DNA of 64,000 bases from Pseudomonas fluorescens (GTDB taxonomy: Bacteria; Pseudomonadota; Gammaproteobacteria; Pseudomonadales; Pseudomonadaceae): NCBI RefSeq assembly GCF_902498185.1, contig NZ_CABVIX010000007.1, positions 1 to 64,000 on the forward strand, in the 5' to 3' direction. The notes beneath the pieces were generated by a model, which did no database searches, had not been told where the DNA came from, and saw nothing but the letters and a program-made list of their open reading frames with translations. The translations under genes were made by a program, and so were the position numbers. Below are positions 1-64,000 of this stretch, one piece after another (the first letter of the stretch is position 1; each line of letters opens with the position of its first letter).

Positions 1-76
1 CCGAACTCAGCAGTGAAACGATGCATCGCCGATGGTAGTGTGGGGTTTCCCCATGTGAGAGTAGGTCATCGTCAAG
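1..76 (+). rRNA. rrf: 5S ribosomal RNA, 3' part (5' end outside window)
   Basis: The first 76 bases match the 3' two thirds of a pseudomonad 5S rRNA, including the conserved GATGGTAGTGTGGGG stretch and the closing GAGAGTAGGTCATCGTCAAG. The gene starts before the window. A strong terminator follows at 88-126, so this is the distal end of a ribosomal RNA operon transcribed rightwards. Confidence 0.95.
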
Positions 77-87
77 ATTCATTTCGC

Positions 88-126
88 AAAACCCCTATCT
101 GCGCGAGCAGGTAGGGGTTTTGTCTT
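88..126 (+). terminator. Rho-independent terminator of the rRNA operon
   Basis: A 15-bp stem (88-102 with 107-121, one G-T wobble) with a GCGA tetraloop runs into a T-rich stretch. It sits 11 bases after the 5S rRNA and points the same way. Confidence 0.9.
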
Positions 127-452
127 TTCCGCGCGTAATGTTTTGCCGGCTTCTGGCGTCAGGAATTCTTGCGCCAGGCAAGGTAGCTACCGGTCAGCAC
201 TAGAGAAGGGTGCTTTGCTGCGCACGCTTTGGAAGGGGCTAACGGTGCTAACAGGCCGTGGCTGTCGTCGGGAGAAGCCTGTAAGGCGTATTTCAGCGCT
301 TCGCGAACAGGGCCGCCTGACGGATGCCAACCTGGCGTGTTTGCGCCGCAGTGGCCGCCTTTGGGGCCGTCCTACATACCCAGCCAGGCCCGGAAATGCA
401 TGTAGCGATGAAAGAGGATGGCTTGTCAGGGCGAGGATGGAACCCCAGAGAC
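127..452. other. Spacer between rRNA operon and element, no gene seen
   Basis: About 330 bases of chromosomal spacer. One open frame crosses it (143-571), but it runs on through the attachment site into the element, has no good ribosome binding site and resembles no family I know. I see no RNA gene or repeat here. Confidence 0.5.
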
Positions 453-476
453 CAAAAAGCCCGCAGTTAGCGGGCT
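453..476 (-). terminator. Original terminator of tRNA-Leu, now separated from it
   Basis: The inverted repeat AGCCCGC / GCGGGCT is followed on the minus strand by a run of T. It lies about 46 bases beyond the left attachment site, where the chromosomal terminator of the minus-strand tRNA-Leu gene would be before integration. The tRNA now uses an element-borne terminator at 14334-14364. Confidence 0.6.
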
Positions 477-521
477 CTGGGAGGTGTTGCGTAGACGCTG
501 GTAGTCGTCTATGTACTGTAG

Positions 522-545
522 ATGGTGCCCGAGGGAGACTCGAAC
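522..545. repeat. Left attachment site (partial tRNA-Leu 3' end)
   Basis: This repeats the 3' end of the tRNA-Leu gene. It shares 18 identical bases, CCCGAGGGAGACTCGAAC, with 14410-14427, plus ATGGTGCC before them. It has one C fewer than the intact copy in the run that encodes the acceptor stem. Confidence 0.85.
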
Positions 546-597
546 TTTGTCTTAATGGCGTTTATTTCTAGGTTTCCTGCTCCTGTCTCTTGGTAAT

Positions 598-619
598 CTA
601 CTCACATTCCTACTCACAT
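598..619. repeat. Integrase arm-type sites, left end
   Basis: Two direct copies of CTACTCACAT start at 598 and 610, 12 bases apart. The same word, again with 12-base spacing, occurs inside the right end (14271 and 14283). Position just inside both attachment sites and matched spacing fit arm-type binding sites of the tyrosine integrase. Confidence 0.6.
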
Positions 620-727
620 TTTTTTGGTTACCAACTGATGACAAGAAATGGATTGTTCACCCAATGAGTCGCTAAGGTAGGCTCTAGGCCAAGCAGCACC
701 TTTCATCAATGCACGGAGACCTCTGAG

Positions 728-1312
728 ATGGCACTGGCTAGCTTAATGAAGGATAAGGTAGACCTCCTCAAGCAGGACGGCACAAGAGTTTCGGGTTTGC
801 AGGCTAGCGTACAGCAGGGAAAAATTTTCACCTTCGCAAAAGAGGTGATCGCCCCGCAGGATCTGCTGATCAGGACAACCTCGATCGGTGCTGAGGAAAC
901 GTATGAGGTCGTGGACCCTGTGTTCTACGAGCAGCATGGTGGCATAGCTGCGCACTACCAAATACGGGTCCGCAAGCTTGGCATCCCAGAGGCCAAGCAG
1001 CACGTGCAGAGCATCATCTACAACGTTTCTGGGGCAGGCGCTCGGGTTAACCATAATTCCGTCGACAATTCCGTCAACACGATTTTGATCGATTCGGAGG
1101 TCCAGGGGAACCTCGACACGATTAGAGAGGCGATCGAAAAAGCTAACCTACCGTCTTCCGATCGTGACGAAGCTTTAGAAGTGGTAAAGGAATTGAAGGA
1201 TCACTTCGGTTCAGGGAAGCCTAAGAAGACTATCGTCAATGCGCTACTGGGCGCTCTGCCGAGTATTGCGACGATCACCAAAGCGGTGAGCGGCCTAGCT
1301 GCTGCTGTTTGA
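728..1312 (+). CDS. Unknown protein with conserved ARVN-type motif (defence-associated?)
   Basis: 194 aa with a clear start after GGAG. Residues 1-85 look like a small mostly beta domain. Residues 93-112 hold the motif SGAGARVNHNSVDNSVN. Charged helices follow, and the last 25 residues are hydrophobic (GALPSIATITKAVSGLAAAV). From memory, Asn-rich ARVN...DNS motifs of this kind recur in abortive-infection type proteins, but I cannot assign a family. It is the outermost gene at the left end and is transcribed with the PARIS genes, though separated from them by a hairpin and 323 bases. No function is assigned. Confidence 0.7.
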   Translation: MALASLMKDKVDLLKQDGTRVSGLQASVQQGKIFTFAKEVIAPQDLLIRTTSIGAEETYEVVDPVFYEQHGGIAAHYQIRVRKLGIPEAKQHVQSIIYNVSGAGARVNHNSVDNSVNTILIDSEVQGNLDTIREAIEKANLPSSDRDEALEVVKELKDHFGSGKPKKTIVNALLGALPSIATITKAVSGLAAAV

Positions 1313-1322
1313 TTCGACACTA

Positions 1323-1350
1323 GGGGTATCCTCAGATTTGAGGACACCCC
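1323..1350 (+). terminator. Hairpin after the 194-aa gene
   Basis: Twelve-base arms (1323-1334 and 1339-1350) with one mismatch enclose a GATT loop, starting 10 bases after the stop codon. The downstream T run is poor, so termination strength is uncertain. Confidence 0.55.
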
Positions 1351-1635
1351 GTCTTCTCGCAAGGCACAAGTCGACTTATCCGCATACCTCAACGCACGGG
1401 TGAGGTCCACACCATCCGCATGGCTAACGGCGCATCACTGAAGACGCTTTGTTGCCTACCTGTAAGCTAATGGCGCAGATGGTCATTGCTTGGTCTGCGT
1501 AGCTCGCGTATATGATCAATTTAGGTGAATGGCGCGGCCGGCACCTGCTTACTTGGGGCCCTTCTGGGTGTTTAGAGATGCTTTTGATGTACCGTTCGCT
1601 ATTAAAATAATCATCTTACGGAGCTAGGGAGAGCT
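1351..1635. other. Upstream region of the PARIS operon
   Basis: No gene is seen. A possible promoter for ariA is TTGATG at 1584-1589 and AATAAT at 1606-1611 with 16 bases between. A ribosome binding site, AGGGAGAG, precedes the start codon at 1636. The promoter call is weak. Confidence 0.35.
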
Positions 1636-2967
1636 ATGAGGCTCATATTGAAAAGCGTTTCCTTTGAGGGTTTCCAATCGGACAACCGAAAGGCCGTCGT
1701 GCATTTCTCGGGACAGCAAACCTCTATAATATTTGGAGGTAATGGTTGTGGAAAAACGACGTTCCTAAAGCTGCTTCACGCAGTACTTAGCAAGGATAGC
1801 GCTGAGTTAATCAAGGGAAATGTTTTTAGAGTCATCCTTGAGTATGTGGATCAGTTTGATCTGGCGCACATCGTGCGAGTAAAAAGAACAAAAGGGCTAG
1901 CGGAAAACGCAGAAGAACTGTTTCTAGACGATTATGATTGGAGTGAACTGGAGTCTTCATCGCTGACCGAGTCTACCTCACTATCTTTAGGCGTTGAACG
2001 AGGCGTTTCTACTCAAGCGCTTGCCATTGAACCGCTAGACATATCCCGATACCTTAATAGCAATTCGGACGGCATTAAACTGCCAAGGTCTATAGTTCAT
2101 GATCTCTCTGAAAGACTGGCTTATTTTCTAACGCGCCAGAGTACCTTTAGGAATAGGCAGAATACTTTGAGATCGCGGGGTCGCAACAGTGAACTGCAAT
2201 TAGAGCAAGAACATTCCTTGCTGCAAAATATCAACATTAGTAATATCGAAGGGCTACTGGTAGATCGGTATAGGGTGGCCCGAAACTTTGCATCGGAAAA
2301 AATTCAAAACGCGCTATTTGATACGCTCGCTTTAGCTATTGACTCTAACTCAGAACTTCCCGCAAAGCTTACAATGCCTAGCGATCTTGATAGTCAGATT
2401 ATTGCTGGAAAAGAGCGCATAATGGAGGCGCTGGCAGATGGCCCTGAGAACAATTTTAAAGAGCGAGTAATTAATATTCTCGCGGGTATCCAAACCCTTG
2501 AAGATGTGGGTGCAATCACTAACAACGAAATACTTTGCCAGCTCATATGGAACATGCTAAAAGAACTGAAGTTGGAAAAGCAACTACTGAATTCGATTAA
2601 CTTGTTCACTGAAACATTTGACAGCTTCCTTGGGGAGAATAAACGCTTAGCAATAACCCACGAAGGTGTATATATAAAGATAGGCAGTAAAAAACATCAG
2701 ATCGACACCCTTTCAAGTGGCGAGAGACATCTTTTTACCTTTTTGGCGCTGGTGGTTATTGTCGCCAGGGATCGAAATTTCTTGATAATCGACGAACCAG
2801 AAATCTCGCTCAATCCCCAGTGGCAGCGAAGTCTTATTGGCTTGCTGCAGCAACTGGCGCCTGACACCCAGATCATTGTTGCCTCTCATAGCCCAATGCT
2901 GGCTAAAGGAAGGCCAGGTCAGTTAGTTGAGTTGAATCCCGTCGAATTTAACTTCTCGGATTACTGA
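1636..2967 (+). CDS. ariA: AriA, ATPase component of PARIS anti-phage system
   Basis: 443 aa. It is an ABC/OLD-like AAA ATPase: Walker A GGNGCGKT at residues 34-41, a signature-like SSGER at about 360, Walker B FLIIDEPE at about 382-389, and a switch His in ASHS at about 418. In PARIS, AriA is an ATPase scaffold that holds AriB and releases it when it senses a phage anti-restriction protein such as Ocr. Pairing with a DUF4435 partner and matching size support this call. The stop overlaps the ariB start by one base (TGATG). Base composition is clearly AT-rich against the host, which indicates transfer. Other OLD-like ATPase systems pair with different nucleases and fit less well. Confidence 0.8.
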   Translation: MRLILKSVSFEGFQSDNRKAVVHFSGQQTSIIFGGNGCGKTTFLKLLHAVLSKDSAELIKGNVFRVILEYVDQFDLAHIVRVKRTKGLAENAEELFLDDYDWSELESSSLTESTSLSLGVERGVSTQALAIEPLDISRYLNSNSDGIKLPRSIVHDLSERLAYFLTRQSTFRNRQNTLRSRGRNSELQLEQEHSLLQNINISNIEGLLVDRYRVARNFASEKIQNALFDTLALAIDSNSELPAKLTMPSDLDSQIIAGKERIMEALADGPENNFKERVINILAGIQTLEDVGAITNNEILCQLIWNMLKELKLEKQLLNSINLFTETFDSFLGENKRLAITHEGVYIKIGSKKHQIDTLSSGERHLFTFLALVVIVARDRNFLIIDEPEISLNPQWQRSLIGLLQQLAPDTQIIVASHSPMLAKGRPGQLVELNPVEFNFSDY

Positions 2968-3884
2968 TGATGAGCGTGAACTTATTGCAGTATAGCGCAG
3001 ACGAGCTTTTAGGCTTGGCAAGGATCTCGGGGACACCCATCGTCATCGTCGAAGGATTTGATGACGTACCGATCTACGAGCGAATCTCTGATAGCACCTC
3101 CGTGAATTGCTTGATTTTTGCGAGTGAGAATATTCTTTGTGAAGCGGAAGGCTGCGATGGGGTTATAAAAAATATCTCTGTAATCCGCGATACTTGTGAT
3201 GGGTTACCTGTCGAAAAATATGTACTAGGGATAATAGATCGCGACGCAAGATTTTACAGAAATACGATACCTGCTGATCCTGCACTCATGACACTTGATT
3301 TCTACTCGATAGAAAGCCATTTTGTCAGCCGGCAGTCAGTGCGATATTTAATCCCTAGGGTTACACGCGCTACAAATAGACTCTTACAAGAGCAACTCTG
3401 CGATGATATATATAGCCAGCTCCGTGAGCGACTGATGTTTCTTTACCTTGTATCCTTGGAAGCTTTGAAGAAGTCGTGCGTTCAAGGATACCAAGCAGAA
3501 TTCGGATATAAAGATACGATTAAGTCAATTGTCCATAGAAAGCTTCATTTGCAGCTTGAAGTAAAAAAAATAGAGCTTTTAGAGTTTGGGGGATCCTTAG
3601 GGTTAACAGGAAGCTGGCAGGATATTTTAAGAATTTGCAAGGGGAAATGGATACTTGAAATGTTTACCGATGAGCTGTTTGCTAAAATTATTGATTTACC
3701 AAATTTGTGCAAGTTAGCGGAAGTTAATCAGTGCCAATTCTGTGCCAAGGGAGAGGTCTCAAAATGCCTGTATAAAAACCCCTCCTTCTTTAGTGCTGAC
3801 ATCATGAAGAATCAGCTTTTCCATAATATAGAGTGTGACGAGCTCGAGTATGTGCGAGCTCGCATTAATCGATTTATCAACTAA
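2967..3884 (+). CDS. ariB: AriB, Toprim/DUF4435 effector of PARIS
   Basis: 305 aa of the DUF4435 type with a Toprim-like core: Glu29 in IVIVEGFDD, the acidic pair Asp91 and Asp93 in GIIDRDA, and Glu116 in DFYSIESHF. In characterised PARIS systems AriB is the effector released from AriA, and it cleaves host tRNA (tRNA-Lys reported) to stop phage growth. The acidic residues expected for catalysis are present. The C-terminal part has Cys residues in a CQFCAKGEVSKC pattern that could bind metal. An ATGATG start is coupled to ariA. It is AT-rich like ariA. Confidence 0.8.
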   Translation: MMSVNLLQYSADELLGLARISGTPIVIVEGFDDVPIYERISDSTSVNCLIFASENILCEAEGCDGVIKNISVIRDTCDGLPVEKYVLGIIDRDARFYRNTIPADPALMTLDFYSIESHFVSRQSVRYLIPRVTRATNRLLQEQLCDDIYSQLRERLMFLYLVSLEALKKSCVQGYQAEFGYKDTIKSIVHRKLHLQLEVKKIELLEFGGSLGLTGSWQDILRICKGKWILEMFTDELFAKIIDLPNLCKLAEVNQCQFCAKGEVSKCLYKNPSFFSADIMKNQLFHNIECDELEYVRARINRFIN

Positions 3885-3985
3885 TGCACTGCTTACCGCT
3901 TCAAATTACCATGATGCCCAGATCCAGATGTAGAGGGTTGTGAATGCGGGAGTTTTATTGATTGCCCAAACAACCACGTATAGGA

Positions 3986-4034
3986 TTCCCTTCAAAATTG
4001 AGGGAACCTTTGAATACCTCGAATTCGGGGTATT
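3986..4034. terminator. Two hairpins between convergent ariB and tapI
   Basis: TTCCCT (3986-3991) pairs with AGGGAA (4001-4006), and a 22-base palindrome follows at 4013-4034 with one G-T pair. They sit between two genes that end towards each other and probably act as a bidirectional terminator. Confidence 0.5.
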
Positions 4035-4054
4035 AAAAGTGATCCCGGCTCACT

Positions 4055-4675
4055 TTAAGACTTGTCTTGCGCCTCGATCGATGCAGAGATGATTGCGCCG
4101 CCCCAGCGGCGGTGGCCGATGCAGATCGGGACAGGGTTGCCGCTGGCGGTGGTGTTCTTGGCGCTGCCAAAGGCGTAGGAAGGTAGGTTTTCAGGCGATC
4201 CGCTCTGTGACAGACCCTTGGCCTGGGGGCTAAGCATTTGAATGACGCCACCCACCATCATTGATGCGCCCATCGTGATCAGCGCCGAACCAAACGGCGC
4301 GCCGGCCCCGAACGTACCGCCAGTGATGACCAGCCCGGCGACAACCAGCACGGCGCCTACAATGGTTTGCAGGGTGCCCCCACGCTTGCTCCCCTCGATT
4401 ATCGGTACAAACCAGAGATCTCTCGCCCCACCCAGGGCAAGCTCACCCTCACTGATGTTTTTTCCATTCTTGAATACTGCAAATCGTTGTCCATTGCTTT
4501 TGGCATCGATCAAGTCTCTGGCGAACCCTGGGTGGTTGATCTCTAGTGCCCTTACTGCCTCCCTCGGGTCGCCTCGCTCCAGAAGGTAGCTGTGCTTTTT
4601 CCCGTACTTCTTCCCCAAGAATCCTGCCAGGCGGATGTTTGTCTTGGGCGCATAATCAATCACTCTTGCGACCAT
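4055..4675 (-). CDS. Phage tail assembly protein, lambda gpI family
   Basis: 206 aa from the ATG at 4675, which has GAGGAG upstream; an earlier in-frame start would overlap the preceding gene more deeply. It has the gpI/TapI layout: an N-terminal beta-grasp-like domain, a Gly-rich hydrophobic middle segment (TIVGAVLVVAGLVITGG) and a C-terminal tail ending PVPICIGHRRWGGAIISASI. In lambda, gpI acts in tail tip assembly and is followed by the host-specificity protein gpJ. Here no gpJ follows; the next sequence is a terminator and the PARIS operon. It could be a remnant or could alter a helper phage's tail. Confidence 0.8.
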   Translation of the reverse strand: MVARVIDYAPKTNIRLAGFLGKKYGKKHSYLLERGDPREAVRALEINHPGFARDLIDAKSNGQRFAVFKNGKNISEGELALGGARDLWFVPIIEGSKRGGTLQTIVGAVLVVAGLVITGGTFGAGAPFGSALITMGASMMVGGVIQMLSPQAKGLSQSGSPENLPSYAFGSAKNTTASGNPVPICIGHRRWGGAIISASIEAQDKS

Positions 4676-4677
4676 CT

Positions 4678-5040
4678 CTATTTCTCCTCTGCGCTGGTGA
4701 CCAGTTCGACGCCGAGACGACAAGCTAGTAGTGAGCGCGACATGAGAGCCTGGTCGCGAATCAGTTGCTCGTAACCGGGATCAGGATTCCAAGCGGCGCA
4801 GTGGCAAGCTGAATAAGCCCTGGCTCCGCGAAACGTGCCCCTCAGCAGGTCAGCCGATATACGTGCTTCATCCTCGGTGAAGAATGGCCCGTCGAGCTCG
4901 ACGTGTTGCCCGTCGCGAATACACTGCACGTTCCATACGTCATAGCCGCTGACAGCCTTTGAGTTAGCGGCGAAGTCGGTTATCTGATAGGCCTGTGCAA
5001 ATCGGTACTGCCAAGTGGAAGGGGTAGGCTGCATGGTCAT
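4678..5040 (-). CDS. Unknown phage-type protein, 120 aa
   Basis: I do not recognise this family. The ATG at 5040 is chosen because GGAGG lies about 10 bases upstream. The protein is soluble-looking, with a Cys pair in SACHCAAWNPDPGYEQL near residue 80. Its stop is 2 bases before the tapI start, so the two genes are co-translated, and both lie downstream of the GTTAA repeat region at 5060-5218. A minor tail or tail-assembly role is only a guess from position. Confidence 0.65.
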   Translation of the reverse strand: MTMQPTPSTWQYRFAQAYQITDFAANSKAVSGYDVWNVQCIRDGQHVELDGPFFTEDEARISADLLRGTFRGARAYSACHCAAWNPDPGYEQLIRDQALMSRSLLACRLGVELVTSAEEK

Positions 5041-5059
5041 TTTCAGGTTGCCTCCAGGC

Positions 5060-5218
5060 GTTAAATCCACGTGTTAAAGCGTTAACTTTTCGAGGTTAAA
5101 GTGAGTTAAAGCAATTAACTTCTGGCGCCTCAAAATGTGGCTGCAGCCCTTGTATGGTGGGCGTCCCAGCTCTATGCGCGTAACGCATAGTGTTAACAAC
5201 GCTTTAACTTTTTTTAAC
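5060..5218. promoter_or_regulatory. GTTAA repeat cluster, probable operator/promoter region
   Basis: About nine copies of a TTAA-centred word (GTTAAAG, GTTAAC, ATTAACT, CTTTAAC) occur in both orientations at 5060, 5073, 5081, 5095, 5105, 5114, 5192, 5202 and 5213. A separate 7-bp inverted repeat lies at 5172-5190. The cluster sits directly upstream of the 120-aa gene and tapI, so it is a candidate operator array. Confidence 0.5.
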
Positions 5219-5320
5219 AGCGGGAAAAAATCTGCGCGTGCGGTCGGGGGCGGTGTCCTGGGCGAAGGGCCCTAGGGTTTCGACCCGCCCCCACCCCGCT
5301 GCTCGACCGGCGCTGGCGGC

Positions 5321-5527
5321 CTAGTACTGCGGGTCAACCGTCGGCGGATTGGCCCGGAGCGCCGCGATGGCCTGCTCATGGGTCATGCCCTGGGCCAGCA
5401 GTCCATCGATCTCCTTGCGGATCCGCTCGCGGCACTCGGCTTGGTACAGCAGCGCGCGGCTGTGTGCGATCTGGTTCAGTGCCTGCTGAATCGGCTTCGG
5501 AAGTGTTTCGGGTTTGATGAAGCTCAT
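5321..5527 (-). CDS. Unknown small protein, 68 aa
   Basis: 68 aa, ATG at 5527 with GAGGG upstream. The sequence looks helical and charged (IAHSRALLYQAECRERIRKEIDGLLAQGMTHEQAIAAL split over two helices). The second half resembles short helical segments of phage head or scaffold accessory proteins, but I cannot name a family. It lies 51 bases after the capsid gene with a perfect 10-bp hairpin (5541-5550 with 5561-5570) in the gap. Confidence 0.55.
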   Translation of the reverse strand: MSFIKPETLPKPIQQALNQIAHSRALLYQAECRERIRKEIDGLLAQGMTHEQAIAALRANPPTVDPQY

Positions 5528-5540
5528 GGGGTAGCCCTCA

Positions 5541-5570
5541 AGAGCTGGGCTTGAACATCCGCCCAGCTCT
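5541..5570 (-). other. Intergenic hairpin after capsid gene
   Basis: A perfect 10-bp inverted repeat, AGAGCTGGGC / GCCCAGCTCT, with a 10-base loop. It has no T run on the minus strand, so it is more likely an attenuator, RNA-processing site or mRNA-stabilising stem than a terminator. Confidence 0.45.
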
Positions 5571-5578
5571 GCCAGTTG

Positions 5579-6910
5579 TTAAGGGGTGGTGGTGGTCAGC
5601 GGCACCAGGCGCATCGAGGTCGGCGCATACACGGCCAGACCAGCGCGCAACTCAGCCAAGATGGTCACCAGGTTGCGGCGGAAGTTGTCGCCATCCATCC
5701 GGCTTGCTTCCACGGTCACTTGCTCGCGGTCGAGCAGCGCCGTGGTGCTGGTGTCGAGGATCAGTGCCCCGAGTTCAGGCATGCCCATGGTGACCACTAC
5801 CGGAGTGCCCCAGAGGCTGGGTGGCGCCGGGTCGCGAGGAGAGCCGATCACATACTGACCGTCACCTTCCTCGGCGCGCTCGCTCTCGATGGCGAACCAA
5901 TCGCGCGGGTTCATCACAATCACGTTAGGGTTCCAACCGGCAGCCTTGAGGTCGGTCAGGGCCAGGCCGATACGGTCTACCGGGCGGCCAGTCAGACCAG
6001 GTGTCGCGGTGGTGGCCTGCTTGATGAATCCGAGAATTTCGCCGGGGCCGCCATCACCGATCAGCAACTCTGCTTCGAGCTTCTGGCGAACACCAACGCT
6101 CATGAGGAGACCGATCTGCTCCTGCAGCTGGGTGTTGTCGTTGAGCACCTGGAGGCTCGCAGGAATCCAGGTAGCGATGGTGGCGATCTCGGCGCGAGAC
6201 ATCTTTGTCGGAAGCTGGCCTTCGGACTTCTCGTCGCCCTCTTTGGCCTGATAGGCAGCCCCGCTCAAGTAGCCATCGAGCTGGACGTACTCATAGGTCG
6301 AGCCCGCGACCGGTACGATCGGCAGTACATCGAGCAGGCTTAGCCGTGGCTGGGGAATGCCCTTGATGCCTGGAGCACGCTCCGGGGCAGTGGGGTAGCT
6401 GGTGGAGCCAGTCGTGCCTTTGTCTGGGTTGGTCAGCGCCGCGCGCATGCTGGTGTCTACGCTCATCTTGCCGGTGGACTTCTGGCCGGCCCGAATGGCC
6501 GTGAGGCCGTCGGCATCCAGCACAGCGGCGCTGATGATGTTGCTGTCCGGGGCGGCACCGGCCTTGCGCTGATTGAAGCCACCCGCGACCGCGCGTTGCT
6601 CCAGCTCCTGCAGGCGAGCGCTGATCTCAGCCTGTTTCTGGCCCTGACCTTCGATAGAGTCTTTGTGTGCTTTCAGTACGGTCGCTAGCTGGCCGATATC
6701 CTGATCCATTTCGCTCATCTCTTGAGTGATGGTAGCCAGGGCATCAGCGCCTCCGGCCGGAGACTGATGCGCTGCCAAAGCTGCTTTGAGCTTGGTCCAG
6801 CGCTTGTCATGATTGGTGTCCATGGGCAATCCCATTTGGGTGGTATGGGCACCACTCCAGCGCGGGGCATGAAGTGGTGTGCAATCCCCCAGCGCACGGC
6901 GTGAGTTCAT
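5579..6910 (-). CDS. Phage major capsid protein, HK97 fold
   Basis: 443 aa from the ATG at 6910, which has AAGGTGG upstream; a GTG at 6940 and ATGs at 6835 and 6823 are alternatives. The first 100 or so residues form a charged, coiled-coil-like scaffold (delta) region. The rest has HK97 features such as GIKGIPQPRLSLLDVLPIVPVAGSTYEY, an A-domain segment NPRDWFAIE and a closing beta segment with the DREQVTVE-type strand. It would form the capsid shell, but no portal, terminase or prohead protease gene is present. The excisionase-like gene and int1 lie just upstream on the same strand. Confidence 0.85.
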   Translation of the reverse strand: MNSRRALGDCTPLHAPRWSGAHTTQMGLPMDTNHDKRWTKLKAALAAHQSPAGGADALATITQEMSEMDQDIGQLATVLKAHKDSIEGQGQKQAEISARLQELEQRAVAGGFNQRKAGAAPDSNIISAAVLDADGLTAIRAGQKSTGKMSVDTSMRAALTNPDKGTTGSTSYPTAPERAPGIKGIPQPRLSLLDVLPIVPVAGSTYEYVQLDGYLSGAAYQAKEGDEKSEGQLPTKMSRAEIATIATWIPASLQVLNDNTQLQEQIGLLMSVGVRQKLEAELLIGDGGPGEILGFIKQATTATPGLTGRPVDRIGLALTDLKAAGWNPNVIVMNPRDWFAIESERAEEGDGQYVIGSPRDPAPPSLWGTPVVVTMGMPELGALILDTSTTALLDREQVTVEASRMDGDNFRRNLVTILAELRAGLAVYAPTSMRLVPLTTTTP

Positions 6911-6972
6911 GGCATCCACCTTATGCGCGCGCACCTGCACGAGTCTCCGTTCAACTCCGACGTGATGCGACG

Positions 6973-7206
6973 CTATGCGGCGGTATTGGTCGCGAACCGT
7001 GCAATATCGGCGATCCGGTAGAAGCGGCGATTACCCCGGCGCACGTAAGGAATGGGTGCCAGGCCATCCGCAGCCAGTCGGCGCAGGTAGCTGGGCGCAT
7101 ACCCCAGCAGGTCTGCCGTGGCGTTCTCAGGCACCAGGCCACCTATCAACGGGGTCACTCCCGCCGCGGTCAAGCGCTCGGCGATCTCCTGCTCGATCTC
7201 ACTCAT
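6973..7206 (-). CDS. Excisionase/AlpA-like DNA-binding protein
   Basis: 77 aa, ATG at 7206 with GGAGG upstream. Residues 24-70 fit a MerR-like winged helix (ENATADLLGYAPSYLRRL, then PYVRRGNRRFYRIADIARF), as in excisionases and AlpA regulators. It lies 32 bases after int1 and 62 bases before the capsid gene. Likely roles are directing int1 towards excision or regulating the capsid gene; the sequence does not decide. Confidence 0.7.
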   Translation of the reverse strand: MSEIEQEIAERLTAAGVTPLIGGLVPENATADLLGYAPSYLRRLAADGLAPIPYVRRGNRRFYRIADIARFATNTAA

Positions 7207-7238
7207 GTTTGGTGTGTCCTCCCTTGGGATGGATGCGA

Positions 7239-8501
7239 TTATTGGCTGTAGGCCGCGCCGTTATTTGGCTGCGCCGGTTGAGATGCGGTTTCGTGTCCCG
7301 CAAATGTCCCGCCGTGAAGGGCGGCGAATCCGTGCTGGTCGAGGTGCTGATGCCAGGCCTCCAACGCTTTGCGCTTCTGGCCCTCGGCATGGGTGTGGAT
7401 GTAGGTCTGATCGAGGTCCTTCATGGCGTGGTTGAGCAGCATCTCGCCAACCATGTAGTCCACGCCCAGGTCTGCCCAGGCGGTGCGGGCAACCTTGCGC
7501 AGGTCGTGGCTGGTCCACTCCCCACGGCCCAGGCTGGCGAACAACGTGCTGGCCTTGGTCGCGCTGATGGCTGCGCCGGGTGCGCCGGGGAACAGGAAGG
7601 GCCCGGCATACCCACCGGCCTGCTGCTGGTCGCGATAGCGCTCGAGCAATGCCCGGGTCTGCGCAGTCAGCGGGAGGGTGTGCTCCGTCTTCGTCTTGGT
7701 GTCGGCGGCGGGGATGAACCAGTGGCCAGTCACCAGGTTGACGTTCTTCCAGCGCGCCAGCCGTGTTTCCCCCAATCGGGTGCCGTGGGCCAGCATCATG
7801 GTCGCCAGCATGGTTGCGATGGGCGCCAGCGCCGAACGATCCCGTAGGAGCGCCAGCAGCACCTTCAGATCGTCCCCGCGCAGCCTCGCGGCCTTGGGCC
7901 GGATGCGGGTCCGCACAAAATCCGTGAACTTCAGGCTCGCCATCGGGTTGACCCCGAGCAGGCCCAGGCGCGCCGCCTGCCTGAACGCCACGGCCAGCAC
8001 CCCATATACCGACCGCACGAATGACAGCGCGAATTGCTCCTGCATGGGCCACATCAGCAGGCGGTCAAGGTTCGCCCGGTCCAGGCCGGCCAGTGGCAGT
8101 TCCTGCAGCCGCGGCACCAGGTGGCAGCGCAGCGCTGACTGGGCGCTGGCCTTGCGCTTGGCGGACAGCCCACGGTCCCGGCCCATCCGGTCGGCGTACC
8201 ACGCCAGCACCTCGCCCACGGTCAACCAGGCACTGATGGTCGACGGAGCAGCAGGTTCTGCCGCCCGGCGCGCGAGGATCGATGGCAGGGTGGCCTGCAT
8301 CAGCTTGGCGTTGATGCTGGGGTAGTTGCCGGCCTTGCCCCACTTGCCGCGCACCACGACGTGCCAGGCGCCCCGGGCACGATCGGCGGTGGAGAATCGG
8401 AACCGGAGTTCAGGGAAGCGCGGATCACGCAGTTGTCGCGCCTGGCCAGCCGCCTGCTTGCGGATCTCGGCGTCCGTGAGGGTGACGTGATTGGTTGTCA
8501 T
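7239..8501 (-). CDS. Tyrosine recombinase, internal second integrase (int1)
   Basis: 420 aa. Catalytic residues are visible: Arg242 in HGTRLGETR, His332 and Arg335 in SHDLRK, His358 in LLNH and Tyr367 in DQTYIH. An N-terminal arm-binding-like domain and a SAM-like core-binding domain precede them. It appears intact. Unlike the integrase at 12984-14195 it is about 6 kb from the nearest att site, in the middle of the element and just after the hairpin array at 8545-8953. It may be a leftover from a second element fused into this one, or a recombinase with its own internal target. Confidence 0.85.
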   Translation of the reverse strand: MTTNHVTLTDAEIRKQAAGQARQLRDPRFPELRFRFSTADRARGAWHVVVRGKWGKAGNYPSINAKLMQATLPSILARRAAEPAAPSTISAWLTVGEVLAWYADRMGRDRGLSAKRKASAQSALRCHLVPRLQELPLAGLDRANLDRLLMWPMQEQFALSFVRSVYGVLAVAFRQAARLGLLGVNPMASLKFTDFVRTRIRPKAARLRGDDLKVLLALLRDRSALAPIATMLATMMLAHGTRLGETRLARWKNVNLVTGHWFIPAADTKTKTEHTLPLTAQTRALLERYRDQQQAGGYAGPFLFPGAPGAAISATKASTLFASLGRGEWTSHDLRKVARTAWADLGVDYMVGEMLLNHAMKDLDQTYIHTHAEGQKRKALEAWHQHLDQHGFAALHGGTFAGHETASQPAQPNNGAAYSQ

Positions 8502-8544
8502 GCTTCGTCCTCACATTGAGGGTGAATAGGGTGGGCTTGCCTGA

Positions 8545-8953
8545 CGTCCGATATTCGGACGACAGCCAGGTCTTGGCAGGGGTGTCGTTTTGTAAAACGA
8601 GACCGCCTTGAATATCCCGCGGCGGGGCTCGATGCGCCGATACCCAGTCGGTCGCAACTCTGCTGTGCAGCAGAATTGAGAAAGAGTGGGAAAATCCCAC
8701 CGATACGGGGTATTTCTTGCGCTGCGGCTGGCAAACCGGGAACTCCCGCTTTGGTCCGCGAAGCAGGAATTCCTGCTTTGAGAAAATCTCTCGGAAAGTG
8801 AGATATGCCGGCGCCGAGATCCATCCACTTTTGGATGCGCTCTCAGTGAGACCACTTTGTCTGTGTGAGGCGTTTTGGTCTCAGTGCGCTCACTTCTGAG
8901 CACATCTGAATCGGACCAAATGAGCCGAGTCAGACCAAAACAGCCGACTCGGC
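8545..8953. repeat. Array of about 12 different short dyads, non-coding
   Basis: The gap between int1 and the 97-aa gene (8502-8983) has no convincing gene but many compact inverted repeats: 8545-8561, 8585-8600, 8616-8626, 8659-8674, 8686-8700, 8703-8713, 8737-8748, 8761-8778 (perfect 18-base palindrome), 8780-8790, 8822-8837, 8847-8883 and 8924-8953. The compact ones have 4-9 bp arms and loops of 0-4 bases, but their sequences differ. A word like AGACCAAAA recurs at about 8849, 8876 (reverse), 8913 and 8932. Confidence 0.65.
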
Positions 8954-8983
8954 AAATGGACTTAGGCGCTAGGCTGCGAGATG

Positions 8984-9277
8984 TCATGGACCCGCCTCCG
9001 CACCTGGCCAGCGGATCCGAATGTCAGCCAGGGCCTCCTCGCGGGTAATCGGCTCGCTGATCATCGTGAAGGGCCGGCACCCTGGCACCAGCACCGTCCA
9101 GTTGCAGCGGCGCTCCAGGCCGTCATTCGCAGCGAGCTCGGCCAGCAGTGTCAGGCGGTTGGCCTTCACGTATTTGCGAACGTCATCAGTAAGCTTCGAA
9201 GCCGGTGACACCCGCACCCGCATACCTTGCTTCTTGGCTGTAAACCCGCGCTCCACCAGGTAATCGATCGCGGCCAT
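8984..9277 (-). CDS. TubC-like docking-domain protein
   Basis: 97 aa. The first half (MAAIDYLVERGFTAKKQGMR, then VSPASKLTDDVRKYVKANR and LLAELAAN) looks like the TubC N-terminal docking fold found in small proteins beside phage and satellite replication genes. The second half is short and basic. The start codon overlaps the repA stop by one base (TAATG), so it is translated with repA. It may be a protein-protein adaptor for the replication complex; this is inference. Confidence 0.65.
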   Translation of the reverse strand: MAAIDYLVERGFTAKKQGMRVRVSPASKLTDDVRKYVKANRLTLLAELAANDGLERRCNWTVLVPGCRPFTMISEPITREEALADIRIRWPGAEAGP

Positions 9278-10569
9278 TACAGGTCCTCCGCGTCATCGTC
9301 CAAGGGCGGGAGGGAGGTTCCATCCGGCAGCGGTCCATTCAGATATTTCATCCAGTCGTGCCCTTTTTCTCCAGTCGTGCCCATGCCCAAGGGTGGGCAC
9401 GACTGGGTTTCAGAGGGCACGACTGGCGCTACGGGTGGGAAAAGAGCGTGCGCGCCATCCGCTTGAGGCAGAGACCAGGTAACAACGGTATCGCCGCCAA
9501 ACCCTGACCGTGCCGTGGTTACCGAGAGGCGCTCGCGTGCATTCCGAATCTGCTTCTGGGTGTAGCCATTGCCTACCATCAGGGCTTTTGCTTCCTTGCC
9601 TGTCAGCGCACCCTTACTCAGGATCCGGCGCAACGCTTCTGCGGGGTCGTCCGAATCATCCAGTCGCGTGTCATCCTCGGGGCCCTCCACATCACCCAGA
9701 ATTTCGCGAGCCGAACCCTGGATCAGATCTCCCCACACAACGCGAGTGGCCTCGATGCCGCCGTCGATGATGAACGGCTCGATCACGTAGGAAACACCAC
9801 CTTCGTCCGTCCCGATGTTCGATTTGGCGCGCGCCAGCACCCGGGCGTCGGAGTCTTCCTGTTTGGCGGCCACCAGCACCGTGCGCGCCAGCGCAGAAAA
9901 AGCCTGCGATCCAATGACACGATCTGCTGGAGAGGAGCCGGCGCCTCCCTTCGCGAAGTGAGAAATGCCCACCACGGCGCAAAGGTTCTGTTCCGCGAAG
10001 TCCACCACGCCCTGCAGGCCTCGGCGCACGTCGTTGGCTTTGTGCATGTCGCCCTTTACTGCGCTCACAACGGGATCGAGCATCAAGAGTGAGATGCCCC
10101 CAATATCGCGCGCGGTCTCACGCAGCAGACCGATATCGTTGCCTGGGTCAAATGGGTCAGATTCCCCCTTGGCATTGATGCGGCCTTGGATGATGTGAAC
10201 CCTGTCCATGTCGGCGCCAGCCGCGATAAGGCGGGGCACCAGGGTGTCGGATGGATCGTCTTCGCTGGACCAGATGAGGACATTGCCGGCCTCCCGGCAA
10301 ATCTCACCATCTGGCCACCTGCCGGCAGTCGTGATCGTCGCAATCAAACCGAGCAGCAGGGTGGTCTTTCCGGTACCGCCGGCGCCAGCGAGAATGTGCA
10401 GCTTTCCTTGCGCCAGCCAGCCCGGCCAGAGCCAGCGGATCGGCACCGGCTTGATGCTCGATGCCTTCACAGCGTTCACTCTCCATGCGGCGGCGGGCGC
10501 AGCGGTGGATTCACGGGTGATTGCGCTCAGCGGTTCAACCCATTCACGGGCAAATCGATCGGTCGTCAT
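9277..10569 (-). CDS. RepA-like replicative helicase (RecA-fold, AAA_25)
   Basis: 430 aa. Walker A AGAGGTGKTT lies at residues 61-70, Walker B SLLMLD at about 160-165, and a GISHFAKGG segment at about 215 fits the hexameric RepA/DnaB-like helicases of broad-host-range plasmids and satellites. It would unwind the element's origin. The start overlaps the upstream primase-fragment stop (ATGA). The extreme C-terminus is encoded within a repeat cluster (9353-9425) whose inverted partner lies upstream of the operon, so the repeats constrain or add to the protein tail. Confidence 0.8.
   Translation of the reverse strand: MTTDRFAREWVEPLSAITRESTAAPAAAWRVNAVKASSIKPVPIRWLWPGWLAQGKLHILAGAGGTGKTTLLLGLIATITTAGRWPDGEICREAGNVLIWSSEDDPSDTLVPRLIAAGADMDRVHIIQGRINAKGESDPFDPGNDIGLLRETARDIGGISLLMLDPVVSAVKGDMHKANDVRRGLQGVVDFAEQNLCAVVGISHFAKGGAGSSPADRVIGSQAFSALARTVLVAAKQEDSDARVLARAKSNIGTDEGGVSYVIEPFIIDGGIEATRVVWGDLIQGSAREILGDVEGPEDDTRLDDSDDPAEALRRILSKGALTGKEAKALMVGNGYTQKQIRNARERLSVTTARSGFGGDTVVTWSLPQADGAHALFPPVAPVVPSETQSCPPLGMGTTGEKGHDWMKYLNGPLPDGTSLPPLDDDAEDL
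9353..9425. repeat. Iteron-like cluster, left copy
   Basis: CAGTCGTGCCC occurs at 9353-9363 and 9372-9382, and its reverse complement at 9395-9405 and 9415-9425, so the block is a large dyad with 19-20 base periodicity. It lies inside the 3' end of repA. An inverted copy of the whole block is at 11773-11845. Confidence 0.75.
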
Positions 10570-10973
10570 ACTACCCCCAGGCGCTTCTTGGCCAATTCGA
10601 AGCGCTGGCGATCGTCACCAGCGAGTTTGCCCTGGGCATCGAGCGATTGGCCGATGCTGTAAACCATGCGCTCGTGCGCAATTGCCTTCTTGCTGGGCCC
10701 GCGGCGCTCACGCTTTTCACCAGGGAACAAATCTCGCAACTCCAGCCCTATCGCCGATACAACTTCTTCCGTTGTGCAACCTGCCCAGCATCGAAGCAGG
10801 ACAACACCGTCCGAAGTTTCCGCAATCGCCAGGCTTGGGCTCTTGTCACTGTGCGCTGGGCAACATGCCTTCCATTTATTGGCGCCAGCAGGTTTAACCT
10901 TGTCCAGACGGTCTAGAACTTTATCCAGGCAAGCCGATCCCATCGGCACAAGTGCGCCGTTTTGATTTTTCAT
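10566..10973 (-). CDS. CHC2-type zinc-finger primase fragment
   Basis: 135 aa. Residues about 37-68 (CCPAHSDKSPSL and LLRCWAGC) form the Cys/His zinc ribbon of DnaG-type primases. The Toprim catalytic domain that normally follows is absent; instead there is a short basic helical tail. It is followed directly by repA with a 4-base overlap. The pair may act like P4 alpha protein or plasmid RepA/RepB', with the zinc finger giving origin recognition. A host or helper primase may supply catalysis. Confidence 0.75.
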   Translation of the reverse strand: MKNQNGALVPMGSACLDKVLDRLDKVKPAGANKWKACCPAHSDKSPSLAIAETSDGVVLLRCWAGCTTEEVVSAIGLELRDLFPGEKRERRGPSKKAIAHERMVYSIGQSLDAQGKLAGDDRQRFELAKKRLGVV

Positions 10974-10975
10974 GG

Positions 10976-11284
10976 TTAGGCCCCGTCTATGCTTATTGTT
11001 ACGAAGACTGGCTCACCTTCAGTACGAATGTGCTCACGCTTACCAAACAGCGCAGAGTTAAACGCAATGCGCGTTTCTTCCATTTGGTCGTAGTTTGTAT
11101 GGCTACCGATACCTTGAGTTTTGACCCAGTCGGGCAGCTCGCCCCGCAAACGCATTTCGTTTAAGTAGCTCCACCATTTACTTGCGTGGGAGCGTTCTTT
11201 TTCTAGTAGGTCGGCAAGGATTTCGCGCTGCGAGGCGCTCAAGGCGATAACGGCAGATTCGTTAACAATGTCGGAGGTACGCAT
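10976..11284 (-). CDS. Unknown protein in replication operon, 102 aa
   Basis: I do not recognise a family. The protein is helical and charged (SASQREILADLLEKERSHASKWW as two segments) and ends with a beta-like FVTISIDGA. Its start overlaps the stop of the preceding small gene by one base (TAATG), and its stop is 2 bases before the primase fragment, so it belongs to the replication operon. Confidence 0.65.
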   Translation of the reverse strand: MRTSDIVNESAVIALSASQREILADLLEKERSHASKWWSYLNEMRLRGELPDWVKTQGIGSHTNYDQMEETRIAFNSALFGKREHIRTEGEPVFVTISIDGA

Positions 11285-11754
11285 TACACACCCCCTTCAG
11301 ATTCCAGGGCGCGGGCCTGATCCATGTGATGGTTGTAGCGTTTCAAGCGAACAGAAAGGGACGAGTTTGCGCGGAGGGCGCTCAGCGCCATACGGCGGTG
11401 AGCAATTGCGCGAATTGCGGACGGAATGATTTTGGTCATCGTTGGGGCTCCCATTGTTGAGGAGCTGCCACGGTTCGTCGCCAAACGAATTAGGGTGGCA
11501 GCTGTGCGCAGGTTGGCGAACCGGGACAATAGGAACCCGGCAGACCCGAAGGTCTCCCACGCACAGCCGCCATAAACAGGATATGCGGGCACAAAAAAAG
11601 CGCCTGCAATCGAAATGGGGGCGCCTGTGCGCCTATTGTGACTCGGGTCGCCAAACCCGGTCGCTGAATTTGCAGCGACAGGCGAACCATACCGACCATC
11701 ACGGCTGCTTGCAAGTCCGATTATGTGTCGTTCGTTGTGATGGCGCAATGCCAT
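11284..11754 (-). CDS. Ash/Icd-like ORF with internal in-frame start
   Basis: An open frame of 156 aa from the ATG at 11754, or 51 aa from an internal in-frame ATG at 11439 that has GGGAG 8 bases upstream. The long form contains segments such as GRYGSPVAANSATGFG and WETFGSAGFLLSRFANLRTA, which I associate with Ash-family ORFs of satellites and prophages, from memory. The short form is a very basic helical protein (MTKIIPSAIRAIAHRRMAL). P4 encodes Ash and the division inhibitor Icd in the same general position, between the regulator and the replication genes. Only the 51-aa start is well supported by a ribosome binding site. Confidence 0.5.
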   Translation of the reverse strand: MALRHHNERHIIGLASSRDGRYGSPVAANSATGFGDPSHNRRTGAPISIAGAFFVPAYPVYGGCAWETFGSAGFLLSRFANLRTAATLIRLATNRGSSSTMGAPTMTKIIPSAIRAIAHRRMALSALRANSSLSVRLKRYNHHMDQARALESEGGV

Positions 11755-11772
11755 TAAATGTGTTTTTTTCTT

Positions 11773-11845
11773 CAGTCGTGCCCTTGTACCCTCAGTTATG
11801 CCCACCCTTGGGCATGGGCACGACTGGGGAAAAAGGGCACGACTG
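11773..11845. repeat. Iteron-like cluster, right copy (inverted)
   Basis: CAGTCGTGCCC at 11773-11783, the variant CAGTTATGCCC at 11793-11803, and the reverse complement at 11816-11826 and 11835-11845. Read on the minus strand it matches the left cluster nearly base for base over about 50 bases. It lies upstream of the replication operon, between it and alpA. Confidence 0.75.
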
Positions 11846-11861
11846 GGGCGCAGGCGGATCA

Positions 11862-12086
11862 TCACGCCACCTCACCACGGCAGGCGGCGATTTGCTCATC
11901 ACACCAGGCATGAACCTCGGCCTCGATCCACACGACGCACTTCGGGCCGAGGGTGACTTGCTTGGGGAAGGCGCCAGCGGCGATACGGCGGTAAATCTCG
12001 GTGCAGGACAGGCCGGTGATCGACTCAACGTCCTGGCGCTTGATGAAGCGGCGAGCGGGTGGGGTGGTGTTGGTAGGGTTAGCCAT
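11862..12086 (-). CDS. alpA: AlpA-family transcriptional regulator
   Basis: 74 aa from the ATG at 12086, chosen because AAGGAGG lies about 8 bases upstream. It matches AlpA/Vis-like winged-helix proteins: RFIKRQDVESITGLSCTEIY, then RIAAGAFPKQVTLGPKCVVW and EAEVHAWCDEQIAA. In P4 and PICI satellites AlpA-type proteins switch on element genes and aid excision. An upstream dyad at 12156-12184 is a candidate operator. Confidence 0.85.
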   Translation of the reverse strand: MANPTNTTPPARRFIKRQDVESITGLSCTEIYRRIAAGAFPKQVTLGPKCVVWIEAEVHAWCDEQIAACRGEVA

Positions 12087-12155
12087 CGTCTGCGCCTCCT
12101 TGGGCGGTTTCGGTAATCGACGATGGCAATGCTGGCGGGTAGTGATCAGAGAGTC

Positions 12156-12184
12156 ATTGCAACTGCAAAAAACAGATTTGCAAT
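12156..12184. promoter_or_regulatory. Dyad upstream of alpA
   Basis: ATTGCAA (12156-12162) and TTGCAAT (12178-12184) form a 7-bp inverted repeat with a 15-base spacer, about 70 bases upstream of the alpA start. It could be a repressor or AlpA operator. Confidence 0.4.
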
Positions 12185-12189
12185 TGCGA

Positions 12190-12987
12190 TCAGGCGCTAG
12201 AGGTATTTCTAAGCCTGGCCAGCTCGGCGTTGGAGTCGCTGAAGTGTTTCTGTAGCGAGCTTTCACTCAGCCCACGAATCCCTGGATTGCGCTCAAGAAC
12301 GGCGCTAATGAGGGATGACTGTGTGTGTTTTTTTCGTTCGCTCGTCGCGGCCTCAAGTAACGCTGCAACGGTAATCCTGAGTGAGGGTGGAAGATTTTCC
12401 TGAGTTGAAAGAAGTTCCGGTTTTTTTGGTGCTGGATCTTCACCAGGTGCAAAGTTGTAAATTGGCTGTTCTACCCATATGCATTGGTCATTGACCATTA
12501 TTTCTACTGTTGGCTTTTCAGGCATTGAATTGCTGTTTGCTTTTTCCGCGATAAAGTAAATGTCCGCAGTTACAGCCATTACCTTGATGTCGTCTGGGTT
12601 GTCATCGTCATGAGGCGAAATATATTGATCAGTTTGACTATCTTTTATTGCGTAAAAGCCGCCGTCTGCATCACGCACGACGTAAGAAGTGCGTGCCAGA
12701 ACTTGTGCCGTATCGCAAGGGAGATAAAAGCCAAGGGAGACCCCGGCAAGATGATCTTCTTCCATGAAGTATCTACCGTCTCTTGCGTGTTGCTCATGAA
12801 GCTCGTTGTCAAACATAGGCTTAAGCTTTACGATTTCACCGTGGCAAGGCCGGAATAGTCGTATCCATCCACCTTCGTAGAGAGACATTAAGTCGTATAT
12901 GTCAACTTTCTCCCCGATCAAGTCGGAAAGCAGTTTTGCAGCGTTCGCCATCGGTAGAACTGACTTAAACTTACTTAGCTTACTCAC
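12190..12987 (-). CDS. Unknown protein coupled to integrase, 265 aa
   Basis: Not recognised. The GTG at 12987 is preferred because GGAG lies about 10 bases upstream and it overlaps the integrase stop (GTGA); an ATG at 12951 lacks a binding site. The N-terminal half (LLSDLIGEKVDIYDLM, SLYEGGWIRLF) and a middle beta-rich part precede a C-terminal helical region (LRITVAALLEAATSERKK, LSESSLQKHFSD) that could be a DNA-binding or oligomerisation domain. It is less GC-rich than the flanking integrase, suggesting cargo. Its place between int and alpA is a usual slot for accessory genes. Confidence 0.7.
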   Translation of the reverse strand: MSKLSKFKSVLPMANAAKLLSDLIGEKVDIYDLMSLYEGGWIRLFRPCHGEIVKLKPMFDNELHEQHARDGRYFMEEDHLAGVSLGFYLPCDTAQVLARTSYVVRDADGGFYAIKDSQTDQYISPHDDDNPDDIKVMAVTADIYFIAEKANSNSMPEKPTVEIMVNDQCIWVEQPIYNFAPGEDPAPKKPELLSTQENLPPSLRITVAALLEAATSERKKHTQSSLISAVLERNPGIRGLSESSLQKHFSDSNAELARLRNTSSA

Positions 12988-14195
12988 TGCGCAGCACTCC
13001 GAATAGAAACTACATTGGCACCAGCGCAAAGGGCGTCAACTTCATCTGCCCAGCTCTGCATCATCCCTCGTCGCTGATCCAAGTAGTGCGCATGGTTGTA
13101 GGTGTCTCGAATCGAGTCCTGATCACCGTGGGCCAGCTGCCGCTCGATCCAGTCACGGTTGTAGCCTCGGGTGTTGAGGCTAGTGCTCAGTAGATGGCGG
13201 AAGCCGTGCCCGGTCTGGCGCCCTTCGTAGCCCATCGTGGCCAGCGCCTTGTTCACTGTGTTCTCGCTCATCGGTCTGGCCCGGTCGTTGCGCCCAGGGA
13301 AGGCGAGAGGGTAGGTGCCGGTGATCTCGCTCAAGGAGCGCAGCAGTACAACAGCCTGGCGGGGGAGCGGGACGATGTGAGGGCGGCGTGCCTTCATCCG
13401 TGCTGCTGGGATAGTCCAGGTTGCTGACTCCAGGTCGAACTCATCCCAGGGCGCCAGCCGCAGCTCGCCCGGACGCACGGCTGTCAGTAGCAGCAGGCGA
13501 ATAGCGATCTTGCTGGTGAAGTCGCACTGGGCTGTCTCCAGCGTTGCCAGCAGGGCAGGAAGCTCGGCTTCTGATACGTGCGGGTGGTGGCGAGTGCGCG
13601 GGGCGTGCGCGGCTACCACGTCCAGATCGGTGGCGGGGTTGCCGGGCACCACGCCCTTGGCCAGGCCGAAGCGAAAGATCTGGCTTAGCCACTGACGAAC
13701 CTTGCGGGCGACGTTGAACGCCTCGCGGCGCTCGATCTTGCGCACCAGGTCTACCAGCTCAGGACGTTGGACCTCGGCAGCCGGCCGCTTTCCAATTACA
13801 GGGAAAATGTCCGATTGCAGGTATTGCAGGGCTTTCGATGCGGTGGCCGGCGCCCAGCGCGGCTGGTTGTAGTCATACCACTCCCGCGCCAGCGCTTCGA
13901 AGGTCAGCACCTGAGCCGCTGCTGCCGCTTTCTCCTGCTGCTTATGGGCGCTTGGATCAATTCCCTGCGCCAGCAGCTTTCGCGCTGTATCGCGGCGCTC
14001 CCGGGCCTGGGCGAGGGTGATGGACGGGTACGCGCCCAGGCCGAGCATCTTCGCCTTTCCATCGAATCTGTAGCGCAGGCGCCACAGCTTGCCGCCCGCG
14101 GTGGTGACCTCCAGGCACAGCCCGAGTGAATCGGCGAGGCGATAGAGCTTGTCGCGGGGTTTGGCGGTGCGGATGGCGGTATCTGTCAGCGCCAT
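12984..14195 (-). CDS. int: P4-type tyrosine integrase
   Basis: 403 aa with an N-terminal DUF4102 arm-binding domain (residues 1-85), a core-binding domain and a catalytic domain. Active-site residues are visible: Arg241 in AVRPGELR, His330 and Arg333 in GHGFRH, His356 in LAHG and Tyr366 in RDTYNHAHYL. It lies about 210 bases from tRNA-Leu with arm-type repeats in between, so it is the enzyme that integrates this element into the tRNA 3' end. P4 uses the equivalent tRNA-Leu in E. coli. Confidence 0.92.
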   Translation of the reverse strand: MALTDTAIRTAKPRDKLYRLADSLGLCLEVTTAGGKLWRLRYRFDGKAKMLGLGAYPSITLAQARERRDTARKLLAQGIDPSAHKQQEKAAAAAQVLTFEALAREWYDYNQPRWAPATASKALQYLQSDIFPVIGKRPAAEVQRPELVDLVRKIERREAFNVARKVRQWLSQIFRFGLAKGVVPGNPATDLDVVAAHAPRTRHHPHVSEAELPALLATLETAQCDFTSKIAIRLLLLTAVRPGELRLAPWDEFDLESATWTIPAARMKARRPHIVPLPRQAVVLLRSLSEITGTYPLAFPGRNDRARPMSENTVNKALATMGYEGRQTGHGFRHLLSTSLNTRGYNRDWIERQLAHGDQDSIRDTYNHAHYLDQRRGMMQSWADEVDALCAGANVVSIRSAAQ

Positions 14196-14240
14196 GGGGA
14201 TGCCCTTGCTGGAGCCAAACCGCGCGGTTTTGCGGTCGGC

Positions 14241-14292
14241 GTGTGAGTAGGATTCTGGACCGAACTCGGTCTACTCACAAATCTACTCACAT
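14241..14292. repeat. Integrase arm-type sites, right end
   Basis: CTACTCACA copies at 14271 and 14283 in direct orientation (12 bases apart, as at the left end) and one inverted copy, GTGTGAGTAG, at 14241-14250. They lie between the integrase start and the attachment site. Confidence 0.6.
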
Positions 14293-14333
14293 CTCAGCGG
14301 GCTTACAAGAGAACTACTGGGAACGATGGGCAC

Positions 14334-14364
14334 AAAAAAACCGGCTCAGTGGCCGGTTTCTTTA
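14334..14364 (-). terminator. Element-borne terminator after tRNA-Leu
   Basis: AAACCGG (14338-14344) pairs with CCGGTTT (14352-14358), and on the minus strand a run of seven T follows. It replaces the chromosomal terminator at 453-476 that integration moved away. Confidence 0.8.
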
Positions 14365-14402
14365 GGGTTCCGGGCCTGGTAGGGACCTCTTGGAACATGT
14401 AC

Positions 14403-14427
14403 ATGGTGCCCCGAGGGAGACTCGAAC
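14403..14427. repeat. Right attachment site within tRNA-Leu
   Basis: The 3' end of the intact tRNA gene, sharing 18 identical bases with the left site. The run encoding the acceptor stem has four C here and three at the left site. Confidence 0.85.
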
Positions 14428-14488
14428 TCCCACTCCTTTCGAAAACGGATTTTGAATCCGCCGCGTCTACCAATTCCGCCATCAGGGC
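14404..14488 (-). tRNA. tRNA-Leu, anticodon CAA
   Basis: 85 bases including an encoded CCA. The loop TTCAAAA flanked by GGA/TCC gives anticodon CAA (UUG codon). A long variable arm and the T-arm GTTCGAGTC are present. The acceptor stem GCCCTGA pairs with TCGGGGC (one G-T). It is the integration target of the satellite, and its 3' end is now supplied by element DNA. Confidence 0.93.
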
Positions 14489-14500
14489 TTATGACGGCGG

Positions 14501-14529
14501 AGTATAAAGAGCCGCTTGAATGCGGTCAA
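14501..14529 (-). promoter_or_regulatory. Sigma-70 promoter of tRNA-Leu
   Basis: On the minus strand, TTGACC (14529-14524) and TATACT (14506-14501) are separated by 17 bases, and the tRNA 5' end lies 12 bases after the -10 box. The promoter is divergent from queA. Confidence 0.75.
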
Positions 14530-14596
14530 TCGGCTTTCATGGAGAATTTTCGCTCGTTGGGCTAAACTTTCCGACCCTGTCGAACCGAACACCATC

Positions 14597-16776
<2,180 letters not shown>

Positions 16777-16831
16777 TGCAATTTCGCCTACTGCAAATCA
16801 AAACATTGCAACTTAGCAACTGGAGTGCCAT

Positions 16832-17167
16832 ATGAGCTTTCTGATTCCCGCCGCGTACGCGGACGCTGCTGCCCCTGCCGCCGGCCCTGCCGGTACCGGC
16901 TTCGAGTGGATCTTCCTGGTCGGCTTCCTGGTCATCTTCTACCTGATGATCTGGCGTCCGCAGGCCAAGCGCGCCAAAGAGCAGAAAAACCTGCTGAGCA
17001 ACCTGCAAAAAGGCGACGAAGTTGTCACCAATGGCGGTATTGCTGGCAAGATCGTCAAAGTTGCCGATGATTTCGTGGTTCTCGAAGTTTCCGACACCGT
17101 CGAACTGAAGTTCCAGAAGGGCGCCATTGCCGCGACCCTGCCCAAAGGTACGCTCAAGGCCATCTGA
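16832..17167 (+). CDS. yajC: YajC, Sec translocon accessory membrane protein
   Basis: 111 aa with one membrane segment (residues about 27-46, FEWIFLVGFLVIFYLMIW) followed by the RPQAKRAKEQKNLLSNL motif and a small beta domain (GDEVVTNGGIAGKI). It associates with SecDF and SecYEG at the inner membrane. It is followed 63 bases later by secD, with a GC-rich hairpin (about 17190-17208) in the gap. Confidence 0.93.
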   Translation: MSFLIPAAYADAAAPAAGPAGTGFEWIFLVGFLVIFYLMIWRPQAKRAKEQKNLLSNLQKGDEVVTNGGIAGKIVKVADDFVVLEVSDTVELKFQKGAIAATLPKGTLKAI

Positions 17168-17230
17168 GTTACTGATTTCTACCCATCGTCGGGGCGCGCA
17201 ACGCGCCCCGCGTCTTGAACGGGCGGCGTG

Positions 17231-19096
17231 ATGCTGAACAAATACCCTCTGTGGAAATACCTGCTGATCCTGGCTGTGCTGGCGATCGGTTTCATTTATT
17301 CCGCTCCCAACCTCTACCCTGATGATCCGGCGGTCCAGATCAGCGGTGCCAGCACAGCGCTGCAGGTCAACCAGGCCGATCTCGACCGCGTCAGCAAAGC
17401 GCTGACCGATGCAGGCATCGCCGTCAAGGCAGCCAGCCTGGGCGAGCAGGGCAAGGGCGCGCTGGTGCGCCTGGCCAAGCAAGAAGACCAACTGCCAGCC
17501 AAGGATGTGGCGCGTAAAGCCCTGGGCGATGATTACGTCGTGGCCCTGAACCTGGCGCCAACCACTCCCGAATGGCTGCGTAACCTGGGCGCAAGCCCGA
17601 TGAAGCTGGGCCTGGACCTGTCTGGTGGCGTTCACTTCCTTCTGGAAGTCGACATGGACAAGGCCATGAGCGCGCGCATGAAGGTCTACGAAGGCGAGGT
17701 CAAGACCCTGTTGCGCAAGGAGCGTGTCCGCTACCGCAGCCTGCCTCAGCAGGATGGCGGCATCATGCTGGGCTTCTCCGATGACGCGACCCGCGAACAG
17801 GCACGTGCCCTGATCCGCAAGAATTTCAATGATTTCGACCTGACCACCAGTGAGCGCAACGAGCTGGCTGTCCTGCGTCTCGCGATCACTCCGGCCAAGG
17901 TCGCGGAAATCCGTGAGTACTCCATCAAGCAGAACCTGACCACCGTGCGTAACCGGGTCAACGAGCTTGGTGTGGCCGAGCCGCTGGTGCAGCGTCAGGG
18001 CGCCAACCGGATCGTGGTCGAGCTGCCAGGCGTGCAGGACACTGCGGAAGCCAAGCGTATCCTCGGCAAGACCGCCAACCTTGAGTTCCGCTTCGGCGCC
18101 GAACCAGGTGCGTCCAAGGCGACCACCGAGGTGTTCGAGTTCCGTGACGGCGGCCGTTCCGCCGCGGTCGAGCGTGGCCTGATCATCACCGGTGACCAGG
18201 TGACCGATGCCCAGGCAGGCTTCGACGAGCAAGGCCGTCCCCAGGTGAACATCCGTCTTGATGGCCACGGCGGCGAGCTGATGAGCCGCGCCACGCGCAG
18301 CAACGTCGGCCGCAGCATGGCGGTGATCTTCATCGAGCAGAAGCCGGTTACCCGCTACGAGAAGAAGACGGTTGACGGTGTCGAGAAAGACGTCGCCATC
18401 CAGAGCTTCAAGGAAGAGAAGCAGATCATCAGCCTGGCGACCATCCAATCGCCGCTGGGCAGCCAGTTCCGCATTACCGGCCTCAACGGCCAGGGTGAGT
18501 CGTCCGAACTTGCCCTGCTGTTGCGCGCCGGTGGTCTGGCCGCGCCGATGTACTTCGCTGAAGAGCGCACCATTGGTCCGAGCCTGGGTGCCGATAACAT
18601 CACCAAGGGTATCGATGCGTCGCTGTGGGGCATGCTGTTTGTCTCGCTGTTCATCATCGCCATCTACCGCGCCTTTGGTGTGATCGCCACGGTCGCCCTG
18701 GCGGGCAACATGGTGCTGCTGCTGGCACTGATGTCGCTGCTGGGCGCAACGCTGACCCTGCCAGGCATTGCCGGTATCGTGCTGACCATGGGCATGGCGG
18801 TCGACGCCAACGTGCTGATCTTCTCGCGGATACGTGAGGAAATTGCCTCGGGCATGTCGGTGCAGCGCGCGATCCACGAAGGCTTCAACCGCGCCTATAC
18901 GGCGATCATCGATGCCAACCTGACCAGCCTGCTGGTCGGCGGTATCCTGTTCGCGATGGGTACCGGCCCGGTGAAGGGCTTCGCGGTTACCATGTCCCTC
19001 GGGATTTTCACCTCGATGTTCACCGCCGTCATGGTGACCCGCGCTATGGTCAACCTGACCTGTGGTGGGCGTGACATCAAGAAGCTGTGGGTTTAA
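17231..19096 (+). CDS. secD: Protein translocase subunit SecD
   Basis: 621 aa, from the ATG directly after an in-frame GTG. It forms, with SecF, the proton-driven motor that pulls exported proteins across the inner membrane. There is an N-terminal membrane anchor, a large periplasmic region with the P1 motif LGLDLSGGVHFLLEVD, and a C-terminal bundle of five membrane segments including GADNITKGI and GMAVDANVLIFSRIREE. The secF start follows nine bases after the stop. Confidence 0.95.
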   Translation: MLNKYPLWKYLLILAVLAIGFIYSAPNLYPDDPAVQISGASTALQVNQADLDRVSKALTDAGIAVKAASLGEQGKGALVRLAKQEDQLPAKDVARKALGDDYVVALNLAPTTPEWLRNLGASPMKLGLDLSGGVHFLLEVDMDKAMSARMKVYEGEVKTLLRKERVRYRSLPQQDGGIMLGFSDDATREQARALIRKNFNDFDLTTSERNELAVLRLAITPAKVAEIREYSIKQNLTTVRNRVNELGVAEPLVQRQGANRIVVELPGVQDTAEAKRILGKTANLEFRFGAEPGASKATTEVFEFRDGGRSAAVERGLIITGDQVTDAQAGFDEQGRPQVNIRLDGHGGELMSRATRSNVGRSMAVIFIEQKPVTRYEKKTVDGVEKDVAIQSFKEEKQIISLATIQSPLGSQFRITGLNGQGESSELALLLRAGGLAAPMYFAEERTIGPSLGADNITKGIDASLWGMLFVSLFIIAIYRAFGVIATVALAGNMVLLLALMSLLGATLTLPGIAGIVLTMGMAVDANVLIFSRIREEIASGMSVQRAIHEGFNRAYTAIIDANLTSLLVGGILFAMGTGPVKGFAVTMSLGIFTSMFTAVMVTRAMVNLTCGGRDIKKLWV

Positions 19097-19105
19097 GGGG
19101 CTGCC

Positions 19106-20017
19106 ATGTTACGTACCATCAACTTCATGGGCGTGCGCAATGTCGCGTTCGCCGTTACCTTGCTTCTTACCGTGCTGGCGCTGTTCAGCTGGTGGCAGAA
19201 GGGCCTGAACATGGGCCTGGACTTCACCGGCGGTACGCTGATCGAGCTTACCTACGAACGTCCTGCAGACCTGCAGGCGGTGCGTACCGAGCTGACCCAG
19301 GCGGGCTTCAACGACGCCGTGGTGCAGAGCTTCGGCGCCAGCACCGATCTGCTGGTGCGCATGCCGGGTGATGATCCGCTGCTGGGTACCCGCGTGGCCG
19401 AGGCCTTGCAACAGGCCGGTGGCGACAACCCGGCCGTGGTCAAGCGCGTCGAGTTCGTCGGTCCGCAGGTCGGTGAGGAGCTGCGCGACCAAGGCGGCCT
19501 CGGCATGCTTCTGGCGCTGGGCGGCATCCTGATCTACCTGGCCTTCCGCTTCCAGTGGAAGTTCGCGGTCGGGGCGATCGTCTCGCTGGTGCACGACGTG
19601 GTCGTGACCATGGGTATTCTGTCGTTCTTCCAGATCACCTTCGACCTGACGGTCCTGGCGGCGGTACTTGCGATCATTGGTTACTCGCTCAACGACACCA
19701 TCGTCGTGTTCGACCGGGTTCGCGAGAACTTCCGGGTGATGCGCAAGGCCTCCCTGATCGAGAACATCAACGTCTCGACTACCCAGACCCTGTTGCGCAC
19801 TATCGCCACCTCGGTCTCGACCTTGCTGGCCCTGGCTGCGCTGCTGTTCTTTGGTGGCGACAACCTGTTCGGCTTCTCGCTGGCGCTGTTCATTGGTGTC
19901 CTGGCCGGTACCTACTCGTCGATCTATATCGCCAACGTGGTGCTGATCTGGCTGAACCTGAGCAGCGAAGACCTGATCCCGCCGGTCAAGGCCGAGGGTG
20001 TGGACGAGCGTCCATAA
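19106..20017 (+). CDS. secF: Protein translocase subunit SecF
   Basis: 303 aa, partner of SecD. It has six membrane segments, the motif GLDFTGGTLIEL after the first, and the conserved SLNDTIVVFDRVREN in the C-terminal half. It is the last gene of the queA-tgt-yajC-secDF cluster and is closed by a strong terminator 33 bases after the stop. Confidence 0.95.
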   Translation: MLRTINFMGVRNVAFAVTLLLTVLALFSWWQKGLNMGLDFTGGTLIELTYERPADLQAVRTELTQAGFNDAVVQSFGASTDLLVRMPGDDPLLGTRVAEALQQAGGDNPAVVKRVEFVGPQVGEELRDQGGLGMLLALGGILIYLAFRFQWKFAVGAIVSLVHDVVVTMGILSFFQITFDLTVLAAVLAIIGYSLNDTIVVFDRVRENFRVMRKASLIENINVSTTQTLLRTIATSVSTLLALAALLFFGGDNLFGFSLALFIGVLAGTYSSIYIANVVLIWLNLSSEDLIPPVKAEGVDERP

Positions 20018-20049
20018 CGGTTTATCCTGCGCCTCAGGGCGGTAGAGAA

Positions 20050-20082
20050 GGGCGCGAGTATTGAACTCGCGCCCTTTTTTTT
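20050..20082 (+). terminator. Terminator after secF
   Basis: A perfect 10-bp stem (20050-20059 with 20065-20074), a 5-base loop and eight T. Confidence 0.92.
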
Positions 20083-20139
20083 GCTCCAAGGCTGGGAGAA
20101 GCGCGGGCGCGGACCCGCAGACAAGGTCAGGAGGTTCAC

Positions 20140-20679
20140 GTGAACAAATCATTGCTGGTAGGTGCTGTGCTAGGTGCTGTCGGTGTGACTGCCGGAGGCG
20201 CTGTGGCAACCTACAGCTTGGTGAACAAGGGGCCGGATGTGGCCCAGGTCACCGACGTGCAGCCCATCAAACAGCAGGTCAAGACACCGCGGGAAGTCTG
20301 CAAGGACGTCACTGTGACCCGCCAGGCGCCGGTCAAGGACCAGCACCAGATCGCGGGTACCGTGGTCGGTGCGCTGGCCGGCGGGCTGCTGGGGAATCAG
20401 GTTGGCGGTGGCACTGGCAAGAAGATCGCTACGGTGGCGGGCGCGGTCGGTGGTGGCTATGCCGGCAACAAGGTGCAGGAAGGCATGCAGCAGCGTGATA
20501 CCTATACCACCACGCAGACCCGCTGCAACACGGTCAATGACCTGAGCGAGAAGGTCGTTGGCTACAACGTTACCTATTCGATCGGTGACAAGGTCGGCAA
20601 AGTGAAGATGGATCGCGAGCCGGGCCAGACAATTCCGCTGGATGAGAACGGCAAGCTGGTACTCAGCCAGGCGCAGTGA
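20140..20679 (+). CDS. Glycine-zipper 2TM domain protein
   Basis: 179 aa, GTG start with AGGAGG seven bases upstream. A hydrophobic N-terminal segment (LLVGAVLGAVGVTAGGAVATY) anchors it, and residues about 67-106 (IAGTVVGALAGGLLGNQVGG, then GGYAGNK) form a glycine-zipper pair like those in outer-membrane-associated proteins such as SlyB. The C-terminal part has YNVTYSIGDKVG. It probably acts in the cell envelope; the exact role is unknown. It is monocistronic between two terminators. Confidence 0.85.
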   Translation: MNKSLLVGAVLGAVGVTAGGAVATYSLVNKGPDVAQVTDVQPIKQQVKTPREVCKDVTVTRQAPVKDQHQIAGTVVGALAGGLLGNQVGGGTGKKIATVAGAVGGGYAGNKVQEGMQQRDTYTTTQTRCNTVNDLSEKVVGYNVTYSIGDKVGKVKMDREPGQTIPLDENGKLVLSQAQ

Positions 20680-20683
20680 TCCC

Positions 20684-20725
20684 CGCCCATAAAAAAAGCA
20701 CCCTAGGGTGCTTTTTTTATGGGCG
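20684..20725. terminator. Bidirectional terminator, 42-base perfect palindrome
   Basis: A perfect palindrome with A/T runs on both sides of a GCACCC/GGGTGC core, between the convergent glycine-zipper gene and suhB. It can end transcription from both sides. Confidence 0.92.
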
Positions 20726-20731
20726 AAGCGA

Positions 20732-21550
20732 TCAGCGCTTCAGGCTTTCCGGCAGATGCGGCTGGATGGCAGTCAGCACGGCCTTGAAGCACTTGATATT
20801 ACCGGCAACGATGTGGCCTTTATCAAGGAAATCGTGACCACCGGTGAAGTCGCTCACCAGGCCGCCCGCTTCCTGGATCAGCAGCACGCCTGCCGCCATG
20901 TCCCATTCCGACAGCCCTGATTCCCAGAAGGCATCGAAACGGCCAGCGGCAACGTAGGCCAGGTCGAGGCTGGCGGAGCCGGCGCGGCGGATGCCGGCGG
21001 TCTGGCCAGTCAAGGCACGGAACATGCCCAGGTAGTTGTCCAGCTCGGCCATCTGGCTGTCACGGAACGGGAAGCCGGTACCCAGCAGGGCGCCTTCGAG
21101 GCTGGTGCGCGAGCTGACGCGCAGGCGGCGGCCATTGAGCTGGGCGCCACGGCCGCGGCTGGCGGTGAATTCTTCCTGGCGAACCGGGTCAAGGATGACG
21201 GCGTGCTCGATGCGGCCACGGTATTTACAGGCGATGCTCACCGCGAAGTGCGGGATGCCACGCAGGAAGTTGGTGGTGCCGTCCAGTGGATCGATGATCC
21301 AGAGGTAGTCCTTGCCCTCTTCACCGGAGCCTGCATGCATGCCGGTTTCTTCACCCTGGATCGAGTGGTTCGGGTAGGCCTTGCGCAGCGCCTTGATGAT
21401 GACTTCTTCAGCCGCGCGGTCGACCTCGGAGACGTAGTCCTTGGCCTCTTTTTCGTCCACCTTGATGCTATCCAGGCGTTCGATTGAGCGGAAAATCAGT
21501 TCACTGGCACTGCGGGCGGCGCGCAGCGCGATATTCAGCATGGGCTGCAT
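20732..21550 (-). CDS. suhB: Inositol-1-monophosphatase family protein SuhB
   Basis: 272 aa from the ATG at 21550 (MQPMLNIALRAARSASELIF), the usual Pseudomonas start; an upstream extension is not conserved. The metal-binding motifs are visible: GEETG, WIIDPLDGTTNF and SEWDMAAGVLLIQEAGG. Besides phosphatase activity, SuhB takes part in ribosomal RNA antitermination complexes in bacteria. It is divergent from trmJ. Confidence 0.95.
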   Translation of the reverse strand: MQPMLNIALRAARSASELIFRSIERLDSIKVDEKEAKDYVSEVDRAAEEVIIKALRKAYPNHSIQGEETGMHAGSGEEGKDYLWIIDPLDGTTNFLRGIPHFAVSIACKYRGRIEHAVILDPVRQEEFTASRGRGAQLNGRRLRVSSRTSLEGALLGTGFPFRDSQMAELDNYLGMFRALTGQTAGIRRAGSASLDLAYVAAGRFDAFWESGLSEWDMAAGVLLIQEAGGLVSDFTGGHDFLDKGHIVAGNIKCFKAVLTAIQPHLPESLKR

Positions 21551-21696
21551 GGACGTTTCACCTGGGTCGTTAAAGAAAGCCGCACATTCTAGCAGAATTA
21601 TCCGCGCGCAGAAGTGTGTCATTTGCTTTCGTGGTGTTACGCTGGTCGCTTCTGTAAGATTCAGTCCCCCATTTCTGTCTCTGCGAGCACTTCACC

Positions 21697-22470
21697 TTGC
21701 TGCAAAATATTCGTGTTGTTCTGGTCAATACCAGCCACCCCGGCAATATCGGCGGCGCTGCGCGTGCCATGAAAAACATGGGCTTGACGCGCCTGGTGCT
21801 GGTCGAACCGCAGGACTTCCCCTCGCACGAGGCCAGCGCCCGAGCCTCTGGCGCCGACGACATCCTGGCCGCTGCCCAGGTTGTCGGCTCACTGGAAGAC
21901 GCGTTGGTGGGCTGCAACCTGGTCCTTGGTACCAGCGCCCGTGAGCGCAGCCTGCCCTGGCCGCTGATCGACCCCCGCGAGTGCGGCACCAAGGCCGTCG
22001 AGCACGCCGCGCAAGGCGAGGAGATTGCCCTGGTTTTCGGCCGCGAACACGCAGGCCTGACCAACGACGAACTGCAACGATGTCACTTCCACGTGCATAT
22101 CCCGTCGAATCCTGACTTCAGCTCCCTCAACCTGGGGGCGGCGGTGCAGGTGCTCGCCTATGAAGTGCGCATGGCCTGGCTGAGCACCGCTGGCGATCAG
22201 GCCGAAGGCGATGGGCCCCGGGCCCCCTCGCCAGCCCTCAGCGAGCTGGTCACCATGGACGAGATGGAGCTGTTCTATGGCCACCTGGAAAAGACCCTGG
22301 TGGACATCGGTTTCCTCGACCCGCAGAAGCCTCGTCAGTTGATGCCGCGCCTGCGCCGCTTGTATGGACGCAGTGGGGTCGATCGTTCGGAAATGAGCAT
22401 TTTGCGCGGCATCCTCACCGAGACCCAGAAAGTGGTCCGGGGCGAGCCGCATAAGCGGAAGGACCAATAG
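21697..22470 (+). CDS. trmJ: tRNA (cytidine/uridine-2'-O-)-methyltransferase TrmJ
   Basis: 257 aa with a TTG start at 21697; the sequence LLQNIRVVLVNTSHPGNIGGAARAMKNMGL begins right there. It is a SPOUT methylase that modifies the ribose at position 32 of tRNAs using SAM. The knotted C-terminal region of the domain is visible (ALVFGREHAGLTNDEL, IPSNPDFSSLNLGAAVQVLAYEV). cysE begins at the next base after its stop. Confidence 0.92.
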   Translation: MLQNIRVVLVNTSHPGNIGGAARAMKNMGLTRLVLVEPQDFPSHEASARASGADDILAAAQVVGSLEDALVGCNLVLGTSARERSLPWPLIDPRECGTKAVEHAAQGEEIALVFGREHAGLTNDELQRCHFHVHIPSNPDFSSLNLGAAVQVLAYEVRMAWLSTAGDQAEGDGPRAPSPALSELVTMDEMELFYGHLEKTLVDIGFLDPQKPRQLMPRLRRLYGRSGVDRSEMSILRGILTETQKVVRGEPHKRKDQ

Positions 22471-23256
22471 ATGTTCGAGCGTCTGCGTGAAGATATCCAG
22501 AGTGTGTTCCATCGTGACCCGGCGGCGCGCAATGCCTTCGAGGTTCTGACCTGCTATCCGGGCATGCATGCGATCTGGCTGCACCGTGCTGCCCGCGCCC
22601 TCTGGCTGCGTGATCTCAAGTGGTTGGCGCGCCTGGTGTCCAACTTCGGGCGGTGGATGACGGGTATCGAGATTCATCCGGGAGCCAAGGTCGGCCGACG
22701 GTTTTTCATCGACCACGGCATGGGCATCGTGATTGGCGAAACCGCCGAGATCGGTGACGACGTGACCCTCTACCAGGGCGTGACGCTGGGCGGCACCAGC
22801 TGGAACAAGGGCAAGCGTCACCCAACGCTGGAAGACGGCGTGGTGGTGGGGGCGGGTGCCAAGGTGCTCGGCCCGTTCACGGTCGGGGCTGGGGCCAAGA
22901 TCGGCTCCAACGCGGTGGTGACCAAGGCGGTGCCAGCCGGTGCTACCGCGGTCGGTATTCCGGGGCGCATCATCGTCAAGTCCGAGGACAGCGAAGTCGA
23001 GGCCAAGCGCAAGGCCATGGCTGAAAAGATCGGCTTCGATGCCTACGGCGTCAGCGGTGACATGCCTGACCCGGTCGCGCGCGCCATCGGCCAGTTGCTT
23101 GACCACCTGCAGGCAGTGGACGGCCGCCTGGAGGACATGTGCGGCGAGCTGACCAAGCTGGGTAGTAGCTACTGCGCCAAGGACCTGCCGGTACTGCGCG
23201 AAGAGGACTTCGCCGAGGTCAAGGCGGCGGCCAAGAGTGACTCCCAGTCGCATTGA
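22471..23256 (+). CDS. cysE: Serine O-acetyltransferase
   Basis: 261 aa. It acetylates serine, the first step of cysteine synthesis, and so feeds the Isc genes that follow. It has the left-handed beta-helix hexapeptide fold: [36 protein letters not shown] and [21 protein letters not shown]. It is a shorter and differently ended form than E. coli CysE, as usual for the second pseudomonad cysE beside iscR. Confidence 0.92.
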
Positions 23257-23350
23257 TAGCCTGATGCCCTGCGGGGCGTGTGCTAACGCGCCCTTTCTTG
23301 CTATGATGCCGCCCGCCTTCGCATCGCAATCCCGACTAAAGCAGTAGGTC

Positions 23351-23386
23351 TTATAGTTGACTTAAACGCTCGGGAATTGCATACTT
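23351..23386 (+). promoter_or_regulatory. isc operon promoter with possible IscR site
   Basis: TTGACT (23357-23362) and CATACT (23380-23385) with a 17-base spacer, about 40 bases before the iscR start. ATAGTTGACTTAAAC resembles the left half of the IscR type 1 site and overlaps the -35 box, which would fit autorepression. Confidence 0.6.
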
Positions 23387-23422
23387 GCACACATTCTGTA
23401 ACTCCCGTGGTAACGACTAGCC

Positions 23423-23914
23423 ATGCGACTGACTACCAAAGGCCGATACGCCGTGACCGCAATGCTCGACCTGGCATTGCACGCGCAGCATGGCCCTGTG
23501 TCTTTGGCCGATATTTCCGAGCGCCAGGGCATATCCCTCTCATATCTGGAGCAGCTGTTCGCCAAGCTGCGCCGCAGCAGCCTGGTTTCCAGCGTGCGCG
23601 GCCCAGGCGGTGGGTATCAGCTGTCCCGTGGCATGGAGACCATCCAGGTTGCCCAGGTCATCGACGCGGTCAATGAATCGGTCGATGCCACCCGTTGCCA
23701 GGGCCTGGGAGACTGCCATGCCGGTGACACCTGCCTGACCCACCACCTGTGGTGCGACCTCAGCCAGCAGATCCATGAATTCCTGAGCGGCATCAGCCTG
23801 GCCGACCTTGTTACTCGCCGAGAGGTGCAAGAAGTTGCCCAGCGCCAGGACCTGCGACGTGTCGCGGGCCGCCCTGCCCACTTGGACAAGATTGAGACGT
23901 CCGCCGTCGAATGA
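23423..23914 (+). CDS. iscR: Iron-sulfur cluster regulator IscR
   Basis: 163 aa, Rrf2 family. A winged helix occupies residues 1-75 ([47 protein letters not shown]). The [2Fe-2S] ligands are the three Cys in [16 protein letters not shown] with His in the same stretch. With cluster it represses the isc operon. It is the first gene of the operon, 42 bases before iscS. Confidence 0.95.
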
Positions 23915-23956
23915 CCGTTACGACGAGCGGCGCGACCGCCTGATAGGAGATATTCA

Positions 23957-25171
23957 ATGAAGTTGCCGATCTACCTCGATTACTCCGCGACCACTCCGGT
24001 CGACCCACGCGTCGCTCAGAAAATGTGCGAATGCCTGACGGTCGACGGAAACTTCGGTAACCCGGCCTCGCGTTCCCACGTCTTTGGCTGGAAAGCCGAA
24101 GAAGCGGTCGAGAACGCCCGCCGCCAGGTGGCTGAACTGATCGGCGCCGACCCGCGCGAGATCGTCTGGACCAGCGGTGCGACCGAGTCCGACAACCTCG
24201 CCATCAAGGGCGTCGCGCACTTCTATCACACCAAGGGCAAGCACATCATCACCTCCAAGATCGAGCACAAGGCGGTCCTGGACACCTGCCGCCAGCTTGA
24301 GCGTGAAGGTTTCGAGATCACCTATCTCGAACCCGGTGACGACGGTATCGTTACTCCAGCGATGGTCGAGGCGGCCTTGCGTGACGACACCATTCTGGTC
24401 TCGCTCATGCACGTCAACAACGAAGTCGGCTCGATCAACGACATTGGCGCGATCGGTGAACTGACCCGCTCTCGCGGCATACTGTTCCATGTTGATGCCG
24501 CCCAGTCCGCGGGCAAGGTCGAGATCGACCTGTCCAAGCTGAAGGTCGACCTGATGGCGTTCTCGGCGCACAAGGTTTATGGCCCCAAAGGTATCGGCGC
24601 GCTCTACGTCAGCCGCAAGCCTCGCGTACGCCTTGAAGCCGCCATGCACGGCGGCGGTCACGAGCGCGGCATGCGTTCAGGCACGTTGCCGACCCACCAG
24701 ATCGTCGGCATGGGCGAGGCCTTTGCTGTCGCCAAGGAGCAGATGGCCAGCGAGAACGTGCGCATCAAGGCCCTGAGCGACCGTTTCTTCAAGCAGGTTT
24801 CAGAGCTCGAGGAGTTGTACGTCAACGGCAGCCAGGTTGCCCGCGTACCGCACAACCTGAACCTGAGCTTCAACTACGTCGAAGGCGAGTCGCTGCTCAT
24901 GGCGCTCAAGGACATCGCGGTATCGTCCGGCTCGGCCTGCACCTCGGCCTCGCTTGAGCCTTCCTACGTGCTGCGCGCACTGGGCCGCAACGACGAGTTG
25001 GCGCACAGTTCGATCCGCTTCACCTTCGGCCGCTTCACCACCGAAGAGGAAGTCGACTATGCCGCGCAGAAAGTCTGCGAGGCCGTTTCCAAGCTGCGCG
25101 AATTGTCGCCGCTGTGGGACATGTTCAAAGACGGCGTCGATATCTCCAAGATCGAGTGGGCCGCCCACTAA
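23957..25171 (+). CDS. iscS: Cysteine desulfurase IscS
   Basis: 404 aa, the same length as E. coli IscS. A PLP enzyme that takes sulfur from cysteine for Fe-S clusters and tRNA thiolation. Key features are [16 protein letters not shown], the PLP lysine in [11 protein letters not shown] (about residue 206) and the active-site cysteine in [17 protein letters not shown] (about 328). It has AGGAG upstream and precedes iscU by 47 bases. Confidence 0.97.
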
Positions 25172-25218
25172 GCCAGTCGCCGGAAAGAGCGGCTCTCTGA
25201 TGAGGAAGGAATAGCACC

Positions 25219-25605
25219 ATGGCATACAGTGAAAAGGTCATCGACCACTACGAAAACCCGCGCAACGTCGGCAAGATGAATGCCGAGGACCCGGATGTCG
25301 GGACCGGCATGGTCGGCGCTCCGGCCTGCGGCGACGTCATGCGCCTGCAGATCAAGGTCAACGAGCAGGGCGTCATCGAAGACGCCAAGTTCAAGACCTA
25401 CGGCTGCGGTTCGGCCATTGCCTCAAGCTCCCTCGCCACCGAGTGGATGAAAGGCAAGACCCTGGACGAAGCCGAAACCATCAAGAACACCCAGCTGGCC
25501 GAGGAGCTCGCGCTGCCGCCGGTGAAGATCCACTGTTCGGTACTCGCCGAGGACGCCATCAAGGCGGCCGTACGCGATTACAAGCAGAAGAAAGGTTTGC
25601 TCTAA
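25219..25605 (+). CDS. iscU: Fe-S cluster scaffold IscU
   Basis: 128 aa. Clusters are built on this scaffold. The three ligand cysteines and the neighbouring aspartate are present: GAPACGDVM (Cys37, Asp39), TYGCGSAIASSS (Cys63) and KIHCSVLAEDAI (Cys106). The chaperone-recognition motif LPPVK lies just before Cys106 and is bound by HscA, encoded downstream. Confidence 0.97.
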   Translation: MAYSEKVIDHYENPRNVGKMNAEDPDVGTGMVGAPACGDVMRLQIKVNEQGVIEDAKFKTYGCGSAIASSSLATEWMKGKTLDEAETIKNTQLAEELALPPVKIHCSVLAEDAIKAAVRDYKQKKGLL

Positions 25606-25632
25606 GTCGCCTGTTGCAGGTAAGGAGTCTCG

Positions 25633-25956
25633 ATGGCTATCAGCATGACAGAAGCCGCCGCCAACCATGTGCGGCGGTCCCTCGAAGGGCGCGGCAAAGG
25701 TCTTGGCATCCGCCTTGGCGTGCGTACCACCGGTTGCTCGGGCCTGGCCTATGTGCTGGAGTTCGTCGATGAGCCAGGCGATGAAGACCAGGTCTTCGAG
25801 AGCCATGGCGAGCGGGTGATCATCGATCCCAAGAGCCTGGCCTACCTGGACGGCACCGAGCTCGACTTCGTCAAGGAAGGGTTGAATGAAGGCTTCAAGT
25901 TCAACAACCCCAACGTACGCGGTGAGTGTGGCTGCGGCGAAAGCTTCAACGTCTGA
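25633..25956 (+). CDS. iscA: Fe-S carrier protein IscA
   Basis: 107 aa, A-type carrier that passes clusters to target proteins. The three conserved cysteines are present: [13 protein letters not shown] and the C-terminal [11 protein letters not shown]. The spacing to iscU is 27 bases, with AAGGAG before the start. Confidence 0.97.
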
Positions 25957-25964
25957 GGCGCCGC

Positions 25965-26486
25965 GTGGGAACTCCTTGTCATTTCGCCCTGTTCGACCTG
26001 CAACCGGGCTTCAGCCTGGACCTCGATAAACTGGCCGTTCGCTATCGCGAGCTGGCCCGTGAGGTTCATCCGGACCGCTTCGCCGACGCCTCCGAGCGCG
26101 AGCAGCGCCTGGCGCTGGAGCAATCCGCTGCGCTCAACGAGGCCTACCAGACACTGCGCAGCGCGCCTCGGCGCGCTCGCTATCTGTTGGCCATCAGTGG
26201 CCACGAAGTGCCCCAGGAAATCACGGTTCATGACCCTGACTTCCTGATGCAGCAGATGCAACTGCGCGAAGAGCTCGAAGATCTGCACGACAGTGCCGAC
26301 CTGGACGGCGTGGGCGTTTTCAAGAAGCATCTCAAAGGTGCTCAGCAAGCGCTCAATGATGACTTCGCCGCCTGTTGGGACGACCCAGCGCAGCGCGAGC
26401 AGGCCGAACGCCTGATGCGCCGCATGCAGTTTCTCGACAAGCTCGCCCAGGAAGTGCGTCAGCTCGAAGAGCGCCTCGACGATTAA
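25965..26486 (+). CDS. hscB: Co-chaperone HscB
   Basis: 173 aa from a GTG start eight bases after iscA (GAGG upstream); [14 protein letters not shown] matches the family N-terminus. It has a J-domain with HPD in [12 protein letters not shown], and a C-terminal three-helix domain. It delivers IscU to HscA. Confidence 0.95.
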
Positions 26487-26526
26487 CCCGGCGTACCCGT
26501 GATGACGCCTAAGGTATTCAAATAGC

Positions 26527-28389
<1,863 letters not shown>

Positions 28390-28392
28390 CCG

Positions 28393-28734
28393 ATGCCCCA
28401 GGTGATTTTCCTGCCCCACGAGAAATTCTGCCCGGATGGGCTGACCGTGGAGGTAGCGCCCGGTACCAATATCCTGGAGCTGGCCCACGAGCACCACATC
28501 GAGATGGAAAGTGCCTGCGGCGGCGTGTGTGCCTGCACTACCTGCCACTGTGTGGTGCGCAAGGGTTTTGACTCGCTCGAGGAGGCCGACGAGCTCGAGG
28601 AAGACATGCTGGACAAGGCCTGGGGCCTTGAAGCGCAGTCGCGCCTGGGCTGCCAGGTGATCGTCGGTGACGACGACCTGACCATCGAGATTCCGAAGTA
28701 TTCGCTCAACCACGCTGCCGAAGCGCCGCACTGA
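28393..28734 (+). CDS. fdx: Isc [2Fe-2S] ferredoxin
   Basis: 113 aa. Four cluster cysteines are visible: CGGVCACTTCHCVV and, near residue 87, SRLGCQVI. It supplies electrons during cluster assembly. Confidence 0.95.
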   Translation: MPQVIFLPHEKFCPDGLTVEVAPGTNILELAHEHHIEMESACGGVCACTTCHCVVRKGFDSLEEADELEEDMLDKAWGLEAQSRLGCQVIVGDDDLTIEIPKYSLNHAAEAPH

Positions 28735-28748
28735 CTCTGGAGCCTGGC

Positions 28749-28949
28749 ATGAGCCTGAAATGGGTTGATGTACTTGAGATCGCCATCCAGCTTGCGGAAA
28801 GCAAGCCGGAAGTCGATCCTCGTTATGTAAATTTCGTCGATCTGCACCGCTGGGTGCTGGCCTTGCCAGAATTCAGCGACGATCCGTCACGCGGCGGTGA
28901 GAAGGTGCTAGAGGCCATCCAGGCGGCCTGGATCGAAGAAGCCGACTGA
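28749..28949 (+). CDS. iscX: IscX, Fe-S assembly modulator
   Basis: 66 aa, full length for the family, acidic, with LKWVDVLEIAIQLAE and DPRYVNFVDLHRWV. It binds IscS and iron and tunes desulfurase activity. It is the last gene of the isc operon. Confidence 0.93.
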   Translation: MSLKWVDVLEIAIQLAESKPEVDPRYVNFVDLHRWVLALPEFSDDPSRGGEKVLEAIQAAWIEEAD

Positions 28950-28979
28950 GCGTGTCCTGCAGGTTAGGCAATCCCCTGG

Positions 28980-29010
28980 AACCCGCGTATAATTCGCGGG
29001 TTTAATTTTT
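28980..29010 (+). terminator. isc operon terminator whose loop holds a TATAAT box
   Basis: AACCCGCG (28980-28987) pairs with CGCGGGTT (28995-29002), followed by TAATTTTT. The loop is exactly TATAATT, a consensus -10 box, about 45 bases before the ndk start. The same bases may serve as terminator for isc and promoter for ndk; a matching -35 box is weak (TTAGGC, 28964-28969). Confidence 0.7.
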
Positions 29011-29037
29011 CGCAATACTCAATTTCTGGAGTTTTCC

Positions 29038-29463
29038 ATGGCTGTTCAACGTACTTTCTCCATCATCAAGCCAGACGCTGTTGCCAAGAACGTGATCGGC
29101 AAGATCACCAGCCGCTTCGAAGAAGCCGGCCTGCGCATCGTTGCCTCGAAAATCAAGCAGCTGTCCAAGGCCGAAGCCGAAGGCTTCTACGCTGAGCACG
29201 CCGAGCGTGGTTTCTTCGGTGACCTGGTTGCCTTCATGACTTCCGGTCCGGTCGTTGTCCAGGTTCTGGAAGGCGAAAACGCCATCGCACTGAACCGCGA
29301 ACTGATGGGTGCCACCAACCCTAAAGAAGCTGCCGCCGGCACCATTCGTGCCGACTTCGCCGAGTCGATCGACGCCAACGCCGTTCACGGTTCGGACTCC
29401 GAAGCCGCCGCTGCCCGCGAAATCGCTTACTTCTTCGCTGCTACCGAGGTTACCACTCGCTAA
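29038..29463 (+). CDS. ndk: Nucleoside diphosphate kinase
   Basis: 141 aa. It transfers phosphate between nucleoside tri- and diphosphates. The family N-terminus [14 protein letters not shown] and the active-site histidine in [13 protein letters not shown] are present. It lies 29 bases before rlmN. Confidence 0.97.
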
Positions 29464-29491
29464 GCGAAAGCTTACGAGTGAAGGTGAATCC

Positions 29492-30637
29492 ATGACGACA
29501 TCGACTGGTAAAACTAACCTGCTGGGGCTGACCCAGCCGGATATGGAAAAATTCTTCGACTCGATCGGGGAGAAACGCTTCCGTGCCGGTCAAGTGATGA
29601 AATGGATTCACCACTTTGGCGTCGATGATTTCGACGCCATGACCAACGTCGGCAAGGCCCTGCGCGAAAAGCTCAAGGCGGTTGCCGAGGTTCGCGGTCC
29701 GGAAGTTGTCAGCGAGGACATTTCCAGCGACGGCACCCGTAAATGGGTGGTTCGCGTGGAGTCCGGCAGCTGCGTCGAGACCGTATACATTCCCCAGGGC
29801 AAGCGTGGCACCTTGTGTGTCTCGTCACAGGCCGGTTGCGCCCTGGACTGCAGTTTCTGCTCCACCGGCAAGCAAGGATTCAACAGCAACCTCACCGCCG
29901 CCGAAGTCATCGGCCAGGTGTGGATCGCCAACAAGTCGTTCGGCTCCGTGCCGGCCACCGCCGACCGCGCCATCACCAACGTGGTGATGATGGGCATGGG
30001 TGAGCCGCTGCTGAACTTCGACAACGTCGTCGCCGCCATGCGCCTGATGATGGACGACCTCGGCTACGGTATCTCCAAGCGTCGCGTGACGCTGTCCACT
30101 TCCGGCGTCGTCCCGATGATCGACGAGCTGGCCAAGCACGTGGACGTCGCCCTGGCGCTGTCGCTGCACGCACCCAATGACGCGCTGCGCAACCAGCTGG
30201 TGCCGATCAACAAGAAGTACCCGCTCAAGGTGCTGCTCGACTCGTGCATGCGCTACATGTCGACCCTGGGCGATAAACGTCACTTGACCATCGAGTACAC
30301 GCTGCTCAAGGACGTCAACGACCAGATGGTCCATGCGCAAGAGATGGCTGTGCTGCTCAAGGACGTGCCCTGCAAGATCAACCTGATCCCGTTCAACCCG
30401 TTCCCGCATTCGGGTTATGAGCGGCCGAGCAACAACGCTATCCGGCGCTTCCAGGACTACCTGCACCACGCCGGCTTCAACGTGACGGTGCGCACCACCC
30501 GGGGCGAGGACATCGACGCGGCCTGCGGCCAGCTGGTCGGCCAGGTCATGGACCGCACCCGCCGCAGCGAGCGCTACATTGCCGTACGCCAGGTCAACGC
30601 CGACGGTGACGTGCAAGACAGCCCTGCGGGCAACTGA
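29492..30637 (+). CDS. rlmN: Dual-specificity RNA methyltransferase RlmN
   Basis: 381 aa from the ATG at 29492 ([13 protein letters not shown]); longer in-frame readings overlap ndk and are not used. A radical SAM enzyme that methylates A2503 of 23S rRNA and A37 of some tRNAs. The [11 protein letters not shown] motif binds the [4Fe-4S] cluster, and the C-terminal catalytic cysteine is in DIDAACGQL. Confidence 0.95.
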
Positions 30638-30651
30638 CGGGAACCCTGCCC

Positions 30652-31413
30652 ATGACTCCGCGCGCCGCGCTGTCGATCCTGTCGCTTTCGCTGCTGGCCG
30701 GCTGCGTGTCCAGCGGCGGCTCCGATCCGTTGGCCAGTCGTCAGGGCCGCGCGGCGGCAGGGCAGGCCTACGTGCAATTGGGCGTGGGTTATTTGCAACA
30801 AGGTTTGACCGAGCAGGCCAAGGCACCTCTGTTGCGTGCCCTGGCACTCGACCCGCATGATGCCGACGCGCATGGTGCGCTGGCCCTGGTGTTCCAGGCA
30901 CAGGACGAGGCTCCGCTCGCCGGCAGGCATTACCGCAAGGCGCTTGCCGAACGGCCCGGTGACACGGGGTTACGCAACAATTACGGCAGTTTCCTATATG
31001 CTCAGGGACAATACCGCGAGGCCGAACAGATGTTTCGCCAAGCCGCCGTCGATACCCTGTATCCTGAACGCTCGCGAGTCTTTGAGAACCTCGGCCTCAC
31101 GGCCCTGAAACTCGACCGGCGCGACCAGGCGAGAACGCACCTGGAAAAAGCCTTGAAGCTCGACCCGCGGCAACCCCGCGCCTTGCTTGAAATGGCTGAG
31201 TTATCCTTTGAAGACAGGCATTATGTGCCGGCCCGGGAATTTCATGATCGCTTCAGCCAGCTAAGCGAGCAAAACGCCCGTAGCCTCTTGCTGGGCAGCC
31301 GCCTGGCGCGGGTCTTCGACGAAGGCGGCACCCTGGCCGAGCTGGGCCTGCAATTACAACGACTTTATCCCGGTACGCCGGAATATCAGCAATACCTGTC
31401 GGAGCAACGATGA
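30652..31413 (+). CDS. pilF: Type IV pilus biogenesis lipoprotein PilF
   Basis: 253 aa. A lipoprotein signal (SILSLSLLAGCVSSG, lipid Cys about 19) is followed by six or so TPR repeats (for example AYVQLGVGYLQQGLTEQA). PilF is the pilotin for secretin PilQ in type IV pilus assembly. The stop overlaps the rodZ start by four bases. Confidence 0.92.
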   Translation: MTPRAALSILSLSLLAGCVSSGGSDPLASRQGRAAAGQAYVQLGVGYLQQGLTEQAKAPLLRALALDPHDADAHGALALVFQAQDEAPLAGRHYRKALAERPGDTGLRNNYGSFLYAQGQYREAEQMFRQAAVDTLYPERSRVFENLGLTALKLDRRDQARTHLEKALKLDPRQPRALLEMAELSFEDRHYVPAREFHDRFSQLSEQNARSLLLGSRLARVFDEGGTLAELGLQLQRLYPGTPEYQQYLSEQR

Positions 31414-32429
31414 AAGCCGCGCACCCAGAAGTAGCAGCAGCGACTCGCCAGAATCCCGGTGAGGTCTTGCGCCAGGCCCGCGAAAGCCGGGACTGGTCGC
31501 AAGCCGAGGTGGCGCGCAAGCTCAACCTGACCGTGAGTTCCCTGAACAACCTGGAAACCGGTGCCTTCGACAAGCTGCCTGGACACACCTTCGCTCGTGG
31601 CTACATCCGTGCCTACGCCAAACTGATGGGCATGGACCAAGCGCCGTTGGTCCAGGCGTTCGACCAGTACACCGGTACCCACGCTCAGGGCAGCGAAGTG
31701 CATGCCCTGGGGCGGATCGAGGAGCCAGTGCGCCTGTCGCACAACATCCTGCGTGGGGTCAGCCTGCTGTTGCTGCTGATGGTCATCGGCGGCGGCTTCT
31801 TCTGGTGGCAAGACCAGGGCAGCATGCGTGGCAAGGACCTGTCGCGTATTGCCATGGAGCATGTCGAGGTCGAGAGCGCCGACGGCACCACCCAGATCCA
31901 CCCCCTCGACGAGCCCGAAGACCAGGCCGTGAGCGCTGCTCAGCAGCCACCGAGCGCGCCGTTGCCGCTCGATCAGGGCGAGTCGGAGTCGGCCAGCGCT
32001 CCCGCCGCCGATCCCGCGACAGCTGCCGTGCCGCCAGTGACCAGTACCGCGCCTGCCCAGGTACAGGCTCCGGTTGCAGCGCCAACCGCGCCTGCCGTTG
32101 CCACCCCGGCACCTGCTGCTCCGTCCGCGCCCGCCGTCCAGGCCCCGGTCGCCGCTGCCGTCCAGTCAGCTGCGCCGGCGCCGGCAGGCGACGGCAAAGT
32201 CCATATCCAGTTTGTTGCCGATTGCTGGACCTCGGTCACCGATGGCAACGGCAAGGTGCTGTTCAGCGCCATCAAGCGCAAGGGCGACAGCCTGGACGTG
32301 ACCGGCAAGCCGCCGTTCGCGGTGCGCCTGGGCTTCGCCCGGGGCGCACAGGTCAGCTACAACGGCCAGGCCGTCGACCTTTCCCCGTTTACCAGCGGCC
32401 AGACCGCTCGCCTGAAGTTGGGACAGTAA
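31410..32429 (+). CDS. rodZ: Cell-shape protein RodZ-like (HTH_25 / DUF4115)
   Basis: 339 aa. A Cro-type helix-turn-helix at residues 16-80 (LRQARESRDWSQAEVARKLN), one membrane segment at about 112-133, a long Pro/Ala/Val-rich linker (about 175-255) and a C-terminal beta domain (VHIQFVADCWTSVTDGNGK). RodZ links MreB to the membrane. Placement between pilF and ispG is conserved in pseudomonads. Confidence 0.88.
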   Translation: MKAAHPEVAAATRQNPGEVLRQARESRDWSQAEVARKLNLTVSSLNNLETGAFDKLPGHTFARGYIRAYAKLMGMDQAPLVQAFDQYTGTHAQGSEVHALGRIEEPVRLSHNILRGVSLLLLLMVIGGGFFWWQDQGSMRGKDLSRIAMEHVEVESADGTTQIHPLDEPEDQAVSAAQQPPSAPLPLDQGESESASAPAADPATAAVPPVTSTAPAQVQAPVAAPTAPAVATPAPAAPSAPAVQAPVAAAVQSAAPAPAGDGKVHIQFVADCWTSVTDGNGKVLFSAIKRKGDSLDVTGKPPFAVRLGFARGAQVSYNGQAVDLSPFTSGQTARLKLGQ

Positions 32430-32432
32430 TTC

Positions 32433-33542
32433 ATGCACGGTGAATCTCCGATCAAACGCCGCGAATCCCGCAAGATCTGGGTCGGCAATGTGCCGGTCGG
32501 TGGGGACGCCCCCATCGCGGTACAGAGCATGACCAACACCGACACCAACGACGTCGCCGCCACCGTGGCGCAGATCAATCGTCTGGTCGACGCCGGTGTC
32601 GACATCGTCCGCGTCTCGGTGCCCGACATGGACGCCGCCGAGGCCTTCGGTCGTATCAAGCAACTGGTCAGCGTGCCGCTGGTTGCCGACATCCACTTCG
32701 ACTACCGCATCGCCCTGCGCGTGGCCGAGCTTGGGGTCGATTGCCTGCGCATCAACCCCGGCAATATCGGCCGCGAGGACCGTGTGCGCGCGGTGGTCGA
32801 CGCTGCCCGTGATCGGGGTATTCCGATCCGCATCGGCGTCAACGCCGGTTCCCTGGAAAAAGACCTGCAGAAAAAGTACGGAGAACCGACCCCAGCCGCG
32901 CTGGTCGAGTCGGCACTGCGTCATGTCGAGCACCTTGATCGCCTGGACTTCCAGGACTTCAAGGTCAGCGTCAAGGCTTCCGATGTGTTCATGGCTGTAG
33001 AAGCCTACCGTCTGCTCGCCAAGCAGATCGTCCAGCCGTTGCACCTGGGCATCACCGAAGCCGGTGGCCTGCGTTCGGGAACGGTGAAATCCGCGGTCGG
33101 TCTCGGTATGCTGCTGGCCGATGGCATCGGCGATACCATCCGGATCTCGCTGGCCGCCGATCCGGTCGAGGAAGTGAAAGTCGGCTACGACATCCTCAAG
33201 TCCCTGCGTCTGCGTTCGCGTGGCATCAACTTCATCGCATGCCCGAGCTGCTCGCGGCAGAATTTCGATGTGGTCAAGACCATGAACGAGCTCGAAGGGC
33301 GCCTCGAAGACTTGCTGGTACCGATGGATGTGGCCGTGATCGGCTGCGTGGTCAATGGTCCGGGCGAAGCCAAGGAAGCCCATGTGGGCCTCACCGGCGG
33401 CACGCCGAACCTGATCTACATCGATGGCAAGCCTGCGCAGAAGCTGACCAATGACAACCTGGTCGAAGAGCTCGAAAGGCTGATTCGCCAGAAAGCGGCC
33501 GAGAAGGCCGAAGCCGACGCGGCATTGATCGCCCGTGGCTGA
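32433..33542 (+). CDS. ispG: 4-hydroxy-3-methylbut-2-enyl-diphosphate synthase
   Basis: 369 aa, Fe-S enzyme of the MEP isoprenoid pathway. TIM-barrel part with [10 protein letters not shown] and [10 protein letters not shown], and C-terminal cluster ligands in [11 protein letters not shown] and [10 protein letters not shown]. It begins 3 bases after rodZ. Confidence 0.96.
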
Positions 33543-33566
33543 CATACAGAATCGTAAGGATCTTCC

Positions 33567-34856
33567 GTGAGCAAACCGCTGCAAGCCATTCGTGGCATGA
33601 ACGACATCCTGCCCGAGCAGACTCCGCTGTGGCGCTATTTCGAAAGCACCGTCGCCGGTCTGCTGGACACCTACGGCTATCGTCAGATCCGCATGCCGAT
33701 CGTCGAGTTCACCGAGCTGTTCAAGCGCTCGATCGGTGAAGTCACCGATATCGTCGAAAAAGAGATGTACACCTTCAACGACCGCAACGGTGACTCCCTG
33801 ACCCTGCGTCCCGAAGGCACCGCGGCGTGCGTGCGCGCTGTACTGGAGCACGGCATCAGTGGCGGCGGCCAGGTGCAGAAACTGTGGTACATCGGCCAGA
33901 TGTTCCGCCACGAACGCCCGCAGAAGGGCCGCTACCGCCAGTTCAACCAGATCGGCGTCGAAGTGTTCAACCTCGATGGCCCGGACATCGACGCCGAGCT
34001 GATCGTGCTGATCTGGCGCCTGTGGGGCCTGCTGGGCCTGCGTGACGCGGTCAAGCTCGAGCTCAACAGCCTGGGCACCAGCGAAGCCCGTGCCCGTTAC
34101 CGTGACGCGCTGGTCGAGTTTCTCTCGGCGCGTCTCGAGCAACTGGACGAAGACAGCCAGCGCCGCCTCAAGAGCAACCCGCTGCGCATCCTCGACAGCA
34201 AGGACGCCAACACCCAGGCCGTCCTGGTCGGCGCACCGAAGCTCGAAGACTATCTCGACGAAGAGTCGCGCCTGCACTTCGAGGGCCTGAAGGCTCGACT
34301 GAACGCCGCCGGTATCCCGTTCGTGATCAATACCAAGCTGGTGCGTGGCCTGGACTACTACAGCAAGACCGTATTCGAGTGGGTCACTGACAAACTCGGC
34401 TCCCAGGGCACGGTCTGCGCCGGTGGTCGCTACGACGGCCTGGTCGAGCAGATGGGCGGCAAGCCGACCCCCGGCGTGGGTTTTGCCATGGGCATCGAGC
34501 GTCTGATCCTGCTGCTCGAAACCTTGGAACTAGTGCCTGAGTCCATCAACCGCCAGATCGACGTCTACCTGTGCGCGGTTGGCGAGCAGACCGAACTTGC
34601 AGGCTTGATCCTGGGCGAGCGTCTGCGCGACCGTCTGCCGGGCCTGCGCCTGCAGATCAACGCCGGGGGGGGCAGCTTCAAGAGCCAGTTCAAGAAGGCC
34701 GACAAGAGCGGCGCGCTGTTCGCGCTGATTCTCGGGGACGACGAATTGGCGCAACAAGTGGTAGGTTTCAAGCCCCTGCGTGGTCAGGGCGAACAACAGA
34801 ACATTGCCTGGGATGCTCTCGCCGAGCATCTGCAAACCGCTCTCGCCCAGGCGTGA
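33567..34856 (+). CDS. hisS: Histidyl-tRNA synthetase
   Basis: 429 aa, class II. Motif 2 ([22 protein letters not shown] in two parts), the histidine A box [15 protein letters not shown] and motif 3 [12 protein letters not shown] are present. The C-terminal anticodon-binding domain follows residue 330. GTG start at 33567. Confidence 0.96.
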
Positions 34857-34887
34857 AGCGGCCGAATAGCTGAAAAGGAGTATTGGG

Positions 34888-35526
34888 GTGTCGAGTACCG
34901 ATGAAGAGCTGGTCGCGGTCAAGGACTGGTGGGAACGCAATGGCAAGCCACTGCTGACCGGCGCTCTGCTGGCCGCCGTGGTGGTCCTGGGTTGGCAGGG
35001 CTGGCAGAAATACCAGAACAACCAGTCGCAAGGTGCCTCGAGTTTGTATCAGGCCTTGCTTGAAACCAGCCTGACGCCGAGCGGCCAGCCAGACGCGGGC
35101 AAGGTCGCCGAACTGTCCGGCAAGCTCAAGAGCGAATACGGTGGTACCGCCTACGCCCAGTACGCCAGCCTGTTCGTGGCCAAGGTCGCGGTCGACAGCG
35201 GCAAGCTGGACGACGCTGCTGCCGAGCTCAAGAGCGTGATGGACAAGCCGGCCGACACCACTCTGGACGAGATTTCCCGCCAGCGCCTGGCACGTGTGCT
35301 GGCCGCGCAGGACAAGGTCGACGAAGCCCTGAAACTGCTCGTTGGCGATACCGAGAAGGCCTTCCTGGCCAGCCGCGAAGAGCTCAAAGGCGACCTGCTG
35401 GTGCAGCTGGGCCGTACTGACGAAGCTCTGGGCGCTTACGAAAAAGCCAAGGCCGCACTGTCTGATGACGCTGCGGTCGGTGGCCTGCAACTGAAGCTGG
35501 ATGACCTGGCCAAAGGGGATGCCTGA
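34888..35526 (+). CDS. yfgM: YfgM-like periplasmic TPR protein
   Basis: 212 aa. Short cytoplasmic start (STDEELVAVKDWWERNGKPL), one membrane anchor (LLTGALLAAVVVLGWQGW) and a periplasmic TPR-like domain. In E. coli YfgM is an ancillary chaperone at the Sec translocon. It precedes bamB by one base. Confidence 0.9.
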   Translation: MSSTDEELVAVKDWWERNGKPLLTGALLAAVVVLGWQGWQKYQNNQSQGASSLYQALLETSLTPSGQPDAGKVAELSGKLKSEYGGTAYAQYASLFVAKVAVDSGKLDDAAAELKSVMDKPADTTLDEISRQRLARVLAAQDKVDEALKLLVGDTEKAFLASREELKGDLLVQLGRTDEALGAYEKAKAALSDDAAVGGLQLKLDDLAKGDA

Positions 35527-35527
35527 C

Positions 35528-36670
35528 GTGATCGGTTGGAAACATGCAGCAGTGCTGGCCCTGGCCATTTTGGCCGCGGGTTGCAGCAGCAACAGCAAGA
35601 AGGAACTTCCCCCGGCCGAGCTGACCAAGTTCACCGAAGAAGTCGTACTCAAGAAGCTCTGGAGCCGTTCGATTGGCGATGGTCAGGGCGATACCTTCAA
35701 CATGCTCGTCCCGGCGATCGAGAACGACCGTATCTACGCCGCCGATGTCACCGGCGTGGTGATGTCGCTGGACCGCAACAACGGTGACGTGGCCTGGAAG
35801 AAAGACCTCGAGCTGCCGGTATCCGGCGCCGTGGGCGTCGGTTACGGCATGGTCATGCTCGGCACCATCAAGGGTGATGTAATCGCTCTGGATGCCAGCA
35901 CCGGTGAAGAGCGCTGGCGCTCGAAAGTGACCAGCGAAGTACTCGCGCCGCCAGCAACCAACGGTGATGTTGTCGTGGTGCAGACCCAGGACGATCGCGT
36001 GATCGGCCTGGATGCCGCCACTGGCGACCGTCGCTGGATCTACGAGAGCACCCCGGCCGTACTGACCCTGCGTGGCACCGGTGCGCCGATTGTCACCAAC
36101 CGCCTGGCGGTTGCGGGCCTGTCCACCGGCAAGGTGATTGCCCTGGACACCCAGAACGGCGTGCCGGTCTGGGAAGCGCGTGTTGCCGTTCCGCAGGGCC
36201 GCTCGGAGCTGGAGCGTGTTGTAGACATCGATGGCGGCCTGTTGCTGTCCGGTGGCGTACTGTATGTATCGAGCTATCAAGGCCGCGTCGCCGGCCTGGA
36301 CCTGGAAAGCGGTCGTGTACTCTGGCAGCGTGATGCGTCCAGCTACACCGGTGTCGCCCAGGGTTTCGGCAACGTCTACGTAAGCCTGGCTTCAGGCACG
36401 GTAGAGAGCGTTGACGAGCGTTCGTCCAGCGCCCTGTGGAGCAACGATCAACTGGCCCGTCGCCAGCTGTCGGCGCCGGAAGTGTTCTCCAGCTACGTGG
36501 CGGTGGGTGACCTGGAAGGCTACCTGCACCTGCTGAGCCAGGTCGATGGCCGTTTCGTCGGCCGTGAGCGTATCGACAGCGATGGCCTGCGCGCCCGGCC
36601 CCTGGTGGTCGGCGACACCATCTATGTCTTTGGCAACAGCGGCAAGCTCGAGGCACTGACCGCCCGCTGA
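35528..36670 (+). CDS. bamB: Outer membrane assembly lipoprotein BamB
   Basis: 380 aa from the GTG at 35528, giving a lipoprotein signal with LAILAAGCSSN (Cys about 19); an in-frame ATG at 35519 is possible but overlaps yfgM. The rest is an eight-bladed PQQ-like beta propeller (repeats such as VIALDASTGEERWRSKV and VIGLDAATGDRRWIYES). It is part of the BAM complex. Confidence 0.93.
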   Translation: MIGWKHAAVLALAILAAGCSSNSKKELPPAELTKFTEEVVLKKLWSRSIGDGQGDTFNMLVPAIENDRIYAADVTGVVMSLDRNNGDVAWKKDLELPVSGAVGVGYGMVMLGTIKGDVIALDASTGEERWRSKVTSEVLAPPATNGDVVVVQTQDDRVIGLDAATGDRRWIYESTPAVLTLRGTGAPIVTNRLAVAGLSTGKVIALDTQNGVPVWEARVAVPQGRSELERVVDIDGGLLLSGGVLYVSSYQGRVAGLDLESGRVLWQRDASSYTGVAQGFGNVYVSLASGTVESVDERSSSALWSNDQLARRQLSAPEVFSSYVAVGDLEGYLHLLSQVDGRFVGRERIDSDGLRARPLVVGDTIYVFGNSGKLEALTAR

Positions 36671-36729
36671 AGCTATGCTTGAGGCCTGCGGGCCTTGAGC
36701 AGCGGCACTTCGGTGCCGCCCAAACTCCG

Positions 36730-36752
36730 GCCGCTGCCCTGCAGCGGCTTTT
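36730..36752 (+). terminator. Weak terminator between bamB and der
   Basis: GCCGCTG (36730-36736) pairs with CAGCGGC (36742-36748), followed by TTTT. Confidence 0.55.
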
Positions 36753-36784
36753 GTATTTTTCGAATTCAAGCAGTGGAGAGCCGA

Positions 36785-38248
36785 ATGGTTCCCGTAATCG
36801 CCCTGGTGGGCCGGCCGAACGTCGGTAAATCCACCATGTTCAACCGCCTGACCAAGACCCGCGATGCCATCGTCGGTGACTTGTCGGGCCTGACCCGTGA
36901 CCGCCAGTATGGCGAAGCCAAATGGCAGGGCCGCAGCTACATCCTGATCGACACCGGCGGTATCACCGGTGACGAGGCGGGCATGGACGAGAAGATGGCC
37001 GAGCAGTCGCTGATGGCCATCGAGGAAGCCGACTACGTCCTGTTCCTGGTCGATGCCCGCGCCGGCATGACCGCCGCCGACCAGATGATCGCCGAGCACC
37101 TGCGCAAGCGGAACAAGCAGTCGTTCCTGGTCGCCAACAAGATTGACCACATCGACCCCGACACCGCGCGTGCCGAGTTCTCGCCGATGGGCATGGGCAA
37201 TGCGATTCCGGTCGCTGGCGCCCAGGGCCGCGGGATCAACACCTTGCTCGAGACCGTGCTGGGCGGCGTGCCACGCGACAAGGAAGAGGACGCGCTGGAC
37301 GAAGACGTCGCCGAAGGCCAGGAAGCGGTGCGCATCCCTGGTCCGAGCGAGAAGGATGGCATCAAGATCGCCATCATCGGTCGTCCGAACGTGGGCAAGT
37401 CCACCCTGGTCAACCGCATGCTCGGCGAAGAGCGCGTGGTGGTGTACGACGAGCCGGGCACCACCCGCGACAGTATCTACATCCCGTTCCAGCGCGATGA
37501 CGAGAAGTACACCCTGATCGACACCGCTGGTGTGCGCAAGCGCGGCAAGATCCACGAGGAAGTCGAGAAGTTCTCGGTGGTCAAGACGCTGCAGGCCATC
37601 AAGGACGCCAACGTGGTGATCTTTGTCATGGACGCCCGCGAAGGCGTGGTCGACCATGACTTGAACCTGCTCGGCTTTGCCCTTGAAGCCGGCCGCGCCA
37701 TCGTCATCGCCCTGAACAAGTGGGATGGCATGCAGCCTGGCGAGCGCGACTACGTGAAGACCGAGCTGGAACGTCGGCTGTTCTTCGTCGACTTCGCCGA
37801 CATCCACTTCATTTCCGCGCTGCACGGCACTGGCGTCGGCAACCTGTACAAGTCGGTGCAGGCTTCGTTCAAGTCGGCGGTCACCCGCTGGCCGACCAAC
37901 CGTCTGACGCAGATTCTCGAAGATGCGGTCAGCGAGCACCAGCCGCCAATGGTCAATGGCCGCCGCATCAAGCTGCGCTATGCCCACCTTGGTGGTGCCA
38001 ACCCGCCGATCATCGTCATCCACGGCAACCAGGTCGAGAAAGTACCTCGCTCTTACTCGCGCTACCTGGAAAATACTTACCGCCGCGTACTCAAGCTGGT
38101 CGGTACGCCGATCCGTATCGAGTACAAAGGCAGCGACAACCCTTACGAGGGCAACAAGAACCAGCTCACCGACCGCCAGGTCAACAAGAAACGCCGGTTG
38201 ATGTCGCACCACAAGAAGGCCGAGAAGAAGCGTAAAGACAAGCGCTGA
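36785..38248 (+). CDS. der: Ribosome biogenesis GTPase Der (EngA)
   Basis: 487 aa from the ATG at 36785 ([17 protein letters not shown]). Two tandem GTPase domains with P-loops GRPNVGKST at residue 9 and again near 203, each with DTGG/DTAG and NKxD motifs, and a C-terminal KH-like domain. It acts in 50S subunit maturation. Confidence 0.96.
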
Positions 38249-38256
38249 TCGCGGAG

Positions 38257-38301
38257 CCCCAGCTGAACAGATCCGACCCGATCTGTTCAGCTGGGGTGTT
38301 T
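38257..38301 (+). terminator. Long perfect hairpin after der
   Basis: Perfect 17-bp arms (38257-38273 with 38280-38296) and a six-base loop, then TGTTT. It starts 8 bases after the der stop and is likely the terminator of the long rlmN-der block. Confidence 0.8.
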
Positions 38302-38360
38302 CAACCTGGCCTTTCAATCCGCTATGCTCGGGCATTGTCCCGAGCCGGAAAGAGGGCTCC

Positions 38361-39509
38361 ATGATCACCAGCAAGTTGCCGAACGTCGGCACCACCATCT
38401 TCACGACCATGTCCCAGCTTGCCGCGCAAACCGGCGCGCTGAACCTCTCCCAGGGATTTCCCGACTTCAATGGCCCACAGCCCCTGCTCGAGGCAGTGGC
38501 CAGGCATGTGCTCGCCGGGCATAACCAGTATTCGCCTTCGACCGGTCTGCCAGCTTTACGCCAGCAGGTTGCGGCAAAGATCGCCTGCAGTTACGGCGTA
38601 GCGGTGGATGCCGACAGCGAAGTCACGATCACTCCAGGCGCCACTGAGGCGATCTTCTGTGCGATCCAGGCGGTGATTCACCCCGGTGACGAGGTCATCG
38701 TCTTCGACCCTTGCTACGACAGCTATGAGCCGTCGGTCGAGCTGGCAGGTGGGCGTTGCGTGCATGTGCAGCTGAGCGACGGCGATTTCAGCATCGACTG
38801 GCAGCGCCTGGCCGATGCCATCAGCCCACGCACGCGGATGATCGTCCTCAATTCACCGCACAACCCCAGCGGCGCCCTGATTACTCGCGATGACCTGGAC
38901 AAGCTGGCGTTGCTGATCGCCGAGCGGGACATCTATGTTCTCAGCGACGAGGTCTACGAGCACCTGGTGTTCGACGGGGCGGAGCACGCCAGCGTGCTGG
39001 CCCACGAGGCGTTGTATGCCCGGGCCTTTGTGGTGAGCTCGTTCGGCAAGACCTATCACGTCACGGGCTGGAAGACGGGATACGTGGTCGCGCCTGCGGC
39101 CTTGAGTGCGGAGCTGCGCAAGGTTCACCAGTATGTGAATTTCTGCGGGGTGACCCCGTTGCAATACGGCCTGGCGGATTTCATGGCTGGCCACCCTGAG
39201 CATGTCGAGCAGCTTCCGGCCTTCTACCAGGCCAAGCGTGATCTGATCTGCGACCTCCTGCTGACCTCGCGCTTGCGCTTCACCCGCACCGCCGGTACCT
39301 ATTTCCAGCTGGTCGACTATTCGCAGATCCGGCCCGACCTGAACGACGTCGACATGGCCCTGTGGCTGACCCGCGAACACGGCGTGGCTACGATACCCGT
39401 GTCGGTGTTCTACCAGCGGCCAATCCCCGGGCAGCGCCTGGTGCGCCTGTGCTTTGCCAAACGTGAGGAGACGCTGCGCCAGGCAGCGGAAAAACTATGC
39501 GCGATCTGA
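38361..39509 (+). CDS. PLP-dependent aminotransferase (YbdL/MtnE-like)
   Basis: 382 aa, class I/II fold with LNLSQGFPDFNGPQPLL, NSPHNPSGALI, SDEVYEHLVFDG and the PLP lysine in SFGKTYHVTGWKTGY. It resembles methionine or glutamine-keto-acid transaminases. The next gene overlaps its end and encodes an omega-amidase, which supports a glutamine transaminase role in methionine salvage (inference). Confidence 0.88.
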   Translation: MITSKLPNVGTTIFTTMSQLAAQTGALNLSQGFPDFNGPQPLLEAVARHVLAGHNQYSPSTGLPALRQQVAAKIACSYGVAVDADSEVTITPGATEAIFCAIQAVIHPGDEVIVFDPCYDSYEPSVELAGGRCVHVQLSDGDFSIDWQRLADAISPRTRMIVLNSPHNPSGALITRDDLDKLALLIAERDIYVLSDEVYEHLVFDGAEHASVLAHEALYARAFVVSSFGKTYHVTGWKTGYVVAPAALSAELRKVHQYVNFCGVTPLQYGLADFMAGHPEHVEQLPAFYQAKRDLICDLLLTSRLRFTRTAGTYFQLVDYSQIRPDLNDVDMALWLTREHGVATIPVSVFYQRPIPGQRLVRLCFAKREETLRQAAEKLCAI

Positions 39510-40288
39510 GTGCACTGCCCAACCTGAAAATCGCCCTGGTGCAGACCAGCCTTGCCTGGCAGGACCCATTGGCGAACTACGCGCGGTTCGAGGTGCTGCT
39601 GGAACAGGTCGGCGATGTCGACCTGGTGATCCTGCCCGAGATGTTCACCACCGGTTTCTCCATGGATTCAGAGAAACTTGCCGAGCCTGAGAACGGACCC
39701 ACCTACAAGTGGCTCAAGACCCAGGCCAGCAAGCTCGATGCGGTAGTCACTGGCAGCGTGATCATCCAGGCAGCCGATGGCAGCCACCGTAACCGCCTGC
39801 TCTGGGCGCGGCCCGACGGCGAGATACTGCACTACGACAAGCGCCACCTGTTCCGCATGGCTGGCGAGCACAAGCATTACACCCCCGGCGAGCGCCAGGT
39901 GCAGTTCGAACTCAAGGGTTGGCGTATCCGCCCGCTGATCTGCTACGACCTGCGTTTTCCGGTATGGAGCCGTGACCCGCAGGATACCGATCTGCTGCTG
40001 TATACCGCCAACTGGCCAGCAGCCCGGCGCCTGCACTGGAACCGTCTGCTGCCCGCGAGGGGCATCGAGAACCTGTGTTACGTGGCGGCGGTGAACCGGG
40101 TGGGAACGGACGGCAAGGGCTTTGCCTACTCAGGAGACAGCCAGGTGCTGGATTTCCACGGTGAGACCGTGCTCAGCGCAGGGGAGGCGGACGGCGTGTT
40201 CACCGCAATACTGAGCGCGGCAGACCTCGCGGCCTACCGCACACGCTTCCCGGCGAACCTGGATGCCGACACGTTCGATCTGCATTGA
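39497..40288 (+). CDS. Omega-amidase, nitrilase family (YafV-like)
   Basis: 263 aa. Catalytic Glu in VILPEMFTTGF, Lys in HYDKRHLF and Cys in LICYDLRFP give the nitrilase triad. It likely hydrolyses alpha-ketoglutaramate or ketosuccinamate made by the overlapping aminotransferase (13-base overlap). Confidence 0.9.
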   Translation: MRDLSALPNLKIALVQTSLAWQDPLANYARFEVLLEQVGDVDLVILPEMFTTGFSMDSEKLAEPENGPTYKWLKTQASKLDAVVTGSVIIQAADGSHRNRLLWARPDGEILHYDKRHLFRMAGEHKHYTPGERQVQFELKGWRIRPLICYDLRFPVWSRDPQDTDLLLYTANWPAARRLHWNRLLPARGIENLCYVAAVNRVGTDGKGFAYSGDSQVLDFHGETVLSAGEADGVFTAILSAADLAAYRTRFPANLDADTFDLH

Positions 40289-40297
40289 GCCCCTGAG

Positions 40298-40322
40298 GTC
40301 GCCGCCGCCAGGGTGCGGCGAC
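40298..40322. terminator. Hairpin between convergent genes
   Basis: GTCGCCGC (40298-40305) pairs with GCGGCGAC (40315-40322) between the omega-amidase and the reductase gene; there is no clear T run. Confidence 0.5.
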
Positions 40323-40327
40323 GGCCG

Positions 40328-42892
40328 CTAGTACACATCCCGCCGGTAGCGGCCGTCTTCGATCAGCTGCTGCACTGCCTCGGTACCCAGCACCTCGTAC
40401 AGCACCGCATCGACGCCCGATGCCATGCCTTGCTGGCTGCCACAGATATACACGCAGGCGCCGTCGTTTATCCATTGGCGCAGTTGATCCGCCTGCTCGC
40501 GCAGCACATCCTGCACATACACCTTCTGCGCCTGATCCCGGGAAAACGCCAGGTCCAGCCGCACAAGATCGCCGCTCTCAAGCCAGCCGGACAATTCCTT
40601 GCCACACAGCATGTCGTGCGCCCGATTACGCTCGCCATACAGCAACCAATTGCGCTGATCACCAGCAACTATCCGCGCCTTGAGCAGGCTGCGCAGGCCG
40701 GCCAGGCCAGTGCCATTTCCGATCAGCACCATCGGCACCGACGCCGGCGGCAGATGGAAGGCGCTGTTGCGGCGCAGGCGCAGGTTGACGCCGCCGTCGA
40801 GCGGCAGGTACTCGGTCAGCCAGCCCGAGCCCAGTCCCAGGCTGCCGTCGGGGAGCCGCTCCTGGCGCACGATCAGCTCCAGCACGCCATCACTGGCAAT
40901 GGAAGCAATGGAATATTCACGCGGACCGATCGGTGCCAGTGACTCCACCAGCGCCTGAGCGTGCACGCCGACAAGGTGTTCACGGCCGGTGGGCAGGTTA
41001 CGGCTGGCCAGTGCCTGGGACAGGGTTTCAGTCAGGCCGCAGAGCTGCACGGGGCTGTTCGGATCAAGTCCCAGGCCCGCGAGGAAGGCGCTGACCCGTT
41101 GCTGGCCATTGCGAGGCATGATTTCGACGAGGTCGCCTGCCTCCCAGCTCGCCGGCTGGTCAGGCCGCAGCCCCAGCAGGTAGACCGGTGCGCCCTGGCT
41201 TCCAGGGTTGAGCAGCGTGCGCTGGCGCAGGCTCCAGTTGCCATAGCTCGGCGGCTGCCAGGCGGCGACAGGCTGGGTGCCAGTCAGTTGCGCCAGTTCC
41301 TGCTGCCATAACTGCAGGGCAGCAGGGTCGGCGCTGTCAACCTCTACAGGGCTGAAGGCGCTGTTTGCGCCGCGCTCCGCCAACCAGGACTGGAGACGCC
41401 GTGCGAATCCGCAGAAATGCGGGTACTGGCGATCTCCCAGGGCGAGCACTGCGTAGTGAAGGTTGTCAAGTGCCCAAGGCTGACCTAACACCTTGCGCTC
41501 GAAGCCACGGGCACTGTCCGGCGCTTCGCCGTCGCCGAAGGTGCTGATGACGAACAACGCGCGTTGCGCCTGGCGCAGGTCATGTTCACCCAGCTCGCCA
41601 AGCGGTCTTACCTGCACCGGCATGCCTGCGGCCTGCAGTTGTCCGGCGCTCTGCCAGGCCAGCTGTTCGGCAAACCCGCTCTGGCTGGCAAAACCGATCA
41701 GCCAGCTGTCGCCTCGAGGGGCATGGCCAGACACCCTGCCACGGGCAGCCCGCACCTGGCGCTTCTTGCGGCGACGGTCGAGATAGAGCAGCCAGCCGGT
41801 CACGAAGAACAGTGGCATGCTCAGGCTTGCCACGGTCACGATGATGCGCCCGGTCAGGCCGAAGTAGCTGCCGGTGTGCAAGGCATACACGCTGGCCAGC
41901 AGCTGGGCCTTGAACGATTTGTCGTTGTACTTTTCGTGACGCTTCACCGCGCCATTGGCGGGGTCGAGGGTCAGCGTATTGAATGCACGCTCGTGGTCGG
42001 CATCCTCCATCAGGTAGAACAGCGTTGCCGGCTGGCCACCCGCGGGCGGCAGGCGCAGGTTGTAGGTCGCTAGCCCTGGACCTGCGGCGTTGCGCAGGCT
42101 GGTCCAGATGGCGTCGTAGTCGACCACCAGCGGCGGGGCGTTCTTGTCTGGCCGGGGCGGGCCATGACGGCCCCGGCCTTCGCCACGCCTTTGCTGTTCA
42201 CCAGCCGGCGGTGTATCGGCGAGCAGGCGATTGAGGCCTTCGCGATACCATTCATACGACCAGAAGAGCCCCGTCAGTGCGAACAGGAGGTAGAACAGCA
42301 GGCACCAGGTGCCGAAGACGGCGTGGAGATCCCAATTGAACGCTCGGCCTTTCTTCGCCCAATCGAACGTCAGCCACACCCGCCAGTTCAGCGGCTTGCG
42401 CGGCCAGCGCAGGTACAGTCCCGACAGGCAGAAGAAGACCAGCATCAAGGTGCAGGCGCCAGTGATCTGCCGGCCAGTGTCGCCAATGGCCAGAAAACGG
42501 TGCAGCTGCAGCATGAAATTGAAGAAGCCCTGGCCTGTGGCATCGGCCTTGAGTTCTCCCGTGTAGGGATCGGCGTAGCGCAGCTGGCCACGCCGCTCAC
42601 CCGGTGGGGGCGTGAAGAAGATGCGCGCGGCATTGCCTTCGCGGGTATCGACCCACAGCATCGAGACCTTGTCGCCCTGCGCGGCCTCGACCCGGCGTAC
42701 CAGCTCAGCAGGCGGCAGGACGCCTTCCTGGCGGACTTCGACCTTGAGCACATCGGCGTTGAACAGGCGCAGCAGTTCTTCCTGGAACGAATAGACCGCG
42801 CCGGTAATGCCCATCAACGCCAGTACCAGGCCTGCGGTGATGCCAAAGAACCAGTGCAGCTGAAACAGCGACTTCTTCACCACATCGATCAC
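40328..42892 (-). CDS. PepSY-flavodoxin-FAD/NADPH reductase fusion
   Basis: 854 aa. Residues 1-375 form a PepSY-associated membrane domain with four membrane segments ([20 protein letters not shown] near the start). Residues about 396-530 are flavodoxin-like ([33 protein letters not shown]), and about 545-854 is a CysJ-like FAD/NADPH reductase ([37 protein letters not shown]). It probably passes electrons across the inner membrane, for example to reduce ferric siderophores. It lies next to a siderophore receptor in the same direction. Confidence 0.88.
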
Positions 42893-42941
42893 CTTCTCTT
42901 GCCCGCCACGACCGGCGCGGAATGCATTATGCCTTGATACA

Positions 42942-42972
42942 CAAAAGCCCCGCCCACGGGCGTGGGCAGGGC
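42942..42972 (-). terminator. Terminator after TonB receptor gene
   Basis: Twelve-base arms with one mismatch (42947-42958 with 42961-42972), and TTTTG following on the minus strand. Confidence 0.75.
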
Positions 42973-42990
42973 CTGCTGATCAGCCGTTCC

Positions 42991-45288
42991 TTAGAAGTGA
43001 ACGCTGGTGGTCAGTAACGCGGTGCGCCCGGCGGCCTGGTTGGCGAAGTGGGTCGAGAAGGCCTTGTCGTAGTAGACCTCGTTGGTGAGGTTCTGCACGT
43101 TCAGTTGCAGATCGACGTTCTTGGTCAACTTGTAGGCTGCCATGGCGTCATAGCGCACATAGCTGTCGACCATGGTGGTGTTGGCCACGCTGCCGAACAC
43201 GTCATCCACATAGAACGCGCCGCCGCCGATGGTCAACCTCGGCGTCAGGCTGTAGGTGGTCCAGAGGCTGGCGCTGTTGTTCGGCGTGTTGGGCAGCTGG
43301 TTGCCATCATTGGCTGAGTTCAGCGGACCGCCGTCGATCTGGCGTGCCTGCATGTAGGTGTAGCCAGCGAACACTTGCCATTGGTCAGTAAGCTTGCCGC
43401 TGGCCGACAGCTCGATGCCTTGGACGCGGGTCTTGCCGACGTTCTCGTAACTGGTGGTGTCGACCTGGACGCGGGCATTTTCCTTCTCGGTGCGGAACAG
43501 TGCCGCAGTCAACGACAGGCGCTGGTCGAGCAAGTCCCACTTGGTGCCGATTTCGTAGTTGGTGGTTTCTTCCGGCTCCAGGTCGCTGCTCAGCAGGCGG
43601 CCCTGGCGATCGGTGCTGCCTGGCAGCACGTTACCTTCCATGCCTTCACCGAGCATGGCACCTGGCGGAGTAGCGGAGGTCGCGTAGGAAACATACACGC
43701 TGCCATTGTCGGTCGGCTTCCACACCAGGCCCAGCTGGCCGGTGAAGAACTCGCTGGTGTCCTCGCCCTTCGCAGTGGTAGTCCCGGCGGCGTCGTAGGT
43801 CTTGTAGTCAGTGTCGAAGTGGTCGTAGCGCAGCCCCATGTTCAGCAGCCACTGAGGGGACAACTCCAGCGTGTCGAACACATAGATCGCGCGGGTCTTG
43901 CTCTTGGTGGTGGTGCCAGCGTAGTTGCGGGCGATGCTGCCGTCCCACGCGTCATCCGGATTCGGATTGCTCAGCGAGGTGCAGTTGTAGCCGCTGGACA
44001 CGATCATCCCTGGCGTGCAGTTGGTGGAACTGCCCGTCGTGCCTGGGGTGGTGTCGGTGTCGACGGTGTAGGAAGAACGCTTGCTTTCCTCGCGGCTCAG
44101 CTCGATACCGGTGGAAAAGCTGTTCTTGAAGCCCGCCACGTAGAAATCGCCGAACAGGTCCGTCTGGTTGGTGGTGGTGGCAGTGTTGCCCACGCGGCTG
44201 TTGGCCCGGCGCCAGACGCTGCCGTTGTTGACGTTGGCCTTGCTGTCGTCTGGCTGGGTGAGGATGTAGTCCTGCATGCTGTTGCCGTGGCGCAGCGTGT
44301 TCTTGACAGTCAGCGCATCGGTCAGGTCGTGCTCAACGGCAAAGGTCGCGATGTCTACACGGCTCTTGCGGAAGTCGCGGCCGGTGAGGCCATAGAAGTT
44401 GTCGCTGTCGCCGCCGTCGTACGGCTTGCTTGGGTCTGCCGAAGTACGGTTGCCGGTGCCGCCGGTGGGTACTGTGTAGGGGATGCCCGAGTCTGGAAGG
44501 TCGTCGCTTTCCAGATGGTAGTAGTCCAGGTTGACCCGGGTCGGCGTGCCAAGACCAAAGGCGAGCGACGGGGCAATGCCCCAGCGGTCGTAGTCGACCT
44601 TGTCGCGGCCGGCCACATTGCTTTCATGGCTCATCAGGTTGAGGCGCCCGGCCACACTGTCGCTGAACTGGTAGTTGCCATCAAGGGTATAGCGCTGCGT
44701 CTGATCGCTGCCCCAGGTGTAACCTGCGTCGAACGAATTGCCCAGGTGCGCGCGCTTGCTCACCAGGTTGATCGTACCGCCGGCCGCGCCGCGACCGCCG
44801 ATGGCCGAGTTCGGACCCTTGGCCACCTCGACCGATTCGACGGCGAAGATCTCGCGGGTCTGCGCGCCGGTGTCACGCACGCCGTCGAGGTAGGTGTCGC
44901 CCTGTGCATCGAAACCGCGGATGAATGGACGATCACCCTGTGGGTTGCCACCTTCTCCTGCTCCGAACGTGATGCCCGGAACGGTGCGCAAGGCATCTTG
45001 CAGGCTCAGGGCATTGGTGTCCTTGATCACTTGCTGCGGGATGACAGTCACCGAGCGCGGGGTATCCACCAGAGGTGCCGTGTACTTGGAGGACGATGCC
45101 TTCTCGACCTTGTAGTCAGTGCTGGCCTGTTCGGCTGTACTGGTCACGCTGGTAGCGTCCAGGGCAATGGCGGCACTGTTGGCAGCAGGTTCTGCGGCGT
45201 AGACAGGGGCGGCACTGATCGCGACGCCGATGGCGGAAGCAAGCAGACGAGGGGAACTCACAGCAGAAGGCACGTAATGACGCAGCAT
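42991..45288 (-). CDS. TonB-dependent catecholate siderophore receptor (Fiu/PiuA-like)
   Basis: 765 aa. Signal peptide (about residues 1-31, ending APVYAAEPA), plug domain with DTPRSVTVIPQQVI and GGRGAAGGTINLVSKR, 22-strand barrel and a terminal aromatic residue (TTSVHF). It takes up ferric siderophores at the outer membrane. The piuC gene diverges from its promoter region, an arrangement known for PiuA/Fiu-type receptors. Confidence 0.92.
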   Translation of the reverse strand: MLRHYVPSAVSSPRLLASAIGVAISAAPVYAAEPAANSAAIALDATSVTSTAEQASTDYKVEKASSSKYTAPLVDTPRSVTVIPQQVIKDTNALSLQDALRTVPGITFGAGEGGNPQGDRPFIRGFDAQGDTYLDGVRDTGAQTREIFAVESVEVAKGPNSAIGGRGAAGGTINLVSKRAHLGNSFDAGYTWGSDQTQRYTLDGNYQFSDSVAGRLNLMSHESNVAGRDKVDYDRWGIAPSLAFGLGTPTRVNLDYYHLESDDLPDSGIPYTVPTGGTGNRTSADPSKPYDGGDSDNFYGLTGRDFRKSRVDIATFAVEHDLTDALTVKNTLRHGNSMQDYILTQPDDSKANVNNGSVWRRANSRVGNTATTTNQTDLFGDFYVAGFKNSFSTGIELSREESKRSSYTVDTDTTPGTTGSSTNCTPGMIVSSGYNCTSLSNPNPDDAWDGSIARNYAGTTTKSKTRAIYVFDTLELSPQWLLNMGLRYDHFDTDYKTYDAAGTTTAKGEDTSEFFTGQLGLVWKPTDNGSVYVSYATSATPPGAMLGEGMEGNVLPGSTDRQGRLLSSDLEPEETTNYEIGTKWDLLDQRLSLTAALFRTEKENARVQVDTTSYENVGKTRVQGIELSASGKLTDQWQVFAGYTYMQARQIDGGPLNSANDGNQLPNTPNNSASLWTTYSLTPRLTIGGGAFYVDDVFGSVANTTMVDSYVRYDAMAAYKLTKNVDLQLNVQNLTNEVYYDKAFSTHFANQAAGRTALLTTSVHF

Positions 45289-45338
45289 GGTGAATGGGTC
45301 CTACCCGGTATTTTTAGGCTGCGAAATATAATGTAATG

Positions 45339-45355
45339 AATTGTTAGTAACAATT
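45339..45355. promoter_or_regulatory. Possible Fur site between receptor gene and piuC
   Basis: AATTGTT (45339-45345) and AACAATT (45349-45355) form a perfect inverted repeat in an AT-rich divergent promoter region, next to GAGAATTGTTTTTA. Iron control by Fur is expected for such receptors, but the match to the Fur consensus is loose. Confidence 0.4.
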
Positions 45356-45505
45356 GAGAATTGTTTTTATTCACGCTGTCTTTACAAAATTTACACATTT
45401 TCTGTGATCGGCTTTTCCCGCTGACACAACATCTGTCATTTTTGACTTGTGGTGGACCAATGGGAATCAATACCATTGGCGCCCTTGCCCCTCAGGTACC
45501 TTCCC

Positions 45506-46186
45506 ATGCTTCTCCACATTCCCGCGCTCTTCACCGCCGATGAAGTGGCACGCATACGCGTGGCCCTGGAGCAGGCCGACTGGGCGGATGGCAAGGTCAC
45601 CGCCGGGTACCAGTCGGCCAAGGCCAAGCACAACCTGCAACTGCCTGAAGGGCACCCCCTGGCCAAGGAAATTGGCACCGCGCTGATCGAGCGCCTGTGG
45701 AGCACCCCACGGTTCATGTCGGCGGCGTTGCCGCACAAGGTCTTTCCACCGCTGGTCAATTGTTACCGTGAAGGCGGCAATTTCGGTTTTCACATCGACA
45801 ACGCCTTGCGCCAACCGCGCGGCAGCCATGAGCGGGTGCGCACCGATCTGTCCTCGACCCTGTTCCTGAGCGAACCCGACAGCTATGACGGCGGCGAACT
45901 GGTGATCCAGGACACCTATGGCGAACAGCAGGTCAAGCTGGCGGCCGGCGACCTGGTGCTGTACCCCGGCACCAGCCTGCACAAGGTCAATCCGGTCACA
46001 CGCGGGGCGCGCTATGCGGCGTTTTTCTGGACCCAGAGCCTTGTGCGAGAGGACAGCCAGCGTGCCTTGCTGTTCGAGATGGACAACGCTATCCAGCAAC
46101 TGACCGCCGATGTGCCCGATCATCCGGCGTTGATTCAGCTCACCGGGACTTATCACAATCTTCTGCGCCGCTGGGTCGAGGTCTGA
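45506..46186 (+). CDS. piuC: PKHD-type Fe(II)/2-oxoglutarate hydroxylase PiuC
   Basis: 226 aa from the ATG at 45506 ([17 protein letters not shown]), with AGG upstream. Iron ligands are in NFGFHIDNA (His, Asp) and TSLHKVNPV (His), and Arg in [11 protein letters not shown] binds 2-oxoglutarate. It accompanies PiuA/Fiu receptors; its substrate is not established. Confidence 0.93.
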
Positions 46187-46187
46187 C

Positions 46188-46934
46188 ATGAGCTACAACC
46201 TGCGGCGTGAAGAAAACGTCGACGCCGATCAGTTGCGCAGCATGCTCGAAGACAGCCCAGGACAAGCTGCGCAAGCCATCCTGGCGGCTGCGGGCGAAGG
46301 TATCGTCCAGGCGCAGTTGCTACTGGGGCAGATCCTGCTGGACGGCCGCGGCATCGAGCGCGACCCGGTACTGGCCCGGCAATGGTTCACGATCGCCGCC
46401 CAAGGCGGCAGCGCCATGGCGCACAACATGCTCGGGCGTTGCCTGGAGCATGGCTGGGGCGGCGAGCAGGACCTGGCACAGGCGGTGACGCATTACCGCA
46501 CCGCGGCCCAGGCGGGGCTGGACTGGGGTCTTTACAACTACGCCAACATGCTCGGCACAGGCAGGGGCGTGGCACAGGACCAGGCGGGTGCCTTCGCCGC
46601 CTACCGCCGGGCGGCGCAGGAGGGACATGCCAAGTCGATGAACCTGCTGGGCCGTTATCTGGAACTGGGGATCGCCTGTGATGCGGACTTCACCCGCGCC
46701 CGGCGCTGGTACCGGCGTTCGGCGCAGGCTGGAGATTTCCGCGGGCAGTTCAGCCATGCAGCGGTGCTGGCGGAGCACGGAGATGTCCCGGAAGCATTGA
46801 GCTGGTTGCGACGGGCGCTGGAGGCGGGCAATGCGAATTTTCTCCGCAGCAGCATTCCTGAGCTGGAACGGGCGGAAGATGCGAGGGTGCGGGGGATGGC
46901 GCAGCGGTATCGGGAGCGGTTGGCGCAGATGTGA
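46188..46934 (+). CDS. Sel1-like repeat protein
   Basis: 248 aa with about five Sel1/TPR-like repeats (AQLLLGQILLDGRGIERDPV; AHNMLGRCLEHGWGGEQDLA; YNYANMLGTGRGVAQDQAG). No signal peptide is seen. It starts one base after piuC and is probably co-transcribed. It likely works as a protein-interaction scaffold. Confidence 0.88.
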   Translation: MSYNLRREENVDADQLRSMLEDSPGQAAQAILAAAGEGIVQAQLLLGQILLDGRGIERDPVLARQWFTIAAQGGSAMAHNMLGRCLEHGWGGEQDLAQAVTHYRTAAQAGLDWGLYNYANMLGTGRGVAQDQAGAFAAYRRAAQEGHAKSMNLLGRYLELGIACDADFTRARRWYRRSAQAGDFRGQFSHAAVLAEHGDVPEALSWLRRALEAGNANFLRSSIPELERAEDARVRGMAQRYRERLAQM

Positions 46935-46938
46935 TGCA

Positions 46939-46957
46939 GGGGCCGCAAAGCGGCCCC
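46939..46957. terminator. Hairpin between convergent genes
   Basis: GGGGCCGC and GCGGCCCC with an AAA loop, between the Sel1 gene and the decarboxylase gene. Confidence 0.6.
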
Positions 46958-46964
46958 CGCATAC

Positions 46965-48128
46965 TCAGAGGTAGTACGCCTTCAACGGTGGGAAGCCATT
47001 GAATTCCACCGCGCTGTAGCTGGTGGTGTACGCCCCGGTCGACAGCCAGTACATCCGGTCACCGATCGCCAGGTTCAGCGGCAAGCCGTATTTGTACTGT
47101 TCGTACATGATGTCGGCGCTGTCGCAGGTCGGACCTGCGATCACTACTTCTTCCATCTCGCCTTTCTTCTCGGTCCAGATCGGGAACTTGATGGACTCGT
47201 CCATGGTTTCGATCAAGCCCGAGAACTTGCCCACGTCGGTGTAGACCCAACGCTCGACTGCGGTGCGCGACTTGCGTGCAACCAGCACCACTTCACTGAC
47301 CAGAATGCCGGCGTTGGCAATCAGCGAGCGTCCAGGCTCCAGGATGATTTCCGGCAGATCATCACCGAAGTCTTCCTTCAGGAAACGGATGATCTCGTCG
47401 GCATAGGTTTCCAGGCTGTTGGTACGGGTGATGTAGTTGGCTGGGAAGCCACCACCCATGTTGATCAGCTTGAGGACGATGCCGTCTTCTTCCTTCAGGC
47501 GCTCGAAGATCACCTTGACCTTGGCGATGGCCGCATCCCATACGCTGATGTCGCGCTGCTGGGAACCGACGTGGAAGGAGATGCCGTAAGGCACCAGGCC
47601 CAGGTCACGGGCGAGGATCAGCAGGTCCATGGCCATGTCGGTCTGGCAGCCGAACTTGCGCGACAGCGGCCAGTCGGCGGTGGTGGAGCCTTCGGTGAGG
47701 ATACGCACGTAGACCTTGGCGCCCGGCGCGGCCTTGGCGATGTTGCGCAGGTCGGCTTCAGAGTCGGTGGCGAACAGGCGCACGCCCTTCTCGAAGAAGT
47801 AGCGGATGTCCTTGGACTTCTTGATGGTGTTGCCGTAGCTGATGCGGTCGGCGCTGACGCCCTGGTTCATCACCTTGTCCAGCTCGTAGATCGAGGCGAT
47901 GTCGAAGTTCGAGCCCTTGTCCTTGAGCAGGTCGATGATCTCGACCGCCGGATTGGCCTTGACGGCGTAGTAGACCTTGGCGAATTCGAACCCGGCGCGC
48001 AGGTCGTCATAGGCCTTGCTGATCATCTGGGTATCGATGACGACGAAAGGGGTTTCCTGCTTGTCGGCGAATGCCTTCATTTTCTGGAAGGTTTCACGCG
48101 CGAAATAATCTTCGACCTGGATCGACAT
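46965..48128 (-). CDS. speC: Ornithine/lysine decarboxylase, fold III
   Basis: 387 aa from the ATG at 48128 (MSIQVEDYFARETF). Alanine-racemase-type PLP decarboxylase: PLP lysine in YYAVKANPAV, HVGSQQRD, MGGGFPANY, EPGRSLIANAG and the substrate-binding Cys in GPTCDSADIM. It makes putrescine (and possibly cadaverine) for polyamine synthesis. Confidence 0.92.
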   Translation of the reverse strand: MSIQVEDYFARETFQKMKAFADKQETPFVVIDTQMISKAYDDLRAGFEFAKVYYAVKANPAVEIIDLLKDKGSNFDIASIYELDKVMNQGVSADRISYGNTIKKSKDIRYFFEKGVRLFATDSEADLRNIAKAAPGAKVYVRILTEGSTTADWPLSRKFGCQTDMAMDLLILARDLGLVPYGISFHVGSQQRDISVWDAAIAKVKVIFERLKEEDGIVLKLINMGGGFPANYITRTNSLETYADEIIRFLKEDFGDDLPEIILEPGRSLIANAGILVSEVVLVARKSRTAVERWVYTDVGKFSGLIETMDESIKFPIWTEKKGEMEEVVIAGPTCDSADIMYEQYKYGLPLNLAIGDRMYWLSTGAYTTSYSAVEFNGFPPLKAYYL

Positions 48129-48530
48129 GCTCAGGGACTCCATGGGCAAACTGAAAAGATAAGTGGCTGCAACTGAACGTCCTCCGTATCCCCACTTTGG
48201 TTCGCCTACTTCCCCGGATGGATCGTTTCCAGCATGGACGTTCGGCGCGAACTTTAGGACCTGAGGGGATCAAGATCAACAAAAAATATTGCAGCTTTAC
48301 AGGGATCGGACGCGTGTGGGCAGTGGATGTTCCGCGAGGGCTGCCGGGCGTTAAATATTGTGGAATAGGGCGGGTTTGGCCGGGGATGGCGTGAGGGGGA
48401 ACGATGGGCGAGGTTCGCTGCATGGAGGGGGAAAAAGGGGATGCGGACCGTTGGTCATGTAGGCGCCGAAACAGCGTAATGAGGGGCTGCTGTTCATATT
48501 TATGGCCACGAAAATATCTGCGAATCCGAT
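48129..48530. other. Upstream region of speC, no gene
   Basis: About 400 bases with no convincing gene. The part next to speC must carry its promoter; I cannot fix boxes with confidence. Confidence 0.5.
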
Positions 48531-48627
48531 GGCCTCTTCGCGGCTAAAGCCACTCCCACAGGTACGGTGCAGGCATGAGAGCACTGCTCCATGGCTGTGG
48601 GAGCGGTTTTAGCCGCGAAGAGGCCGG
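48531..48627. repeat. Pair of inverted REP sequences
   Basis: GGCCTCTTCGCGGCTAAAGC (48531-48550) leads into CACTCCCACAGG, and the inverted partner CTGTGGGAGCGG to GCCGCGAAGAGGCCGG lies at 48594-48627. This matches the P. putida type of extragenic palindromic repeat. The pair sits upstream of speC and downstream of the ABC transporter operon. Confidence 0.8.
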
Positions 48628-48660
48628 TACAGCCAGCGTACCCGCCAGGTCAGAACTCGA

Positions 48661-49818
48661 TCAGGAGGCCACCGCGTCCGCCGGCGACACAATGCTCGTC
48701 TTGCCGCCACGCGAACGCCCCGAGCTCAGGTAGGCCGCGATCGATTCCTGTGTTACCTCGCCCAGGAACACCTGCTCGGCATCCAGTACCGGCAGCCACG
48801 AGCGGTTGAACTCGTACATCCGCGACAAGAGGATGCGCAGGTGCTCGTCATGCGAGGCAGTGGCGTTGAACTGACGCAGGAAGTCACCACAGGTGCCCTG
48901 CTGACGATGCAGGTCACGGCGGCGCACATAGCCCATGGCCTTGTTGCCGGCGTCGGTGACCACCACGTAGCGGCGGTCGTGCTCGTCCATCAGCTCGACG
49001 GCGTCATTGGCCGGGGTCTCGGGGCTCACTGACGGGGCGTTGTCCGCGGCATCCTCGGCACGCACCAGCAGCAGGCGCTTGAGGGTGCTGTCCTGGCCAA
49101 CGAAGTTGCTGACGAAGTCGTCCACCGGGTGCGCCAGCAAGGTGTCCGGATGATCGAGCTGCAGCAGCTTGCCCGCGCGGAAGATGGCGATCTTGTCGCC
49201 CAGCTTGATCGCTTCGTCGATGTCATGGCTGACCATGATCACAGTCTTGTTCAACGCGCGCTGCATCTCGAAGAACTCGTTCTGGATCATCTCGCGGTTG
49301 ATCGGGTCGACCGCGCCGAACGGCTCGTCCATCAGCAGGACGGGTGCATCGGCCGCCAATGCCCGGATCACGCCGATGCGCTGCTGCTGGCCGCCGGACA
49401 GTTCACGCGGGTAGCGCTGCAGGTATTGCTTGGGTTCGAGCTTGATCACGCTCATCAGCTCGCGAGCACGATCGTGGCACTTCTGCTTGTCCCAGCCGAG
49501 CAGGCGAGGGACCACGGTGATGTTCTCCTCGATGGTCATGTTGGGGAACAGTCCGATCTGCTGGATCACGTAGCCGATGCGCCGGCGCAGGGTGACTTCG
49601 TCCAGCCCGGTGGTGTCCTCGCCATTGATCAGTACCTTGCCCGAGGTGGGCGTGATCAGGCGGTTGATCATTTTCAGCGTGGTGCTCTTGCCACAGCCCG
49701 ACGGGCCGAGGAATACGCAGATTTCGCCTTCGTTGACGGTCAGGCTCACCGAGTCTACTGCCTTGACGTCCTTGCCGTTGGCTTTGAAGGTTTTGCTGAG
49801 GTTTTGAAGTTCGATCAT
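48661..49818 (-). CDS. Osmoprotectant ABC transporter ATP-binding protein (OpuCA-like)
   Basis: 385 aa from the ATG at 49818 (MIELQNLSKTF). Walker A GPSGCGKST, signature LSGGQQQRIGV, Walker B VLLMDEPFGAVD, and a C-terminal CBS pair (about 250-370) that senses ionic strength in this family. The four genes 48661-52101 form a quaternary amine (glycine betaine/choline) import system. Confidence 0.9.
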   Translation of the reverse strand: MIELQNLSKTFKANGKDVKAVDSVSLTVNEGEICVFLGPSGCGKSTTLKMINRLITPTSGKVLINGEDTTGLDEVTLRRRIGYVIQQIGLFPNMTIEENITVVPRLLGWDKQKCHDRARELMSVIKLEPKQYLQRYPRELSGGQQQRIGVIRALAADAPVLLMDEPFGAVDPINREMIQNEFFEMQRALNKTVIMVSHDIDEAIKLGDKIAIFRAGKLLQLDHPDTLLAHPVDDFVSNFVGQDSTLKRLLLVRAEDAADNAPSVSPETPANDAVELMDEHDRRYVVVTDAGNKAMGYVRRRDLHRQQGTCGDFLRQFNATASHDEHLRILLSRMYEFNRSWLPVLDAEQVFLGEVTQESIAAYLSSGRSRGGKTSIVSPADAVAS

Positions 49819-50468
49819 TTGCGCAGTCCTTCTGGAGTCAGGGTACGTTGCAGCCATTGCAGCAGCAGGTCGGCGATGATCGCCAGCAGGCTGACCAGCA
49901 CGGCGCCGACCAGCAGCATCGACATGTCGCTACGACTGATGGAGGTAAGGATGAGGACGCCCAGGCCACCGGCGCCGATGGTCGCGGCGATGGTCATGAC
50001 GCCGATGTTCATGACTACGGCGGTACGCACGCCGGCAAGAATCACCGGTACCGCAATGGGCAGCTCGACCATGCGCAGGCGCTGGCCGAAGGTCATGCCG
50101 ATGCCGCGTGCCGCTTCACGGATGCCCGGCTCGACATTGGTCAGCGCCAGGTAGGTGTTGCGCAAGATCGGCAGCAGTGAATAAAGAAAGACCGCGGTAA
50201 TCGCCGGCAGCGGGCCAAGACCCTGGCCGAACTTGGAGTAGAACGGCAGCAGCAGGCCGAACAGGGCGATCGAGGGAATGGTCAGCAGTACTGTCGCACT
50301 GGCCTGCAGCGGGCCGGCCAGGGACGGGAAGCGGGTCATCAGGATGCCCAGCGGCACGCCGAATAGGATCGCCAGGCTGACGGCAATGCCGACCAGGGTG
50401 ATGTGCTGCCAGGTCAATTGCAGGACCAGGGCCCAGTCCAGGTGGACGAAGGTGTCGAGCATGCTCAT
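49815..50468 (-). CDS. Osmoprotectant ABC transporter permease
   Basis: 217 aa with five to six membrane segments and the EAA-like loop EAARGIGMTFGQRLRMVELP. It overlaps the ATPase gene and the binding-protein gene by four bases each. Confidence 0.9.
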   Translation of the reverse strand: MSMLDTFVHLDWALVLQLTWQHITLVGIAVSLAILFGVPLGILMTRFPSLAGPLQASATVLLTIPSIALFGLLLPFYSKFGQGLGPLPAITAVFLYSLLPILRNTYLALTNVEPGIREAARGIGMTFGQRLRMVELPIAVPVILAGVRTAVVMNIGVMTIAATIGAGGLGVLILTSISRSDMSMLLVGAVLVSLLAIIADLLLQWLQRTLTPEGLRK

Positions 50469-51373
50469 GGCTGTACCTCGCTGATCGGGTGCTGGCGCAG
50501 GAACTCGGCGGCTACCTTGCTCGGACTCTGGTGCTCCACGTCGACCTTGGCATTGAGCTGGCGCATGGTTTCATCGTCGAACAGCTCGGCCAGCGGCTTG
50601 AGCTGGGCGGCGAGTTGCGGATTGGCGTCCAGCACCTGCTTGCGTACGACCGGCGCGGCGGTGTAGTCGGGGAAGTAGTGCTTGTCATCCTCGAGCAGCT
50701 TGAGGTTGAAGGCGTTCAGCCGGCCGTCGGTGGTGTACACCAGGCCGCTGAAAGTCTGGTTGTTGCGCAAGGCCGTGTAGACCAGGCCCGCGTCCATCTG
50801 GCGGATGTTCTCGCGGCCCACTTGCAGGTCGTAGGTTTCCTTCAGCCCGCCTAGACCATCGGGCCGGTTGGCGAACTCGGTGTCCAGCGCCACCAGGTGG
50901 TTGCGCGCCTTCTCATCACGCAGCACCCGGTTGAGGTCGGTGATGGTGTTGACCTGCGGGTAGGCCTCGGCCACCTTGCGGGGCAAGGCCAGCGCGTAGG
51001 TATTGCTGAACCTTGAGGGTGTCATCCAGATCAGCCCTTTTTGAGCGTCGAGTTCCTTGACCTTGGCGTAGGTCGCAGCGCTACTGGGCATGCGCTCCTC
51101 GATGTGGTTGTAGGCCACCAGCGAAACGCCGGTGTATTCCCACATCAGGTCCAGCTGCCCGGTTTCCTGTGCCTGGCGCGCCAGGCTGCTGCCCAGGCTC
51201 CCCGTGACACGGACTTCGTAGCCCTTGGCGTTGAGGTATTGAGCAGTGATTTCGGCAAGCACGGTCTGTTCGGTGAAGCCCCGTGCGCCGATACGGATCA
51301 GCGGTTTTTCCGCTGCCTGGGCAAATCCTGCGAACAGCAGGGCCGCGCCCATCAGCAAGGCGATTCTTTTCAT
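50465..51373 (-). CDS. Osmoprotectant ABC transporter substrate-binding protein
   Basis: 302 aa from the ATG at 51373, which opens a signal peptide (MKRIALLMGAALLFAGFAQA). OpuAC/ProX-like: IRIGARGFTEQTVLAEI, DLMWEYTGVSL, and aromatic residues likely to cage a quaternary amine. A longer in-frame reading upstream is a shadow of the second permease gene. Confidence 0.9.
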   Translation of the reverse strand: MKRIALLMGAALLFAGFAQAAEKPLIRIGARGFTEQTVLAEITAQYLNAKGYEVRVTGSLGSSLARQAQETGQLDLMWEYTGVSLVAYNHIEERMPSSAATYAKVKELDAQKGLIWMTPSRFSNTYALALPRKVAEAYPQVNTITDLNRVLRDEKARNHLVALDTEFANRPDGLGGLKETYDLQVGRENIRQMDAGLVYTALRNNQTFSGLVYTTDGRLNAFNLKLLEDDKHYFPDYTAAPVVRKQVLDANPQLAAQLKPLAELFDDETMRQLNAKVDVEHQSPSKVAAEFLRQHPISEVQP

Positions 51374-51387
51374 GGATTTTCCCTCTT

Positions 51388-52101
51388 TTACTGGGCCAGG
51401 CCGCGTTCGAGCCAGCGACGGCTGGAGTAATTCACCAGGGCGTCGAGCGTCAGGGCCAGCAGTGCCGTGCACGCGGCGCCCAGCATCAGCTGCGGCTGAT
51501 TGTTCAAGGCGATGCCAGGGAAGATCAGGCTGCCCAGGCTGTTGGCCCCGATCAGGAACGCCAGCGGTGCGGTACCTACATTCAGCGCCAAGGCCACGCG
51601 CACTCCGCCGACGATGATTGGCACGGCATTGGGCAACTCGACCTGCCACAGCGTCTGGCGTGGAGTCATGCCGATGCCGGTAGCGGCTTCCTTGAGCGAG
51701 GCGGGGACGTTTTTCAGGCCTTCGTAAGTGTTGCGTACGATCGGCAGGAGGGAGGCGAGGAACAGTGCGAAGATCGCAGGGCCTGCGCCGATGCCCAGGA
51801 AACTCAGGGCAATGGCCAATACAGCCAGGGGGGGGATGGTGTTGCCTATGTTGAAGAACTGCATGAACCGTTCGGCTTTGTCGACCCTGTGTGGCCGACT
51901 CAGGGCAATGCCAGCCGGGATGCCCACGGCAAGCGCCGCCGCCATCGAAGCCAGTACCAGTACCAGATGCGCTTGCAGGTAGAACCACAGGTCCTCGCGA
52001 TAGCGCGAGATTGTATCGATGCCGATCCAGTGGACCAGCAGGGCCAGGATGATGAGCACGGTGACCCATCCCAGCAGCCCTTTGCCATAGCGTTCAGCCA
52101 C
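51388..52101 (-). CDS. Osmoprotectant ABC transporter permease, second
   Basis: 237 aa, six membrane segments, loop KEAATGIGMTPRQTLWQVELP. First gene of the operon, 14 bases before the binding-protein gene. Confidence 0.9.
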   Translation of the reverse strand: MAERYGKGLLGWVTVLIILALLVHWIGIDTISRYREDLWFYLQAHLVLVLASMAAALAVGIPAGIALSRPHRVDKAERFMQFFNIGNTIPPLAVLAIALSFLGIGAGPAIFALFLASLLPIVRNTYEGLKNVPASLKEAATGIGMTPRQTLWQVELPNAVPIIVGGVRVALALNVGTAPLAFLIGANSLGSLIFPGIALNNQPQLMLGAACTALLALTLDALVNYSSRRWLERGLAQ

Positions 52102-52589
52102 GGGCAGACTCCTATTTTCTTGTCGGCGCGCACACTGTCGTGTCGGCTACCTGGGGTGGTGGCCAGCAGTGTGTTCGCGAGTAGCAGCGTGTGGTCCGCA
52201 GAAGGGATCGAAACACGCCATAAGCCAAGCCCCGTCAGGCTCGTGAAGCTGGTGCAGACAGCCCTGAAACGCGGGACTAGGCCGGCGGTTCAACAGGGGA
52301 GTGGACGTCTCCAGGGGCGCAAAGGTTCCCATCTGGGGAGGCGTTTGGCCAGTGTTAATCACCAAAGTGTGCGGAATTACGCACAAAAAATCTGCTGATT
52401 ATCCGGCCAAGGCCAGTGGATTAGCTGCTTTGCGACCACTTGTCATAAAGTCGGATAGTGCATGTAATCTTTTTTGATCGCGTTCTGTCGGCGCAGGAGC
52501 CCGCGCGCGTGGCGAACACCCTGCTGCGGCGCACTTCAACATCAGGTATGATATCGCCCCTTTTTCAATCCCCAGTCAGGCGATTTCCC
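52102..52589. other. Divergent upstream region, transporter operon and prfC
   Basis: About 490 bases with no gene. GGTATGATATC (52545-52555) gives a likely -10 box TATGAT for prfC; no good -35 box is seen. Confidence 0.4.
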
Positions 52590-54173
<1,584 letters not shown>

Positions 54174-54269
54174 TTCCAGAGGCTGTCGCCGCACTTAGAT
54201 GCCGGATTGAACATGAATCGTCCTGTCGGATGGCGACGATTCATGCCTGCGAAGCGTTAGACTGCCGAC

Positions 54270-54842
54270 ATGAACTACCTCGCACACCTTCATCTCGGCG
54301 GTCCTGCGCCGCAACAAATGCTCGGCAGCCTGTATGGCGATTTTGTCAAAGGGCCGCTGGAGGGGCGCTTCGAGCCCACGCTCGAGGCCGCCATCCGTCT
54401 GCACCGCTCGATCGACAGCTACACCGACAGCCATCCGCTGGTGCTGGCTGCCTTGGCGCGGTTCCCACGTGAGCGGCGGCGTTACGCGGGGATTGTCCTC
54501 GATGTGTTTTTCGATCACTGTCTGGCGCGGCATTGGGGAGACTATGCGCAGCAGCCGCTGGAGCAGTTCACCCGCAGGTTTTACCAGGTACTGCTGGCGG
54601 AGCCCCGGTTGCCTGGACGTCTGGCGGGGATCGCCCCGTTCATGGCGGCGGATGACTGGCTCGGGGCATACGGCGATTTCAATACGCTGGAGCAGGTGTT
54701 CGAGGGCATAGCGCGGCGGTTGTCCAGGCCGGAAGGAATGGCCGATGTGATGAGTGAGCTGGACAGTCTGTACGAGCCCTTGCTGGCTGACTTCCGGGCG
54801 TTCTATCCACAGCTGCAGGCGTTTGCTGCTACCCGCCTGTAG
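54270..54842 (+). CDS. acpH: Acyl carrier protein phosphodiesterase AcpH
   Basis: 190 aa, HD-type fold. MNYLAHLHLGGPAPQQMLGSL, GDFVKG and the metal-binding segment DVFFDHCLARHW fit AcpH, which removes the phosphopantetheine group from ACP. Confidence 0.9.
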   Translation: MNYLAHLHLGGPAPQQMLGSLYGDFVKGPLEGRFEPTLEAAIRLHRSIDSYTDSHPLVLAALARFPRERRRYAGIVLDVFFDHCLARHWGDYAQQPLEQFTRRFYQVLLAEPRLPGRLAGIAPFMAADDWLGAYGDFNTLEQVFEGIARRLSRPEGMADVMSELDSLYEPLLADFRAFYPQLQAFAATRL

Positions 54843-54902
54843 GAGAGGCGGTCCGACGTCCCGACTTGCCCGCGATGACGCCGGTAGGTGCACCAGGACT
54901 CA

Positions 54903-55691
54903 TCACGCTGCCTGGGTGTGACGACGCGGCAGCACCTCCACCTGCTCGACCCCAGACAACGCTGCTTGTACCCTTCGCTGCGCCTCGAGCGCCAACGCCG
55001 CGCGCTCGCGTCCCTTGCTCGGGATAGGCTCCAGCAGATGAATCTTCACCTCGCCGGCTTCTTCGGCACATAACCGCATCAGGTGCGACACCAGGTCGTC
55101 ATCGCCAACGAACGGTGCCACCGGGTCAGGCTGCCCGTTGCGCAGGTAGCTGATCGCCACTGGCTGCACCGGTGTGCCCTGATCTATGGCACCCGCCAGC
55201 AGCCGGCCATGGAATGTGCGCACACTGCGCCCATTGGTCGTGGTCCCTTCCGGGAAAATCAGCAGCGGCCTTGCCTGGCGCAGATGCCCGCCAATCTCCT
55301 CTCGCAATCGTTGCCCATCGCCGCCCCCGCGCCGAATGAACAACGTGCCCGCCTTCAACGCCAGCCACCCGGCCACTGGCCAGTGACGCACTTCGGCCTT
55401 GGACAGAAAGAACAGCGGTGTCAGCATGCCGAGCAGCGGAATATCGGTCCATGACACATGATTGCTGACCCACAGCATCGGCTGCCGCGGCACCGTACCG
55501 GTCACAGTCACGCGAAAGGGCAGGGCAGCGCTCAGGCGGTGCATGAATACCCGGCTCCATCGCTGGCGCCGCTCATCGGTGGCGCCCAACCCCAGGCGTG
55601 CGCCCAGGCTGAAGCAGCACGCCATGCCCAACCCCAGCAGGATCACCAGGACAATCCGTGACAGCCGGGCGATCACCCGCAATCTAAGCAT
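54903..55691 (-). CDS. olsA: Lyso-ornithine lipid O-acyltransferase OlsA (PlsC family)
   Basis: 262 aa. N-terminal membrane segment, acyltransferase box NHVSWTD (H-x4-D) and FPEGTTTNGRSV. Directly after olsB, so it probably adds the second acyl chain in ornithine lipid synthesis rather than acting as a general PlsC. Confidence 0.85.
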   Translation of the reverse strand: MLRLRVIARLSRIVLVILLGLGMACCFSLGARLGLGATDERRQRWSRVFMHRLSAALPFRVTVTGTVPRQPMLWVSNHVSWTDIPLLGMLTPLFFLSKAEVRHWPVAGWLALKAGTLFIRRGGGDGQRLREEIGGHLRQARPLLIFPEGTTTNGRSVRTFHGRLLAGAIDQGTPVQPVAISYLRNGQPDPVAPFVGDDDLVSHLMRLCAEEAGEVKIHLLEPIPSKGRERAALALEAQRRVQAALSGVEQVEVLPRRHTQAA

Positions 55692-56446
55692 CAGACCGCT
55701 GCCTTGAAGTGGCGGGCGTAGCGCGGGCAGAGGTCGTCGCGCTTGAGCAGGATGAACACGTCAGCGACCTGGAAGTCTTCGTCCCAGCAGGGCTCGCCGC
55801 AGATCTTTGCCCCCAGGCGCATGTAAGCCTTGAGCAACGGAGGCATCTCGGCGATGACATTGCCGGGCAGGGCCAGGCTGGGCAGCGGTTTCCTGGGCTC
55901 GGCGCGCAGATGCTCGGTGCACAGGTAGCGCTCGCGCAAGCGCTGCATGATGGCATGGGCCTGCACGCCGCCGTCCTGCATCGGGATGCTCGCACAGCCC
56001 ATCAGGTACCGGTAGCCACCCTCGTTGAGGACCTCGGCGAGCTCGCCCCAGAGCACGGCGATGGTGCCCCCGTTGCGGTAGGCGGAATCTACGCATGTAC
56101 GGCCAAGCTCGAGGATCGGGCCCTGCAGCTGTACCAGCCCGTGCAGGCTGAATTCTTCTTCGCTGTAAAAGCGCCCGAGGCTGCTTGCAGCCTGGTGATC
56201 GAGCAGGCGGGTGGTGGCTACCAATTGGCCGGTGCTCAGGTCGCGAACGCCGATGTGCTGGCAATGAATGTCGTAAGCGTCCATGTCCAGGCCCTGTTCG
56301 GCACCTTTGAGTCGGGCCTTGAACTCACCGCTGAACACCTTGAAACGCAGGGCCTGCGCCTCGTGCAGCGCCGCGGCGCCGACCAGGCGCTCGGCTTGCA
56401 GACGGCGTACAGTGCTGTTGTCGCCTGGGCGTGCGATCCGAGTCAT
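55691..56446 (-). CDS. olsB: L-ornithine N-acyltransferase OlsB
   Basis: 251 aa from the ATG at 56446, which has AGGGAG upstream. GNAT-like fold of the OlsB/hemolysin-type group: [49 protein letters not shown]. It joins a 3-hydroxyacyl chain from ACP to ornithine. It overlaps olsA by one base. AcpH nearby also acts on ACP, but a link is not shown. Confidence 0.87.
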
Positions 56447-56644
56447 TACGTGTCTCCCTAAGCCAGCCATCGGGGTACGGCCGGTCGGCCATGTCGCGCA
56501 AGGTCAGCCTAGGTAGATGGGGTGTCACCTCTGTGAAACTTCGGTGATGCTTGCATGACATGCCTGGGGTACACCCGAGGGTTGTCGCTTGCTGCCGTGA
56601 GGGCGGTTGGGTAATGTTGACGGCCCTGTGTACCGAGAGCTCCC

Positions 56645-57226
56645 ATGTTCAGACTGCCCCGTCTTCTGCTCGTCCTGCTGGTCGCCATCAGCCTGCCGGC
56701 CCAGGCCAACTGGCACCTGGATGGCGAGTCGTCGCGCCTGTCCTTCGTTACCAGCAAGAACGGCGATACTGCCGAGGTCCATCGGTTTCTCGTGCTGCAT
56801 GGCAAGGTTGATCGCAAGGGCGCCGCGCAGCTGAGGATCGAAATGGACTCGGTCAACAGTGGCATCCCGCTGCGAGACGAGCGCATGCGCAAGGACCTGT
56901 TCGAGTTCGCACGCTTTCCCGAGGCCTCTGTACAGGCCCAGCTCGACCTGGGGCCGATCACTGACCTGGCCAACGGTGCCCAGCTCGAGCTGCGGCTGCC
57001 GCTGACAGTGACTCTGCATGGCAAGAAGCACAGCTACAACGCCTTGCTGTTGGCCACGCGCCTCGACGAGCGGCGCTTCCAGGTGGTGACGCTGGAGCCG
57101 CTGATGCTGCGTGCGGAAGATTTCGACCTGATGCCTGGGCTTGCGGCTCTGCGCAAGGTTTCCGGCGTTGCTTCCATCAGCCCATCGGTACCGGTAAGCG
57201 CGGTACTGATCTTCAACGCCCGCTGA
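56645..57226 (+). CDS. YceI-like periplasmic protein
   Basis: 193 aa with a signal peptide (about 20 residues, ending LPAQANW). The lipocalin-like YceI barrel is seen in WHLDGESSRLSFVTSKNG, IEMDSVNSGIPLRDERMRKD and LTVTLHGKKHSYNA. Such proteins bind isoprenoid-type lipids. The next gene starts one base after its stop. Confidence 0.88.
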   Translation: MFRLPRLLLVLLVAISLPAQANWHLDGESSRLSFVTSKNGDTAEVHRFLVLHGKVDRKGAAQLRIEMDSVNSGIPLRDERMRKDLFEFARFPEASVQAQLDLGPITDLANGAQLELRLPLTVTLHGKKHSYNALLLATRLDERRFQVVTLEPLMLRAEDFDLMPGLAALRKVSGVASISPSVPVSAVLIFNAR

Positions 57227-57227
57227 C

Positions 57228-58385
57228 ATGGCCGGTCCGGTCTTCCCCTGGCGTGACGGCAACCAGTTCGAGCTGCTGATCGATGGACCCGCGTTTTTCC
57301 CGCGGATGCTGCTTGAAATCGTGCGCGCCGAATTCCAGGTCGACCTGGAGCTCTATCTGGTCGAGGCAGGAGGCTGTGCGCAGGCCGTGGTCCAGGCCCT
57401 GGAACAGGCCGCTTCGCATGGTGTGCAAGTACGCTGCCTGTTCGACGACTATGGCGCCGCCGCCTTTACCCCCGTCTTGCGTCAACGGCTCACGGCTGCG
57501 GGCGTGCAACTGCGTTGGTATAACCGCCTGAACTGGCGCCGCGGCGTGCGCAACCTCTACCGGGATCATCGCAAGTTGTTGCTGGTCGACCAGCGCTGGG
57601 GGGTGGTCGGTGGCACGGGAGTCACCGATGAGTTCTGGAAGCCGGGCGATGAGGTCAGCGAGTGGCATGAGGTGATGGTGGAGATGCAAGGTCCGATCGT
57701 CGTTGACTGGCAACTGTTGTTCGACCGTCAATGGCACGCCAACAACCGGCGCACCGCCTGGCGCCCGCCGCAGGGCTTCGGTTTGCAGCGCTTGCCCCGT
57801 GCACCTAGCCAGGGCTCGGGAATGGGCCGGGTGGCCTATGCCGATGCCCGTCAGCATCGGGATATCCTGCGCTCGCTGGTGCGCTCGCTGAACAGCGGCA
57901 GCCAGCGCATCTGGCTGGCGACCCCGTACTTCCTGCCGACCTGGAGCGTGCGCCGCTCGCTGCGCCGCGCTGCTGCCCGAGGGGTCGACGTACGCCTGCT
58001 GCTGACCGGCCCGCGCACCGATCACCCCTCGGTGCGCTATGCCGGACACCGTTACTACCCGCGCTTGTTGCGCGCTGGGGTCAAGATCTTCGAATACCAG
58101 CCGTGCTTTCTCCACCTCAAGATGGTGTTGGTCGATGACTGGGTGAGCATCGGCTCCTGCAACTTCGATCACTGGAACCTGCGCTTCAATCTCGAGGCCA
58201 ACCTCGAAGCACTCGATCCGCCTCTGACGGCTGCGGTGGCAGCGAGCTTCGAGCGTGATTTCGCGCAGAGCCTGGAAGTCGACCTGGACCACTGGCACGC
58301 GCGACCGCTGTGGCGGCGGTTCAAGCAGCGGGTATGGGGTGTGCTGGACAGGATGGTGGTGCTGCTGCTGGATCGGCGCAATTGA
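57228..58385 (+). CDS. clsB: Cardiolipin synthase-like phospholipase D protein (ClsB-like)
   Basis: 385 aa with two HKD motifs: HRKLLLVDQRW (about residue 111) and HLKMVLVDD (about 297), each followed by a GG or GS(C)N segment (GGTGVTDEFW, SIGSCNFDHWN). This is a phosphatidyl-transferase of the cardiolipin synthase type. Confidence 0.88.
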   Translation: MAGPVFPWRDGNQFELLIDGPAFFPRMLLEIVRAEFQVDLELYLVEAGGCAQAVVQALEQAASHGVQVRCLFDDYGAAAFTPVLRQRLTAAGVQLRWYNRLNWRRGVRNLYRDHRKLLLVDQRWGVVGGTGVTDEFWKPGDEVSEWHEVMVEMQGPIVVDWQLLFDRQWHANNRRTAWRPPQGFGLQRLPRAPSQGSGMGRVAYADARQHRDILRSLVRSLNSGSQRIWLATPYFLPTWSVRRSLRRAAARGVDVRLLLTGPRTDHPSVRYAGHRYYPRLLRAGVKIFEYQPCFLHLKMVLVDDWVSIGSCNFDHWNLRFNLEANLEALDPPLTAAVAASFERDFAQSLEVDLDHWHARPLWRRFKQRVWGVLDRMVVLLLDRRN

Positions 58386-58404
58386 AGGCCTGAAGACAGA
58401 TGCA

Positions 58405-58432
58405 AGAACGCCCGGCATGTGCCGGGCGTTCT
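58405..58432. terminator. Bidirectional terminator
   Basis: Perfect 13-bp arms (58405-58417 with 58420-58432) around a two-base loop between convergent clsB and fumarase genes. Confidence 0.85.
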
Positions 58433-58450
58433 GTTCACGCTTCGCAGCGC

Positions 58451-59974
58451 TTACTTGACTTCCACCGCCAGGCTTTCGGCGATCTTGTTCTGCCACAGCG
58501 CGGGACCGGTGATGTGCACCGATTCACCCTTGCTGTCGACGGCCACGGTGACGGGCATGTCCTTGACCTCGAACTCGTAGATCGCTTCCATGCCAAGCTC
58601 CGCGAAGGCCAGCACCTGGGACTTGCGGATCGCCTGGGCCACCAGGTAGGCGGCGCCGCCGACGGCCATCAGGTACACGGCCTTGTTGTCCTTGATCGCC
58701 TCAATGGCGGTCGGGCCACGCTCGGACTTGCCGATCATGCCCAGCAAGCCGGTCTGCTCGAGGATCTGGCGAGTGAACTTGTCCATGCGCGTGGCAGTGG
58801 TCGGGCCCGCCGGACCTACGACTTCGTCACCGACCGGGTCGACCGGGCCGACGTAGTAGATGAAGCGGCCCTTGAGGTCGACCGGCAGCTCTTCACCGCG
58901 GTTGAGCATCTCGACCATGCGCTTGTGCGCGGCATCGCGGCCGGTGAGCATCTTGCCGTTGAGCAGGACGGTTTCGCCCGGCTTCCAGCTCTGCACCTCT
59001 TCTGGCGTCAAGGTGTCGAGGTTTACCCGACGGGCCGACGGGCCGGCTTCCCAGACGATCTCGGGATAGGCATCCAGCGACGGCGCTTCGAGCTCGGCCG
59101 GGCCACTGCCGTCGAGCACGAAGTGAGCGTGGCGGGTGGCCGCGCAGTTGGGGATCATGCACACCGGCAACGAAGCGGCATGGGTCGGATAGTCCATGAT
59201 CTTGACGTCGAGCACGGTGGTAAGGCCGCCCAGGCCTTGGGCGCCGATGCCCAGCTGGTTGACCTTGTCGAACAGCTCCAGGCGCATCTCTTCGATACGG
59301 TTCTGCGGACCGCGGGCTTTCAGTTCATGGATGTCGATCGACTCCATGAGGACTTCCTTGGCCATGACCGCAGCCTTCTCGGCAGTGCCGCCGATGCCAA
59401 TGCCGAGCATGCCTGGCGGGCACCAGCCAGCGCCCATGGTCGGAACGGTCTTGAGCACCCAGTCGACGATCGAGTCGGATGGGTTGAGCATGACCATCTT
59501 CGACTTGTTCTCCGAACCGCCGCCCTTGGCCGCCACGTCCACTTCCACGGTGTTACCCGGGACGATGGAGTAGTGGATGACTGCCGGGGTGTTGTCCTTG
59601 GTGTTCTTGCGGGCACCGGCCGGGTCGGCCAGGATCGAGGCGCGCAGAACGTTCTCAGGCAGGTTGTAGGCGCGGCGCACGCCCTCGTTGATCATGTCGT
59701 CCAGGCCCATGGTGGCGCCGTCCCAGCGCACGTCCATGCCCACGCGCACGAACACGGTGACGATACCGGTGTCCTGGCAGATCGGCCGGTGGCCGGTGGC
59801 GCACATGCGCGAGTTGATCAGGATCTGGGCGATGGAGTCACGCGCAGCAGGCGACTCTTCACGCAGGTAGGCCTCGTGCATCGCCTGGATGAAATCAACG
59901 GGGTGGTAGTACGAAATGAATTGCAGGGCGTCGGCGACGCTCTGAATCAGGTCGTCTTGCTTGATCACGGTCAT
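58451..59974 (-). CDS. fumA: Fumarate hydratase class I
   Basis: 507 aa, [4Fe-4S] enzyme with fused alpha and beta domains. Cluster cysteines are likely in GHRPICQDTG, IPNCAATRH and GWCPPGMLGIGIGG. It hydrates fumarate to malate in the TCA cycle. Confidence 0.93.
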   Translation of the reverse strand: MTVIKQDDLIQSVADALQFISYYHPVDFIQAMHEAYLREESPAARDSIAQILINSRMCATGHRPICQDTGIVTVFVRVGMDVRWDGATMGLDDMINEGVRRAYNLPENVLRASILADPAGARKNTKDNTPAVIHYSIVPGNTVEVDVAAKGGGSENKSKMVMLNPSDSIVDWVLKTVPTMGAGWCPPGMLGIGIGGTAEKAAVMAKEVLMESIDIHELKARGPQNRIEEMRLELFDKVNQLGIGAQGLGGLTTVLDVKIMDYPTHAASLPVCMIPNCAATRHAHFVLDGSGPAELEAPSLDAYPEIVWEAGPSARRVNLDTLTPEEVQSWKPGETVLLNGKMLTGRDAAHKRMVEMLNRGEELPVDLKGRFIYYVGPVDPVGDEVVGPAGPTTATRMDKFTRQILEQTGLLGMIGKSERGPTAIEAIKDNKAVYLMAVGGAAYLVAQAIRKSQVLAFAELGMEAIYEFEVKDMPVTVAVDSKGESVHITGPALWQNKIAESLAVEVK

Positions 59975-60236
59975 GCAGCGCGCTCCTCTTTAAGACGGGA
60001 ACATTCGTAAAGGCTTTTCGACGCAGCCGACCAGCGTGTCGAATCGCCTTGCAAGGGGCGACGGCAGGCTAGGGCCGGCGCAAAAAGGCGCGGCAGTATA
60101 GCGCGCATCCGTGGCGGGTACACCTGCGAGTGGTCTGGACGAAAGTCTGAGCAGGCGCTCATCTTTTTTGACCAGATGCTGTCCTGCCCCGGGCTTTGGT
60201 CCTACAGTGGCGGTCAATCACAGTGGAGCGACACCA

Positions 60237-61166
60237 ATGCCCGAACTTTGCGTGGGTGAGCGCCGCTGGGCGGTGCCGGCCGGCAGCAACCTGCTCGATG
60301 CCCTGAATGCCGCGGGTTGCGACGTACCTTACAGCTGCCGTGCAGGCAGTTGCCATGCCTGCCTTGTGCATTGCCTGCAGGGCCAGCCGCTGGACGCGCT
60401 TCCCGATGCGCTGGATGCGCAGAAGCGCGCGCAGGGCTGGCGTCTGGCGTGCCAGTGCAGAGTCGAGGGCGACCTGCGGATCGCCGTGTTCGACCCGAAA
60501 ACCGACGGTTTGCCCGCCCAGGTCATCGGGCTGGACTGGCTGGACGGGCAGGTGCTGCGCCTGCGCCTGCAACCGCGGCGCCCTTTGCGCTATCAGGTTG
60601 GCCAGCACCTGGTGCTGTGGAATGCGGCAGGGGTCGCGCGGCCTTACTCGCTGGCCAGCTTGCCCGGGGAAGATGAGTTCCTGGAGTTTCACCTCGATTG
60701 CCGGCGGCCGGGTGCGTTCTGCGAAGGGGCGAGGGGATTGAGCCTGGGTGATGAACTGCGTCTGGGCGAGTTGCGGGGCGGGTCACTGCACTATGACCCT
60801 GACTGGCAGGACCGGCCCTTATGGCTCCTGGCGGCGGGTACGGGGCTGGCGCCGTTATCGGGTATCTTGCGGGAGGCTTTGCGGCTGGGACATGTGGGGG
60901 AGATCCGGGTAGTGCATGTGGCGCAGGGGCATTATCTGAGGGAGGCACTGAAGGCGTTGGCCGCGGGTCATTCGAATGTGAAGGTAGAGTTGGTGGAGAC
61001 TGGTCGACTGGACGAAGCGCTGATGGCGCTGCGTGTGGTGTCACGGCAGACGGTGGCGCTGCTGTGCGGTGCGCCTGGGAGCGTGGAGAGGTTTGCGCGT
61101 CGGCTGTTCATTGCGGGACTGCCGCGAGGGCAGGTGTTTGCGGATGTGTTTACTGAGCATGTTTAG
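60237..61166 (+). CDS. 2Fe-2S ferredoxin - FNR-type reductase
   Basis: 309 aa from the ATG at 60237. Residues 1-85 are a plant-type ferredoxin domain with CDVPYSCRAGSCHACLVHC and a fourth Cys in LACQC. An FAD-binding domain (RPYSLASLPGEDEFLEFHLD) and an NAD-binding domain (LWLLAAGTGLAPLSGIL, LCGAPGSVERF) follow. Its electron acceptor is unknown; ring-hydroxylating dioxygenase reductases have this layout, but no oxygenase genes are near. Confidence 0.87.
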   Translation: MPELCVGERRWAVPAGSNLLDALNAAGCDVPYSCRAGSCHACLVHCLQGQPLDALPDALDAQKRAQGWRLACQCRVEGDLRIAVFDPKTDGLPAQVIGLDWLDGQVLRLRLQPRRPLRYQVGQHLVLWNAAGVARPYSLASLPGEDEFLEFHLDCRRPGAFCEGARGLSLGDELRLGELRGGSLHYDPDWQDRPLWLLAAGTGLAPLSGILREALRLGHVGEIRVVHVAQGHYLREALKALAAGHSNVKVELVETGRLDEALMALRVVSRQTVALLCGAPGSVERFARRLFIAGLPRGQVFADVFTEHV

Positions 61167-61173
61167 TAACTGA

Positions 61174-61211
61174 ACCGGCCTCATCGCGGGTTTGCCCGCG
61201 ATGAGGCCGGT
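61174..61211. terminator. REP-like bidirectional terminator
   Basis: Perfect 17-bp arms (61174-61190 with 61195-61211), TTTG loop, sequence close to the P. putida REP type (CCGGCCTCATCGCGGG). It lies between the convergent reductase and pyruvate kinase genes. Confidence 0.85.
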
Positions 61212-61221
61212 CAGATTGACA

Positions 61222-62673
61222 TCAGACCAGCGGATCACCCACGTGCAGGATCTTCATGCCGTTGGTGCCACCGATGGTGTGATAGCTGTCACCCTTGGTC
61301 AGGATCACCCAGTCACCTTGCTCGACCAGGCCGCGCTGCAGCAGCTCGTCGACGGCCGCCTGGCTGACCTTGTCAGCCGGCAGGGCGGCCGGATCGAAGG
61401 CGATCGGGTACACGCCGCGGAACATCGAGGCACGGGCCTGGGTGGCGCGGTGCGGCGAGAGCGCGTAGATCGGCACGTGCGAGCGAAGGCGCGACATGAT
61501 CAACGGGGTATAGCCACTTTCGGTGAGGGCAATGATCGCCTTGACGCCGGGGAAGTGGTTGGCGGTGTACATCGCCGCCAGGGCAATGCTTTCGTCGCAG
61601 CGCTCGAACGTGGTGTACAGGCGATGGCTGGACTTCTGGTTGGTCGGGTGCTTTTCGGCACCCTGGCAGATGCGAGCCATCGCCTGGACGGCTTCGATCG
61701 GGTAGCTGCCGGCGGCGCTTTCGGCCGACAGCATGACGGCGTCGGTGTTGTCGAGCACGGCATTGGCCACGTCGGACACTTCGGCGCGGGTCGGCATCGG
61801 GTTCTGGATCATCGACTCCATCATCTGGGTCGCCACGATCACTGCCTTGTTGTTGCGGCGGGCGTGCTGGATGATCTTCTTCTGGATACCGATCAGCTCG
61901 GCGTCGCCGATTTCCACACCCAGGTCGCCACGGGCAACCATCACCGCATCACTGGCGGCGATCAGGCCGTCGAGTGTTTCGTCGTCGGCCACGGCTTCGG
62001 CGCGTTCGATCTTCGCCACCAGCCAGGCGGTACCGCCAGATTCGTCGCGCAGACGACGGGCATATTGCATGTCGCTGGCGTCACGTGGGAAGGAGACGGC
62101 CAGGTAGTCCAGGTCCATTTCCGCGGCCAGCTTGATGTCGGCCTTGTCTTTTTCGGTCAAGGCTGGCGCAGTCAGGCCGCCACCTTTGCGGTTGATACCC
62201 TTGTGGTCCGACAGCGGACCGCCGATCAGCACCACGCAGTGCAGCGAGTCGGCGGTGGCGGTTTCGACGCGCATGACCACGCGGCCGTCGTCGAGCAGCA
62301 GTTCGTCACCGACGCCGCAGTCCTTGACCAGGTCGGGGTAATCGATGCCGACGATTTCCTGAGTGCCTTCGGCCAGCGGATGGGCCGTGGAGAAGGTGAA
62401 GTGGTCACCGACCTTGAGTTCGATGCGCTTGTCGCTGAACTTGGCGATGCGGATCTTCGGACCCTGCAGGTCGCCCAGCAGCGCGACGTGCCGGCCGTTC
62501 TTGGCGGCGATGTCGCGGATCAGGCGGGCGCGAGCCTTGTGCTCGTCCGGCGTGCCGTGGGAAAAGTTCAGGCGGGCGACATCCAATCCTGCAAGGATCA
62601 GCTGTTCGATCACTTCCGGCGAGTTGCTGGCCGGGCCCAAGGTAGCGACAATTTTTGTACGACGGATGGTCAT
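61222..62673 (-). CDS. pyk: Pyruvate kinase
   Basis: 483 aa, full length. MTIRRTKIVATLGPASNSPEVI, ARLNFSHGT, the active-site segment VARGDLGVEIGDAEL and MMESMIQNPMPTRAEVSDVANAVLD are present. It makes pyruvate and ATP from phosphoenolpyruvate. It is of the PykA (type II) kind from memory. Confidence 0.94.
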   Translation of the reverse strand: MTIRRTKIVATLGPASNSPEVIEQLILAGLDVARLNFSHGTPDEHKARARLIRDIAAKNGRHVALLGDLQGPKIRIAKFSDKRIELKVGDHFTFSTAHPLAEGTQEIVGIDYPDLVKDCGVGDELLLDDGRVVMRVETATADSLHCVVLIGGPLSDHKGINRKGGGLTAPALTEKDKADIKLAAEMDLDYLAVSFPRDASDMQYARRLRDESGGTAWLVAKIERAEAVADDETLDGLIAASDAVMVARGDLGVEIGDAELIGIQKKIIQHARRNNKAVIVATQMMESMIQNPMPTRAEVSDVANAVLDNTDAVMLSAESAAGSYPIEAVQAMARICQGAEKHPTNQKSSHRLYTTFERCDESIALAAMYTANHFPGVKAIIALTESGYTPLIMSRLRSHVPIYALSPHRATQARASMFRGVYPIAFDPAALPADKVSQAAVDELLQRGLVEQGDWVILTKGDSYHTIGGTNGMKILHVGDPLV

Positions 62674-62854
62674 GCACAGACTCCTATAGTGAAGCGCAGC
62701 GAAAGGCTACTCCTGTATCGCGCTGTAGTCATTGTTCCGTTGCACTACCTGGGGGCAAGGCAACGTAGCGTTTGACCTGTGCCCGCAGACTCGCAAAAGC
62801 GTGTGAAGATTTGCCGTGCCAGGCCGATACAGTGTCCAGTAGAGGAGATTGCCC

Positions 62855-63241
62855 ATGCGAGCCCTGATCATTCTGGCCCTGGCAGCCAGCGTCACCGGTT
62901 GTACCCGTTGGTCCATGGACCACCATCTGAACAACGCCTACCGCGCTTACGACCGCGGCGATTGCGCGCGGGTGATGCTGGAGTTGTCGCAGGTCGACCG
63001 CGCCAGCCGCGCTCGCCCGTTCGTCCATCCGGAAGTGGCGTTGCTGCGGGGCCAGTGCCTGGAGCGGCAGAAGCTGTACGTGGATGCCGTGCAGACCTAC
63101 CAGTACCTGATCCAGCGCTACCCGGGCAACGAATATGCCTACCGCGCGGGTGCGCGCCTGCAGACCCTGGAGCGGCTTGGACATTACCACGCGGCACAGC
63201 CCGCCTTGGCCCACCCGGTGCGATCTACCCCTTTGCGTTAA
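62855..63241 (+). CDS. Small lipoprotein with TPR-like region
   Basis: 128 aa from the ATG at 62855 with GAGGAG seven bases upstream. Lipoprotein signal ALAASVTGCTRW (Cys about 16) then two TPR-like helices (LNNAYRAYDRGDCARVMLEL; KLYVDAVQTYQYLIQRYPGN). Function unknown; probably envelope. Confidence 0.82.
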   Translation: MRALIILALAASVTGCTRWSMDHHLNNAYRAYDRGDCARVMLELSQVDRASRARPFVHPEVALLRGQCLERQKLYVDAVQTYQYLIQRYPGNEYAYRAGARLQTLERLGHYHAAQPALAHPVRSTPLR

Positions 63242-63342
63242 TACCAATGTGCGCTGCACAGCCTGCGCCCAGTTTGTTGCACTGAACTAGACTGTAAAGA
63301 TTCTGGATCACCTCGATCACATAAAGGCAGCGACCGAGCATC

Positions 63343-63702
63343 ATGCAAAACGAGCGGCATATCGAGCGCCACCAGCTTCCGTTCTACCTCAAGGTGTTCA
63401 ACCGGGTGACGGACCAGGCGATCGGCTATCTGGGCAACGTGTCAGCGGACGGCCTGATGCTGATCAGCCTGTTGCCCGTGCTGGTCGGCCCCGTCTATGA
63501 ACTCCAGCTCAAGGTACCCCTGCCCGTGGGCGGCTTCCAGTTCATCAACCTGACGGCCAGCTGCCTGTGGTGCCGCGAGGACCAGACGCCAGGGCACTAT
63601 GACTCTGGCTTCACGCTGCTCCAGCCACCGGTCGAGTACGAAGACTTCGTGCGTACCCTGCGTGACTACTTCAGCTTCCGTCCCCTGAACGCTTCCGCCT
63701 GA
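63343..63702 (+). CDS. PilZ domain protein
   Basis: 119 aa. ERHIERHQLPFYLKVFN, LGNVSADGLML and the GHYDSGFTLL strand fit a PilZ-type barrel. The usual cyclic-di-GMP motifs (RxxxR, then D/NxSxxG) are seen as RHIER and NVSADG, so binding is possible. Confidence 0.8.
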   Translation: MQNERHIERHQLPFYLKVFNRVTDQAIGYLGNVSADGLMLISLLPVLVGPVYELQLKVPLPVGGFQFINLTASCLWCREDQTPGHYDSGFTLLQPPVEYEDFVRTLRDYFSFRPLNASA

Positions 63703-63762
63703 GGCTGGCCCCGGGGGACAAGCCGCCCTAGACTCTGGTCGACCTTGTTGAAGGAAGACCCC

Positions 63763-64000
63763 GTGAGCTCCAGCATCTTCTGGCACGACTACGAAACCAC
63801 CGGCATCAACCCGCGCTGTGACCGGCCCCTGCAGGTTGCAGGCGTGCGAACCGACGCCGATCTCAACGAAATCGAAGCGCCGGTAAGCTTCTACTGCCGA
63901 CCCAGCGACGATATCCTGCCGCACCCCGCCGCCTGCCTGGTCACCGGCATCACCCCAGAGCAGCTGATAAGCCAGGGCATGGGTGAAGCCGAGTTCATGA
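63763..64000 (+). CDS. sbcB: Exodeoxyribonuclease I, 5' part (runs off window)
   Basis: First 79 codons from a GTG at 63763 with AAGGAAG upstream. SSSIFWHDYETTGINPRCDRPLQVAGVRTD carries the DEDD exonuclease I motif (Asp and Glu in HDYETTG). ExoI degrades single-stranded DNA 3' to 5'. The rest lies outside the window. Confidence 0.92.
   Translation, partial: MSSSIFWHDYETTGINPRCDRPLQVAGVRTDADLNEIEAPVSFYCRPSDDILPHPAACLVTGITPEQLISQGMGEAEFM

Follow-up and report, generated by a model that had tools for sequence, protein, structure and literature searches.

A palindrome array in a Pseudomonas phage satellite, with predicted binding sites for several protein families of helper phages

Results

Gene content of the satellite element

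The window analysed here (i.e. the whole 64 kb stretch of Pseudomonas fluorescens DNA) was shown to contain an element of 13.9 kb, bounded by a 19-base exact repeat of the tRNA-Leu end (528-546 and 14410-14428). The left copy (528-546) represents the attachment repeat, its 19 bp matching exactly the 3' portion of tRNA-Leu (CAA; 14404-14488, complementary strand; ARAGORN and Rfam), the satellite integration site. Next to the tRNA, and on the same strand, is located int2, which encodes a tyrosine integrase (12984-14195; Phage_integrase 3.4e-23, Arm-DNA-bind_3 4.7e-29); this strand also carries an AlpA regulator gene (11862-12266; Phage_AlpA 2.5e-16), a C4 antisense RNA with its a1/b1 target, as in P4-type immunity (11491-11692; RF01695 88 bits, RF03163 62 bits), and genes for a zinc-ribbon primase-like protein (10566-10973; Zn_ribbon_DnaG 2e-4, below the Pfam cut-off; PHROG DNA primase 9e-18) and a RepA-type AAA helicase (9277-10569; AAA_25 1.5e-33). 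These are followed by a gene for a 97-aa protein (8984-9277, complementary strand), which locus comparison showed to be retained downstream of the helicase gene in related satellites and for which no Pfam or PHROG match was obtained.

On the other side of the array described below, the same strand encodes Int1, a tyrosine recombinase (7239-8501; profile search), a small helix-turn-helix protein (6973-7206; HTH_17 4e-5, below cut-off) and a phage capsid protein (5579-6940; Phage_capsid 8.9e-31). A PARIS-like defence pair, AriA (2.1e-29) and AriB (9.3e-10), was identified by PADLOC at 1636-3884, and the element also holds a tail-assembly gene. With an integrase beside a tRNA and att direct repeats, an AlpA-family regulator, a C4 antisense RNA and its own primase/helicase replication module, the element is, as judged from its predicted genes, a P4/PICI-like phage satellite. 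The full phages Hali, Solano, VW-6S and PseuP_224 carry relatives of int1 within the replication region, downstream of helicase or replication genes, and phage Solano has a separate integrase near its end besides its int1 relative; Int1 may act as a resolvase and not as an integrase.

A dense array of dissimilar palindromes

The array, consisting of 12 palindromes and O-type repeats, occupies the intergenic stretch 8502-8983, downstream of the helicase and 97-aa genes and upstream of int1. An earlier, sequence-only reading had described positions 8545-8953 as a non-coding run of dense, dissimilar dyads. The region indeed falls within the intergenic stretch, and the comparison with shuffled sequence, now performed, revealed 11 non-overlapping inverted repeats (exact arms of at least 5, loop of at most 8) against 2.98±1.62 (maximum 8) in 200 dinucleotide shuffles, an excess that rules out a chance origin of the dyads. 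With stricter arms of at least 6, six dyads were observed vs 0.86 (maximum 4) in the shuffles, and a 410-base stretch starting at 8451 or 8501 ranked highest in the 64 kb window for paired bases (arms of at least 6). The array was found to extend beyond the earlier start at 8545, with an extra palindrome at 8509-8521, and the total of 12 dyads across 8502-8983 was equalled by none of 200 shuffles. The perfect 18-base palindrome reported at 8761-8778 proved exact, and the AGACCAAA-like words in both orientations were recovered with a loose pattern at 8850 (+), 8874 (-), 8914 (+) and 8933 (+); the same loose pattern yielded a fifth word at 8750 (-), before the final 100 bases of 8545-8953.

Palindromic sites on double-stranded DNA suit these dyads better than RNA hairpins, because several have loops of 0-2 bases, and covariance models returned no Rfam family at gathering score in the array stretch. 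The dyads are best read as predicted double-strand protein sites rather than as hairpins. A dispersed genomic repeat was considered and rejected, since the window copy was the only match when the DNA was searched against the genome from which it comes (E<=0.001). Searches with the whole stretch returned homologues as short pieces only, in two phage records and one plasmid record.

O-type repeats in the array

A DNA search of 199 genomes returned, outside the own genome, short matches only. One set of repeats (set 1, 8904-8953), detected by this DNA search, comprises two 19-bp units with GGACCAAA/AGACCAAA and the palindrome 8943-8953, and positions 8921-8953 within it matched genome G163 (locus L004) at 94% over 33 nt. 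Set 2 (8841-8886), which includes the palindrome 8841-8851, matched loci L002 and L003 at 87% over 46 nt. Both pairs of matches (8841-8886 and 8921-8953) fall inside O-like initiator genes, of which that in L004 was assigned to Phage_rep_O (2e-12) and the others by sequence; a weak match to the array in phage FBPa47 is likewise located inside an O-like gene. Repeats of phage lambda-type O genes are components of replication origins, and repeats of this kind are present in the array. The phage O genes carry two repeat words 54 bases apart in five of five cases, whereas the spacings in the array differ. No O gene was detected among the ORFs of the element scanned with Pfam and PHROG, and no strongly AT-rich stretch adjoins the O repeats of the array, where the GC fraction falls to 0.51-0.54.

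In G163 (C1 1032342-1046220), a satellite of the same family was observed, and ~10 kb away from it a prophage has an O gene with these repeats and a relative of int1. This may perhaps represent a satellite beside a helper.

Palindromes at a fixed codon position in rha and kilA-N genes

A near-copy of the 18-base palindrome was found inside a kilA-N gene (L007, identical to L155). When viral contigs were scanned for a palindrome of type GATGNGCTCANNNNTGAGCNCATC, known from the related gaps described below, 46 stretches were obtained, and most of the matches were seen by eye to fall in the coding motif D-V/A-L-S/K-F-E-H/R-I of rha-like genes. Rha (PF09669) and KilA-N (PF04383) genes were then collected by protein family, blind to palindromes, and viral contigs were searched by protein. 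Inverted repeats with arms of at least 6 were present in one 7-codon window in 62 of 99 unique Pseudomonas rha genes (among the matches listed), compared with 5.7 expected from synonymous recoding (maximum 12 at this position and 17 in any window, 100 runs); the remaining 37 of the 99 lack such a palindrome in the window. For kilA-N, 13 of 49 genes were positive vs 1.5 expected from synonymous recoding (maximum 5 there, 10 anywhere). Joint sets of viral contigs and the first Pseudomonas genes agree with these results (18/37 vs 2.2, 21/31 vs 2.5 and 14/48 vs 1.4). The rha set consisted of 29 of 36 places plus 101 further places among the matches listed, not in strict rank order, and the kilA-N set of 16 plus 39 places; the viral sets represent the best 80 of 587, 490 and 595 matches. 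Four genes (L149, L159, L165 and L167) were dropped before the 62/99 and 13/49 counts, being cut short, empty, interrupted or short.

The sequences of the palindromes vary widely and their codon position is fixed, both in rha (L122-L151, L171-L250 and L412-L511) and in kilA-N (L152-L170 and L512-L550). In the three phages in which a Rha palindrome was found (PS-1, MD8 and Solano), it occurs once per genome, in the rha gene (3/3), while the rha gene of phage MR13 has no long-armed palindrome at the position. Support for in-gene sites is weaker for KilA-N than for Rha.

Co-variation of Rha residues with palindrome bases

Upstream of the palindrome-coding stretch, Rha proteins carry a motif, H-x1-x2-V-x3-x4, which looks like a putative recognition helix. 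Residue x2 was shown to be associated with the second base of the half-site core (D with G in 10/10, H with C in 15/16 and N with T in 47/47 cases), and residue x4 with the third (R with C in 54/55, K with T in 9/11 and A, S or V with G in 6/7). The mutual information amounted to 1.19 bits for x2 and base 2 (shuffle maximum 0.17) and to 0.82 bits for x4 and base 3 (maximum 0.29); that of x1 and base 1 was likewise above the shuffles (0.81 vs 0.41), and the crossed pairs (x2 with base 3, x4 with base 2) lay inside the shuffle range. These counts were made on the 73 even-centred palindromes among 92 unique of 110 parsed genes, drawn from 130 Pseudomonas rha genes (among the matches listed) and 80 viral rha genes (the best 80), with the exclusion of genes without a palindrome at the position or without the helix motif and of odd-centred palindromes. 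Two Rha subfamilies that are dissimilar to each other show the same code, an argument against common descent as its sole cause, with the proviso that relatedness inflates the counts.

Twelve phage genes were added later, i.e. one from Pseudomonas, four from Vibrio and one each from phages of Acinetobacter, Oceanospirillum, Aeromonas, Edwardsiella, Proteus, Salmonella and Escherichia. Both rules of the code were obeyed by all ten scorable genes, all from the eight non-Pseudomonas genera, with the Salmonella and Escherichia genes sharing one palindrome; phiV208 and KLEP17-4, which have no palindrome with arms of at least 5, were left unscored. Because it co-varies with the putative recognition helix, the in-gene palindrome of rha is very probably the binding site of the encoded protein itself. 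Phage HK022 Roi reportedly binds a site within its own gene, and Roi and the Rha proteins of P22 and phi80 are said to be related antirepressor-type phage proteins.

Array palindromes match the in-gene palindromes

The sequence-only reading had proposed that structure rather than sequence is kept in the array. This is not supported, as nine of the 12 palindromes match in-gene palindromes of phage rha and kilA-N genes by sequence and the Rha in-gene palindromes follow a protein-DNA code. Each of the nine scored better against the in-gene library than its own symmetric shuffles (p<=0.013 each, the p values being bounded by 300 shuffles).

Four of the nine are of the Rha type. The first, CCTCACATTGAGG (8509-8521; score 15, p=0.007, rha L502), ends 7 bases before the int1 start codon. 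The second, GTGTCGTTTT..AAAACGAGAC (8581-8604, palindrome from 8585; score 19, p=0.003), possesses unlike half-site ends, GTGTC/GAGAC, which are the same as those in rha genes L151 and L431. A CATCCA-type site (8822-8837; score 16, p=0.003, rha L433) and the GCTCA-type site GCTCACTTCTGAGC, with degenerate outer flanks (8888-8901; score 17, p=0.003, rha L139), complete this group. The five KilA-N-type sites are CGTCCGATATTCGGACG (8545-8561; score 15, p=0.003, kilA-N L534), TCTGCTG..CAGCAGA (8659-8674; score 12, p=0.013, kilA-N L162), GTGGGAAAATCCCAC (8686-8700; score 13, p=0.003, kilA-N L521), CGGGAACTCCCG (8737-8748; score 20, p=0.003, kilA-N L523) and GCAGGAATTCCTGC, the perfect 18-base palindrome (8761-8778; score 23, p=0.003, kilA-N L155). 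The other three comprise the two palindromes within the O-type repeats and a weak palindrome without library match, CCCGCGGCGGG (8616-8626; p=0.88).

As a control, 13 of 250 hairpins sampled elsewhere in the window passed p<0.05 (about 5%), and seven of 602 window hairpins outside the array scored at least 12. Against a control of 694 hairpins (95th percentile 10, 99th percentile 16.1, maximum 25), the nine matches had p values of 0.006 to 0.030; these hairpins are partly from phages that possibly carry rha, and the 602-hairpin control is the cleaner one. The library windows (codons 29-37 for rha and 43-62 for kilA-N, with loops of at most 8 and 9, respectively) were set after the genes and several of the matches had been seen by eye.

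The highest score of the 602 hairpins outside the array (24) belongs to an extra, near-perfect Rha-type palindrome, GGGGTATCCTCAGATTTGAGGACACCCC (1324-1351, core 1329-1344), between an ORF (728-1312) and the AriA gene. This palindrome is possibly an operator of the AriA/AriB defence genes.

Arrays at related and unrelated loci

Eleven other loci were found to have the order helicase, 97-aa gene, gap and int1, and two more (L025 and L026) have the 97-aa gene, gap and int1 without a match to the helicase of the window. The gaps in related loci are 237-407 bases long. A dyad excess was clear in eight of 14 gaps (the observed number being reached by at most 4 of 200 shuffles) and not significant in six, where 15 to 182 of 200 shuffles reached it.

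The library test was performed on 12 of 15 stretches, L024, L027 and L052 being left out as near-duplicates; the arrays of related satellites are mutually non-independent. Matches were obtained for 4/9 palindromes in L009, 4/5 in L010 and 4/6 in L054. In L595 and L596, which are additional to these stretches, the numbers were 5/7 and 3/5, with 0/2 in the stretch adjoining that of L596. Among the L022-type gaps, the numbers were 2/5 (L022), 3/4 (L023), 0/2 (L025), 2/5 (L026), 2/5 (L053), 3/5 (L055), 3/4 (L056) and 4/5 (L058), with those of L022, L023 and L055 each including one low-complexity match; the match of the L022-type palindrome CGAGCGCTCG to L532, being of low complexity, was not counted as support. 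Most L022-type gaps (L022-L024, L027, L052, L055 and L056) share a 13-bp inverted repeat, CGCCACTGTGTAG, with arms ~23 bases apart, which is absent from the window.

The order and content of the palindromes vary between arrays and the vocabulary is partly common. Ten close relatives, when aligned, share the O-type repeats as well as the palindrome preceding int1, while the middle differs. A TAACG palindrome (type GTAACGGTGCGAGCGTTAC) recurs as variants in L009, L010, L054, L595 and L596, the last two of which were located through it. The exact L009 version was found in genomes G137 and G048 only, each time inside another array, and no phage gene that owns this palindrome was found. For L595 and L596, the dyad excess alone was not significant (five dyads each, shuffle maxima 6 and 7). 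The L595 array (L595:8380-8930) lies between chromosomal genes, on the side of an MPAB oxygenase and an MFS transporter, with no phage gene among five ORFs scanned. Locus L596 contains integrase, excisionase/HTH_17-type regulator, tail-assembly and capsid genes, whereas neither a helicase nor a primase could be recognised in the scanned ORFs. Its array (L596:8980-10193) adjoins a gene for a 134-aa winged-helix protein that resembles O-type initiators (PHROG replication initiation, 3.3e-7). A counterpart of int1 was not detected in L596 by tblastn (E<=1e-3), and the only match in L054, at 24%, is its int2.

Discussion

A replication signal, one of the candidates of the sequence-only reading, is still among the better explanations for the array. 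Predicted sites of helper proteins appear to be gathered here in one cis-acting module, for which a multi-specific origin is the most likely role; we hold this reading with about even confidence. The satellite would have collected the sites of several unrelated helper initiator or antirepressor proteins in a single module. The early DNA-binding protein (Rha, KilA-N or O) of an entering or induced helper would bind the satellite, and helper initiator complexes would start or boost its replication, with the array acting as a multi-specific origin beside, or instead of, the satellite's own origin.

Such an origin, or a replication enhancer, is favoured because the array lies 3' of the replication genes, contains O repeats and includes sites of the Rha type, of which each of the three phages with a Rha palindrome has one only. 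The L596 array, adjoining the gene of an O-like protein at a locus whose scanned ORFs revealed neither helicase nor primase, is also in favour of an origin, as is the lack of a sigma-70-like promoter in the stretch of the window. The spacing of the O repeats, unlike that in phage genes, and the lack of a strongly AT-rich stretch alongside them argue against it, as does the presence of the element's own helicase and primase-like genes. Rha and KilA-N, moreover, are annotated as antirepressors, without a proven initiator role; phage MD8 has an O-like protein in addition to Rha, and the rha gene of PS-1 is located among late genes. The reading is further weakened by the six gaps with a non-significant dyad excess, by the low numbers of library matches in some relatives and by the rha genes that lack the palindrome.

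The comparison with known origins is similarly divided. In phage lambda-type origins, the initiator repeats are located inside the initiator's own gene, O, and two blocks of the array match such repeats; in the satellite, however, the repeats lie outside any O gene, with other spacing and beside the sites of other protein families. According to PMC6092414, a PICI origin sits immediately 3' of the replication gene and consists of two iteron sets around an AT-rich stretch, for the island's own Rep. The array resembles this Gram-negative PICI origin by its position 3' of the replication genes and before the interference and capsid genes, yet it differs by its dozen unlike palindromes and by the 97-aa gene between helicase and array; when checked for PICI-type origin features, the array was found to have a GC fraction of 0.51-0.59 and palindromes that are mutually unlike. 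The satellite phiAH14b (PMC4936722, KU708005), like P4-like satellites, has a tRNA-type integrase, AlpA, primase/helicase and a non-coding gap after a helicase-like gene, all of which the element shares, and a C4 RNA is present in the window's element as well. The corresponding gap of phiAH14b (L552:9290-9530), in contrast, holds GGGGAACAG-type repeats, which are a probable origin of AH14b itself, and no such array, for which reason the published helper-satellite pair AH14a/AH14b was rejected as a parallel. In AH14a, no Rha or KilA-N was detected in the five genes scanned.

We give a little less than even credence to the array being a heritable, modular library of the helpers' self-encoded sites, which would serve as a universal origin or induction switch for almost any helper. 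In this view, the units are gained, lost and re-ordered, and each would be recognised by a Rha, KilA-N or O protein from another lineage of phages.

Two other roles would be consistent with the same predicted binding. One, rather unlikely, is a helper-sensing transcription switch, by which helper proteins turn the int1-HTH-capsid or the replication operon on or off. The array is situated just 5' of int1-HTH-capsid in loci like that of the window, and in L054 and L596 it precedes the capsid block; both positions would fit a switch, as would the single Rha-type site before the AriA/AriB genes. Satellites and islands are also known to answer helper factors, e.g. SGI1 and AcaCD (PMC7826253), and PICI alpA expression rises with the helper (PMC6092414). 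However, no promoter-like site was found in the array stretch in a scan for the sigma-70 consensus only, the palindrome nearest to int1 is, at 7 bases from the start codon, too close for int1 activation, and a dozen sites over 480 bp would be unusual for one promoter.

Less probable still is a decoy, or sponge, in which the array titrates the early regulators of many phages and thereby weakens helper or competing phages. With a single site per phage (3/3 examined), even a few extra copies could compete, and both the PARIS-like defence pair of the satellite and the L595 array, located between chromosomal genes, would be compatible with such a role. One copy per site in an integrated element would nevertheless be a weak sponge until replication, and a decoy does not need the recurrent position after replication genes.

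Three further explanations fare poorly. That the palindromes are recombination linkers, i.e. short stretches common to phages that promote satellite-phage module exchange, is improbable: flanking letters are shared beside some sites (e.g. L010 and rha L485), but the likeness is centred on the palindromes, changed letters are tolerated if symmetry and half-site stay, and the compared stretches contain no neighbouring gene sequence. The multi-hairpin RNA or single-strand DNA signal suggested by the sequence-only reading could account for the excess of compact dyads, but it is very improbable in view of the short loops of several dyads and the lack of an Rfam match, the sequence match to putative protein sites and the gain or loss of individual units from one relative to another; no finding called for a single-strand replication or packaging signal. 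An att or resolution site at which Int1 would recombine, for which the adjoining position of int1 speaks, can be virtually dismissed, as arrays of the same vocabulary occur near a capsid gene in L054 and L596 without an int1 counterpart (tblastn), the palindromes are many and unlike, and the att repeats of the element are at the tRNA.

Individual cis elements by which satellites and islands respond to a helper are known. SGI1 and its IncC helper (PMC7826253) represent an island that uses the helper's activator, as is proposed here; that system involves one helper and one activator, whereas the array carries predicted sites for at least three protein families with many specificities. Neither a family-wide residue-base code nor the gathering of such sites by a satellite was met in the open-licence PMC literature searched. 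A collection of predicted sites for three or more unrelated families of helper proteins was likewise not encountered in the open-licence papers searched.

An array of helper-protein sites would provide a direct and testable answer to the question of how one satellite exploits unrelated helper phages, and satellite-helper pairs would become predictable from sequence; if true, a satellite's array could be used, by means of the Rha code, to predict the range of its helpers. For the phages, a putative operator of their own, often present inside the coding sequence of rha and kilA-N, would account for the transfer of these genes from phage to phage as self-contained modules, and the simple residue-base code in Rha gives the poorly understood 'antirepressors' a predicted DNA target.
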